NCBI RefSeq assembly: GCF_921293095.1
Contig: NC_060257.1
Location: 55,526,968-55,590,967, forward strand
DNA from: Ischnura elegans
Lineage: Eukaryota > Arthropoda > Insecta > Odonata > Coenagrionidae
Length of the DNA: 64,000 nt
Direction of reading: 5' to 3'
Positions 1-64,000 of the stretch are shown here, piece after piece. Under the pieces are notes generated by a model that saw only the letters and a program-made list of their open reading frames with translations, made no database searches and was not told the DNA's origin. Both the position numbers and the translations under genes were made by a program. The first letter of the stretch is position 1. Each line of letters starts with the position of its first letter.

Positions 1-1341
1 TTTAAGTCGTTGCAGAAGGGTGGCTTGCACCAATTGCAAATCCCATTCGCCAGAATGTTCTCTGACTTTCCTCCTCACCGACCATAAATGCAAATGACAG
101 AATACCATTAAAAATTTCTTATGGAATGCTTAAGTATTCAACCTTAGACTTTAAAATGGATTACAAGTGCTCAGCAAGATCCCCGGCATTATTTTGTTCC
201 AAAGATCAAAAGGACACTCATTTTATTGAAAGTTCATACATATTTGTAAACCTGTTCATTAAACTTCGTGGGATTTTTTAATAATAGAAACTAACAGTAA
301 CAGAGGCTCCTCATTGGTAAATAGAATGAAGCAAATGTATATTTTTTTCAAATTTCTATTTCACACAATGTTTTAAATTCAAGCATAAATGCTCATCGGG
401 TTTATTGAATTTTTGATTTTCCTTGTTTAATATTCTCATCTCATATCAAGTTTTCCAAAATGTCTTCTTGTTTCCAACTTCGCCTTCATCTCAAAACTGA
501 GCTTGAAGTACATCTGATTTCCATTATTGTTAAATGAGATCATACTTACAATGTCTGCAATCTTCTTTGTTTTACAGTTTTTTTAATGCCAGCTTCATGT
601 GTTTCATTCTAAAATTCTTTACTAGATTTAAACTTCAACTAAAAATATGCATACTGAAGTGATGAGAGAATTTTTATCTTGCAGCACATAAAACCTTACA
701 ATTCAGTCATCAATAATTCTCATCAGGCAGTGCTTCAAATTAGTTATCACAAGTTAAAACAAAATTGGTGAAATTTTTTATTTAACTTAGGGCATGAAAT
801 ATTTGGTCAGATCAGTCCAGCATAAGACCAACCCATCATAAAGCAGGATTCTAATGTATAACGAAGAAATGCACCAAAATGTTACAAAGAAAAAAGTAAA
901 TATCCAAAAGAAGCTGAGTAAAGATGCAATTTTAGTTATTTTCAGAGGGATGAGAGAGAGAGCCACATTTTTAAATATATTAGGAGATAGAGAAAAGTGA
1001 TGAATAAACTCAGGAGTGGAAATAAGATGAGAGCGGAGGTGGGGAAAATAGTGAACTTTGAGCTAGAGAAAATCAGGGACCTGATACAGGGAATACAATG
1101 TGTACAAATGAAATACAAATACATACGCCAAGAACGTACTCCAAAATTGATTTACATTAAAAGGAGAGAGGGACAGTCTAGAGAAAGTCCAGAGCTTCTT
1201 AGGGAGACAAAAAAGAAAACTTACCTCAAGGGATTACATCAAGGCGGTGGTTAATACTCTTTGAAGAAACCTTAGCTTCATTAGGAAGGAGAGGGAAACT
1301 TTTAAGATGCAAGGCAACAAATTCAAGCTCCTCAAAGTCAT
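1..1341. other. No gene recognised; left flank or dynein intron
   Basis: AT-rich sequence without an exon I can defend. It probably lies in an intron of the minus-strand dynein gene, or beyond its visible part. A GA-rich run lies near 950-960. On the minus strand, positions 1-96 have one open frame with a plausible protein-like composition, but it has no clear splice acceptor and I recognise no family, so I make no coding call. Confidence 0.4.
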
Positions 1342-2010
1342 AATAGGGTGGTTTCCTATTATTTTTTTATTGCCTAAATCGAAAGATTATTACTCCTGGA
1401 GTACGTATTTCATGCTTTTAGATTTTTAAATGACGATATCTATTTTTCGCGATTAAATGAAAAGTGAAAATTTTCAAGCGCGCGAAAACGCGACGCGTAA
1501 GTAGGAATGATGGGAAAAAGTCCGTGCGACGCATTTCTGGTTCCCCCTCCCACCTTGTGAGGTGACCTTGATCGAGGCTCTGAGCGCTAATAGGACGCAG
1601 GATGCTAGCGGGTAGCTGAGTACCTTGCTGGATGGTAGCGCTTGGCTTAAAAAAGGTTTATTAATACCTTATCAAACGAAGAAAACTTTCCGACCTAAGC
1701 CAGTTTTAATAGGTGATTATTAAGACATGTTTCCCTGAGCTCTGTGCCTCATGCATGCATTGGTAACCTCAGACGATGTATAACTCCTATCCTCTCGTGT
1801 AGAAACTAGGTCCCTGTGACGTCACGTGGAGTGGAATCGCACGGGCGCCAATCTGGCCTTTTTCAAATGAGGATAAAATTTGACCCTTGCCATTCGTCAA
1901 AACCGGTATTTCAAAAACCAAATAATTTGTGTATTATGAATACACTAATGGTGGGTAACGAATCGCAATCAATGCCTTTCGTTTTCTTTGATGAAGGAAA
2001 CTACCCTATT
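1342..2010 (+). mobile_element. MITE of the AATAGGG family, copy 1
   Basis: A 669-bp repeat that starts AATAGGGTGGTTTCCT and ends AGGAAACTACCCTATT, so its termini are inverted repeats of about 16 bp. Closely related copies lie at 27566-28232 (+), 40289-40933 (+) and 41133-41802 (-). All share a CG-rich block near the first third, a CGTCACG block near the last third, and the same ends. No clear target-site duplication is visible, so the superfamily is not assigned. A 60-70 residue frame near the 3' end recurs in three copies, but it starts with GTG and is explained by DNA conservation. It lies in, or just downstream of, the visible dynein exons. Confidence 0.8.
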
Positions 2011-2623
2011 ATCTCAATGCAAATTTAAGTGACTGAAACTCCTCAAACACTAAACAGAGACATACTCAGACATATAGCTGTCAATACATGGAATAAAAGT
2101 ACTTAATACCAAAAATGGCACCTCAAATAAATTAGCAATTTCAAGATAGGAACTGCTCATGAGAAATGTACTACTTCCAGTGTAACAGGATTTTTTATGA
2201 CCCACAACAGAAATTTTTTGGAAGTCCTATCACAAAGGAAGTAATTCACTTTTCAATATTTTATGCAGCCAGGCTCTTATTCTATCCAATCATGCCTCAA
2301 ATGTGACAGGAAGCCACACTGGCAACAATTCAAAATCATAAATTGAAAATAATATCAGTATTACAAACACCACCAAGATGACAGTAATTTTTTTTACAAC
2401 TGATTGCAGAGGATTAATACCACAAAGAGAAAAAATCAATGCACTTTCCCTTTCTTTCATATGAAAAGAAATGATGCTCAGGAAATGAATTCTTTTATAC
2501 TAGGTGAGAAGGAACCCACCAGATTTTACTTACAAATAGGAGTATAGCTGATTTAACGGTAAACCATGTACAAAAATAGAAACTGTAAATTATATTGTGA
2601 AGCCTAGGCTAAATGAAACACAC

Positions 2624-4455
2624 CTTAAGGTTTGGGACACCTTTAGCTGGGTCCTGCAATACAAAATCCACAACAGCTTTCTTCACTGCAATAAGAAAAT
2701 CCTCACGAATCTCATCAGTCAACTCATCCACTAAAGTTGCCCAGCGATTCTTCAAATGCAATGGTACAAGTCCATAAATGTTCTTAAGCCAAGACACTTC
2801 TATAGGAGCTACATGTATGGTATCAATGCCATGATGAATATAATAATAGTAGCGCAGAATCATTTGCTCTTCTTTATTAGGAATTTGCTGATCAGTTCCA
2901 TCCTAGAAAATTATATATATTAGCTCCGGCAACTTACGCTTTTAATAGTAAACAGAAAATCAAGAAAATTAGATAATTGATCCTTACTCCATCTTTGTAT
3001 AAATCCAGCTCATCCACGTTACACTTAGAATCGCCTTGCAAAATTATTTTAACAAGTTTCTTCCTGAAATTCTCTCTTTCCTTTCTTAGCAGTGCCAATG
3101 GTGAAAGCCTCTTCTAAAATTGATGAAAAATCTTCATCAATAAGAAAGTAACCTTTCTGCCACAAAATATAACTAGGTATATAAAATATAGCCGTTATTC
3201 ATAAGATTGATGAGACATTGAGGGTAGATTTTGACTCAGAATAACACTGTGTTCACAGACTGGTAAACTTGATAAGTTCACCAGTCTATTAAGAAACTAT
3301 TCACTCATTATGTGAAATGACCTAATCCCCTAGACCAAGGGTCTTCAACCTTTTTTTAATGCAAGGGCCAAAAATCGATTTCACATCGCCCTGAAGGACA
3401 CAATGATCCACATCACTTTACCAACACATCATTAAATAATAACAGAAAACTTCAAAATGCAACAATCTTTATAGGTTAAAAAGTTCAATCCATCAATGTG
3501 ATTTTTGACATTGTTTATTTTATATATATATTTGTTTATATAATATTTATTTGTGTCAATTTTTGGTTTTAATTATGTAATTTCAAAGTGTATCTTCTAA
3601 CTAGGTGCCCCTACACCCTTGGAGTGTCGTTTGTGGGCAAAGTGCGATACAGTAATTTCTATAGCCTCTGGGGGCCACAAGAAATTAGCCAGAAGCCCGG
3701 CCATGACACCATCAAATCTTTCTGAAAAATTTTTATTGTAGGAAGGGAATAGGAACACTACATTGAAATCAACTCTGCAATTCAGTTTGTTACAGAGTAA
3801 AATATAAATTCAATTTTTAATGAACTAGCACTGAACAACAGGATTCTAAACTTTATTATGGATCCTTTTGAGCACAATACTGGCAAAGCAAGGGTAAATT
3901 GTGAGGAGCACCAAAATTATGAAATCAAATGAACAGAAAGCTATAAAGCAATGGAAGGACAAACAATTAATTCTTCAAAAAAAGATAAGATGAGAATTCA
4001 TTCATGATAGAATCGAAAAGAACACAGTGAAGGCATTTCTTAGCTCATTAAGGATAGAAAAACTAAAAAAAATAGGATACTGGTGTACCCTAGCATTATT
4101 ACAAGCATTTTTATTTTTATGAGTTATCATTTTCTTTCATTGATACTCATGCACTAACAAAGACCAAAACAGGTCAGCATATAATATAATGTAATAAGAT
4201 TTCAAGTAACAAGCATTGTACACTGCTACTCACAGTGCACCCAACATAGGCTCTACTTATTTTTACCTTTCCATCAGATTTACTATTAGGCATTGGTTCC
4301 CCAGGTCGGTACTGATGCCTTAACTTGGGTTTTTTGCACAAATTTAAGTGCTTAGGTGGCGTAAATAAGTCTGATGGAAGAGAATTCATTTCAGGAGACG
4401 ACTTTTTTCCTAGAAAATCTTGTCTTTTTGGAGTCTTCCTTCGCTGCTTATCCAT
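2624..4455 (-). CDS. Axonemal dynein heavy chain (DNAH3/7/12 group), first three coding exons
   Basis: Three exons join in phase on the minus strand: 4455-4267, 3113-2988 and 2902-2624, each bounded by GT/AG. They give about 198 residues. The ATG at 4455-4453 opens a basic, proline-rich leader. Exon 2 has a charged helix (RKERENFRKKLVKII). Exon 3 carries the motif RYYYYIHHGIDTIHVAP, then a segment ending AVKKAVVDFVLQDP. This is the conserved N-terminal tail signature of single-headed inner-arm dynein heavy chains such as DNAH7, DNAH12 and DNAH3. In that family the tail binds intermediate and light chains, and the motor (AAA+ ring, stalk) lies more than 1,000 residues further on. The rest of the gene must continue to the left. 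I found no further exon in 1-2623. The exact paralogue cannot be fixed from the tail alone. The gene is head-to-head with LRRC49. Confidence 0.82.
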
Positions 4456-4766
4456 ATTAATGCTGTGAAGAACAATTATCAGTTATACAATATTCAACGT
4501 TTTCCGACTCTACTTTTAGGAATATTGGCATGATGGGAGTAATATTAACTTTGCAATATTCCACACATTTTAAAAAATAACCTCATCACTTTCCACACAA
4601 ACTGCATCATTATCAAGGCTTATTCCAGCCAAAAGGAAGTTACGATTTATAATGACATAGTTAGAGCTGTAACAAGGCAGATTAATTGTAAAAAATAAAT
4701 AAAAAGTTCAGTGGAATACCACAAATATATTATTACTCTCATTATTTGCACAAGAATATCAAAGTA

Positions 4767-5384
4767 CAGTAGATTCCGTTTAATGAGTCCACCGGTTACT
4801 TGGGGCAGCCGCTTAATTGGGGTAGATCTTGAAGAACAGAACCCAATAGAGGAATATCCCAGAGTATTCTCCGCTTAACTGGGACAGCATGCCGCTTTAT
4901 TGGGCCATGAGTTGGCAACATAGACTATACTCGCAACGAAATTAAATATTTTTGTTTTCAGAATATGTACTATTTCTTTTATATTTTCCTCCTTTGATTT
5001 ACTCTTATTTTTCACAGATGTTCCTATTCTTGCCCTATTTTTAAAGCTCTTATTGTAATACTATTCGCAAGAGAATAGGACTTTTCTTTAATAGGACTTC
5101 GTAATAGACATTCATTCAGCGTCGCTTGAGCCTGTGAAAAATTATTTTAACTAAATTGTTTTAATTCTTAAAAATGATAATAAATAACTAAAATCGCTGA
5201 CTTATTAATCAAATTAATAGTTTAATAAACTTATGTAACTTATGTTGCATTATAAACATTCTTTAGTCTTCTTTCTATCATTTTAATGTTTGTTTATGCC
5301 CATATACAGGATAGTTTGGGGCAGCCGCTTAGTTGGGGCAAAGTGCACAAGTCCCGATAAGTCCCAATTAACCGGAATCTACTG
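4767..5384. mobile_element. Tigger/pogo-like MITE
   Basis: Starts CAGTAGATTCCGTTTAAT and ends with its near inverse (ATTAACCGGAATCTACTG), flanked by TA at 4765-4766 and 5385-5386. Both ends also carry internal copies of a GGGGCAGCCGCTTA motif. TA duplication plus CAGT termini are typical of pogo/Tigger elements of the Tc1-mariner superfamily. No transposase is seen, so it is non-autonomous. Confidence 0.75.
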
Positions 5385-5429
5385 TATTAATATCCAGAAA
5401 TTTTTCTTTCATCCGCCTGTTTTTTTCAT

Positions 5430-6365
5430 TTTATATTTGGAAGTCGTTCATCAAAAACAAAGTAGAGGTGATAAAATCAAGACCTAACTGTGAAGAAGCA
5501 AAAATTAAGGAAGGAGTGAGACAAGGCTGTGCTTTGTCATCTATAATTTTTAACATTCACACCAAGAAAGGGTTAATGAAATCAAAGAACAGGGCTCAGG
5601 AGTAAATATCCATGGAGAACAAATTAGGATGCTAAGATTTTCCAACGACATAGCCATCATTGCAGAGACAGAGATTTGAAAAAGATTTTGATAAATATGG
5701 GTAAAGTGATGGGCAAATATCAGTTGAAAACAAGTGCAACAAAAATGAAGATATTAGTATGCAGCAGAAGAGAAGAAGTCAATACTAACACTAAAATAGG
5801 GAAACAAAATCTGAAAAAGGTGGACGAATTCTATTATGTATTTGGGAAGCAGGATAACTAGCAATGGGAGAAGCAGGAAAGAAATTATTAGCAGAATATA
5901 CAGTACTGCTTGTAGCAGGACACTTAAACATGGAATTAAAGATACAATTTATAAGAACCTACATTTGGAGTATACTTCTAAACAGAAGTGATGCATGGAA
6001 AATGACAGCAGCAGAGAAAGCAAGGATAGAGGCCTTCGAAATATGGTGCTCCATAAGAATAATAGGGATCAATTGGATAGACCAAGTAAGTAATGAGGAA
6101 GTCCTAAGAAGAGTAGAAGAGAAGGGAAGCCTCATGAAAACATTAATAAGAAGACGGAAGAACCGTATAGGCCTCATCTTGAGACATGATGGCCTAATGA
6201 TGACAATCGTCGAGGGATAAGTACATGACAAGAACGGAAAACGAAGACCTCTCATGAAATAGATAGAACAGATAAAGACAGATGTGAAAGAGAAGAAATA
6301 TGTAGGTGTGTAAAGATTGGTCGATAGGAGAATTGACTATAGAGCTGCATCAACCCAATCTTAGG
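5430..6365 (+). mobile_element. RTE-type LINE remnant, RT to 3' end
   Basis: Translation in shifting frames gives reverse-transcriptase blocks in order: EGVRQGCALSSIIFN (near 5510), LRFSNDIAIIAETE in place of the usual FADD block (near 5635), TKILVCSRREE, KKVDEFYYV, IRTYIWSILLNRSDAWKM, IEAFEIWCSIRIIGINWID, SNEEVLRRVEEKGSLMKTL and DRRIDYRAASTQS near 6350. This order matches the RT and C-terminal region of RTE/BovB-like LINEs. The 5' part (endonuclease) is missing. At least three frameshifts separate the blocks, and the catalytic YADD has become FSND, so it is dead. No clear tail or target-site duplication was found. Confidence 0.85.
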
Positions 6366-6849
6366 AATGTTGACCAGTGATGGTAATAGCAGGGTTTTCT
6401 GTAAATATGAAATTCTTACTATGGATTTGGGGTGATCAAGAAAGTTAACTGTTTGTTGCATTCCATTTCTACTTTAGGTTATCTTGGGATGTTGAGAGTT
6501 GAAAAGATTCAAAAAGTTATCTCATTGTCAGACACATCTGGTCCATTAGCAGATGATGTCATCAACATAACAATACCAAAACAAAGCGTTATATAAGATG
6601 GAATGTGCGGAATTGGTATTCTAAATTGTCAAGATTTATTTCAGCTAATACAGGTGAAGGCAGGGATCTCATGGCAAGGCCATCTGTTTGGTGATAAAAA
6701 TTCTTATTGTACAGAAAATAATTTTGGTCAGCATACAGTTCCATGAGTAGATGAAGTTCATTAGCAACCAGTGTCTACATTGAAATCTCTCAGAAAATTT
6801 TTAGTAAGTTACAAGGTATTTTGAATTGGCACAGAAGTAAATAGATTTA

Positions 6850-7426
6850 AAGTATACCAGGACTAGCCGCAATTATAACTTTTACGGGAGTCACCCGCAA
6901 TGCACAATTGTGCGAAAGATCCATAGAGAAAAAATCATCGGCCATGACCGGGATTCGAACCCAGATTCCAGTCAAGTGCTTTAGCCAGTTAAGCTACCAA
7001 GGCATCCTTCTTCCCTGTGGACACTACCGGACAAGGTGTTGCTGGACTGCTGAGCATGTGATGCCACCAGCAGTCCAAATAGTGCATACAGCGCCACAGC
7101 TGGAGAGCAGGCCCGGACATAGAACACAAAGAGGTACAAAGAGAACACAAAGAAGAGACCAAAACTAGTCAAGAGCGATCACCTCTTTGTGTTCTATGTC
7201 TGGGCCTGCTCTCTGGCTGTGGCGCTGTGCGCACTATTTGGACTGCTTGTGGCATCATATGCTCAGCAGTCCAGCAACACCTTGTCCGGTAGTGTCCACA
7301 AATATCCACAGGGAAGAATGACGCCTCGGTAACTTAACTGGCTAAAGCACTCGACCAGAAATCGGGGGATCCAGGTTTGAATCCCGTTCAAGGCAGATGA
7401 TTTTTTCTCTGTGGATCTTTTACACG
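6850..7426. mobile_element. tRNA-like repeat, inverted dimer (copy A) with 12-bp direct repeats
   Basis: Two head-to-head copies of one repeat form a near-palindrome of about 577 bp centred near 7150. Each arm has a tRNA-like core: minus strand about 6940-7013, plus strand 7323-7395. The core has a B-box-like GGTTYGAATCCCG, a CTCGA/TCGGG anticodon stem and a GGA anticodon position (AGA in the plus arm). The dimer starts AAGTATACCAGGACTAG (a 3' end in reverse) and stops at GGATCTTTTACACG. The perfect direct repeat taaatagattta flanks it at 6838-6849 and 7427-7438. It is a tRNA-derived, SINE-like family, but the tRNA-like core sits mid-element, not at the 5' end. The cores are antisense and sense parts of a repeat, not functional tRNA genes: position 33 is C, and the acceptor stem has mismatches. 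Confidence 0.85.
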
Positions 7427-7438
7427 TAAATAGATTTA

Positions 7439-9192
7439 TCGCCTCAATTCACACACGATGATATTCCAAATTGAATACAATCTTTAGACAATTATCTGGT
7501 TTTCAGCAAAATATGCATAACATTAAGAACTCGATCATTTTGACACAGAACCTTCAACATTACCTCTCAACTCCATGCTAGTTTCTTTTTCTATGAAAAT
7601 TCTGTCTACTTGAATAATATGATTATCAAGAAAGCAGAATAATTGGTTTAGGATACTGATTAAGTCATCAATTACCTTTGATCTCTAAAATGATCCACTT
7701 GAAATGTTGTATATATTACACTGTGGGCTTCTTGCTTATTTTATGACTAGCACCTTGCCATTTTGAAATAGCAACATTTTGATGGATTGACAAGTAGAAT
7801 TTGAGTGATGTAATATCAAAGAAGAGATTCTATTTCTACCTCAGTCACTAGACAAATTACATCCCAATGAAAACTTTGTTTGTTTACATAACACATTTAC
7901 CACAGAGAAATTCTTGTAATAAAATCAGATGCAAATAAAACACTACTAGTTGTCAAGGAAATTTGAATTTGTTGATAGAAAAACTTAAGAGATTTTTTTT
8001 CCTCTGCCAAAAAAAACTACACACAAAACCCCTAGTAAATAAAAAAGGAAATAAAATAAATAATAAAATAAAATTGGATTGAAAACTTGAAAGCCAAAAT
8101 GAGCAACAAAAACTAAAAAGATAAAATAAATAAAAGAAAACACTTAAAAGAAATCTGAATTTATTAAACCACGTAGACTATGTACAAATCATATGCATAA
8201 AATAAAAATAGTAATTAAGAAAAAAATTAAATAAATAAACATTAATCATAGCCTCAAGATCCACAAGAAACAAAAGTTTGAGGAACATAGCGATGCTGCA
8301 AAAACTTAAGATTATTAAACCTTGCTTTTGACTTTCAAATAAAAAATAAATGTTACCTAAAAAGAAATAAAAATTTGATAAAAAATTTGGTAAAGGGCCC
8401 AAGCACAGGAGGCAAAGTGAAAAAAATATGACTCATTTCTTAACTAAATTAATTACAATTCAAACGAAACATACCAAGAAAAAAAAAAACCATAAGAAAA
8501 AGTTATTTGAGTCATTATGTTAGATTGAGAAATCAGAAGTAAAAATATTTGCTGCAATTTCAATAATATAAACAATTAGGTATTTATACTTCATTGGAAA
8601 GAAGATATCCAACAGTTTGTGTAAAATTAGAGCTTTGAGAACACCAAACCCCTGGAGTCGAGTATGACGCAATTAAGTTTTCAACACTATCATAGTATGG
8701 TTTTCTTGGCTCTACAGTACACTATTAGAGCAATTATATTTTACAAATTTTATCATCTCAAAAAGAATACCCTTGTTTTTAACTGAATACTTCAGATATT
8801 TTGAAGCCAACCAAGCCCTTATTTTGATGGTTAGGTGAAGATATGAGAGAGCAATTCGAGTGTACAATGTTTACCCCAGGACCCAGACTTTCATGGGGTT
8901 AACCTCCTTCAAGGCAGCAACACGAAAGAAACAACCAACCAAACCTTGTGACCAAATGAAATAACTCAAATTTCTCTGAAGGCAACGTAAACTAAGCTCA
9001 GGATTCCAAGAGCAATGAGTCCCGTTGCCTATACACCCACCTCGTGCTACAAGTGTCAGATGGTGCCTGTGTTATGTGACCACAGAACAGCATCATGCAG
9101 CCCTTGTCTCCTATGCAACTTGTGTGAAACTCATCTGCGTGTGGCTGAGTGCTTAACAATGTAGATCCCAAGTACCACAAAGTGATTTGACC
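7439..9192. other. Intergenic, no gene or repeat recognised
   Basis: AT-rich spacer between the dynein and LRRC49 genes. Positions 7985-8160 are strongly A-rich. Short open frames here have no family resemblance and no splice context. Confidence 0.5.
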
Positions 9193-9200
9193 CATCCTAG

Positions 9201-9499
9201 CAGTGGTGCAGCAATGGGGGGGGGGGGGTTAGGGGGATAAAACCCCCCCAGAGCTCAGAGAAATTTTTAAATTTAATCCATTTTACTTAATGGATTAGCA
9301 TTAGCTATAGAATAGTGTTAGGATAAATCAAATATCCCTCAGAAAGCCATAAAACTGGCCATTTTGAAGTATAAATCTTTTTCTGGTGGAGGACCCCCAC
9401 AACTCCTACTTACCCTGGCAGGTATGCAGTACCCCCACACCCCAGAGTATTAGTTGCTCCTAAAATCCCCCCTAGCCTTAATTCTTAGCTGTGCCCCTG
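9201..9499 (-). mobile_element. hAT MITE, CAGGGGCGCAGC family, copy 1
   Basis: A 299-bp element starting CAGTGGTGCAGC and ending GCTGTGCCCCTG, flanked by a perfect 8-bp duplication, catcctag (9193-9200 and 9500-9507). An 8-bp duplication with CA..TG ends is the hAT signature. Relatives lie at 28545-28835 and 49837-50139 in the opposite orientation. A G-tract follows one terminus. Confidence 0.9.
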
Positions 9500-9507
9500 C
9501 ATCCTAG

Positions 9508-11549
9508 TACAACAATTTCTCAGATAAGACCTCTGCAGATTTCACGACGTGCAGCCACAGATGCAAGATAACAGGAAACCAGCACTTAGTGTGACCTTTT
9601 CAACCTCTTTCATTAGACTATAGAAACCAAAGCAAGGCTTCCCTCTGCCCCACCTTCCCTCTACTTTTATGATAGAATTTACCACAGATTTTTTAACATT
9701 CTCTGAAAAACATTTTGGATTTGGGCTAAGACACTCAAAGAGTGACAAAGCAAAATTTATTTCCCTGTGACAAGACACATATAAGTGAGGCCATCCATAT
9801 ATAGTCCGAAAATAGAACAGTAAATTTCCCACACAATTCTCTCTGGTCAACCGAACCAAATAGGATTGCCAGGAAAACAATGGCAGAAAGGAAAGTCAAC
9901 AAGTGGCCAGGCAGGACTTGGGAATCGAGCATGGGAAACTCTGACCCAGCTAGAAACCAACGCTTGGACATTAATTTACTTCAACTAGTAACGACCACTC
10001 AACAGTGCTGCTTTGGAAATTGGGAGAATCATCTGAAGAAAGTTGGCAACAGAACAGCTCCACAATGCACACACAACCAAAACTGTCAGCAGTGAATGAT
10101 GACCGTCAGAAAAAGACAGCCATTTCAGAGAGGAATAAAAAATAGGCAAACAGCGTAACAAAATAGTGAACATTTTTCATCCAATATGATTAAGCAACTG
10201 ACAGGCATTTACCCGAAACTCGCAGTCGCACTGGTGCTATGAGACTATCGTTGATTGCCACTTCGAGTAATTCTAAAAGCGTCCTGACTACAGCCACTTG
10301 ATAACATTACCTTAAATGGCGGCACAAAATAAACTTAAAATAACCAACAACACCTTGCCACCTTTGCAAGATGCGCAAGCTTTCACGGTTGCCATGGCAT
10401 CCAGGTAAAGAAATAACTGTACCGAAAAATTTACTGCCTTCGACTTGGAAGACAATCACATGGACGACATTACTAGCGACAAAAGAATAATTTTCCTAGG
10501 CAAATTTTAAAAATTAGATACATATCTAAATATCGAAGAACAAGTATGCGATCCGCATCGGAAGCTCTAGAAGCCTGTTGAAATTTTGCGCTAGTCTAAA
10601 GAACCAATACCATTGATTTCCATGCGAAATTTTACGTATTTCTACTGTACCTTATAAACGCTCGAAAAAAAATCGTAAAGGACACTACTAAGGCAATGAA
10701 TGAATTACCACATGGCCCTGACATCCCATTACATTGACGGGTATGTTGCTTAGAATTCACGATGATATAAAACGTACCCGAAAGAGACTAAAAATTTAAG
10801 AAAAAAACTACTTTACTTCTGAACTCTTGGTTTTATTCTTCGCAGTAACTCTTTCTTACCTTCAACGCAATAAAACATAAATTCGCCGTCCATGTTTCCC
10901 GCTATCCGTGGATTCTACCCAACTCCGCACATGACTGAACTCTCCAACTCTCTTGATTGATGCATTTGTAACACTAATTTCCTGAACATTTTATATACCC
11001 TCTAAAATTACAATGCCACGGTCAAATACAAGAAAGTTCTTGCTCAAATATGTGCCCGTGAATGATGCAAACAAGTAAATCTACGATGCAGGTTAAGCCA
11101 ACGCAGATTTCCTAAGATTTCTATCAAAGGAGAAACCAATATAAACGATGGTCAACTGCATAATACGTAATTTTGAATAGTTAAAGCAATAAATACGGAC
11201 AAAAGAGTTAATATACCACGTGAAACATTAAACCCACGAAAACATGGCGCCAAATCCTCTTTAAATTCCGGAAGGAAAGACTTTCTTCAAAAGAGTACTC
11301 ATGATTCTGAAGATGAATCCTTGGTTTACAATATTGTAAGCCATCCTGACGTAAGATAAATATTATAGTGAAACTTTTTACATTTTTATTCACAGATTAT
11401 CTTTTTTAAACTATTTAAGGTCATATAACTAAGTTATAAAATTGTTTCTATCTTGACGCAAGAGTTGTTTACATTTCCTGCTGGCTACCGTCTGCTTTGA
11501 AATTTTGTTTTGATATGATTATGTTTTACTAGAAATCCCAACTGAGTTG
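9508..11549. other. Intergenic upstream of LRRC49
   Basis: No exon or repeat is recognised. The stretch contains the unidentified promoter and any 5' untranslated exon of LRRC49. Open frames in 9540-10170 overlap on both strands and show no family motif. Confidence 0.45.
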
Positions 11550-14500
11550 ATGCGTGCTAGGAACAAAGCCAGAGGAAATTCAGTAAGATTATTTATTTAT
11601 ATATAGTCATTTTCATGAGATTTTTATGAAAATGTTGCATCATATTGTTTTTAATGTGTTAAAATTGAATTTGCAGGTGAGCAAACCATCTCTCTCTGTA
11701 CAAGGAAAGCCAGCAGGAAGTGGGGATATAAGCAACGATTGGGGTTTTAAAGAAATAAATAATTCTGTGCCATCCTTATCTTCATTTCGTCCTCCGAGGA
11801 CTCCTAGAAAGCTCAATCAGAGATCATTCAGTACCCACAGGTGAGATTTAGTGTTCTTGTCTCTTTCATATTCACAGAGGTGTTTTGGATTATCTAATTA
11901 TTTTCTAACAGTACACCGACTTCCAGCAATGACAGTATGGGTCCATTGGAAACGGTCTTCCTTAATACAACCGTTGAAGGAAAAATTCATGCCACAAGGC
12001 ATCAAAAAGAAAAAGAAAGGAATCCGGATAGAATCAGCCTTGACAAGTAATGTCACTCAAGTAATTTTATTCTCGTTGAAAATTTCTCTGCCTTTCATCC
12101 CTAACCCGTTTAATGTCCCGTTTTTAAAGCAGGAGAGGAATTACAAGTTTTCCAATATTCTTGGGAGAGGGTAAGATAAAACTATTATCACTGCAGCACA
12201 ACCTTATCAATAAAATTGAAGACGTTGTTGGATTGAAAAGACTGGTATTTTTAGATCTGTATAATAACCAAATTGGAACCACTGAGGGCCTTGGATGTCT
12301 TCAGAATCTGCGAGTTCTGTTGCTCGGAAAAAACAGGTCATTGACCATTGCAAAAAATATTTATCAGTTAACTGATGTTAGTGTGAGTTGTCATTCTTAT
12401 TTTCGATAAATTCTTTTGTATTCCAGAATTCAGCAACTAAGCGACCTAGACGATCTAAAAAAATTAGAAGTTTTGGATTTACACGGGAATCAGATTTGTG
12501 AACTGGATGGGCTAAGCAATCTTCACGTCTTGAAAGTCTTAAATTTGGCTAGCAATCAAATACGTTGCATTGAAAAGTCAAGTTTGCAAGGCTTGCATTC
12601 TCTGAAGGAGCTCAATTTGAGAAGGAATCGTATAAAGCAGCTCAGTGGCTTTGAAGAAATTGCAGACTTACAAAAGTTGTATGTCAGCAATAACGACATC
12701 AGCAGGTGGGTATTTGCTTTATGCACATTTCTGCTGCGTGACTAAATTTTATATCATTAATATCAAAGGCAATTGTGGGGACCCATCAAGAGTATGGCTA
12801 CCCAGAGATATTGGGGTCTTGGAGCAATGGGTGCATTCATAGGTGAGAGTACATAAAACAGTCTGACAACAGAACCAGAATTTCCCCTGAATCCAACGGT
12901 TTAATAGACAACAGAATCTGACATTTCTTGAAATTGGTGCATTCATTGGGAGTGATTGCTCAGGAGTACTTCCATCACAGCTCTAGAATCTCCCCCTGAA
13001 TGCAACCACTATACGATGGCTCAGTGTCAGTGCTCATTTATTTCTCGGGGTGGTCATTTTGGCTGCTACTTGTCAGAGCACTCATTACTGATTGGCCGGG
13101 GTTGAGCTATTTTTTCTAGGTGTCCAATGGTGTGTTTTTGGATGATTCAAAAGCTCCTACCTTGCACTCAAATTATTTTTCCCATTCACGGAGGGGCTTG
13201 TAACATGCTACGTAGTTGTTGATGTTTTCCGGGTGTGCCCCACGTACTTATTGGGTTTGTTGCCTGACGTTTCGTGGCTCGTCAAATGGCAACTCCTACA
13301 CCACCACTCACTTCCCTTTCAACCTCCTTCCCTCCATGAACCCTTGTAAATATCCTCCATGAAAAAAACTGTTCTCATTCCCTCAGAAAAAGTGACTAGC
13401 AGTGGCCACAAAATGTCGCGCAACAAACCCAATAAGTATGTAGGGCACACCAGAAATACATCCCATCTAGTCCCGGTATACTTAAACTAGTCAAGAGCGA
13501 ACACCTCTATGTGTTCTATGTCCGGGCCTGCTCTCCGGCTGTGGCGCTGTGTGCACGATTTGGACTGCTTGTGGCATCATATGCTCAGCAGTCTAGCAAC
13601 ACCTTGTCTGGTAGTGTCCAAAAATATCCACAGGGAAGAATGACGCCTCGGTAACTTAACTGCGGCTAAAGCACTCGACCGGAAATCGGGGGATCCGGGT
13701 TCGAATCCCGGTCAAGGCGGATGATTTTTTCTCTGTGGATCTTTCACACGATTTTGCATTGCGGGTGACTCCCATATAAGGTATCACCGTGGCTAGTCCC
13801 GGTATACTTAAACCTTCCAAGTTTATTTTACTTTAACTGTTGGGGTCCGGGAGTTTGTGATTTAGCTACCAGTCAGTGTGGGAGAGAAGCTAGAAATATG
13901 TATTTTTCCACTCTAGCCTAGCCAAGTATCTCCCTGGGAGTGAACCCTTATAATCCAATTGGACCCTTCCTTATTTCAAACCAAGTGATGGGCCTAGATT
14001 TGGGCACTTTTTGTAGGCACATTAACAGTGTGGAGAGGGTAGGAAACAATAAAAAATGGGCAGTACGAGGGTACATTCCAGGAGGTAACCCCTGCCATGA
14101 GGGCTGGCGTGGGGGAGAGTTAAGCCCCTTTGCAATCCTTATGGCGAGGGAAAGTGCACAAGGGCATGATATTTGGGTAGCAATAAATGTTTTGGGAAAC
14201 TGCTGCAGGAAGTCAACCTATTGTCAAATGTTTAAAAATGTTTTTCCTGCATTTAGTGCACAAAACGTATAAAAATGTTCCTGTAGTCTAAGGATTAAAT
14301 GTTGTGTTGCTGATATATTAGTTAAATAATTATATATTAATTTTTATAATTGGAAGGTTTAATTTTATATTGATGAGAGAATAAAACTTTGCTCTTCTAT
14401 GCATGTTGGTAAATATGATTCAACAGTTTAGTTAATTCTTTTCTTCTCATGTTTAACTTTTTATCATTCTTCTAGTATAAATGACATGCATGAGCTGGCC

Positions 14501-17500
14501 ACTGCTATTCATCTCCAAGAACTAACAGTTGATGGAAATCCTGTGTCTCTCATTGGAGACAGCGTCTACTTTCTTGTGGCTTACTTAGGGAACTTGAAGC
14601 TTCTCAATCAAATGGAAATATCTGATGATGTGAAAAAATCAGCTATGGAATGGAGGAAAAACAAAGTACCTTTTTGTAAGGAGTTTTCTATCTTAAAAAT
14701 TTATGAGTCGGCCGATGCTAGGAAACAAGAGGTGATATGTAAAGCAAGAACTCATTGGAAGCTCTTGCGTTCACAGGCCAAGCTGCTTGTACAAAAGGAG
14801 AGTGAATTACTGGAAAACCTACCTTCATATTCTGGTTCATTACTGGGTGAGAGTTCAGGTGAGAATCCTGTGGCACTGAGAGAGAGGCCTTCATCTGTTC
14901 CGAGCTCTTTAGCCCGCAATGACTCTGAGGTAGAATCTGATCAGATTTCTGCATTGAAGGCTAAGGCTGGTGATTTAACAAGGATTTATGATAAGAGTTC
15001 CCATTCTGTGGCTCCTTTTCAGCTTCATAGCCTACCTAACCGAAGAATTGCTAGTGCTGCTCACAAAAAGAGACAAAATTTTTCCCAAAAATCATTCTCT
15101 CATAGTTCTGAGAATCAAACTACATGTTCATCCTCCACTCAGTCTTCTTTAGGTCCCCTCAGATTGCCACCAATATTAGCTCCGTTAATTAACTCCTCTG
15201 AGTCCTTATCCAAGACTCCTGTTGAGAAATCCTCAGTGAACCCTGTTGCAGTATCTAAAAATGCTTTGCAGTTTTCTTTAAAGACCCCAGCGGATGCTTT
15301 CTCAAGTAACTTTGTTCACCCTATTACAACCTCAGGGCTTCATAGTAAAAATGATTATCGATTGACTGCTGAACAGAATGTGGACAGTTCCCTAAGCTCT
15401 TTGCCCAGTGATAGCAGCAGTGACTCATCATCTGAAGAAGCTTGCAATGGGGGAGGAACATCTGTAAGTTGCGTGGAAGAGGATGAATGTGACTTGCCTG
15501 TTGTGAATAGTTCAAATGTGTTTGAAGATGGTAAATGTGCCATCAAGAACTCATCATTAGCTAGTGAAAGAATGAAAAAATTGTCACATCGGTCGCAGAT
15601 ACGAATAAATGCAGGAAAAAACAGGCAGAAAATTTCTGTGCTTCCAAGTCGAACAAAGGAGCAAGGTGAGTATAAAAAGCAGTTGATGAAACAAATGTAT
15701 TTTTATTTAAAATTATGTTAGATGACTTACATTTAGCCAATGAGTATTTTATCTGTCATGTACTTAATTTTTTTTTTTGGAAGAGTTGTACAGGTATTCT
15801 TGTCCCTTCAATTTGGGTCCCAACTCAACAGGGCACCCAGCCACTGGACTAGACCCGCCAACTCTTTCTTTGCACTAGTCATAGATCAACTTATTGCATT
15901 AGCAGTGCTTATTAAAAGTTAATATTGTTTATGATTTTCAATAATTTACTGTCGTAAAATAATAACAGTTTTTGAAGGATTTTTGAGTTTTAAACAAGTT
16001 TCTAATGTTGAAAATAACAAAGTTTGTAAACACGAGGTTCTAATACTTTTACTCCAGAAGACCGTTATTTTAACATTAAAATTTCATTTTAAAATTGCTT
16101 CCGCACCAAACAAAAGAAAGCATTCATCTTAAAATAATAAAAATTGGAGTACCCAACAATTTTTTCCCTGCGAAAATCATTGATAATTCAACCAGTTCAC
16201 CATGGATTCCTGCTGTGCGAAGGGTTGTTAATGAGTGAGAGGGTGAAGCCCAATTGCCGAAGATTTGGCATTTTATTGGCACTAAGGTATCGCTGAGCTG
16301 GGTGTTAGGCACAGTCTCAATTCCTCTGACCATTCTGAGCAGTCACTTCCCTTCCCCCTCATTCACTACAGCCGACATTCGGTCAATTGTGTTAAAACAT
16401 TCTCGATGGCTAAGCCCGACTTTAGATCTTCTGGATATGAAACTACTCATTGGCTATAGCCGACATTTGACAAAAAAGGGTTAATTTATGACTTTTTTTC
16501 TTCTACCTCAATTTTAATTTAAGCTCGGAAGTTCTTTTCTGAAATAGGTGCATGCTTTATCTGAACTATAATGTGAACTTATGCTACAAATCAATTGATT
16601 TTCAGGTGGTGACTACCTCATCGAAATAGATGATAAGTGCCTAAGTATATACGGGCAAGGGGCTCTGCGCCACATCGACAAACCTTGGAACCCAGCCAAA
16701 GCCAGCGAAGTTACTAGTGTTAAATTTCACTACATTGGTTTCAATAGTGTTGCACTTTTGTTTGGAAGAATCAAGCAGCTCTTTCCTAATGTTGAGCATT
16801 TTAGTTTTCGGGAAACAAACATCTATTGCCTTGGTCAAATCAATGCTTTAGCTGAGGTCCAAGGTCTTACGTCTCTACAAATTGATGATGAAGGTAACCC
16901 TATCACTGGAAAAAATTGGAGATCATATGCTGTATTCCGCCTTTATCATTGGGGCTTAAGAGTCATTAATGGATGTGAGGTAAGTTGTAATGCTTGAGTT
17001 GTTAATTTAACCTTGTGGAATGATACATAGATTTCACATTGGTTAATGTCTTGATTATTACCAACAAGCAACCTAAGAATAGTTACTTCCTGGTTAGCAA
17101 AAGGGATAACAAATGAAGTTCTTCATTTCCAGTTATTACCATGTCAGTTGCTTTGGCAAAGACAACAGTTTCCCTGGCACTACTACCAGCATCTTCAGGT
17201 CAAAGAAACTGTTGTCTTTACCACAGCAACTGTCGTGATAGAAAGCGGAAATGAAGAACTTCATCGCACACCATAGAAATCTGGGTTCTCACAGTAATGA
17301 CATATGCATGGAATAGACTTAGATTTGATAAATATCATCTCTTTTGGTAAGAATGTTATCAAATGCTAACATGGATTTTGCTGTGGTGTTAGACATAATA
17401 TATCTGAAGAGGGGTCACGTCCATGAGTCCTAGTATGTTTTACGTAAATATGTACTATCACTTGTGCTAGCTGAGCTTCCATGATACACAGTAGATGATA

Positions 17501-20500
17501 CCAAGTTGTACTCATTCCAATCTATTTATGTAATCTGTAGTCTACTAGTTTGTAAAATGTAAAAGTGATAATTTTCTTTCTTTTCAATTATTTTATTTCA
17601 ATCATGCTATCATTAGCTCGAAATGCACACACTGGTTTATTTACAAGTTTGGGGGATCAGAAAGGCAAAATATGAAATCATTGAATATTAGTAATTCAAA
17701 GGTTATGCAATGAAAACTGAGATTGGAAAGTTCTTCGTTAGTCTTCAATATTGTTCAAAATTGTGTTATAATTTAAGCATATATGATGTGAAGAAGTGTG
17801 ATTATGCGTAACATTACAGAGGAGGTGAAAGGGCTCTCATTTCATTTGTCCTGCCTCAGCCTTGTTGAAATTATGACTTCTAGATAGTGGTAACGTTATT
17901 TTAATATCAAACACAAATACAATGAGAACTTCTTGTTCACACGAAACAGAATTGACTTCAACTGAGCGCATGGTGTGAATCGCACAGCATGCTACAACCA
18001 ACCATCGATATATCGATAGTGTCTAAGCAAACTATCGAATGTAGTTAATTTGCTTTTCAATAAGCCTCTAAGGGTCTAGAATTACCATTGTATACATCAC
18101 CATTCCCAAGGCACATTTGCAGTTTTCAATGTATAATAAAAGTAAAGTTTTTTTGTTCCTTATGCTATTACAAATCTTATCAAGATTAAAAATTCCATAA
18201 TGCTCTCTCAGCTGTGGCTGAGGGGGTATTCTTTTGAATAAACCCTCCCAAAATTCAAGTAAAACTATGTGTCCTGATAATGCTACTGGTGTAGTAACCT
18301 GATCAGAGGTTTAGGGTTGGAGTCAGGCCACATTTTTACCCTCTAATTTCTACCTTCTTCCAATTCACCATTTACTTGTCCATTTTCTGTTGAGTATTTA
18401 TTTTCATTCCTTTCATCATCTGTCAGTTTATGTTGATGTATATGTGCACTTGTGGCATTGTGTGAATGGTTTGGTAGGTTAGTGTAGAGCTCACCCCAAA
18501 TTGGCATAGGCATGTGATTTTCACACATTCAGGGTAGTGGGGCCAGTTACTAGGCTACCAGGCTACCAATTATCTATACAGCACGCAAAATGAAATGGGC
18601 CCCATATTCTATGATATTCACTTATGCCTTAATTTTGGGTGAGCTCCAATGTCGAGTATGAAGAAGTAAATTTTTTTGTTGCATAGAAGTGAGTGCTCCT
18701 CTTGCTATGTGTAGTTATACTTCAACTTATTGATGTAGCATTTTATTGCTCAATTACAGATCATGGATGTGGAAGTGAGTAATTCTTCGCATGAATATCA
18801 AGGTCTTACTGATATTGTACTTTGGTCCTTGCCCGATGCATTACTTCTACCATTGTTGGGAAAGTTACATGTTCAAGGCAACCGGTCTACTAATGGTTCA
18901 TCATGGAGTCTTTCTCCTAAGGAATGGTTGTGGAAAGTGGCTGATCCAGCGTTGAGGGATGTGGTCGCCAAAGAAGCTCTGCAATGGCGAAGGGCCAACA
19001 TAACTCAGGTACTTCAACCTTTTAAAAGTCTTGTATTTTTTTTTAAATCATTCATCCTTTTCTCCCAAAGATATGGTGAAGTAGGAGTGTGGTCTGCTGT
19101 CACAAATCCTCATAATTTTTCATCACCAATGATTGTGTCATTGCAATTTGAATCAGGTGAGACTACATAAAACTACAACTCAGGAGATGTTGGAATGGTG
19201 TCACCTGAACAATATTGCACTAAATGAAGCCAAGACTTGTTACATCTGCTTCCATATTAAGAACCCTCACCAAGCTGAATATTTACCCTTTAATCATCTG
19301 CTTACCTTTTCAACTACAATAAAATGCCTTGGAATTCACCTCTCAGATACACTTGACTGGTCATCACATGTTTCTGAACTGAATAAAAAACTTTCTGTGG
19401 GTCTTTTTATGATAAGAAAACTTGCACCTGTAGTGTCCAAAAACACACTCAAAGCTCTGTACTATGCCAAAGTACACTCTCATTTATCCTACGGCATTCT
19501 GTTTTGGGGAAATTCCTCTCTGTTGTCAAGAACCTTTTCTCTCCAGAAGAAAGCTGTTAAAGCTATCTATAGAGTCCCCATTCGCACACCAGGCAGACCA
19601 CTTTTTGTAAATTCCAGCATCTTAACTCTCCCCTCAATCTATATCCTTACCTGTGCCATGTTTGTTCGAAATAATCCTCATCTTTTCCCTGTTAACGCCA
19701 ACCTACACAATCACAACTCATGCTCCAAAATCAACATACACACCCTCCAATACTCCTACAAAGTCTGTTTAAAAGGTCCATACCACTCCATTGCCACTGT
19801 GTACAATAAGATTCCTATCACCATCCGTTCCATTTCCTCATCAATCCAATTCAAAGCCAAACTGAAAAATATGCTAATTGAAAAGAGCTACTACAATCTA
19901 AATGAGTTTTTAACTGGTGTTGTGTAATAACCTATGACCTCAATCCCACTGATAGCTGTGTGTTTGTATAGCTCGTCTGTATCATATTTCATTATATGTT
20001 AGCATTTTATGCTGTATTAACTTGACGAAACTCATGGATGTATTATCTCAATGAAGTTAATAAATATTATTATTATTATTACACTATTTGGAGCTATATT
20101 GTACCCATGTGAAAGCTTAACTTGAGCGTAGAATTGGTAACTTCTCAACCCTTCAGTTATCAGATGAAATTTCCAATCTTAGTTGGGAATAAAGGTTGTA
20201 TTACTCACCTTTGTCTCCTATGGATTACCTTGAATGATTACAATGTTATATAATCACTTCCACAAAACAATACCTCTCTAACACAAAATAGTTCTATTGA
20301 ATTGAAATATTTTAAAATAGAATTTCTATTTAGTAGAAAAACGTATTAGGTCCCATTTACAACAGCTAAAATTTTTAAATTTTATTATCAGTTACACATT
20401 TAGTTTCGTTTGGTAGATCAAGTTGGTACAAGTTTCATTGGTAAAGAGTAACTTTTATCTTTATTGTATTAGTTAATTATTATTTACTAATACATAGGGC

Positions 20501-23500
20501 TTGAAAAGTCTCCTTTTTCTCATTTTGAAAGATTTAGCATGTTATTCAAAGTTTATTATTGCATTTATTGTTATCTCAGCTGGTATCTTTCTCCCCCGTT
20601 TTGCATCTCTCCATTCTTGCCTTGGTGTCTTATGTTCTCATCGGAATTCCTCCTGCTTTCTGCCTCTCTGAACTTCCTCTTTGCACCTTTGCAGGAACAC
20701 TGTCTTGGTAGTCCCTCCTTTTACTGTTGGGCAATCTGCCATTGCTCTATCTTCGGTTCATCTTTTGCCCTCATATTAGTAGAAAAAACTATGGCGTAAA
20801 AAAACGGCATACGAGTCAATCAACAGTCTTTTCCTTCACCCCTGATGTTACTTTTTTATGAGCGTCCCTAGTTTCCACCTATATTAATTTGTTTATTTCT
20901 TCCTGTATATACTTGGTTTGTTGTCACGGTTACTATGCATTGATTTGTTTTTATCCTAACTGCATTTTTATGATTAATTTTGTCATTGAATTAAGTCATT
21001 TTTTTAGATTTTATTTACCTTCCGTGTGTTGGGTTACATGGTCATAATGGTGAACCAAATTCAGTTTATTTTATTAGTTAAAATTTAATTGTCCCTCTCA
21101 CGGTTAACCTTACAATTAGATTCACTGAGTGCATCTATCGGGTTATGGATAGTCATCAATCTCTAGGTGCAGAGGTTAAGCCTGAATCCTGCTGTGCCCT
21201 CCATAGCTTCATATTGCCATTTGTCACAAATTGCTGCAGATTTAGCAAAAATTAGCATTTTAAATAAAAGATAGCATGATTTGTCTGCAAGTGCCACCCA
21301 TTTAACTTATTTGCAAGCTATTCTCCTGCCAGAAAAGCTTCCAATGTGGAGGAAATTGTTGTCTGATTCATATTTTTCGATTTTTACAAGCAAACAATGG
21401 TTGAGACTGAAGCCATTGCCAGCATAAAAGATCAAAGGGTTCTAATCCTTCCCAAAAATTTGAATAGCTTGAGAAGTGCATTGAGAAACAAAAAATAAGG
21501 GTCCGTTACTTTTCAAACTCTACTACAATCAACATTAGGACAAAATGATGAATGAGCCCATTCTGTCAATTTTTGTGCAAATCTGCTTAGATGATTAGAC
21601 TCACTTGTTTTGCATCTAAAGTCTGTATCATATGGTAATTTTTTTCTTCCCTCTGAGAGATAGCCTCAGCAATATCTTTTCAGGGATCATAGAAATGATT
21701 GCTTGACCCTTAATTATCCGAATCACGCATTCATTCCTTGATCCCTGTTTCCATTGATTATTCCATCACTTTACGTATTCACAACTGTTATTCGATTAAA
21801 AGCCAAGCGTGTCATTAAAATTGCTGTTATCGGCTGTGTGTTCTGATTGGCTGAAGTGCAAGCTATGGTTACAATGATGTAAAAAGGGACATGCTGGGTG
21901 ACAGAAAAAGTGGTAAAAAGGGAAAGGGATAAATTTGTGAACAATTAACTTCCCTGTACTTCTGACCTAGAGAATGATTGTACGGTAATGAAACCATGGT
22001 TGGACCAGCAGCAGATACAGAAAAAAATTCAAGGGGGGAGTGCAAAAGATATCTTGAGCTACTTCTACTTTTATCATAATAAAAAATTAATCAAGCCACA
22101 TGTGAAGTATAAGACAATACCATCTTACACTATAAAAAAGTTACAATTGTGGTTCTACAATGTTCGGCAATGCGAGCAGCCCCCGCAAGGGGGGAGTGCT
22201 CCTAGAGCTGTGCGAGAGTCTCGTCTCGACGGTCGAGACGAGAAATTCATTTCTCGGCATTGTCGGGACGAGACTCTCGGCGTGGCGAGAGTCTCGCCTG
22301 GGTCGAGAATCTTGACGAGAGTCGAGAAGTCTCGCCCCTTCGAGATTTCTCGACACCCGTCGAGACTCCTGGGCAAGGCGAGAATTTCCGATGAATACCG
22401 CAATCAGTCGTAAATAGAGATTACTGGGGTATCCCTTACTACTTTTATGGATTTATTCACACTATAAAAATATTTTATTTAATTGACAATTCAAGCATAT
22501 TTTATTACTTAATCAACCAAAATTGACTGGTAACCATGAAGCTTAGTTACCATAAATAAGCATTTCAAAAAGATATATAAAATTCTATTGAGTTCTATAG
22601 AAAAAATAAAATATGCTTAAATTGTCAATGTCGATCTTATGTTACAACTATTTTTAGTTTTGGAAATATTTAATATAAACTTTGAATCATGGAGTGTAGG
22701 TCTTTAAATTGAAATGTAAATTTTGCCGACGTTTCCGTTTATTTACAATCCATTATCAGGGCTTATAATGAAATTGAGCGAATAATTTTGATACACAGGA
22801 ATGTTAAAGGGTTACATCAATGTTAAATATTATAGTAATATAATAGAAATGAAACATTCCCTTAATAATTAAAAAAAAAGAATAGATCATCGTTTAATTC
22901 TATAGAAATTTATATATTTTTTTGAAATTTTTATTTATGGTAACTAAGGTTCATGGTTACCAGTCAATTTTGCTTGATTAAATAATAAAATATGCTTAAA
23001 TTTTCAATGTGGATCTTATATTACAACTATTTTTAGTTTTGGACATATAGGTATATGATGTCTTAAAATAATCTTTTTGCTAAATTATTTTCAATGTCTA
23101 AAATAGAAATAGTGTTATTTTTTCGGGGAGCCGGGAGTCTCGACGGGTGTCGAGAAATCTCGAAGGGGCGAGACTTCTCGACTCTTGTCAAGACTCTCGA
23201 CCCAGGCGAGACTCTCGCCGCGCCGAGAGTCTTGTCCCGACAATGCCGAGAAATGAATTTCTCGTCTCGACCGTCGAGACTCTCGGGTGGCCGAGAGTCT
23301 CGCACAGCCCTAAGTGCTCCCCCTGCTCCTCCCCATCTGTATCTGCCACTGGGTTGGACAAAATAAATCACCATGTGAAATAAGCAATGTTTTTATTCCT
23401 TAAACTCCTACTTCTTAATTTGAAACTGCGGTGGTATTCACAGTTCTCAACTTTTTTCATCTGCAGGAAGATATTTCTTGGAGACAGAAAGGGTACAATC

Positions 23501-23667
23501 ATTTTGGTCACATGTTGGATATGGCCTGTGAGTCAGTTGAGAAACTGAAACTTCTGGAGAAAGAATGGCCATCAATATTAAATGAGCTCATCAAGAATAC
23601 CTTAGTCGACTACTCTCAGCTGGAAACGTACATGAAAAAACGTATGATGGAATTAAAGTTGTTTTAA
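11550..23667 (+). CDS. LRRC49: LRRC49, leucine-rich repeat protein of the tubulin polyglutamylase complex
   Basis: Nine coding exons join in phase: 11550-11582, 11677-11840, 11912-12046, 12133-12336, 12427-12705, 14476-15665, 16606-16979, 18760-19008, 23467-23667 (2,829 nt, 942 residues, TAA stop). Residues about 115-300 are SDS22-like leucine-rich repeats (LLSLQHNLINKIEDV, VLDLHGNQICELDGL, ELNLRRNRIKQLSGF). A Ser-rich low-complexity stretch fills most of exon 6 (to about residue 668). The C-terminal module has LIEIDDKCLSIYGQGAL, FRETNIYCLGQINAL and GNPITGKNWRSYAVFRL, and ends in a helix (KEWPSILNELIKNTL). That module matches what I recall of vertebrate LRRC49. LRRC49 associates with the TTLL1 polyglutamylase complex on microtubules. 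The human protein is about 686 residues, so this one is longer, mainly through exon 6. The first exon (11 codons) and its ATG are the least certain part. Confidence 0.87.
13219..13463. repeat. Hairpin with GAAACGTC-type module, LRRC49 intron 5
   Basis: Arms of about 65 bp, at 13219-13283 and 13396-13463, are inverted copies of one sequence. They include GTGCCCCACGTACTTATTGG, and a CCACGAAACGTCAGG motif in the opposite sense. The spacer is about 110 bp. The module resembles the CTGATGA..GAAACGTC motif seen near Penelope-like element ends (see findings). Confidence 0.7.
13488..13813 (+). mobile_element. tRNA-like repeat, full monomer (copy B)
   Basis: A single 326-bp copy of the repeat dimerised at 6850-7426. 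It starts TAGTCAAGAGCGAACACC, has its tRNA-like core at 13645-13719 (B-box GGTTCGAATCC; GGA anticodon position; GCCT..AGGC acceptor ends) and ends CTAGTCCCGGTATACTTAAAC. A 21-bp copy of that same 3' end sits immediately upstream (13467-13487), so this is either a head-to-tail array cut short or an insertion next to an older 3' end. It lies in LRRC49 intron 5. Confidence 0.8.
15768..16480. mobile_element. TTAA-flanked non-autonomous element, LRRC49 intron 6
   Basis: Flanked by TTAA at 15764-15767 and 16481-16484. The sequence is the same family as the right arm of the inverted complex at 25370-28339: shared blocks include GGGCACCCAGCCACTGGACT-like, ATTTCAATAATTTACT-like and a GCCGACATTTG..AAAAAAGGG end. 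The copy at 28339 likewise ends AAAAGGG before TTAA. TTAA targets suggest piggyBac, but the left terminus is T-rich and does not mirror the right end well, so the class is tentative. Confidence 0.5.
17112..17268. repeat. Hairpin, LRRC49 intron 7
   Basis: Inverted arms at about 17112-17176 and 17195-17268 share GAAGTTCTTCATTTCC and GACAACAGTTTCCCTGG in opposite senses, with a short spacer. Read in reverse, the core is CCTGAAGATGCTGG..GGGAAACTG, again like a Penelope-type terminal motif. Confidence 0.7.
19133..20081 (+). mobile_element. CR1/Jockey-like LINE, 5'-truncated 3' end with open frame
   Basis: A continuous frame runs from 19133 to 19927 and carries the C-terminal half of a non-LTR reverse transcriptase. 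It includes LGIHLSDTLDWSSHV, KLSVGLFMIRKLAPVV, YYAKVHSHLSYGILFWGNSS, LQKKAVKAIYRVP and PLFVNSSILTLPSIYI. The frame stops with TAA, and about 140 bp later the copy ends in an ATT-repeat tail (about 20064-20081), which is usual for CR1/Jockey-type elements. The RT catalytic core is absent. The lack of breaks over about 255 codons points to a recent insertion. It lies in sense in LRRC49 intron 8, not far from the exon 8 donor. Confidence 0.85.
22165..23345. repeat. CGAGA/TCTCG-rich inverted pair, LRRC49 intron 8
   Basis: Two outer arms (22203-22371 and 23131-23311) are inverted copies of a sequence built from CGAGA and its complement TCTCG. I count 17 such pentamers in 22211-22371. Each arm's outer edge reads GRGCTGTGCGAGA, then GTGCTCC farther out. 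A second, AT-rich inverted pair (about 22484-22590 and 22897-23010) is nested inside. Between them, near 22735-22770, lies GCCGACGTTTCC..ATTATCAGGGC, the reverse of a Penelope-like terminal motif. The dense pentamers could be subterminal transposase-binding repeats, as in hAT elements; that is inference. No transposase is seen. Confidence 0.75.
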
Positions 23668-24312
23668 TACAGTTACCAAGTATGGCTACCTATAATTTTT
23701 AATTTGTGAATAATGTGAAATATGTAAATAATGTGTGTAAAGTATTTATAATGTTGCTCCTTCCTTATTGTTGTTGAGCAGAAGTATACTGCCCAATGAC
23801 AGGATTAACACTCTTGTTCGTGAAGTTCTTTATTACTTTTTCATTCAATTATATTGTATATTAATGAAATTAAATATTATCTATATTTTTATTATAGCTA
23901 TGGTGACTTTTAATTTGATACTTTACCCACCATTTAACATTTTCTTACTTATTTGCTGCTACGTTATTCAATTTCTCATTCAGATTTTTCAGTAAAGAGC
24001 TGAACTCCTGAACCCATTGAAAATAGACAGAGTACCAATCATCTGTTGTAATGAAGGTGAACTTATAGTAGAAAATGTGAAAACAATGGATGAAATGTTC
24101 ACAAACCCTCGATGAGAATCTCTGATTTGTGGCACCAGGGGTTATTAGGAAGGTCTTTTTCAAACTCAACCCTTTTCCAGACCCTTCATCAAGCTCGGAA
24201 AGATAATTCGGGTCCTTGGGAGATGGCCTTCACAACTTGAGGTTCTACCATCAGGAATGACTGGTCATAGTACAATTTTTACTTTACTAGTTCAGATGAA
24301 TTAGTAAATAAA

Positions 24313-24674
24313 CAGTCAAATCCCTAGTGGTTGAGCGAGTAAGTGTATTTTGATTGAGGTTCAAAGATGAGAAATAAAGATTTTACGAAAAGCATTCACA
24401 ATTTAGCTATCTTCAAATAATTGACAATGCCGAATCTGTGTAAGGGGAAGGGGAAAATAAGGGGCATTTTTTCTTTCCCCACTTTTTCTGTAATATCCCC
24501 CTGATAAGATTTAAGAATCCTCTTGATTTCTTCCCTCCCCTCCCATAGCTTCGGTATTGCTAATTTTCTGAAGGTAGTTTGCTAAAATCGATACACATTT
24601 GTAAAATTGTTATTTTTAACTGTGGAACCTCAATCAAAATGCATAATTATGATCGCTTTACCGTCAGGACTATG
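24313..24674. mobile_element. MITE with long terminal inverted repeats
   Basis: Arms of about 120-130 bp (24313-24440 and 24540-24674) mirror each other, sharing TTTTGATTGAGGTTC and, farther in, AATGCCGAATCT-like and GGGAGGGG-like blocks. The ends (CAGTCAAATCCC and GGACTATG) are poorly matched and no target duplication is clear. The family is unassigned. Confidence 0.65.
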
Positions 24675-27241
24675 ATTAGTGTATTACCTGTTTACCTCCA
24701 AATAACCAAATTAGTCAAGTAAAAAGTCTACTATGACTGGGGGGGGGGGGAAATTATATAAATAGTGTGTTTTAAAGTTTTTCTTTAACATTCTAGAAGT
24801 CATACGATCAACATTAGAGCCCTAAAAACTTGACTCTTGATAACTTGACACTCCGGGGAAAATCGACAAGCCTAACACATCTTTCCTCCCCCCCCCATAT
24901 CGAATTTTTGAGGGGGCTCAGGCCCCATGGAGTCGGCGCCACTGAAACTCACGCTGTGACAGCTATAACCCGAGGACCTATCTCTCTCCCTATCGTATAT
25001 TTGTCTCTCTGAGCACAAGGAATGGTTCAGAAAATGGTCCAGTTTGAGTGAGGACCCGACTAGTTACCCCTGGCTTGGGTCTTGTATACCTGGGTCCCCA
25101 CCAAACTACCATTAATTGAAATTCTAGGGCATGCCCAATGAAAATATCTCACCTTGTTTGCCATGATGACTTTAAACAGAGGTAACAAGGTGAAAAAGCC
25201 TTTTCTATATTAATCCTGAGCAATCACAGGGTACAATGAGGCAAGGTAGCATTGGCAAACCTTATTTCAACATAAGGTACTTAGTAACACCTCACATATA
25301 TACGTATTTGGAAGCTAGTTTTATGCCCTTGTTACCCTTTATACCAGCAACGTGTCACACACATCTGAAGCAATTGTCGGATGCATTCAGGCCTGGCCTG
25401 AGACCCAGCCTAGTGAGACATTAACGCCACTCCTCAGCAATTAAACCCGAACCTCCCACTCATTTATGATCATCGTCAATGCAGGAATCCGTTGCAAATT
25501 GGTTATATAGTCAATGGTTTTTGCAATGATGTATTTTGTGCACACTGCAATTATCATATTTTAAAATGAATTCTTTGTTTTGTTCTGTGCATAAGCTATT
25601 TTTAAATGAAATTTTTGCATAAAAAATAACAGAACTCTGGACTTATACTCTTAAAACTAAGTGTTCACCAACTTTGTTGTTATTAACGCTAGAAATCTGT
25701 TTTAAGTTCCACAATGCTTAAAAAATGTTAGTGATTCTTTTAGGCTTTGCTTCTAGGCGGAGGGGGGCAGCTGCCCCCCACCCCCTGCCCCTCGCTGGGT
25801 ATGCCCATGCCTTAGGGCCACTCCTCGGCAATTAAGCCCGGCCCTCCCACTCATTTATGTATCATCATCCTCGCCGCAGGAATCTGTTGCGAATTGGTTA
25901 TATAGTCAATGGTTTTTGCAATGATATATTTTGTTGCGTACTACAATTTTTTATTCTTTGAAATGAATTCTTCGTTTTGTTAGGTGCATAAGGAACTTTT
26001 AAACGCAATTTTAGCGTGAAAAATAACAGACTTCTGCACTTATAATCTTAGTGCCTTGTGTTCACTAACTTAGTTGTTATTAACGCTAGAAATCTGTTTT
26101 AAGTTCCACAATGCTTAAAAAATGTAAGTGATTCTTTTAGAAGAGTAAATTATTGAAAATCGAATAGAATATTTCGTTGAAAAAACACTGGTATTTGAAA
26201 AAACAAACAAACCGTGGATTCGTGCTAAGATAGGGGTACGGGGTCTAGTCCAGTGGCCGGGGTAAGGGCCGGGTGCCCTGCTGAGTTAGGTCCTAAATCT
26301 GAGAGACGAAAATTCCAGGGTTACTCCTCCCCAAAAAAAGGCTTTGTGCAGAGAGGTTTGAAATATTCCTATGCTACTCGTAGCTCGGAAAATGTTTTCA
26401 CATTGTTTCACTGGCAGGAAAGGGTTACATTCCTGACAATATATGAACCTCACTGATTTAAACCCTCTTCCTCTCTCTAACTCTCCCACCATTTCCTCTG
26501 CTTATGTGTTGAACAGCAAAGGCAATATTGGGCAGCCCTGTCCCACACTTCATTCAGAGCTTTTCTACTTCAATTCTCCATTTGCTATCCTCACTTGAGC
26601 AGTTACAGAGATTTGAAAATTACTAATGAGTCACCTCTTCCTCCCTCCTATGTCTAATTTCTTAGGATATAGGAAGTATTAGAATAGGAATATTTGAAAC
26701 CTCTCTGTGCGGAACTCTTACTTGTGGTAGAGTTACCCTGGTATTCTTAAGATTGTCCCTCCGATTTGGGACCCAACTCAACGAGGTGCCCGACTATTAC
26801 CCCGGCCACTGGACTAGACCCTGTAACCCTATCGTAGCACGAATCCTCTGTCAACTAATTGTGCTACTAGTGTTTTTTCAACCAAATATTGTATTTAATT
26901 TTCAATAATTTACTCTTCTAAAAGAATCACTAACATTTTTTTAAGCATTGTGGAACTTACAACGGATTTCTAGCATTAATAACAACAAAGTTAGTGAACA
27001 CAAGGTACTAATAGATTATAAGTCCAGAAGTCTGTTATTTTTCAAGCTAAAATTGCATTTAAAAGTTCCTTATGCACTGAACAAAACGAAGAATTCATTT
27101 CAAAGTATAGAAAATTGTAGTATGCAACAAAATATATCATTGCAAAAACCAATCCCATAGTAACCACTTCGCAACGGATTCCTGCATTGAGGATGAATGA
27201 GTGGGAGGGTCGGGCTTAAATTCCAAGGAGTGGTCCTAAGG

Positions 27242-27514
27242 CATGGGCGTACCCAGCGAGGGGTAGGGGGGGCAACCCAGCTGCTCCCCCTCCCCCTAGA
27301 AGCGAAACTCTTTAAGCAAAATCAGTACTGAATTGAAATGAAAGTACTCAACAAATTTATTTAAACCCACGAAAAATGATATATATTAGTAAGATATATA
27401 ACGAAAATAAAACTATTTTTTCAAGGAAATAATCTCATAAATCCCATGGCTTGCCCCTCCCTAGACCATGACTTGCCCCCCCCCCCCCTAGTTATGATCC
27501 TGGGTACGCCCTTG
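27242..27514. mobile_element. hAT MITE, GGGCGTACCCAG family
   Basis: A 273-bp element starting CATGGGCGTACCCAG and ending CTGGGTACGCCCTTG, with a perfect 8-bp duplication, tcctaagg (27234-27241 and 27515-27522). G- and C-tracts lie just inside the ends. It is nested in the TTAA-ended element. Confidence 0.9.
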
Positions 27515-27565
27515 TCCTAAGGTCTCGCTAAGCTGGGACTCAGGCTGAGCCTGAATGCATCCAAC

Positions 27566-28232
27566 AATAGGGTGGTTTCCTATTATTTTTTTATTGCCTT
27601 AATCGAAAGATTATTACTCCTGGAGTACGTATTTCACGCTTTTAGATTTTAAAATGATAATATCTATTTTTCGCGATTAAATGAAAAGTGAAAATTTTCA
27701 AGCGCGCGAAAACGCGACGCGTTAGTAGGAATGATGGGAAATCTCTCCGTACGTCGTATTTCTGGTTCCCCCTCCGCCCGGTGAGGTGACCTTGAGGCGA
27801 GGCTTAGCGCTGATACGTCGCAGGCTGCCAGCGGGTAGCCTAGTGCCCTGCCGCCTGGTAGCGCTTGGCTTAAATAAGGATTATTAATACCTTATCAAAT
27901 GAGGAAAACTTTCCGACCTTAGCCAGTTTTAATAAGTGATTATTAAGACATGTTTCCCTGAGCTCTGCGCCTCATACATGCATTGGTAACCTCAGACGAT
28001 GTATAACTCCTATCTTCTCCTATAGAAACTAGGTCCCTGTGACGTCACGTGGAGCGGCATCGCATGGGCGCCAATCTGGCCCTTTTCAAATGAGGATAAA
28101 AATGGACCATTGCCATTCGTCTACACCAGCATTTATAAATCGAAATAATTTGTATATTATGAATACACAAATGGTGGGTAACGAATCGCAATTATTGCCT
28201 TTTGTTTTCTTTGATAAGGAAACTACCCTATT
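27566..28232 (+). mobile_element. MITE of the AATAGGG family, copy 2
   Basis: 667 bp, collinear with copy 1 (1342-2010) through its whole length, with intact AATAGGG..CCCTATT ends. It is inserted in the TTAA-ended element, whose sequence resumes on the right with a block that matches 16349-16480. Confidence 0.8.
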
Positions 28233-28544
28233 GCTACCTCAGTGATCACTTCCCTTTCCTCGCATTGGCTAGAGCCGGCATCAGGTCTTCTGCGTATGAA
28301 AATCCCCGTCGGCTCCACCCGACGTTTGGCGCAAAAGGGTTAAGAATGCCCACTCATTCCACTCTATTCAATGCTTTCTCAAAGCAAGTATTCGCGTCCT
28401 GGTTATATTCCATGTTTCTCTCCACTATACTCCTATTTACAGTAATTGCATCACAATTGACGTTCCTTTCCTGAAACCAAAGTAATTGTCTCCCAAAGAA
28501 TCATTTGCCATTACTATCATTAGTCTATTTATAATCCTCAGCAC

Positions 28545-28835
28545 CAGGGGCGCAGCTAAGAATTACGCCTAGGGGTTTTTAAGCGAATCTAATGCTGGGA
28601 GTATGGAATACCCTCCAGCTTGAGCGGGAGGCATGGGGGCCCTCCCACAGAAAATTTATAGGATAAATGGTTCAAAATGGTGAGTTTTACAGCTATCTGG
28701 TGGATTTTTATTAATCCTTACACTATTCTATAAGTAATATTAATCCAATTAAGTGAAATTGATTAACCTTAAAAATTTCTCTAATCCCTGGGAGGAGGCT
28801 TAACCCCCAACACCCCTCCTCGCTGCACCACTACT
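28545..28835 (+). mobile_element. hAT MITE, CAGGGGCGCAGC family, copy 2
   Basis: Starts CAGGGGCGCAGCTAAG and ends near GCTGCACCACTA. It shares AATCCTTACACTATTCTATA with copy 3 at 49837. Its flanks (ctcagcac and ctgagtat) agree at 5 of 8 positions, as expected for a decayed 8-bp duplication. It interrupts the antisense LINE between the SLISHMVK and LRIINRLM blocks. Confidence 0.8.
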
Positions 28836-29190
28836 GAGTATACCCCTTTCACCATATGTGATATTAGGCTAACAGTCCTATTGTCTTCACATTCAACAGT
28901 CTTCTTCTTTTCGAGAAGAAAGAATGGAACTTTCTTCATTTAAGCCTCTGGGTAAGACCCCTCCTCACAGATCCAATGGACTAGTTCAAAAAAGCTTTTC
29001 CTCCCTGCCTTTGCTAAATTATTTAGGACCTCACACAAGTATTGTCCACACCCACTACTTTCCTAGCATCCATATCCTCTTTACCCTCTACCTAAGATCC
29101 ATGGTCCGAGATCATCATCTTCTATTTCACTTTGCTTCACTATTTTCGATCTATCTGGCCTGTTCCTGCCGTCAAAGAGATCGTCTTTAC

Positions 29191-30696
29191 TAGTGATGGG
29201 CATTGTGTGAGTGAGTCAGTTTAAATGTGCGACTCAGCAGATAGAACTGTGAGGTGAAAGAGTCTTATTTGGTGAGTCACGACTCTCTCTCCTTCGCAGA
29301 CTGCGCACGACTCCCTCCCCTTCGCAGACCGCACACCATATGACATTTAACATATTATATCCAAAATTCAAACTCCTCAGACGAATGCGTTAGTCTCAAC
29401 AACAGTTTAACCGTGTTTTACTGTCAGAATATGCATTTCGTAGGAAATGATCGACTATTACTCCTGGGTTATTGCTTTCACAGCATTGAAATGCCTTGTA
29501 TAATACACACATGACATTTAACATACTTTACCCAAATTTCAAACCCCTCAGACGAATACATTAGTCTCAACAACAGTTTAACCGTGTTTTACTGTCAGAA
29601 TATGCATTTCGTAGGAAATGATCGACTATTACTCCTGGGTTATTGCTTTCACAGCATTGAAATGCCTTGTATAATACACACATGACATTTAACATACTTT
29701 ACCCAAATTTCAAACCCCTCAGACGAATACATTAGTCTCAACAACAGTTCAACCCCCTCCGCCCACACTGTGCGTGTTGGAGTTGTGAGCGGTAGAAGTC
29801 GGTTCCATGTGCACACGACTCCCTTACCGCACAATGTGCACTGAATTGTGCGAGGCGAAGTCAAGACTCCCAGCGCTCACCCCCCCTCATCCCACAATGT
29901 GCGCGTTAGAGTCGTGTGAGGTGGGGGTCAGACACCATGGGCACACGACTTCTTTCGCACACACTGTGCGTGTTGGAGTCGTGAGCGGAGGAAGTCGGAC
30001 TCCAGAGGCACACGACTCCTTCCACAAACATTTTCCGTGTGAGGTTCATCGCACATTTGGTGGGTAAAAAGGGAGCACATGGGACTTTTCGAGGGTAGCC
30101 CACTGCTCACCTTTTCACGCCACTTGAAAGATTCTCCTGATTCATTGTCTGGGTATTACTCTAAAGAATCTCACGTGACCCTTATCGTAATTCTCTCTCC
30201 CCTGTATGTTCCATGCATCGTTAAAGAAAGATGATGGAAGACGCTCATGTAAAAGTTTTTGGCAACGGCAAATTTATGAAAATAATACGAGACAAAAATG
30301 AAAATTTGTTTTAACAATTAAGATTAATCGATGGAATTAATTATGGACTGTTAACATGATCATGTAGTTTCGGAGAGAATATTTTGTTACAACAGAATTT
30401 TTAAATTGCCGTCATCTATAAGCACAAGAGACGGAATACATTTTCCATCTTCCATGAAGGATATAAGGTATCGGCAGAAATATTTCCTCAGTAATATCAC
30501 CTGTGAATTGAATACAATTTTTCAAATTGTGATCTAGGAAATGTTCGTTCAGAAATCCCTCCCTCACCACCTTCCCCTCTTCCCCACTACCCTCAACCCA
30601 GAAGCGCTTTGCTGAGTCGCACTGTGCGGCGGCTCTCAGGAGTGTGCTATGAGCGGTGAGGCAGATCCACAAAAAGAGTCGTTCATGCCATCACTA
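29191..30696. mobile_element. hAT-like non-autonomous element with GACTC subterminal repeats
   Basis: Starts TAGTGATGGGCA and ends TGCCATCACTA, an inverted terminal repeat of the type found in hAT elements. GACTC/GAGTC pentamers and ACGACTC octamers are scattered near both ends and along 29760-30030, consistent with subterminal transposase-binding sites (inference). The interior holds a 171-bp tandem repeat. No transposase is seen. The 8-bp flanks do not match convincingly. Confidence 0.65.
29341..29752. repeat. 171-bp tandem repeat, 2.4 copies
   Basis: Units start at 29341, 29512 and 29683, each with TGACATTTAACATA. The period is exactly 171 bp in both steps. The second unit is nearly identical to the first beyond its opening 70 bp, and the third is partial. 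The array lies inside the hAT-like element at 29191-30696. Confidence 0.9.
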
Positions 30697-31316
30697 GTTA
30701 ACCTTGTACCTTGCCGATAGCATCCTTTCTGAGGAAATACTGAACCGTTACAGCAGCTGCGAATAATTACCTAAATCGCTATAGTAAAACCTTAAATCTC
30801 TCATTAGTAACTCGAATAATATTCCTAAATATTCCCTTACATACCATATTTCCCCTGGTCGGAAAGTCCGGCCGCCACTTTGCTGCATTGGAATAAATTC
30901 TAATTTCCCGCGTTGCGGCGAGGAGGAAATAAGACACTAGCGTGCATAAAAGCGCATTAGTTGATCTCAGCGGGCATTGAATTTTAGTAGTAAATACGTA
31001 AATATTTCTAATCGTCGTGTGAACGATTCTTTGAGTATTGCTTGTGCATATTGAGGCTTTCATTGGAAATTAGCTGGCAACATCCAAAATCATTTTGATG
31101 CAGTTGAATTCCAAAAATTCTGAGCTAAAAAACAAACGTCTGGGTTTTAATTAGTGGGATTTCAAGTCCAAAGATCTCTGATGGGAAGTAAAATGTTGTA
31201 AGATGCACGGTGTTGTGGCGATAGGGCAAGTTAAGTTTGAATCGTGATTACAGTGAGTTCCATATAAGTGCAGGAATTGGGCTATTTTTCGTCATTCCCG
31301 CACGATAAGTCTAACA

Positions 31317-31856
31317 ATGAAGCCAGGAACGATGATGATCCGGTTCGCCCGCCGTGGTTGTACAAATAGACCTGTCTTTCATATTGTGGTGATGGATGTA
31401 AGTGATTTTTCTTCTTTTTGTTACGTGCTTTCAATTCGTGAAATTATCTCCTCGCCGAATTTCGTGGACACAAGTTATCCGACTTTTCTCTGCTAGGTCA
31501 AGAAAGGCCAACGAGAAGAAGCAGTCGAGCAAGTGGGCGTTTACGACCCTTTGCCTAACAAATACAATGAAAAACTTGTGTCATTTAACTTCGATCGAAT
31601 AAAATATTGGGTTGGACATGGAGCCCAGTTTTCAACTCCAGTTGCTGAACTTTTGGGTAAGAAATACATTTTCTCCACGAATTCTCCCAGGGCATTTTCC
31701 TTGTTGTTTTTCGCTAAATTGACCATTCCTTTCGTACTAGGGCTTGCTGGTTTTCTGCCATTGCATCCAAGAACAATAATGGCAGCTTGGAGAAACAGAT
31801 TAAAAGAAGGCACGGAAGAGGAATCAGAATCGAAGGAGTCAAAAGAGACTACGTAG
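31317..31856 (+). CDS. mRpS16: Mitochondrial ribosomal protein bS16m (MRPS16)
   Basis: Three exons, 31317-31397, 31497-31656 and 31741-31856, join in phase (357 nt, 118 residues, TAG stop). Family hallmarks are MIRFARRGCTNRPVFHIVV, GVYDPLPNKYNEKLVSFN, DRIKYWVGHGAQFSTPVAEL and LGLAGFLPLHPRTI, in the same order as human MRPS16 (137 residues) and bacterial bS16. The protein is a structural part of the small mitoribosomal subunit. The basic N-terminus may act as an import signal. The C-terminus is acidic and low in complexity (EGTEEESESKESKETT), as in many insect forms. The start is the first of three nearby ATGs, and the later Met6/Met7 cannot be excluded. It is convergent with COX5A. Confidence 0.95.
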
Positions 31857-32015
31857 GTCGCCATCATATCCTTCAATCTTTGGACCTATTCTCAGGTCTC
31901 CAGAGATAGAAACTTTTAATCTGGGCTACCCATTTACCCTTGGGTGATCCGATGTTTTGTGTGCCTAGTGTGCCGGTGATTCACTTGTAGATAAAAGTGG
32001 GCTATATATTTATTA

Positions 32016-32021
32016 AATAAA
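32016..32021 (+). terminator. Poly(A) signal AATAAA for mRpS16
   Basis: AATAAA lies 160 bp after the stop codon, followed by a T-rich stretch. Position and strand suit mRpS16. Confidence 0.6.
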
Positions 32022-35000
32022 ATTTTTTTAAAGAACTACCTACTTCGATTTCCTATCTTAAATGGAAATGCAATAATATAAGCATTCTTTTTCTTGAGTA
32101 AATTTCACTGGAATGAACACGGCGAAGATATTTACATATTGGAAAGACTTGTGTTGCACAGGGCCTTATTGGCTCAGCTAACCTTTGTAATGTTGACTAA
32201 TTGTAAGATGAGGTTGCTAATATCTGCTACAATGGTCGAGCCCTGCGACTTTTTTCCACCCCACTTGCAGCCCAAACTGAACCAGGCACCCTGAAATGTA
32301 AAAGGCTCACATTACTTAGCATTACACATTAGAAATGTGGAAGATTCGCTACCTTGAGATGTGGAAGATCCTGAGCAACTCCTACGAGGCCTACATGAAA
32401 GGATCACTATACTCCTTGGGAGTTAGTGCCAGGAATCTGCCACACCTTACAGAAAGTACATAGGGAGCCCCTTTGTCTGAGGCATGGAATATTTTATTTT
32501 TTAGTATTTTCAGGTGAGTGTGCCCATATTTTCTGCTAGTACATAATTAGATAAACATACTGTAATGAAATAAAATGAGTACATCATGTAAAATCAAAAA
32601 ATATATATCAACATAAATATATATGGATACACCGAACTCAAAGATGAAGCTGACAAAATATCATCATATGAAAGTATTACAATCTGATACAAATTCAAAA
32701 TTTTACAGTATAAATTCACTATTCTCGTGGACAATAGAATGAATATTCACACTGAGCATTGCTTAAGTTTATATTAGACCACCTCTGAAATGAGAATTTG
32801 TTACCTTCCTTTCGGAATTTATACATATTTGAAATTTTATATACAACGCGTATGTATTATGAAATGCAACTATAATGAAAAATGAAGTGTTAGAGGACAG
32901 TGGTCTTCTCACAGGATGTATTGCGTGCAGTTATCACAAAGGAAGTACTTTTGAGGGGAGGCTGGAGCCCCCTAAGTCTTCCCTCTGGCTACGATCTTGT
33001 AATGAAATCCTTTTCCTCTGATAGAAGGCTTTGCAGTCTCTGCCTCTTCCGACAATGGTCTAGAAGGCGGACTACCAGTACTTGAAGGGCCTACCTATAA
33101 GGGCCACAGAATCAAATCTGGGAACTCCATTCTAAAATCTTTAAGATGCTATTATAATATAAGAAAATCTTTTAAAAACTAAGATGCAGGGTAACAAACC
33201 TGTGGAATTTGCTTGCCATTGGTTTACACCAGGCTGAGCTCTTTCCTTTCTGTACAACCAAGCTTGGACCAGAAAAACAGATTCCATTTCTAATGACTCT
33301 TCGTCTCATTGAAATTCTCCTTTGTATCATGTTATGGGCATCACTTCTAGTGTGTGAGTTCGTCTTCAAGTTGATCCAATATAACCTTCATATGTTGAAC
33401 ATGATATTTTCAGGTCTGTTTAATGCATATAATAAAGTTAAAATGAAGCTCTGTGGTCATGTCATAGTTACTTAATCAGCAATAAAAAACTGTGATAACA
33501 GCTGATGATATGGTAAGGAACACTTGAGTAGCAAAGATTGCCCTAATTTCTTTATCAAAGAGAAAATATTTCCCCAAGGGATCAGGGAATAGTTAGTAAC
33601 AGCAGGGATTTTGCACCTTCCATACTTGTTACAATCAGGGAAATTAATATTGGCAACCATTGGAAAAAGTCCAAGGAACCGTGAACTCACCTCATTATAG
33701 GCAGGATTTTGTTACATGCATGGTCTGTATAAGCAAGTTTTACTATATATATATATATATATCATTTATTTGTTGACGTACATGGGGTAGGCTGCAGGAA
33801 AACTGTGACCTTAGAATTATTTTGGCCGCGTCACTCAAGACTTACTCTCAAAAATTTTAATAAGGGTTTCTAGAGCCTCAAGATTCCCATTCCCTGCGGT
33901 CCTAAGTTGTACATTGTGTTAGAAGTTGATGATTAATAATAGGAGTTCTAAATGCCATGGTAAAGTTTCTTTGGAGTTTATCATTAATTCAGCTGCCTAG
34001 GAAACGAATTCAAAATTGCTGGGACAAGTCCAAGCACTATTTTATATCAACATGAGCTTTACAAGGACTATATTTGGAGCCCTTGGAATACTTGAGTCTG
34101 GCTGGTCTACAGATTTAGATCGAAATATTAAAATAAAATGAGTCTTTGGGAGAGATGGGAGTTGTCCCCGTCTGCACTCCATTGGCAACGCCCATGTTAA
34201 CCCAAAGAGTAAGTTGTGTAAAAACATAAGAGTTGACATCATAATTATTTTTCCTTTACTAAAACAATATTTCATGGAAAAAAACACCTATTTCAAATGG
34301 ATATGTTCCAGCAAAACACAAAATCCATTAGGAACACAGTTCACTAGGCAAGAATTATCCATTGAATAAGAAAAAAATACTTTGCCACCAGAAGCTTTTA
34401 TCTGTGAAAGTGGTTCACCTCTGATCATGGATGTTTTCCTTTTTGTCTACATGATACCTTTCTCATAAAATGGTCTTCACTTGGTTCTTGCTGTTGATTA
34501 TGCCTTATAGACTCCAGGATTCAAGTACAAATACCTAGTGAAAATAACCATTGAAAAGTGAAATGGACTAGAACACTCAAACGTATGAAGGATTCAACAG
34601 CAGGCCAGAGATCTTATTATCCAAAACCTTGCATAAGTATAGATTTCATACGAACATACAGAATCAGTGACTTGGGCAAGATTTACTGAGACCATATGTC
34701 TTCCACATTTGTAGACTTCTTTCCCACCATCCAGCAATGGCTAGGGGTCCCAACCCCCAGAAAAATTTGACGATTCAAAACATTTCAGAATAGTACAGTA
34801 ACGTCATCAGACGTTCAGCTTAATCAGGTTCAAAAATGTTAGATTTTTAAGGGAAAAACACTTCCTCTATAAGTACCCCATGACCATCAACTCCTTCAAG
34901 AGGTGATGGTCCTGGGGTTTTCCCATGTCCCACTGCCCCAGCATAATGCCAATAACCCCAAACGATTGAATTCAATCTTCTTTGGTTTCATCATCATCAT

Positions 35001-35103
35001 ATACCAAGAAACATCAGCATCTGACCTTATATTTATCTGTTCCCATACCACTGAAAACAGCTCTATATAGCCTACTACAGCAAGTTTTCAACTTGTTAAA
35101 AAT
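32022..35103. other. Intergenic between convergent mRpS16 and COX5A
   Basis: No gene recognised. An AT dinucleotide run lies at about 33742-33761. Open frames up to 88 codons (33209-33475) have no motif or splice context I recognise. Confidence 0.5.
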
Positions 35104-35216
35104 TTTAAGGTACACAAACAACCATGCCCTATACGGGGGCAATCTACCCAGGCGGGTATCGAACCTGCAACCTCTTTGTTTGACAGGACTTCATCCCACC
35201 ACCACCGAGGCCGGCA
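35104..35216 (-). mobile_element. tRNA-derived SINE
   Basis: On the minus strand the sequence opens GCCGGCCTCGGTGGTGG (A-box-like) and about 45 bp later has AGGTTCGATACC (B-box). The spacing fits a pol III type 2 promoter of a tRNA-derived SINE. The tail is short and no duplication was found. Confidence 0.65.
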
Positions 35217-35489
35217 AATAAGATACAGCCAGAATAAAAGATAATGTTGACCAATGGATTCTTGTGGTGGCATGTTTGTCACTCCCAAATAACATTCGAA
35301 AACTATTAACCAAGACTTTTCCATGATTCTTCCAGATAGGAAAGGAGGGCCAGTATGAATTTGATAAGGGTGAAGTACCAACTCATCTGATCCCCGAAGT
35401 TCACCATTGAGTACACTCAAAATTTACACAAGCCGTTCAGTAATACTCCCAGACTAAATAAACCTCACTCTGATTTACAACGATTTTAA

Positions 35490-35495
35490 TTTATT
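35490..35495 (-). terminator. Poly(A) signal for COX5A
   Basis: AATAAA on the minus strand, 200 bp past the COX5A stop. The plus strand reads TTTATT. Confidence 0.5.
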
Positions 35496-35694
35496 TCTAA
35501 GAAATTCTGTACAAGTGTTTACAACAGAAAATTTCAGGCACATATTACACTGGAATGGAAACTCCGCAATAACATGTACATCATGTACTATACCTTCGAA
35601 CTAACAAATTAAATTGAACAAAATATAGTACCAAAGGAATTTCGAGTAATTTTAAATTAAGCTTTTCTAAATTCTGGTCTACAGTTCACCCTCT

Positions 35695-36509
35695 TCAGTC
35701 AAACACACTTTTAAGGGCAAGCTCTGGCTTGTCGTAGCCCAATTGTTCTGGTGTGTCAATGCCAAGTTCCTGAAGAGTTGGAGTTATTTCCTGAAGGTAA
35801 AAAGTCGAATATCATGGATTGAACACACTACTCACAGAGGACATACTCCACGAGATGTGGTAGATGTAGCCTACCTGAATAACGTAGGGGTAAATTTCTT
35901 TGACGCGTGACCCGCACTTGTCCTTAATAGCTTCAATAAACCTCACTCCCAAGGCATAGTCGTTTACTCTGCGACAAGCACATAAGGCAGCAATTATGAT
36001 TTTTGGTTCGGGTACCAAATCCATCCCACACAAGTCATTCATGGCCTGTATAGAAAAATTGGGGTCGAATTAACTCTCACTTTGAAAGGAGGTAAAAAAT
36101 CTTTGAAAGCACAAGAATATGCTACAGACTTTGCGGATTTCCCAGCCATCAATATCCGGCCTGTTGAAGTACTTAACAAATCTTTCGTCGAATTCATCAT
36201 CAGACTCGGGAGCTGCATGAGACATGAGCCTGCTGTTCAGCACTGAAATAAGTATATAAATAATAAATCAGCTTCAGAACGACGTGATCACAAGACCAAA
36301 TGAGCTTTTTAAAGCAATTGAACAATTTATTGTAATAAATCCAGCCGGCTGCATTGAGTTATCCTAATCACAATGGTGAAAACAGATGTCATTATAGGTA
36401 CATAAAATTCTCCAAAAATAGTGTCCTTACGTGCAGGAAGTCGCGAAGATGCTGGTATTAAGGCATCTTTTGCCAAATTATGAATTCTGCAAGCCACAGT
36501 CCTAAACAT
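35695..36509 (-). CDS. COX5A: Cytochrome c oxidase subunit 5A
   Basis: Four exons on the minus strand, 36509-36431, 36242-36130, 36045-35875 and 35790-35695, join in phase (459 nt, 152 residues, TGA stop). The first about 40 residues are basic and Ser/Ala-rich without acidic runs, as for a mitochondrial presequence ([17 protein letters not shown]). The mature part has [50 protein letters not shown] and [17 protein letters not shown], in the order of human COX5A (150 residues). The subunit is a nuclear-encoded matrix-side part of respiratory complex IV. It is head-to-head with FKBP8 across 578 bp and convergent with mRpS16. Confidence 0.97.
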
Positions 36510-37087
36510 TGTGCTTAATGTTTCACTCGCTCCTTATACCAGTATGGCCGATTGCAGGACAAGAAGGTTAAATCAGGTTGACCAAATGTAAATAGTTTGT
36601 ACGGAATTAATAGTCTCATAAGTTAAAAATGTCTTTCAAGATATGATCAAATACGGTAAAAATACTTGAAAAAATGAGTTACAAAATCAAAATTCATTTG
36701 ATACTGTAAAACAAAACAAATAATAACTTTAATATGAGTTTTATAAAAGCATTCACATTTATATGTTGGTATGAAAGACGTCATTTTCAACACTCATTTT
36801 TGGTCCACACAACTACATATTCTTCATTAAATTTTAATATTTAGCTCAATAAATTTATTACAAAATAAAATTATAATAATTTGATTTATTTTCAACATGA
36901 AATAAATAGCAAATAAAAGTAAAAAATATCTTCACAAATAACGACGTTCATTTGTTTCGCTTGTGTTCGAGAGACGAGAAATTCGAGGAGTATGACAAAT
37001 TTTACAATGAAAGGGTGATATAATGTTAGATGCAAAGACACTAAACAATTCTAGGATTATCTCTGAGGCTCTAACACAATAACTAAA
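36510..37087. promoter_or_regulatory. Shared spacer between divergent COX5A and FKBP8 starts
   Basis: The two start codons point away from each other and are 578 bp apart, so both promoters and 5' untranslated regions must fit here. No TATA box or named motif is clear in this AT-rich stretch. The call rests on gene layout only. Confidence 0.5.
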
Positions 37088-40000
37088 ATGGGTAAGCTCT
37101 TTGCTCTTTACTCGATAACCATAGTGTCCAGAAAATTAGTTGAACTTGCTCATTTTGTGCCGCATTATGTTTCGGCGAAATGGGGTTAATCTAAACTTTG
37201 ATGCGCTATGATAATTCCTTTCCTACCAGCTGAAGAAAAGGAAATTAATGGTGAATGCACCGCGGAGGTGAAGCCTCACGAAAAAAATGATTCTTCCGAT
37301 CAGAAAAGCGATGCTGACAATCCTGCCACCGAAGGTGCAGTTGAAGAAAATGAATGGTTAGACATCTTAGGATCGGGGCAACTTAAAAAAAAGGTAGGCA
37401 AACTAAAACATCGAAATACGCTAAGTCAACATACATTCACATAAATTAGGTCACTTCACTTACGACCTTGGATTGACGTTAGCTAATTTCGTGTTCTCTG
37501 ACAGTACCTTCGTGAAGTCTTAAATTCTTCACCCCATCGATTCGTGGAGGTCGCAGTTTTCTATTGCCCCCCCTCGTTATAATGCACTTCATTTAATTTT
37601 TTCACTGCCAAGTCACGGACCGAGGAAGCCGGTTTTAAGGACCTTGAGAAGTAGTCTTTCAAGAAATTTCCAAAGCATGGAATGTTTCAGTTAACCAGAA
37701 CTGTGAAGAATTAAATTTCTGATTTGTTCAGTATATTTTGGTTGCTTATTTTCTTTTAGGTCATTAAGGCTGGAGAAAATGATAGTCGCCCTGAGAGGTA
37801 TCATGTTTGTGTTGTGAACATACAAGGCACCTTGGAGGATGGAACTGTGGTGGAGAAATATGAAAACTATAGATTCCAGTTGGGAGATGCTGAGGTTTGT
37901 GTTATCATGATTAATGATTTTAACGATATTTGGTAAGGATAGGAGTTAACTGTTTCACTCGTCAATTTCTCAGGTTATCCAAGGTCTAGATTTAGCCATT
38001 CCTTTGATGGATGTCGGAGAGGAAGCGGATATACTGGTTGGCCCCCGTTTTGGTTATGGCACTATTGGTAGGCCTCCTGATATTCCTCCAAATGCTGAAA
38101 TAACATATAGAGTTCAGTTGCTATCATCAGAATCTGAAACTCCCTTGGAAAATCTGTCTGCTCTGGAAAGGAAAAGAATTGGGTAAGTAATTATTATTTA
38201 TCCTAGAGTTTAAGGCCTTTAATTGGAAGCATAAAGTACACTTGTTCAGGCTGCCCGGGAGAGGATAGAAATTGATGAATAAAAAATTGGAACTGTCTAA
38301 GATGCCTAACAAAGAACTTTTTTTTACTATTAATTTCTTTGTTTTTAAACGGCTTTTTGGAAGTTAAATTTTTTATTAACTTTGAATCCTTGTACAGTAT
38401 TTTTATTATTTAAACAATACCTTTCACCCCATTGCAGCATCATTAGGGAATACTGTATATGAATACAAAGTTTATACTGAAGTGATTGTTAGCCACTGAT
38501 GTGAAGCTGTTTGTTAGATTTTAGTCACAATGATTTATCCACTGTGGGAAACCAAACAAGCCCACAATAGTGGTAAGGCTGTGTAAAAGATTTAACTGGG
38601 AAAGAATTAACCCTTTCACCGGGCTCCTCACGGAAAGTTGCTTTTAGCTGTATGAAGGCTTTGAGTATTTCTGTTTCGCCCTGTACGGGGTTGTTTCTCG
38701 GCAAGGAATTGCCCAGGTTGTCGCTTCCTCCACTTAATGATCTTGCCTAGTGGGGTGCCGGACCCTTTCCTCGGCAACTGGGCAAATATAATCCTTGACC
38801 CTTTTCCCGTATACCTTTCATTTTGCAATGCCTCTAGAACTTTTAAACGAAATTCTACGGTTATTTTTAGGGTTTTCAGCAAAAGAGCATTATATCATAG
38901 ACCAACAAATACTTTAAAGGGAATGAAATCTTTCAATGTCCTAGTATACTTGTAAGTGTTTAAGATTTATGATATTAACATATTTTAGATCCATGATAAC
39001 CAAATCCACTCTCTCCTCATTCGCGTCTGCTCTCCACGAGCATTCTGAGAACATGAGAATGAAATATTTAGAATTTTTTTCAAGAATATTTTTCCGAAAA
39101 ATTCTCATAAAACTACTTGTATCTTACAAATGTGTCGTTTGAAATGGCTAAATTATATTTATAAATCAATTTCACTTAGATAAATATAAATTTTACACAC
39201 GAAATAAGAAAGAGAAGAAAATCATATTTTATTACATTACGAGGGCTTTTTTTCATAGGAGTTCTATAGGATATTTCACCAAATTTAACAGCAAATGTAC
39301 ACTTAGAATGTGGCTGACAGAGTAACGTATATCTTTAGATGTAAATCATAACAATGTCACTCCTGTAAATTTGCTAGTAAGCTAGCTAGCTAATATTTGC
39401 TGCTTTAAAAATAACAATTAAACATCTAACCTTAGCGTCCCAAAATTTGCTGTAGGAACTCCGTTAATATGAACGCTAGAGTTCCATTTAAAATGTGGAA
39501 CCGGTCAGCAGAACATCCAGAATGTAATTCTTGGCATTGATTTTCAATTAATGCAACATGTATGTTATTAGTTATTCTAACTTATAAACAAATAAGTGAC
39601 CATAAGCACCTTCCTTGAGTGGGGCAGTAAGTGCCGGAATGGGCCGAGATAATCCCCACACAGAAAATAAGAAAGGGTTGGACCTCTCGTGCCTAGGGAC
39701 CCTAATGGTGCATGGGACCCACTTGGCATGCTTGACTGCAAAGCCGTGAAAATACGGACTTCGGCCTTCAGCATCAAAAAATTCAAGCCGTGGAATCACA
39801 ACCTTGGTAGTGAAAAGGTTAATTGCTGGAAACTTGGAGTTGGATTTTTCCAGCATTACTTTTGGACTAAATTTAAATCCTGTATCTAAATAGAAAAAGT
39901 GTTAAAAAATTACTACAAATGAGCTATTTCACAAATTTTACCTTACGGTCGACTGTGACGTAATCAGAAAAGGAAGCTGTATTTTTCCATTTTTTTCTCT

Positions 40001-43000
40001 GTCACCTTACTTCTCAAGGTATTTGTGATGAAAAACCAAAGGCTCAACCCTTCTGCAGATAAACTGATTATGCCACTAACTCATGATGAGCAGATTGATT
40101 GGACATATGTCACAGCCTTTTTTGAATAAAAAATATTTGGTTTTACTGGTATTCAAACCTAATCTCCCGATTGCGGGTGAGCCGTGTTAGCTTAATTTAC
40201 TCTACCAAGCCATCTTTCCAAAGCATACTTAAGGATATGATTTACTGAACGAGTTGCTGTTGAAGTTTGCTCTGGAAAGATGTGCTGTAATCGGGTGGTT
40301 TCCTATTGTTTATTGTATTGCCTAAATCGAAAGATTATTAATCCTGGAGTACGTATGTCACACTTTTAGATTTTTAAATGACGATATCTATTTTTTGCGA
40401 TTAAATGAAAAGTGAAAAATTACAAGCACGCGCAAACATGACGGCTAAGTATGAATGTTGGGAAAAGTCCATGTGACGTCATTCTGGTTCCGGCTGCCGT
40501 CATGTGAGGCAGCCTTGGTGAAAGACTATGAGCGCCGCTACGATGCAGGCTGCTAGCAGGTAGCGCTTGGCTTGAATAAGGATTATTTATACCTGATCAA
40601 ACGAAGGAAACTTTCCGACGATTGGCAATTATAATAGGTGATTTTTAAGACATGTTTCCCTGAGCTCTGTGCCACATACATGCATTGGTAATCTCAGATG
40701 ACATAAAACTCCTACTACTTGTATAGCATCTAGATCCCTGTGACGTCACGAGAAGTGGCATCGCATGGGTGCCAATCTGGCCTTTTTCAAACCAGGTTAA
40801 AATTGACTATTAACATTCGTCTAAACTGGGATTTATAAAACCAAATAAATTGTATATTATTAGTACACTAATGGTGGGTAACGAATCGCAATTAATGGCT
40901 TTCGTTTTCTTTGATGAAGGAAACTACCATATTGTCTAACACGCCTTACCGGCAATCAGGAGATCTAGGTTCAAATCTCGGTTAAGCCAAATACTTTTTA
41001 ATGGCGAACTTCATCCTTGGTGTATAAAACTTTGCACCCACGTGGGTGATTGTGCACAAAGTCACTTGTTTCATGCTGTGCAATGAGGAGTTTGTTCTTT
41101 CAGACTTGAAATCAATTGGAATACATGAAAAGAATAGGGTAGTTTCCTTCATCAAAGAAAACAAAAGGCATTGATTGCGATTCGTTACCCACCATTACTG
41201 TATTCATAATATACAAATTATTTCGTTTTAGAAATGCCGGTTTAGTCAAATGGCAATGGTCCATTTTTATCCTCATTTGAAAAGGGCCAGATTGGCGCCC
41301 ATGCGATGCCACTCCACGTGACGTAACAGGGACCTAGTTTCTATAAGAGAAGATAGGAGTTATACATCGTCTGAGGTTACCAATGCATGCATGAGGCACC
41401 GAGCTCAGGGAAACATGTCTTAATAATCACCCCATTAAAACTGGCTAAGGTCGGAAAGTTTTCTTCGTTTGATAAGGTATTAATAATCCTTATTTAAGCC
41501 AAGCGCTACCAGCCAGCAGGGTACTCAGCTACCCGCTAGCAGCCTGTGTCGTATCAGCGCTAAGCCTCGCTTCAAGGTCACCTCACAGGGCGGCAGCGGG
41601 AACCAAAAATACGTCACACGGGGAGATTTCCCGGCATTCATACTTACCCGTCTCGTTTTCGCGCGCTTGAAAATTTTCACTTTTCATTTAATCGTGAAAA
41701 ATAGATATCGTCATTTAAAAATCTAAAAGCGTGAAATACGCACTCCAGGAGTAATAATCTTTCGATTAAAGCAATAAAAAAATAATAGGAAACTACCCTA
41801 TTGGATAGATGGAAGGTAAAGATGAGGCCATTCTCTTTTTAGTATTTCAGTAAGAAAATGTGAAAGTTGCCACCCAATTTCCATGAGTCAGTGACATCAT
41901 TAGAGTTCTGTTTCATTAACTCATTCAGGGAGTACCTTTCTCCATGAGGAAGGCACCACTCACACGAGAGTAAACTACAATGAATTATGCGAGGCCCATG
42001 CAGAAGCAAGCACAGAGCCATAAATTTGCTGATTGAGGAGCTAGAGTATGGGGCTTGCCTGTATGCACTGACTTTTTTGTCAATTGGCTTGCATCGAAAA
42101 ATCATACATTTTATGGAATCAGGTCTACATTTGGTTCGTATAATGCTGAATGTTAAATCCGTATTTGGTTATTGGCTGATGTGAATTATAACTACAGCAG
42201 ACTACCGATTATCCGGCTGCGGTTTATCTGGGTTTCGAATTATATGTGCATGATTTTCACTCTTGCTCAGTTTTTTCCACGATCTTTATAAAAAAATAGA
42301 ATCGGATGCAAAATCATCGAAATTATTGCATTAATGCCAGGGTACACCGGGCTTATTATTTCCATAAGAATCCCCCTCGTAAAACGCAATCGATGACGTG
42401 CTAGCTGCATTCACGGGAGCACTGTGTTCCTGTTTTCCAAGCCTCGCAGTGCGCGACTCCTTGATCACGGATACAGTGTAATTTCCGACGTCAAGCAGTG
42501 GTTTTAAAGCATTCTGCAAACAAGTTTTCTGTATCCGTGATCACACAGCAACGGATGTGTGGTTTTCGGAACCAGGCCTTACATGGAGCATTAATAATAT
42601 GGGTACAACCATGTTATCGCCACTAAAAAGATCGAAAACTGGTGAAGAGAGCTCTCAATGAGTCCGGGAAGTACTCTTAAATAACAGAATTACTGCATAA
42701 ATAATAATATATTATAAGCGATTGAATGAACTACGGCCGTTAAACGGTTGAAAGAAAATTAATGCCCCAGGGCCGTACTGGGGAATTAATTTTCTTTCAA
42801 TAATATATTGTTTGTTTTGCGTAAATTATTAATATTACAAGACATTTAATTGAAATGTAAGATTTCACTTCTTCCCGGCGTATGATGGCGGTGAATTCTT
42901 CTCGGGTTTCCATCTGGGTGAGCTCCATCTCCATCGCTGCCGACGTTTCGATAGAATCCTTTTCTATCGTCATCGGCCCTGATGACGATAGAAAAGGATT

Positions 43001-44937
43001 CTATCGAAACGTCGGCAGCGATGGAGATGGAGCTCACCCGGATGGAAACCTGAGAAGAATTCACCGCCATTTAAGTGAAAGTTTGGGTTATCCGTGTTTC
43101 CCAATTATTCGTGCCGTCTCTCCCCATCATTAGCCCGGATAATCGGGAGTGTACTGTACATTGAAAGATGGAGTGTCGAAGGATAAATGCCCCTGGGCTA
43201 GTGTTCTCCTCAGCTGTAAGCAGGTAGTTGCCGAAAGGGAAAAAGGAATGGCCTGTAGCCACCCAAGTCCCTTTCTCCTATATGCCTGTGCACTAGGCCA
43301 AGGAGTAGCTGAGAAGTGGTGACCTTTTTAACATGAGCTTGTGGCATCTTAATTTATATGCAAAAATAATAATATAATAAAGATATTTATTTTGCTGCCC
43401 AAAAGTTACCCTTATATACATCGAAGGTTTGTGAAATTAGGCACTCCAAGAAGATACAATATTGTTTAGGGGTTGCCATTAAATGTAAATAAGGCATTGC
43501 TCAGGAGTACATTTTACACAGTGTTTAAACAAAAGTAGCTCATCAATGACTCGTCATAGTTGCATGTATCCATAAATTATGGATTCAAGTATGTGAGCAA
43601 ACTTGGAAGCCATTGCAAAATACATTAATAGCAAATTATCATGATACAAAATTAAAATCAAATAGCATGTACATAAAAATAGAGGAGTATTAGGAATTAA
43701 CATAATCAATGGAACCCATGCCTTGAGGAAAATCAAATAATTATCTCAAATAGAAATTCAACATTCTTGTGAAGAAACAGCCTGCCTTTCAATTTATGAA
43801 AAAATGCAGCTTGGCTATCTCAACAAAGTAATTATTGCCATAGTTAATCATATAATTTTGGTGCTAAATAATTGTATAAGTGTTATTATGCTTCATTTTT
43901 TGTTTCAGAATAAAAGTGAAACGTGAAAGCCATCAATTTTTCTCTTAGAATAGCTCAAGAAGTAGTCCATTGTTGTTAAGACCATCTTGTTTTCATGATT
44001 TCATTATAAATTTTACTCTTTGGACAGGAACATGAAGAGGGAGAGAGGAAATTGGTGGTACTCTCGCGATGAACATAATTTTGCCATACAGTGTTATCGC
44101 CGTGCCCTTGATTTCCTGGATGACATAGAAGGTGGTATACTTGTGGAACCTGATCAAGATGGAAAGAAGGTAGACCTAGTGAAAAATTTCTCTGAAAAGG
44201 TGACGTATTTTTTATGGGTCAACTTCTGTAATATTCAATCATTTATCCTCAGCCAAATGAAGATGAGCTTCAGGATCTCCTTGAAGATCGGTTGAAAGTC
44301 TATAATAACTTAGCTGCTGCTCAGTTAAAAATAAAAGCATACGATTCTGCTCTATCATCTGTTCAGACTGTTCTTCGATGCCAGCCCAAAAATGTCAAAG
44401 CACTCTTTCGGAAGGGGAAGGTAAATAGATATTCATTGTATTGAATCAACTTCTTTATGATTATTTATTTATACTAACGTCATGAATCATTAATGTATGA
44501 AATTGAACTAATACCCAATACATTGTGTAGATACTTGCAGCCAGAGGTGATACGGAGGCAGCTATACCTGTTTTGAGACTCGCCAGTCAGCTGGAACCAG
44601 AATCCAAAGTCATTCACCAAGAACTATCCCAACTAGTGAAGCAGAAGAAGAAAGATTCTGAAATGGAAAAAAATTTGTATAGAAGAATGCTTGGTCAGGA
44701 CAAGGTTGATGAAAACTCCAAAATAGACTCAAGGTCTAAGGTAAATGTATTGAATATCTTTTAACTTTGAAAGACCTCGTAATATTTGGTTTTCCTTTGG
44801 GTTTTTGTTACAACTGTGTTTTAATATGTCTCATTACTTTCAATTTGCAGTATAGCAAGATATCTTGGGGACTTGTTCTAGGAAGCCTCGCTACTATGTG
44901 CGTGGGTATAGCAGCATACAAATTTAAACTTGTGTGA
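37088..44937 (+). CDS. FKBP8: FKBP8/FKBP38, TPR immunophilin with C-terminal anchor
   Basis: Eight exons join in phase: 37088-37091, 37230-37393, 37760-37894, 37974-38182, 44028-44199, 44253-44420, 44531-44740, 44851-44937 (1,149 nt, 382 residues, TGA stop). Exon 1 gives only ATGG before a GTAAGC donor; this restores the usual M-A-E start. Residues about 45-150 are the FKBP-type domain ([51 protein letters not shown]). Residues about 172-320 are TPR helices ([54 protein letters not shown]). Residues about 358-378 form a membrane helix followed by KFKLV. The domain keeps VI but has Leu where FKBP12 has Trp59 and lacks the Phe-Asp pair, as in FKBP38, which is weakly active alone. Family members sit on mitochondria and ER and bind BCL2 and HSP90. 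Human FKBP8 is 412 residues. Intron 4 (about 5.8 kb) is full of transposons. Confidence 0.93.
38611..39818. mobile_element. piggyBac-like MITE, FKBP8 intron 4
   Basis: Starts CCCTTTCAC and ends GTGAAAAGG, flanked by TTAA at 38607-38610 and 39819-39822. TTAA targets with CCY..RGG ends are the piggyBac signature. At 1,208 bp with no transposase frame it is non-autonomous. The matching terminal repeat is short, about 9 bp. Confidence 0.65.
40148..40985. mobile_element. Second tRNA-like inverted pair, interrupted by a MITE
   Basis: A tRNA-like core lies on the minus strand at about 40148-40220 (TGGCTTGGTAGAGTAAATT, then AATCGGGAGATTAGGTTTGAA). A related 3' half lies on the plus strand at 40934-40985 (CAATCAGGAGATCTAGG, then TTCAAATCTCGG). 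The sequence GGAAAGATG precedes both, at about 40216 in reverse and at 40275. The AATAGGG MITE at 40289-40933 sits between the 5' part and the 3' half of the right-hand copy. The sequence differs from the family at 6850, but the inverted layout is similar. Confidence 0.5.
40289..40933 (+). mobile_element. MITE of the AATAGGG family, copy 3
   Basis: 645 bp, collinear with copy 1 but more diverged. Its ends have changed (AATCGGG and CCATATT). It faces copy 4 at 41133-41802 tail to tail across 199 bp. Confidence 0.75.
41133..41802 (-). mobile_element. MITE of the AATAGGG family, copy 4
   Basis: 670 bp, inverted relative to copies 1-3, with AATAGGGTAGTTTCC at its left and AAACTACCCTATT at its right. 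It lies in FKBP8 intron 4. Confidence 0.8.
42195..43156. mobile_element. Tigger/pogo-like non-autonomous element, FKBP8 intron 4
   Basis: Starts CAGCAGACTACCGATTATCC and ends with the near inverse of CAGTACACTCCCGATTATCC, flanked by TA at 42193-42194 and 43157-43158. A short frame near 42600-42660 ([15 protein letters not shown]) could be the start of a lost transposase, but this is weak. A palindrome is embedded at 42885-43070. Confidence 0.75.
42885..43070. repeat. Near-perfect palindrome, 90-bp arms, 6-bp spacer
   Basis: Arms 42885-42974 and 42981-43070 agree at 88 of 90 positions by eye. The centre reads GATGACGATAGAAAAGG outwards, then CTATCGAAACGTCGGC. The CTGATGACG..CGAAACGTCGG pattern resembles the 3' terminal motif of Penelope-like elements. 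It lies inside the Tigger-like element, whose own ends are more diverged, so the palindrome looks younger. Confidence 0.9.
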
Positions 44938-45020
44938 TTAGTCATGGTGTTAAACTTGAAACAGATTATGAACAGTACCCATATGGTGAGAATCATCCCA
45001 TAAAATGTTTTACGTTATTT

Positions 45021-45026
45021 AATAAA
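45021..45026 (+). terminator. Poly(A) signal AATAAA for FKBP8
   Basis: AATAAA lies 84 bp after the FKBP8 stop, followed by GTGG and a T-rich stretch. Confidence 0.65.
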
Positions 45027-45613
45027 GTGGCCTTCATGTTTCCATTTAAGAGAAAATGATCATTTAGTGATGGGCGGTGGATCATAAAATTTGCATGCAC
45101 GATGGTGATAAAGTGCTTATCAATAATTTAAATTAGATGGTACTAATGCAGGAAACATCTCATATGTGTATGTTTATTATTTTTGCGGCATTTATTTTTT
45201 TGGGAATTAAAAATTCTCCTCATTTCTTATGTGACATTTATTTCTATTATAAAGGGCTTTGGTAGATCACATGTCAAGTTAATAAGTACTTTCATTATTT
45301 TTTTTTGTAATTCATCATTGATAGCTGTTTTTACACGTACTAAATGTAAAATTATTTTATTATTAAAAAACTGGGATGAGTACATATTTAGATGTGATTT
45401 TTTTATATGATTGTTAAATATTTAATACCTGATTTACAATGGACCAATGTTTTCTTCATGTCTGCACAGTGCTCTTTATTGCTTGTCTGAATGCTCCATC
45501 TTGTATGTCACATTTTATAGCTTATAGAAATCTTGTAATAACGAATAACAGCTGAAATAGAAGTATAAATAAAGGAGTATTTTCTGATGCAGAATTGCTC
45601 TTAATTGGTAGTA

Positions 45614-46015
45614 CAGTAAGTCCTTGACATATGAAAAAGGTGTGCTCCGAAACCTTGTTTATAAGTTGAAAGCTGATGTTACACCTGTAAAAAAATGCAG
45701 CAGCAGTATGCAAAGATGTACACGATTCATTATCGGTCATCATTTTTGTGATACTCTAACGGTCATACTTAGTTACGCATTCCATGAAGTTACATTTTTG
45801 TACTAGGAAAATATACATTTTATGTAATATGGTTACATTCGTCACAGCATGGACTTTGTCACTTGCATCAGGCTCAAAGTGAGACCTCCATGCCGCACCA
45901 TCAGCCGCATCGGCCAACTTCAAAGGTGCCAAATTTGAAATTTGGTCACGTTTGAATTTTTCAATCAGGCATGAATGTTTTTATCTCTGGAAGTTTGTAA
46001 GTTGAGGAATTACTG
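45614..46015. mobile_element. Tigger/pogo-like MITE
   Basis: 402 bp with TA at both flanks (45612-45613, 46016-46017). It starts CAGTAAGTCCTTGACATATG and ends with the inverse of CAGTAATTCCTCAACTTACA. No transposase frame. Confidence 0.72.
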
Positions 46016-47191
46016 TACTTTGAATTTAATCAATCAAATGTATTTTTATGACAGCGATTGCAATAAAAGGAGAGTTTTTCTTTTTGTGTTGCTGGACATT
46101 TCAATGAAGGGATGTATGGTGACTTATGGAGTAGAATACTGGCTCCTGACCGAGGTGTCTAGAATAAAATTTGGAAAGTCTATGGACACCCATGGCAAAA
46201 ATTCCCTTGAAGAAAAGTAGCCCAGGAAAAGGAAATTCCTCCCTTCTCCCCCCATATGTGTGTTAATGTTTGAATGTGTAAAATCCACATGCCTGTGACT
46301 CGGCCTGATATGATCACCCAGAGGTAGATTCAGTGTCATATGCATGACAAGAACTCCAGAAGTGGTGTTGCCAAATATAGGTCCCATGTAGTGTTAAAGA
46401 AAATGGCTGGTACAGGAGATATTACAGAGTTTATTTACAAAGAACAGGTTAAATGCTCATGTGGGCTACAAAAAACTTTTGGGGACTTTCAAATAATTTG
46501 TTTGTTAAAATAACTATTATTTTCAGTTCAAAGTTGATAAAAAGTGTGACCAATGATGTACGAAATAAAAATTTATTATGTACCTTTTTTGCACATTTTG
46601 GATGAACAAGAGTACCAATGGGATTGATGTAGTTTTTTACATCATGCATTTACACTAAAAAAATATTGATCTAATTGTTGGTGCTACGACACTGGTGGCA
46701 ACACCCTTGGACATGCATTTGTTCAGAATCAAATTTGGGGGGAAGTCATGACCTAGGCCCAGGGAGCAGATGGCAATACCTGCGCGATCATTACCAAATT
46801 CATGCTACCTAAAGGGTTAGTCAGATAAATTTTAGGCACCCAAATCCATGTCCGCCAAGGACTAATGAGCTTGGATGCAGCTTATTTAATTTTTGAGCTT
46901 TTTTTTACAGTAGGGAGTGTTACATTCTAAGGTACCTATGTAAATCTCAAATTTTTCTCATGTTTGGAACTTGGCCATGCATTTGCATATAAACTCCCTT
47001 TAATCCTTTACAAGGTTACAAAAACTATCAAACTAATAAAAATTTTGTAAAATTTGGGGGGTCCTGACCCCCACTATATCCACTACCATCCTTACCAATC
47101 CCAACCAACGTTCAGAGTAAAGTATTTAGTGTTGTGAATGAAAATTAAAATAAATCCCTGGTGTATATTTTGTGTAAAAAAAACTAGCATA

Positions 47192-47500
47192 CAGTAAGCT
47201 CATACTTTACGATATTAATTCATGCCACAGCACGGTTTGTAATGCAAATTTCATCGTATAGTCTATATGCATTACTTCCAGGCAAAGAATCAGGTCCGAG
47301 AGCATCAGTGCATGTTAATGTTGTCATTCCAAAATTATTTTTTACTAATAAAGTGTAGAATTACATAATTGATGATATATTGTGTGTGTGGAAACAAAAT
47401 CACGAGAATTTGAAAGTTTAAAAAGTATGCACACAATTCAGCCCAGATCATACACCAAACCTAGCATTAGTTGAACCCATAGTCAAGTGAGGCTCTACTG
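47192..47500. mobile_element. Tigger/pogo-like MITE
   Basis: 309 bp with TA at both flanks (47190-47191, 47501-47502). It starts CAGTAAGCTCATACTTTACG and ends with the inverse of CAGTAGAGCCTCACTTGAC. No transposase frame. Confidence 0.68.
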
Positions 47501-47689
47501 TAATGGAGTTTGGGAGGCTTTGTTATCCAAGCATGGAAATATTTTTAATGTAGTGAATGGTACAAGATTAAACAGTTTATTTCTACGTTGGCTTACTTAG
47601 CTAAAAAAAAATCAATTAGTATTTCCCATTTTCTCAAGAAAATACTACCTTCTATGCTCATAAAATTCTATTGTATTCTTATTACCCAT

Positions 47690-47967
47690 CTCTCTGTGAT
47701 TTGACCTAGATGTTGGTATGGTTAAGTGTGGGAAAAGCCCAATGCAAGGCTTAAGCACAGGTATGTGAATATATGCATTCAGGGTAGCAAGCCAGTTATT
47801 TTCCCTGAGCTCCATTACACTTTGACGATTTTGTTTGGGTTTTCTGGGGGCATCACCAAGGATTTGACCTTTGGATCCTTCGATCAAATGACAAACACAC
47901 TACCCATGCCTTGGGAGGTTGGTAGCAGTCAGGCTAAGTGCTATACCTACTAGACTACCACTCTCCC
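47690..47967 (-). mobile_element. Probable tRNA-derived SINE
   Basis: On the minus strand it begins GGGAGAGTGGTAGTCTAGTA (A-box-like) and has a B-box-like AGGTCAAATCC about 80 bp on. That spacing is long for a simple tRNA promoter, and the rest is AT-rich tail without a clear duplication. Confidence 0.4.
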
Positions 47968-48559
47968 TGGGCTTAGGTAGAGCACTTGTCTATGTACTTA
48001 TCAGAACAAGCATCAGCTGATAGGCAATGGTGACTCTTGAGAACTCAGCTGGTTTACCATTTTAAGCTGAGCTTCAGCTGTGAACATTGGAGATTTTCTT
48101 ACCCCAAAGGACTGATCTTTGTACTCTAATGACCCTTTCTGTTCCTCCATAGCATGCAACATAGGTAAATGTTTTTTTTTCGAGTCACTGCACCCACCTA
48201 GATTACGGTTGTTTTGTTTGATCCATTTACTCTCTCATCTGCTCAGATGATATACCTAATATGGCCCTGACCTTGAACTCCTTCAGAGCTCAATAATAAT
48301 AACCAGATAGCTATGATTCAGCCCATGTGCACGCTGTTATGCAGGAGGTGGTGGGAAAGTGACCACCGCTCAAGCCACGCAGCAAGGGGGTTTTGTGGGG
48401 TTCAATTTTATTGGAAAAAAACATGTTTTCAAATGGTTTTTCTCTGATAACCAAAAAAAATGTGTATTATCAAGGAAAGTGTAATGAATTAAATTCTAGC
48501 ATAAAAAAAGATGTTTTTTAAAGAAACGGAAGAAGCACGCGACTGGCCTGAGTACTTCC

Positions 48560-49665
48560 CTCCTTCCTGCAGACATCAATAATGGAAGAAAGTGGTGTAA
48601 ACTTCCGTTTTTTCACAAGTTATCTTATAAAATAGGGAATCTCATTCCTAAGGACAAATACAAAGTCGCCTTCTACACACCAAACTCGCTCAAAAAACTA
48701 CTACGTAAAAACAAGGACACTATTGAAAAAACTAAAATGAGCGGGGTGTACGAGGTATTTTGTGATTGTGGAAAGAGCTATGTAGGGCAAACAGGTCGTG
48801 ATTTCACCACGAGAATGAAGGAACACAAGAAGTGCAGGGGCGGATCCAGGATTTCTTTCTGGGAGGGGGCACAAGCAAGGCCGTGTCCAGGACATTGTTC
48901 TGGGGGGGCACAAGGATACCTCGTAATACAAAACGAATGCAATGATAATGGGACTTCATTAAAATCTTCCATATTTTTTAAGGTTCTGGGGGGGGCATGT
49001 GCCACCATCCCCCCCCTAGGTCCGCCTATGAAGAAGTGCAAAGAAAATGGGGAACCGTGGTGGCCAAACACATGTTAAATTCGGCCCATGATTGCGAATT
49101 TGATCCGGATATTCTCCACGTAGCCGACAAAGGAAGAAAACTTGATGCCCTGGAATAAATAGAAATAAATATAAGGAAGAAGAGTAATAAGCCCCTCCTC
49201 AACGAACTTCTATACTACACCAGCTCACCCCTCCTATCCATGATTGACTTCCATTAACCCTTCGTCCTCCCCCTCCCATCCCTTCTTTCCACCAGGGCAC
49301 GGTATGCCTGCCCCCCCTCATCCTCCTCGATGGCTGACACTATGAGGCATCCAGGGGTAGGTGACCGGACCGAGTGACCGAAAGAGATTGGAACCCAGCG
49401 TAGTGTGGGAACCAGGGGCCTTCCCGCCAACCCCTTTGGAGCAAAAGCATTAAAGCCAATTAGTTGTGTATTCGTCATACTTCCTCACTGCCTCCATCGG
49501 TTTTTCCAAGCACCTGTGATTGTACACCCTTCCCTTCCTTTCTTCCCCTTCCTCCGCCTTACCACCCCCATCCTGCCTTTCCTATTTAAGACGTTGCAAA
49601 CTTTGATATATTGTACCTGATGATGCTGTAAAGCGAAACCGGTAGTGCCAATAAATTTAATATTG
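48560..49665 (+). mobile_element. Penelope-like element, broken 3' part with GIY-YIG domain
   Basis: The visible part encodes a region ending in SGVYEVFCDCGKSYVGQTGR, a GIY-YIG endonuclease domain that in retroelements marks Penelope-like elements. A region resembling the family C-terminus follows near 49080-49160, then a tail with CTGATGATGCTG..GCGAAACCGGTAG near 49617. The RT domain is absent. The copy is broken and was later hit by the hAT MITE at 48835-49030. Age looks intermediate, because motifs are still readable. Confidence 0.82.
48835..49030. mobile_element. hAT MITE inside the Penelope-like element
   Basis: 196 bp, starting CAGGGGCGGATCCAGG and ending CCTAGGTCCGCCTATG, with a perfect 8-bp duplication, aagaagtg (48827-48834, 49031-49038). 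Confidence 0.92.
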
Positions 49666-49836
49666 TGGAAATTGCTCCTGCTTCTTCATTATTTTCCATT
49701 TCCGCTCCATCTCGCCTGAAACCTCAGATTATAATTGATAAGGGTTAAAAGATGAGCTACAATCAAACGATTTATGAATGTGAACATACTTCCTTTGGTG
49801 GGAGGGATAGCAAGACTTATATCCCACCCACCCAAG

Positions 49837-50139
49837 CAGGGGCGCAGCTAGGAATTAAGGCAAGGGGGGGTTTCAGGCGTAACTAACTGCTACTAGGGTG
49901 TCTGGGGGTATGGCATACCTGCCAGGGTAAGCGGGAGGTGCGAGGGCCCTCCGCCAGAAAAAAATTAAGATAAATGGTTAAAAATGGAGAGTTTTACGGT
50001 CATCTGAGAGATATTTTATTAATCCTTACACTATTCTATAAGTAATATTAATCCAAGTAAATAAAATATATTAAACTTGAAAAATTGTCTGAGCTCTGGG
50101 GGGGTTTTATCCTCCAAAACCCCCCTCGCCGCGCCACTG
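49837..50139 (+). mobile_element. hAT MITE, CAGGGGCGCAGC family, copy 3
   Basis: 303 bp, starting CAGGGGCGCAGCTAGG and ending GCCGCGCCACTG, with a perfect 8-bp duplication, cacccaag (49829-49836, 50140-50147). It is the best preserved copy and can serve as the family reference. Confidence 0.93.
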
Positions 50140-50147
50140 CACCCAAG

Positions 50148-51686
50148 TACTCAGTCATTATTAAGTCATGATTTTACGGCCGTAGACGTGGAAATAAAAC
50201 CATTGTCTATTTTACATGGGAGAGCGAAATTCACACCATTTCTCCGAATTTGTACTGAAAACTAAAGAGGTAAATGACTTTCTCCTGCAGGATAAGAATG
50301 TGAACAATCATTAAATGACCTCACATTATCGAAGACCGAGATCTTTGCTGGCGAAGAGGGCCCGGTAAAATAAATGATGGCATTCACGACGAAGAGTCGT
50401 CTGTTCCCTTGTTTTAACGAGAAAAACAGAACCTAAACGAGTATAATGTATCGACCTGAGAAAATCTCTGCACACCTCAGAAACAGCATACTGAACGTAG
50501 GGACTTGCAGTGATCGAAATAAACGAAACCCGGTCAATTTTGCATTTCTAGGAAATAAGACGCCTCCCTTTTCCTCGGAACATATGATGAGAAAACAATG
50601 ACCGGAGAATGCTTGCGTTCTTCCTTTGTTGATTGCGTGACGTAAAGGTTTCACGGAGTCTGCGCGAACGACAGTACGTCACGTGACCTGAGTCTTTTTG
50701 AGCGCATTTTCCAGGTACGAATCTTGTGAATGGGTTTCTTTCGATTAAATGTTTCATGAAGTTATTTTGATGCTAAAATAATCACGCATGGCTTCCTTGA
50801 TTGTTCTTTTATTCAACGAAAGATAGCAACTTGTCAGGTGATCAAGGATAGCCTTTTTACAGGTCGTTAAAATTCGATGGTTGTCATAAGTTTAGCGTAA
50901 CAAGGGGCTGAAATGGCGTCGTTCCCACATGGCCGAACCCGGCTTTGTTTCGATTTTATTTATATGTGATTTGTTCTTGTTGAGCGCGAGACGAAGATTA
51001 ATGTAGTAAATTGTGGCTAGTTTAATTTTGGCCGGGAAGAAGTGATTAGTGCTTATTGGAAGTCCGTTTCTGGTGCTTTGAAGCTCAGTGTTATTTTATC
51101 GTTACAAGGTCGAAATGTTCCAATTACTGGATGAAATTTGTTTTTAGGTTCAGCCTGTTTGGTAAAGGAACTACTTCTCTTTTGAAGTGCTGATTACACT
51201 GCAGTTCGTTCTGATCTCTGTGATCATAGTTGTATTGGCACAAGTTGTTCCGGGAAATGTTGTCTGTGGTCGTATATTACTTGGCGTAGCATAGACGCAG
51301 AGGAAATATTTCTACCAGTTTTTTGGGCAGGGTTGTAGTAAATTGTGAAATTTTCTTTAGAAAACGAACCTGTATGTTCATTTTTCCTCTTTTTAGAATA
51401 AATCGAATTATGCGTGTGATTTTTATTTAGGTTGACGTAGGATTTGTTATGTTTGTTCTAATTTCCGTGGTATTTATCATCAAGGTTTGAGTACTCGGCA
51501 TTGATAATGATAAATTCCATATATATTTATATGTATTTCTTTTGGATCATCGAGTCACCCCACAAACAGTAAACATTAGGCTGTTGATATTAATCCATCA
51601 ATTCATGACAGCGGTGTCCCATTTAATTATTTCATTATTTTTCAGAATCTAATTGTAAATAGTGAGTGTACATAGTGTTTGTAAAG
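50148..51686. promoter_or_regulatory. Upstream region of lingerer
   Basis: No coding region recognised. CpG-bearing blocks near 50330-50700 (including TCACGTGACC at about 50678) contrast with the AT-rich surroundings and could hold a promoter. A good splice acceptor (TTTTTCAG) about 40 bp before the lingerer ATG suggests an upstream 5' untranslated exon. Both points are inference. Confidence 0.4.
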
Positions 51687-52170
51687 ATGAGTTCGGCAAG
51701 CCGGACCACCACTCGTGGTGGGAAGGGTGGAAAGCCCGAGAGTAATATTGGAGGAAAATCACAGAAATCAGACGCTAAGTCAGATTCCCCAAAAGCACTA
51801 GACCTCAATCCAAAAATTCAGGTACTGTTTGATAATTTGTGTAATTAGTGTGTATGTTGTGAAATCGAGTTCATGCCGTGGATGGTCATCACATTTCAAT
51901 CTTTTTCAGCCCACCGCTGAACAAATGAGAATTGCACAAATTATTGACACACGGTCAGAAGACCCGGATTTGAAGGACAAGATAAAACAGGTTTGTTATC
52001 TTTAATGACTTCTTTTCATGGATCGGTGAGCTTCTAGTAACTAATAGTAATATTTGTCGCAGGTGATGGACGCTACAAGGAAAACAGAAGATGAAGTTTG
52101 CACTGCATTGCACGACTGTGATAACGATCCGGATAGAGCAGTCAACATGCTACTGGAAGGAATGGGAACG
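51687..52170 (+). CDS. lig: Lingerer/UBAP2L, first three coding exons with UBA domain
   Basis: Exons 51687-51821, 51910-51990 and 52063-52170 join in phase and give 108 residues before a GT donor. The start (MSSASRTTTRGGKGGK) is Gly/Lys/Ser-rich, as in insect lingerer. Then PTAEQMRIAQIIDTRSEDPD and KQVMDATRKTEDEVCTALHD with NDPDRAVNMLLEG form the UBA domain (about residues 50-108), matching the UBAP2/UBAP2L/lingerer layout. These proteins bind ubiquitin and RNA-binding partners such as FMR1 and Caprin in stress granules. The RGG and FG-rich remainder (usually over 1,000 residues) is not in the window. The next exon should start in phase 0 beyond 64000, because I found no candidate in 52171-64000. 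Confidence 0.9.
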
Positions 52171-54001
52171 GTAATATTTATTTTGCAGTTCTTAGAAATA
52201 TGTATAGTTGCTATAAAAGGAATTTTCTGCGAAAATATTATGAGCAGGCGTACTATCAATCCTAATGTGACGAATAAGTTACAATTCAATATCCATCCAA
52301 TATTCCATGCACAATTCGTTTCGTATCAGTATATTTGCATAGCCATGACTAGGAATTTTTCATTTAAATCCTAACTTCTGTAAATCTTAAGGTCTCCCGA
52401 TATATCTTTTCCCTTGGTGGTCTTCGTGAAACTTTTTCTCGTACTTAAATTGTAGAACTAGCCTTGTTTTGGGGTAGTTTTAACTATCTCAGATAGGTGC
52501 AGCCTCGGAATGTGAGTTGCTGGAATACTTTGGTAGGTAGGGAATTGTGCATTACCCTTGGAGAATGTGTATTACCCCGAATCAGCTTGCTGATGTGTCA
52601 ATGTCACATTTGCAAATGTGGCTGTGAATAATCGGCTTAATCTTTGATAGAGGAAACATTTATAAATGCGGCAACATCGTATGCGTTTAAGGGAGCTTTG
52701 GAAGTCAGCCATTATTTACCCAAACGTGGTGTTAACCTGATAATGGACTATTTATCCTTTACATTATGTAATTGCAACTTAAGGTTATGAGTTTACTTTG
52801 TTATTGTATGCCTCTTATTGTATTCATTACGTGCTATACAGCCTAATTTCTCATCATTATATATTCAGGATATCTAGATAAAACTTAATTCAATTTTTTA
52901 TGTGCTCAGAATGAATTTACCGATGTTTATCCTTTTAACCAATGATGTAATAGCTATGCACAGCCGTAGATATGTTTGTCCTTAAGGCATTTAAATCTGT
53001 TAGTCGCTCAACGGTTATTATTTGATAGTAACCTCAAGATGTTCAAACAAAAGGAAGGAATAAATGCTTATTCATCAAATGCGTAGTCAAAGTGTGATCA
53101 AAGGGGACTGCAATGAGCTAGATGAATCTAGAATTCATTTTAGATGTGTTTAGTCCATTGCTTGTGGATGGGACTCAGAATGCAACAGTGTTGGGTCGGA
53201 GCTTAATAGGGTTAGAGGAAAGAAATCTTTGTGGCTCTTAGGTACGTATATCTCTATGTAAGATTTGACCCAGGTGTTCAAGATAACGTAATCTGTGTAA
53301 AATAGAAGCATAATATAACAGATTATGGTAGGCCTGTCAAAACAATGAAGTTGTGTACCAGCTCATGTGGACCCTTAAAGTCATTGCAGAGGCTTGGACT
53401 AGCTTTTCTAGAAGTGGATACCCCAATAGTCATGCAATTAAAATGCATCTATAAGGAAAGGAGTATGTCTTCTCAGTTTTTAAGCATATTTAGCTCATAG
53501 TGAAAGAAAAACTACTTAGTAATTTCTTGCTTTTATTGCAGTGTATCTGATTTACTTGACTCTTACAGTCACATATTACACTGTTATCAGTGCTTCTTAG
53601 TCCCAGTTATCTAGCTTGTTAGTAGCAGTTGTTTAGCTATTTATAAAACTGTGAATGTTAAAATGTTGTGTTTGTTATAGTTGACATTGTTGATGTAACG
53701 ATGCATGACTTAAAAATTGATAATGGTAATAATATTATTAGTTCTCTTGGGCTTATTTGGTCAAGTACATTAAGTAGAAATGTAGCTTAAGTGAATATTA
53801 GGGGCTCATTCCCTATTTCGGCGGTAGTATTTATTTTCTAGTTTTTGTGTATTATTATTTCGTTTGCCCTTGGTTTGCTACAAACTGAAATGATACCATG
53901 TGAAAAAGGGTACCATATGAAAATGATACCATGTGATGCCAATGAATAGAAAAAATATTAATCAACTGTTTTGGTGTGACTTGGTGGAACGATGAGATAA
54001 T

Positions 54002-54086
54002 CATGGTGAATCAAAAACCCAGTACTGTGCCACAAACAGCAAATAAAAGTTTGTGGAACAGTACTGAGTTTTTGCTTCACCATGAA
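54002..54086. repeat. Short near-perfect hairpin, lingerer intron 3
   Basis: Arms of 36 nt agree at 33 positions and enclose a loop of about a dozen A-rich nt. The arms read CATGGTGAATCAAAAAC.. and ..GTTTTTGCTTCACCATG. The size suits either a pre-miRNA-like stem or a very small palindromic MITE. Confidence 0.8.
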
Positions 54087-55514
54087 TAATGTAAATTATC
54101 TGCATGGAGCAGTAAGAGTGAGATTCCAGCATCTTCATGTCAATGGCCGTGCTCTTAAAAATATGTGCCAAGGAATTTCTTACATGTTTAGATAAATTAG
54201 AAATGGGTGTGGTCAATTTTGAATTTATTAGAATATTAGGGTGAAACTTGGGAACTCCTAGTGTTGTAGTTATTTTTTTGTGCCTTGCATCCATGGTTTG
54301 TTAGTTCTAGCCATTATTTGTGAAATATAGTATGCCGTATAGTACAGAATTGAGAAGTAAACTCCTGTTAAGGCATAGGTTCAGCTGAGAAAGTGCTTAA
54401 TTTCAATACTTTATTACTGTCAGTTTGCTGTTAGTTCTAGTAGTAGAAGAATGATAGATGGCATCCAGTCCACTCTTAATTTTTCCTGTAAATACCTTCA
54501 AGCTTTGTAATTGTTTTGATAATCCTAATTTATATTTCTTGCTCATTTCTTCTTTCTACTTCCCTTAGATAAGAATCTATAAGAATCTCTACAGTTTGCC
54601 ACTGTCTACACGCAGTTGCTCTATTCATTAGCTTGAAATGTTCCTGCCTATTTAAAGTCCAAAAAATATTATACTTGACCTTGCATGTGATATGATTCTA
54701 GAAGTGCAGGATTTCTATTTTAAACTGATATAGAGCTATCATGCTGGAAATCCTGTAATGATGCTGGCATTGTTGCTGTAATGCTTTTTCTCATGAATGG
54801 TGCAGTCCCAGTTGGGTTTTTGCTTACAGTAGAATGTAGCTGCCATTGGCTGGTCAACTTTGCCCTTTGTTATGTTTGCATTGTGATCTTCATTTTAGGG
54901 TTGTTTTTGTCAGAGATTCAGGTCGCGTACCAGCCACTAAAGTCTGGGAAATTAGTCATGGCCGAGGGAAAACTACAAATGCACATCAAAAATAGTCGTA
55001 ATGGGCATAATTTTTGTTGCCTGTGAGTGCTGAGGTGCCTGTAATGTTGTCCTGGCTGGGCAGCATGGGTTGGTGCTGACTCAGCAATTCTTGTATTTAT
55101 TTCTACTCTACTACTACTATTGTTACTGCTTGACTTTATTTCACAACATTCTTTCGTGTGCAATTTTGTTCCATATGGCAATGTTTTAGGTTACTTAGAT
55201 AAGAGTTAGAAAGTTAGTACAGCATTTCCAGAAACCTATTTGCTTCAAAATGATACCCTTATATTATCTTCGAAAATATTCTATGGACTCTTGTTCAAGC
55301 CTGGGAGACTTTATTGAGGCTAAATGTGGTGAAATTCTATGATATTGTAAATTGAAACTTGCTGTCAATTTTCCTCTGAGGTGATTGTGGAATTCTTGGA
55401 AATTGGTTTGTGGAACAGGTTGTAAACCAAGATGCCTTAGTTTGGGTCCTTACGGAGGTCCTCACAGAGGATCTTGTTTTGGTTGCTTGTGTATGTGTAT
55501 TTAAGTGATAATAA

Positions 55515-56090
55515 CAGGGTTTCCAGCCACTGAGAAATCCAAGTGAATTTGTTATGCATGAATTTTTGTCCCAGGAATTTTACATGAATTATTCATGAAT
55601 TTTTGCTCCATCTTGGAATTTCAAAGTCTTTCATTTCACATAAATGTTGCTAGTTCACCCATTTTCTGGCCATAAATCTGTTTGTCATAATTTTTAGTGC
55701 TGTTCCTTAGTAGAATTTTTAGAGCCATATCGGAATGTGGAATGTCAGACAAGACAATAAACATGTCTAACACTCTTGACTTAGTAAGATAATCAAAAAT
55801 ATGAAGAACAAAATGCCAGGCGACATCAACATGTACTTATCAGGTTAAAGCAGCTTTTTGGCTTGCATTGAATAAATATAAAGCGCAATGTTTGTTAACT
55901 AACCTATTTCTGTCCTTAAAATTACATAAATATAATATTAATTCAAAGTATTTGAGCAATTTTGGATGTTTTAAGATTCTTATCAAGGGTAGTAATCACA
56001 TAAGTTAAACCTTGGATTTTGTAAAATTTGCCTAAAAAAACCAGGAATTTTGCATAAATTTTTCTGCTTTGATTGGTTGGACACTCTTTT
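55515..56090 (+). mobile_element. hAT-like MITE, copy 1 of the GGAATTTCAAA family
   Basis: Starts CAGGGTTTCCAGCC and ends GGTTGGACACTCTT, weak inverted termini. Blocks such as CTTGGAATTTCAAA and TTTTTCTGCTTT recur in the same order at 63580-64000. No matching 8-bp flanks, so the class is tentative. Confidence 0.5.
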
Positions 56091-56882
56091 ATAAGTGCTT
56101 TACCTATTCTGGTTGAGAGACTGGTGTGCAGTCACTGCGGTGACTCTCTCCCCTTTCTTGCACACCAACACAGTGTTTAATTTTTGCAAGATGAACGATA
56201 AGTGTGAGATTTTATTTGGCCAATTGAGCTTTTTTCCATTCAAAAATGCCAGTAAGTTTTAATTTGCAATTTTTAAGCTAAATAAATACATCCTCTACTA
56301 TGCTGGTAGTTTCCTTTTCTTTGGCCATTAAACCTTACAAAACTTATAATTACACAGGCAAAACAAAGGTGGGCGTAGATGCTGGGTGGATGGCTGGCTA
56401 GGATAGACATGGACAGAAAAATTAGTAATATTAATGCCATTAAACACTGGCAATAATGGATCTATTTACGGAAAATTTTGCGTTGGGGAAATTTTTTAAT
56501 AGTTTTTTTTGCCTCTTTCTAGAAGACATAAGTCGGCATACATGCGTCTTTTACTGTGTGTTATGCTGTAAACTTCTTCCATAAATACTTAAAGCTGTGA
56601 GGCCTAAAACTGATAGTTTCTACATGGAATTTCACTTCAATATAAATAATGTGAATAATCCAAGTGATTCACTTCACCAAATTGATTTATCCAAGCGATT
56701 CGCATCATAAGCAGACTCACTTGTGTATACTCAACAACCATGATTAACTTCCTTATCATGCTATTAAAGATTCTTATATCTATTGATATATGAATTGACG
56801 AGCCCTTTATCTATAAAATTAAAATTCAACATGGCTTAGATGATCCTGGGTATTCTGATGTCGTACTGGAAGAAGTGATGTT

Positions 56883-58647
56883 CAGTGGAACCTCGTTAAA
56901 ACGAGTTTGGGCTATTGCGAGACCCTCGCCGTTTCAAGAGATAGCCGAGGCACTGTCAATTGACCCTATGGTTATCATGTAAAAAAATTTGGTTTACGAG
57001 GCCCTTTTGGTGTTGGCACTCACCATAGCAAGAGTTTCCATTGCCAGAAAACCTTCACCCAGAGTCCCTAATCTCTGTAATTGCTGGCGATCTCCTAGGA
57101 ATGAAGTTAACATGGAGTGCTCAGTCTCAAACTCATGTAGTAAACTGTCATTCGATAAATAAGTAGTTAGTTTTGGTGAAAAGATTGTGGCATTAGCATT
57201 CGCAAATGCTCGATCTTTTGTTCATCGGGCGGCAGAATACCCGTTCGTCCATGAGTTGGGTGAGGAGAGAGCATTTGAAGGTAGACACCATGGCCAAAAA
57301 ACACAAAACATGCCTAAAATGAAAATAATGGAGCAATACAAGAAAGCAAGAGTGGCGTAGTTAATTTATCTTCCTATGTACTTCACAATTAAAAAAAAAA
57401 ACCAAAAGAACAAAACCGCCCGAAGAATGCAGATCATGAAGAGTAAGGAGGAGCTTTGTTCGAGTGGTTTTGCCCACTTCAATCTGCGGGAACCACTGAG
57501 AAAGGCTTATGGGTTAAGGATTCGCTAATAGCTATGTTTAAGGCTAAAGCAGAGTATTTCAGTGATAGATTGAGTTTCAAAAACTTCGCGAGTTCGTAAA
57601 GTTGGTTATACAAAATCAAAGCACAAAAGCGTTATCTCCCTTCATAATTGCTGATGATGCCTGCAGTGTAAACCTGAAGTCATGGAAGAAAGGACTCAGA
57701 TCTTAGCGGAATATCTTTAGAAGTATTCCCCGCATGATATAACGCAGATGAAATGGAACTATTTTACAACCTACTCCCTGACAAAAACCTTGCAGTAGGT
57801 GGTGTTTCTTGCACTGATGCTTCTAGAGGCAGGTAATGCGCCTTAGCGATGGATTATGTGAAGAGCTGATTCTGCACTTTTAGTTAATTTACTTAAGAAA
57901 TTCTGCATTACTTGATCATGTTTCGCAGTCATTTTTGAGAATGTTAAATCAATAAATTCATTCCTGTAAGTTTTGTTGGCCTTAGGGTCCATCAGATGCA
58001 TATTCCTTTTCGTTTCTTTGTCACATATATTACCCATGCATGTTTTTTAGCCCCTGTTTCTTGCAGCTTTCTTTTGTTTTACTTAAGTGACATCAGCATA
58101 ATATGTCTTATTTTTCGTGAAATAAAATCTAGTTAATATCTTGTCTTATTTAAAGCCTCGTTCAGATTACGATTGTTCTGGCAGTTGCTGGAACTATCGT
58201 GCAGTAACACAACGATTGTTAAAATCTGTACTGCCCTCTAGTGCTGACATCGAAAGTGAACGAGAAATTGACTGTTAGCAAAGCTGTTGAGGTATGCAGA
58301 TATTACTGTGTTCAACGTGTATTTAATGGTTAATTTTTCTTCCGCCCATATTCTTCCTTGCTTGGACAAATTCATGATTTTTATTCAGTACGACGCTTAT
58401 AAATTGTTTGAATAGTTGTTGTTAAAGTAAGGCAATTTAGGGATGCGAAAAAAATCGCCTTTTGTCTGGATTTATGCTTGTGTTTATCGGATACAAATTT
58501 CTCCCTCGCCACACCAATCCTGTTGCTGCATACGTGTTCACAATAGGTATATTGGCTATTATTAGCTCCACCTCCGGTAAAGCGACAATTTGCTTAGCGA
58601 GTGTTTATTGGAGCACCATGGGGTCTCGTTTTATCGAGGTTGCAGTG
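56883..58647 (+). mobile_element. Tigger/pogo transposon with decayed transposase
   Basis: The ends read CAGTGGAACCTCGTTAAAAC and the inverse of CACTGCAACCTCGATAAAAC. Inside, transposase fragments of the Tigger type appear in order: LFEWFCPLQSAGTTEKGLWV, DSLIAMFKAKAEYFSDRLSF (57465-57595) and NADEMELFYNLLPDKNLAVG (about 57738-57800, the region around the first catalytic Asp of the DDE domain). Stops and frameshifts separate them, so the element is inactive. At about 1.77 kb it is also shorter than a full Tigger (2-2.5 kb). Confidence 0.85.
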
Positions 58648-61507
58648 TATGTAGCAAACAATGAAGTGAAATAATATGCATTTGTTTTGATGATCTCTAA
58701 TGGTGACAGCATTATTGAAATTTGTAGTTGATTATATTCTTCTTCAAACACCACATTAAAACTCATTTCATGGCTTCAGCTGTACTATGTAGAATTCTTG
58801 ATTCAGGAAAGAAACTGCTTTGTACTTCCCATGCTAATTATTTTACTACGGTTTTAAAATGGTGTGCCATTATCAAGAACTTGGTAATACTCATACACGG
58901 AATTTTTTAAATTTTCACAGGGAAAGTTGAATACCAGTCAATGATAAAGAGATGCTTGAACCCCTTATCTCAATGTGTTAGTCATCTTCCTTGGGGCATA
59001 AACAGCCATGACTCATGTATTTAGTCACCTATGCTCACTATGTTTATAAAGTCAACACCACGGAATCATGTTGGGAACCAAATGTTTGCTGGAAATTTTT
59101 GAGTAATACCTTTCATTAGCCAAAGGAATTCTATGAAAACTGATTCGAGAAAGTACAGCCAACCGCTCATTTTGTGCGAACTTAGTCATGTGCTTTATGA
59201 GGTCATAAGTTATACTTCCTTCTCTGGCATTGGATTGGGCTGCTGTCTCCGATTGGATTTGGGAGCTCACTGTCTACCTCTAGAGGAATGATTATTTTGT
59301 TGCTCTCTCTACTTATTATTTTGCTTATTCATGTTAAGTGAGTGATTTTTATTATTAGTGTCCTGGGGACTACGTGTTAGTTGAATTTTGTCATTCTGGA
59401 TGGACAGCACAGGCTACAACGACTTTTCACTACATGACTTCATTTCACAGGATAATTTTTCTCTCAGGCTCATAAAGCATAATCAGGATAAAAGGATCCA
59501 TGAATGTAATGTAACAATTTGGAAACTCATGCAATTAGTTTTAAGTTGCTGGGACATTATTCTGGGAGCCACTAGAGACTCAGAGGCTATGTGCTACACT
59601 TGGATTGCTTGAGCTATTTAGAACAGATATCTTTCAAGCTACACAGAGTACACCATCTTATAACCTAATTATATTTCTAAGTTCAACAGGAACGATTCAA
59701 TAAGAGAGATTTTGCAGAAAGGATAGTTATAGGAGTTTGTTTCTTATAGGTTTCTCTCCTTAACAATGAAGAACTTTAATACAAAGTGGGACTCGGTTGT
59801 CAACTTTCTGCGGGGAACGCCTTCTTTTCCTCTATTTTCTTTATGACGGTCTGTTGTTACACCTCTGCCACATGCCTATTTAGGGGGCTTGAAAGAATTT
59901 GTAAATGTACACCTTGCTGTGCTTTTCCTAAAATCCACGTTAATGATTGCTATGAAATTTATATTAAGCCAGGGATATAAAAAAAAATCGGCCAAGAAAT
60001 CAGGGAAAAAGTAATTTAAAAAAATGGAAAGTTGGTTTGAATACTTTATTTTCTTAACTTTGTTACTCACAATAATGTTATAGATGTGCTATTTCATGTT
60101 TTTGTTTTTAATTTCTCAGGATTTTTGTTGATTTAAGTACATATTGTATCGATTGTTGACTTTAGTGTATCTGAATCAATAGGTGTTGGAAGAGCATCCT
60201 TCATCATTTTTCAATCACAGCATTATGTTATTTGGCTTTACTAAATATGTTAAAATATTCTGAAAAAAAAACAGAAGAAAGAGTGGGAAATGTAAATTTC
60301 ACCGCTGCTCAGGATAGAAAGGTATCACTTTTTAACTAAGTGACAGATTTGAAATTATCACATTTTTACCATGGGTGACTTTAGTGGAGGTTTGTGGTTC
60401 TTGAGTGCCTTAAAACTTCTGGGAAATCCATTCTCTTTGGCATTGCCATCTTGAATGCACTGTCTTCGGAAGAATGCATCCACACTCCTAGCATAATGCA
60501 TCCACATTACTAGCACAATGCATCCACATTCCTAGCACAATAGTTTCCTATATGTCATCAGAAACTCGTCTTCATATTTACAGTGTTTTTTATCAGAATT
60601 TCCTAGGAAAAAATTCTCATTTTTTATGTGTGGAATGTAGTGACTCGAATTAAATCGCTATGTTTTTTCAAGAACTTCTACATGCATTGACATGACAGTT
60701 GATACAATTAAGGAACAGACTTATAATTGCATCTTCCAGGGGAGCTTTATAACAATCGTATGACTGCTAAACATTGCTGCTGCAGAAAACGACTATTTTC
60801 GCTGTGTGATATTTTGCATGCCTGTAGTCTTAGGTGAAGTCTGCAACCACCTAGTCAAACGACCTTCAGGTCGAATCGCTGAGTGTGAGATGCAATCCTT
60901 TTTGAAGGGAAAAATCTTTTACTAGGCTGAGAAAGTGGGCTCTTGATTCGTAATTGGATTTCACAAATTTTAATGCAGTAACTTGGTGTTACCAAAGTCT
61001 GTCATTGCAAATTGAGTAGCTAAAATTTTTCAACGTGTGCATTGGAGATCATAACAGTTTTTTTCCCTAGGAAACCAAATCATTCGTATCCAAAAGAATT
61101 TTGAAACACATTAGGATCAACATTGCTTATTAACTGCACTAGTCACTGATGATAGAGCAACTGTGAATTAAATTTAATACATTCAGGCCCTTAGAACGTT
61201 TTGACTTGCAATGGGGGTCACTCACTTTCAACAAAATACTCCCACTGCCTGTTTTGGCCATAATGATGATGAAAGAGTAATACATTGAAATATAATTGTG
61301 ATATTTCTGCAATAGCTTGAATCATAATTTCAAGGGTTTAAAGATGTCAGCAATTATTTTAAAAATAGATTTGAAATTGATACCCCCTTAAATTTTCTCA
61401 AAATACTTTAGATAACCTCACGTAACAATAATGATGTTTGTAGGGTACATTATGGTAAGCTGTATTCACAATGAGCTGAAATTCCTAGCTTTGTCATTTC
61501 ATAATTA

Positions 61508-62075
61508 TGCGAAAAATCCACAGAGAAAAAAATCATTCGCCTTGACCGGGATTCGAACCTGAATCCCTCGATTTCCGGCCGAGTGCTTTAGCCAGTTAAG
61601 CTACCGAGGCGTCATTCATCCCTGTGGAAATTTGTGGGCTATTCCAGACAAGGTGGTATGGACTGCTGAGCATATTATGCGACGAGCAGTCCAAATCGTG
61701 CGCACGGCGCCACAGCCGGAGAGGAAAGTCCGAACTTAGAACACATATAGGTGTTCTCTCTTTGACGAATTTAAGTATACCAGGACTAGCCACGGTGATA
61801 ACTTTTACGGGAGTCACCCGCAATGCACAATTGTGCGAAAAATCCACAGAGAAAAAACCACCTTGTCCGGTATAGTCCACAAATTTCCACAGGGATGAAT
61901 GACGCCTCGGTAGCTTAATTGGCTAAAGCACTCGGCCGGAAATCGAGGGATCCGGGTTCGAATCCCGGACAAGGCGAATGATTTTTTTTTCTCTGTGGAT
62001 TTTTCGCACAATATGGCATTGCGGGTGACTCCCGTAAAAGTTATCACCGTGGCTAGTCCCGGTATACTTAAATTC
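61508..62075. mobile_element. tRNA-like repeat, inverted dimer (copy C) with direct repeats
   Basis: The same family as 6850-7426, in the opposite overall orientation. Cores lie at 61539-61611 (-) and 61903-61976 (+), with a GGA anticodon position and a B-box GGTTCGAATCC. An extra reversed 3' end (about 61770-61855) lies between the arms. The dimer ends GGTATACTTAAATT at the right and begins TGCGAAAAATCC at the left. The direct repeat cataatta (61500-61507, 62076-62083; extended match 9 of 10) flanks it. Confidence 0.82.
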
Positions 62076-62670
62076 CATAATTAAGTGCTTTAGAGTGACA
62101 TGCCTAGGTGGTTGATGTTTGCATAATTTGTTTGGCAGTTTTATGTAATTTTTTTGGCCGCATCCGAGATACATGCCTTCATTTAATTCCCTAGAGATGG
62201 TGCAATGTCTGCGGAGATACACTAACCCATAGTGCTCATTTAGAGAGCATTTTACAGAAAAATCACAGTAACGCAATGTTGTCAGGCACTACTTTCCACG
62301 TCCAGAATGTATGTAGGGTTACTGATGTATATCCAGCCTGTTTTCCATTCCTCCATCTTAAGAGTGGCTTCTTTGGAAGCCCTATAAGTTGATTATTTAG
62401 TAATCATCAGGTTGCCCATGCTACCTTATTGAAATGAATAAGATAAAATTATCATAATTATCACACAATTTTTATTGACTTGCCATCTTTTCTTCAATTA
62501 TCATAGCTTTTCCTGGCCACGCCTACTATTTACTCAAGCCAAGAACTAGAAAAGCCTTAGATAGCCTTGTCTTATGCCCTCTTAACTGTTTGCCATCCTT
62601 CTTACCCTATTATTAGCCTCTGACAGTTGATAGCATTCCTTATTTTCTGTCTTGTATGTCTCCGTATTCT

Positions 62671-62961
62671 TTAACACGTTCAGCGCCGCATCGATCATAA
62701 TGACTGAAACATGTGCTTCATCTCCACGCCGCTTCGGTCATTATGACCGAAGAATGATCCTTTCTTTTGGCCGCCCATAGCACGCTGTCAGTCACAGCTA
62801 CTTCAGCGATGCGTATATGACGTGACCGACGTGGCGTGCGTAGACGAATGCTCACAAAAACTCAAACCGAAAGGATCCAAACATTAAAACAAAAGAAAAT
62901 AGAATAACACGTTGGTGCAAAGGGTGAATTCGTCTAAAAGTCCATGGCAGGGAATGTGTTA
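62671..62961. mobile_element. piggyBac-like MITE (tentative)
   Basis: Starts TTAACACGTTCAGCGCC and ends near AATGTGTTAG. The inverse of the right end reads TAACACATTCCCTGCCATGG, a style common in piggyBac-type MITEs. A perfect 21-bp palindrome lies at 62732-62752 (centre GGTCATTATGACC). The right flank reads TTAG, not TTAA. Confidence 0.45.
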
Positions 62962-63579
62962 GCCCTTCAGTATTTGTGGTTGCCGATTGAGTGCAATGTG
63001 AATCCACATCTCAGATGAATCTTTAATAGCAAACAAGGAATTACCATGGAGACCAAATAATTATACTTAACGATTTTTTCTTCAAATTTCTCATCAAAAG
63101 TATCTGTTAAAAATGTTAGGAGAAAAAAGATGAGTAACCCTAGATTTTAATGACAGCTATGCTATTGAAAAATTAATATGCATCCTGTTAGTATGAATAA
63201 GAATCAATGGAATTGGAATTGATTTCAAAGAATCACAATCGGAATGGAAAAAAGTGGCATAAAGTGACTCATACCTAATTAATTCATTAAAATGCACTAT
63301 TGAGCACACACAGTAAACTTATTTTTTATTGTTACTGATATGTGAAGGTGAAGTTATGCTTGTATGTATGTTATATGCAAGGAAAAATTGCTATCAATCA
63401 ACATAGTTAATTTGTACAACCAGCTCAGCTGAAAAATAGAATTTTACCAGTGTTTACAACCCATTTCTCTGCACTTCTACTGGTATTTAATTTGATTGCA
63501 GCGTGTGGAAATCTAACGTTCATGGATCAGTCACAATTATACTGCTGAAATACCAATGATTACAGGGACATCCTCACCA

Positions 63580-64000
63580 CAGTGTGTCCAGTGACAGGGA
63601 AAACCAGGCTAATTGGGATTAATGCGTGACTTTTCAGTCCCTGGAATTATGCACGAGTCATTCATAAATATTTGCTCCAACTTGGAATTTCAAAATCTTT
63701 CTTTCAAATGCATTTCCAAAAAAATTTGCCAGTTCAACCCCCACTTTCTTTGAATGATGGCGAAGTTCTTGAGGTTCCAAGTGAGACATTCATTAATAAA
63801 GTGTAGAATACCTATTACTTAGTGTAATTCTTTAAATTAGGTACTTAAAATGATGCATAGATGTAATATTATTTAAAGGTATTGAAGTAATTTTATGTGC
63901 ATTTAAATTCTTATCTATTGCAGTAATCAGGTAAGATTATCCTGGAATTTTTAAAAATTTCCCTGGAAAACTGGGAATCGTGCATGGATTTTTCTGCTTT
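63580..64000 (+). mobile_element. hAT-like MITE, copy 2 of the GGAATTTCAAA family, cut by window end
   Basis: Starts CAGTGTGTCCAGTGAC and follows the same block order as 55515-56090 (CTTGGAATTTCAAA, then TTTTTCTGCTTT at the window edge). Confidence 0.5.

What the first reader, a model, noticed from the sequence alone, without database searches (positions are those of the whole stretch)
6850..7426. tRNA-like inverted dimer that appears to have moved as one unit
The dimer is bounded by a perfect 12-bp direct repeat (taaatagattta). One end is the complete 3' terminus of the monomer (AAGTATACC). The other stops at an internal point (GGATCTTTTACACG). Copy C, 54 kb away, has the same two termini. 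Most SINEs carry the tRNA part at the 5' end and insert as single units. A head-to-head dimer with a mid-element core and repeated termini suggests an undescribed family or mechanism.
Basis: partly seen in the sequence, partly recalled or inferred. Interest (0 to 1): 0.75.

Follow-up and report, generated by a model that had tools for sequence, protein, structure and literature searches.

The report
Two-armed tRNA element, Penelope-style insertion
A short tRNA-bearing jumping element, present in many hundreds of copies, inserts as two head-to-head cDNA arms the way Penelope retroelements do, and the arms seem to record where the copying enzyme stalled on a tRNA-like RNA.

Summary
The dimer (6850-7426) is a family member with recurrent anatomy: one arm ends at unit ~325-328, the inverted arm ends outward at unit 256-266 (67 of 87 left arms), inner junctions vary, and 60 of 68 inserts with a standard inverted arm carry a direct repeat of at least 8 bp (chance 2%; mostly 12-13 bp). 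Three insertions have clean empty paralogous sites. A 60-bp end matches 1111 places, against 0 for the control. Head-to-head arms, partial tandems, and one end longer by a fixed 'tail' are the published Penelope (PLE) signature, and most PLE dimers examined in this genome show it. Best reading: a non-autonomous, tRNA-bearing element copied by a PLE-type enzyme that primes on both target strands from two fixed internal RNA sites. Inverted arms stop in excess at tRNA nucleotide 59, just 3' of A58 (8 of 41, then 5 of 46 in a sample fetched after the prediction was noted), as at m1A58. The two arms' stops are correlated, as if copied from one RNA. The helper PLE was not identified; methylation and co-copying are inferred. 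New variant of a known kind.

The parts
6838..6849 (.). target-site duplication of copy A, first copy (taaatagattta)
   Evidence: read; direct repeats of at least 8 bp in 60 of 68 comparable loci
6850..7135 (-). copy A, arm ending at the 3' end with tail (unit 17 to ~325; outer end aagtatacc; the match runs to 6846, into the duplication)
   Evidence: BLAST of the doubled consensus
6940..7003 (-). tRNA-like domain in that arm
   Evidence: Rfam RF00005, 34.1 bits
7136..7161 (.). filler between the two arms of copy A
   Evidence: gap between the two BLAST matches
7162..7426 (+). copy A, inverted arm ending at the internal start site (unit ~264, ...ggatcttttacacg)
   Evidence: outer end at unit 256-266 in 67 of 87 left arms
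7323..7395 (+). tRNA-like domain in the inverted arm
   Evidence: Rfam RF00005, 30.8 bits
7427..7438 (.). target-site duplication of copy A, second copy (taaatagattta)
   Evidence: read
13467..13812 (+). copy B: 20 bp of 3' end (13467-13486) then one full 326-bp unit (13487-13812); no inverted arm and no duplication found
13645..13719 (+). tRNA domain of copy B (called Ser by anticodon GGA; no long variable arm)
   Evidence: Rfam 42.9 bits; ARAGORN
61508..61857 (-). copy C, inverted arm of about 350 nt (more than one unit)
61859..62075 (+). copy C, arm ending at the 3' end with tail (unit 114 to ~325; the match ends at 62069-62072)
61500..61507 (.). 8-bp direct repeat cataatta at copy C, first copy
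   Evidence: read; script
62076..62083 (.). 8-bp direct repeat cataatta at copy C, second copy
   Evidence: read; script

Best explanation
A non-autonomous, tRNA-bearing retroelement of ~325-bp unit, mobilised in trans by a Penelope-like (PLE) RT-endonuclease. The template is sense RNA that runs on from one unit into the next (multimeric or circular). The enzyme cuts both target strands mostly 12-13 nt apart at a symmetric AT-rich site (AAn-TSD-nTT) and uses both 3' ends as primers. One primer starts cDNA at unit ~325-328, the other at unit ~260-264 of the same RNA; the ~64 nt between them is the counterpart of the PLE 'tail'. The two cDNAs run 5'-ward on the RNA, stop, and are joined, giving head-to-head arms with fixed outer ends, a variable inner junction and a duplication. 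Shown from sequence: recurrent outer ends, duplications, empty sites for three insertions, a symmetric target motif, arms longer than one unit, the excess of stops 3' of A58, and correlated stops of the two arms. Inferred: that a PLE does it, that the stop is m1A58 (or another block at that base), and that the trailing cDNA halts behind the leading one on one RNA.
For: (1) Outer ends: 67 of 87 left arms at unit 256-266, while the inner junction is spread over the unit. (2) Duplications of at least 8 bp in 60 of 68 loci with a standard inverted arm, 5 of 20 without, 3 of 6 with another left arm (Fisher for the first two, p 1.4e-7); longest common stretch 12 bp in 24 and 13 bp in 12 of the 55 with at least 10 bp. 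(3) Clean empty paralogous sites for 3 insertions (L108, L013, L058) among 60 joined flanks compared with the DNA held, L058 with the help. (4) TT at +2,+3 after the TSD in 30 of 55 (background 0.113), AA at -3,-2 before it in 20 of 55 (background 0.12), which fits cutting of both strands. (5) Same-genome PLEs: dimers whose two outer ends lie 24-37 nt (family A, four dimers) or 33-50 nt (family B, three dimers) apart by BLAST ends, with a common stretch of at least 12 bp at the two ends in 7 of 9 examined. (6) PMC11167929 (outline and parts 1-3 of 4 read): a purified PLE cuts and extends both strands and starts cDNA at two internal sites; the gap is the tail. PMC3846280 (passages): typical Penelope insert = inverted pLTR 37 bp shorter than the direct ones, 31-bp tail, 9-bp TSD. 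(7) Left-arm inner ends at unit 216-218 (tRNA nt 58-60): 13 of 87; largest 3-nt pile in 2000 uniform draws was 7. Of these, 8 of 41 were in the sample that suggested it and 5 of 46 in loci fetched after the prediction was noted (p 6.7e-5). (8) The right arm stops 8-36 nt 3' of the left arm's stop in 24 of 70, 10.1 expected, p 5e-5 in a shuffle within strata.
Against: No helper PLE sharing the two start sites was found: families A and B have other end sequences, and in the 7 PLE dimers with duplications the nTT motif is present by eye in 1. Two of nine PLE dimers (L066, L078) show no duplication, and the left end of L078 is not at either usual site. No hammerhead core in the unit on either strand, though A and B have one by regex. 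The gap of ~64 nt is longer than the published 30-40 nt. A T6 run (unit 237-242) follows the tRNA, yet most arms start beyond it, so the template is not a simple terminated Pol III transcript. The right-arm pile at 216-218 is weak: 5 of 69, only 2 of them where the left arm ends elsewhere. Another pile, at 133-137 (12 of 87), is not explained by A58. The arm-arm correlation and its interval were chosen after looking at the data; in the full-unit sample alone it is not significant (4 of 24 at 8-30 nt, 1.9 expected, p 0.10), and the one-sided order alone (right stop never 5' of left) is not significant once the 216-218 arms are removed (29 of 33, p 0.20).
Confidence: 0.74

Rival explanations
1. 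LINE-driven SINE with twin priming: an ordinary LINE RT copies the RNA from its 3' end, and the second target strand primes internally on the same RNA, giving an inverted 5' piece.
For: Inverted arm, TSDs of 10-16 bp and a tRNA promoter all occur with LINE-driven SINEs (recalled); no helper PLE was identified here.
Against: The second start is fixed at unit 256-266 in 67 of 87 left arms instead of scattered by microhomology; templates run over unit boundaries (9 left arms longer than 325 nt); no A-rich or simple-repeat tail at the ends; PLEs of the same genome have the same anatomy.
Confidence: 0.13
2. The inverted arm is made by self-priming (snap-back) on an antisense template, as proposed for Adineta Penelope in PMC3846280 (passages read).
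For: Inverted arms and correlated inner ends are expected from fold-back; palindromic joints occur (L049, L055, L105 with both arms ending at 216-217).
Against: Snap-back of the right cDNA needs the left arm to begin 3' of the right arm's end; in the tail-anchored sample with both arms under 300 nt the reverse order or equality holds in 38 of 42. It does not explain the fixed outer end at ~262. A stop just 3' of A58 needs copying of sense RNA inward from 262.
Confidence: 0.08
3. Fold-back DNA transposon (MITE) with fixed termini and internal deletions.
For: Recurrent termini, flanking duplications, inverted halves.
Against: The two outer ends are not inverted repeats of each other (CGTGCGAAAG against AGTTTAAAGTATACC); ends are ragged by a few bases and TSD length varies 10-16; inner ends pile up at a tRNA position.
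Confidence: 0.02
4. A metazoan retrozyme-like element: tandem ~300-bp monomers expressed as circular RNA and moved by PLEs (PMC7229834, passages read), here with a tRNA in place of the hammerhead.
For: Monomer size, partial tandem arrays, arms longer than one unit, a very stable fold (-120 kcal/mol for 324 nt).
Against: No hammerhead core on either strand and no ribozyme in three Rfam scans; note that Rfam did not ring for the PLE hammerhead-like motifs either. No evidence of circular RNA here. This overlaps with the best explanation more than it opposes it.
Confidence: 0.2

Closest known systems
Penelope-like elements (Penelope/Poseidon clade; PMC11167929, PMC3846280)
   Same: Head-to-head arms, partial direct tandem, one outer end longer by a fixed tail, TSDs, cutting and priming on both strands, internal cDNA start at two sites, AT-rich target.
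   Different: No RT/EN ORF, no hammerhead found, tRNA domain inside, gap between the two starts ~64 nt instead of 30-40, high copy number of short copies.
Metazoan retrozymes (PMC7229834)
   Same: Short tandem monomers of about 300 bp, non-autonomous, PLE suggested as helper by those authors.
   Different: Retrozymes are defined by type I hammerheads and circRNA; here none was found and a tRNA is present; the passages that I read do not describe fixed two-ended inverted arms.
tRNA-derived SINEs
   Same: tRNA-like domain with a B box (GGTTCGAATCC), hundreds of copies or more, TSDs.
   Different: The tRNA is mid-element, the unit is tandem, the inverted arm is common, and the inferred helper is a PLE and not a LINE.
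L1 twin priming (recalled)
   Same: Two primers on one RNA give an inverted piece next to a direct piece.
   Different: Here the second start is fixed on the template.

Membership tests
Penelope-like element | encodes telomerase-type RT with GIY-YIG endonuclease | tested here: not met
   the unit is 326 bp, too short to encode it; such ORFs exist elsewhere in the genome
Penelope-like element | partial direct tandem plus inverted arm, with one outer end longer by a fixed tail | tested here: met
   outer ends at unit 256-266 (67 of 87) and ~325-328; gap ~64 nt, longer than the published 30-40
Penelope-like element | target-site duplication | tested here: met
   60 of 68 with at least 8 bp; empty sites for 3 insertions
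Penelope-like element | hammerhead motif in the pLTR | tested here: not met
   no CTGANGA...GAAA core on either strand; Rfam negative but Rfam also missed the PLE motifs
Penelope-like element | copied by PLE protein | not testable with these tools
   no helper identified; needs biochemistry
tRNA-derived SINE | tRNA-related internal Pol III promoter | tested here: met
   Rfam tRNA up to 55.4 bits; by sequence only, transcription not tested
tRNA-derived SINE | tRNA head at the 5' end of a single-orientation unit | tested here: not met
   tRNA at unit ~159-231 of a tandem unit; 68 of 94 loci have a standard inverted arm
tRNA-derived SINE | 3' end shared with a helper LINE | not tested
   no LINE library available
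Metazoan retrozyme | type I hammerhead | tested here: not met
   no hammerhead core by regex
Metazoan retrozyme | circular RNA | not testable with these tools
   no RNA data

The most novel reading that the evidence does not exclude
A first Penelope-dependent tRNA SINE whose insertion junctions are a molecular recording: each insertion freezes two cDNAs made together on one tRNA-modified RNA, so that the left-arm ends map the methyl group at A58 and the offset between the arms (about 9-33 nt) measures how close a second reverse transcriptase can follow the first.
Probability: 0.45. Interest if true: 0.85.

Novelty: new variant of a known kind. Interest (0 to 1): 0.68.

Why it matters
How PLEs make their odd inverted ends is an open question: one paper proposes self-priming on antisense RNA (PMC3846280), another shows both strands cut and extended in vitro (PMC11167929). 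A short family with over a thousand end matches, short arms, duplications and empty sites allows that to be tested by counting. It also suggests that PLEs can support a SINE-like parasite, and that RNA modification can leave a trace in genomic DNA.

Tried and rejected
Rejected: chance rearrangement (recurrent ends and TSDs); DNA transposon; a hammerhead in the unit (and Rfam); a special subtelomeric form (L058-L063 are one insertion copied by segmental duplication, counted once). PLE families A and B as helper: no shared end sequence. One locus (L033) has ~90 bp of foreign sequence between the TSD and the left arm; it gave no convincing match to A or B. m3C32 as cause of the small pile at 193-197 (6 of 87): the position does not fit. 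Rows dropped before the counts: L052 (same place as L040), L059-L063 (copies of L058), L001-L008 (same places as other rows), and, for the TSD counts, 17 of 114 loci that run into the end of the fetched stretch plus 3 of the remaining 97 without the tail as right end. The 39 loci of the first sample were picked by similarity to a full unit, so their right arms are biased to be long; the tail-anchored sample is free of that bias but favours young copies (at most 1 mismatch among the places listed). TSD lengths are longest exact common stretches and can include a chance base or two. The consensus position numbers (325 per unit) differ by a base or two from those of copy B (326). One script stopped with an error in its last part; that part was rerun.

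Full report
1. What is there. The window lies in a 1.72-Gb animal assembly. Copy A (6850-7426) consists of two opposed, partial copies of the ~326-bp unit seen whole at 13487-13812 (copy B), between perfect 12-bp direct repeats at 6838-6849 and 7427-7438. Copy C (61508-62075) is a second composite with the same outer ends to within a few bases and an 8-bp repeat. Each full unit holds a tRNA-like domain (unit ~159-231; Rfam; called Ser by its GGA anticodon, without a long variable arm) followed by T6, inside a long predicted stem. The consensus of 40 full units folds at -120 kcal/mol for 324 nt. Those units are 93.5-99.1% identical to it, median 97.8.

2. It is a family with recurrent outer ends. 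A search with the unit gave 3638 candidate places, of which 40 were scored. The 60-bp 3' end has 1111 matches with up to 3 mismatches; the reversed control has none. I parsed 114 loci: 39 picked by full-unit similarity, 72 picked by the tail, and the 3 window copies. One outer end is at unit ~325-328 (...CTTTAAACTA). The inverted arm's outer end lies at unit 256-266 in 67 of 87 left arms and at 236-270 in 74; of the 13 outside 236-270, 7 belong to loci cut by the fetched stretch, and one of the others (L043) has the tail type at both ends and no duplication. The inner junction varies. Left arms range from 14 to 903 nt, 9 of them longer than one unit, so the RNA copied runs from one unit into the next.

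3. It inserts as one event. Of 94 untruncated loci with the tail end, 68 have a left arm starting at unit 236-270; 60 of the 68 have a direct repeat of at least 8 bp and 55 of at least 10 bp. Loci without a detectable left arm have one of at least 8 bp in 5 of 20, loci with another left arm in 3 of 6. Mispaired flanks reach 8 bp in 2.0% of 4000 draws and 10 bp in 0.075%. The repeats are mostly 12 or 13 bp (36 of 55). For 60 insertions I joined the flanks and compared them with all DNA held; six had some match across the joint. Three of these (L108, L013, L058) have clean, somewhat diverged empty copies with the duplication present once; L101 aligned poorly, and the weaker matches of L038 and L039 were not looked at. 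Empty sites for L108 and L013 lie in the window itself (1698-1895 and others; 42511-42707).

4. Target. In 55 loci with a TSD of at least 10 bp, the bases at +2,+3 after it are TT in 30 (background 0.113) and those at -3,-2 before it are AA in 20 (background 0.12); both in 11. A symmetric motif fits an enzyme that cuts both strands alike.

5. Penelope. A purified PLE protein cuts and extends both target strands and starts cDNA at two adjacent internal sites of its RNA, the gap being the genomic tail (PMC11167929; outline and parts 1-3 of 4 read). In Adineta a typical Penelope insert has an inverted pLTR at one end, 37 bp shorter than the direct ones, a 31-bp tail and a 9-bp TSD (PMC3846280; passages). 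The genome holds many GIY-YIG PLEs (149 matches from 150 scored of 2199 candidates); in that list I count by eye 16 close pairs in head-to-head order and saw none in the other order. Two families were read (A: L070-L072, L075-L077; B: L066-L069, L073, L078, L079). By BLAST ends, the two outer ends of their dimers lie 24-37 nt apart in A (L071, L075-L077) and 33-50 nt apart in B (L068, L069, L079), and 7 of 9 dimers examined share a stretch of at least 12 bp at the two ends; L066 and L078 do not, and the left end of L078 is at neither usual site. The short element shows the same anatomy with a gap of ~64 nt. Its end sequences do not match A or B, and the nTT motif is seen by eye in only 1 of those 7 PLE dimers, so the helper is probably another family. 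Six further stretches downstream of GIY-YIG matches (three of them family B, one related to A) did not reveal it; one, L146, has a 73% match to the tRNA part of the unit but not to its ends.

6. A stop at A58. Left arms are read inward from unit ~262. Their inner ends pile up at unit 216-218: 13 of 87 (one search lists them). Unit 216 is A58 of the T-loop TTCGAAT, and 217 is nucleotide 59. The first 41 left arms gave 8; I noted the prediction before fetching L080-L139, which gave 5 of 46 (p 6.7e-5 against a uniform spread). The right arms joined to these 13 start at 11 different positions, so this is not one recurrent joint. A pause on entering the T-stem would lie at about 219-224. The classical block at this base is 1-methyladenosine (recalled). 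Right arms of the tail sample show only a weak pile (5 of 69, 2 of them where the left arm ends elsewhere). A second left-arm pile at 133-137 (12 of 87) lies where the RNA is predicted to pair with the region just 5' of the left start (fold); it may mark the far side of that hairpin or an RNA 5' end. Smaller piles at 193-197 (6), 178-183 (5) and 113-121 (8) are not explained.

7. The two arms are linked. Taken modulo one unit, the right arm stops 8-36 nt 3' of the left arm's stop in 24 of 70 loci; shuffling within each sample gives 10.1, p 5e-5, while the mirror interval shows no excess (5 seen, 6.2 expected). The signal comes mainly from the tail sample (16 of 46 at 8-30 nt, 5.8 expected); the full-unit sample alone is not significant (4 of 24, 1.9 expected, p 0.10). 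Without the 216-218 arms, the short-armed tail sample still shows 12 of 33 against 5.4 (p 0.0018). In 42 tail-anchored loci with both arms under 300 nt the right stop is at or 3' of the left stop in 38 (33.0 expected, p 0.004), but this order alone is not significant once the 216-218 arms are removed (29 of 33, p 0.20). Copy A itself has +19, copy C -123. The simplest reading is two cDNAs growing on one RNA, the one begun at 328 halting behind the one begun at 262. A rival reading is that both stop at opposite flanks of the same hairpins. This pattern and its interval were chosen after the data were seen.

8. Novelty. Eight text searches of the held open library; in the listings shown (1 to 20 rows each, of up to 1,221 papers) I saw no tRNA SINE attributed to a PLE and no report of an m1A58 footprint in insertions. 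They did bring up one mention of short nonautonomous Penelope elements in Heliconius (PMC6685494, passages) and metazoan retrozymes, hammerhead-bearing ~300-bp tandem units for which PLEs are suggested as helpers (PMC7229834, passages). Most subscription papers are not held, and a key PLE paper (PMC8557442) was not available, so this is no proof of absence.

9. Host. A COX1-like nuclear copy reads as arthropod-like, by my recollection of such proteins, under the invertebrate mitochondrial code, and 13 of the contigs seen exceed 90 Mb. From memory of karyotypes this suggests a horseshoe crab, perhaps Tachypleus; not tested.

Noticed in passing
window 6377-6768 (-): A decayed, frame-shifted PLE reverse-transcriptase fragment (39-62% identical to PLE B residues 446-583 in three pieces, with a YVDD-like motif) lies 70 bp from the duplication of the dimer; no convincing continuation was found on the dimer's other side, so it may be chance.
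   Followed up: partly
window 48509-49245 (+): Remains of another PLE (RT end and GIY-YIG part, about 33-35% to PLE B) with a hammerhead-like CTGATGATGCTGTAAAGCGAAAC, by eye, near 49617.
   Followed up: partly
window 1342-2019, 27565-28237, 40290-40937, 41124-41803: A dispersed repeat of at least ~680 bp, with two opposed copies at 40290-41803; it supplies empty sites for locus L108.
   Followed up: no
window 42885-43070: Near-perfect palindrome, two 90-bp arms 98% complementary with a 6-bp loop.
   Followed up: no
window 29337-29754: Tandem array of a 171-bp unit, three copies at least in part.
   Followed up: no
L058-L063 and other places: One insertion of the element inside a subtelomeric segmental duplication shared by many chromosome ends, flanks 96-100% identical; the empty site exists on C1 (L140, L141).
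   Followed up: yes
L072 position 4360, L073 position 4142 (reverse-complemented loci): Hammerhead-like cores in both PLE families by regex, missed by Rfam at E up to 1.
   Followed up: partly
L033, about 90 bp 5' of the left arm: Foreign sequence between the duplication and the inverted arm, possibly a third template copied in the same event.
   Followed up: partly
L146 740-822: A 73% match to the tRNA part of the unit (164-247, E 2.5e-9) downstream of a PLE related to family A; perhaps a related tRNA element.
   Followed up: no
L025, L115, L055, L132, L044: A few left arms start at unit 236-246, at or near the T6 run, as if the template were a terminated Pol III transcript; too few to test.
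   Followed up: no
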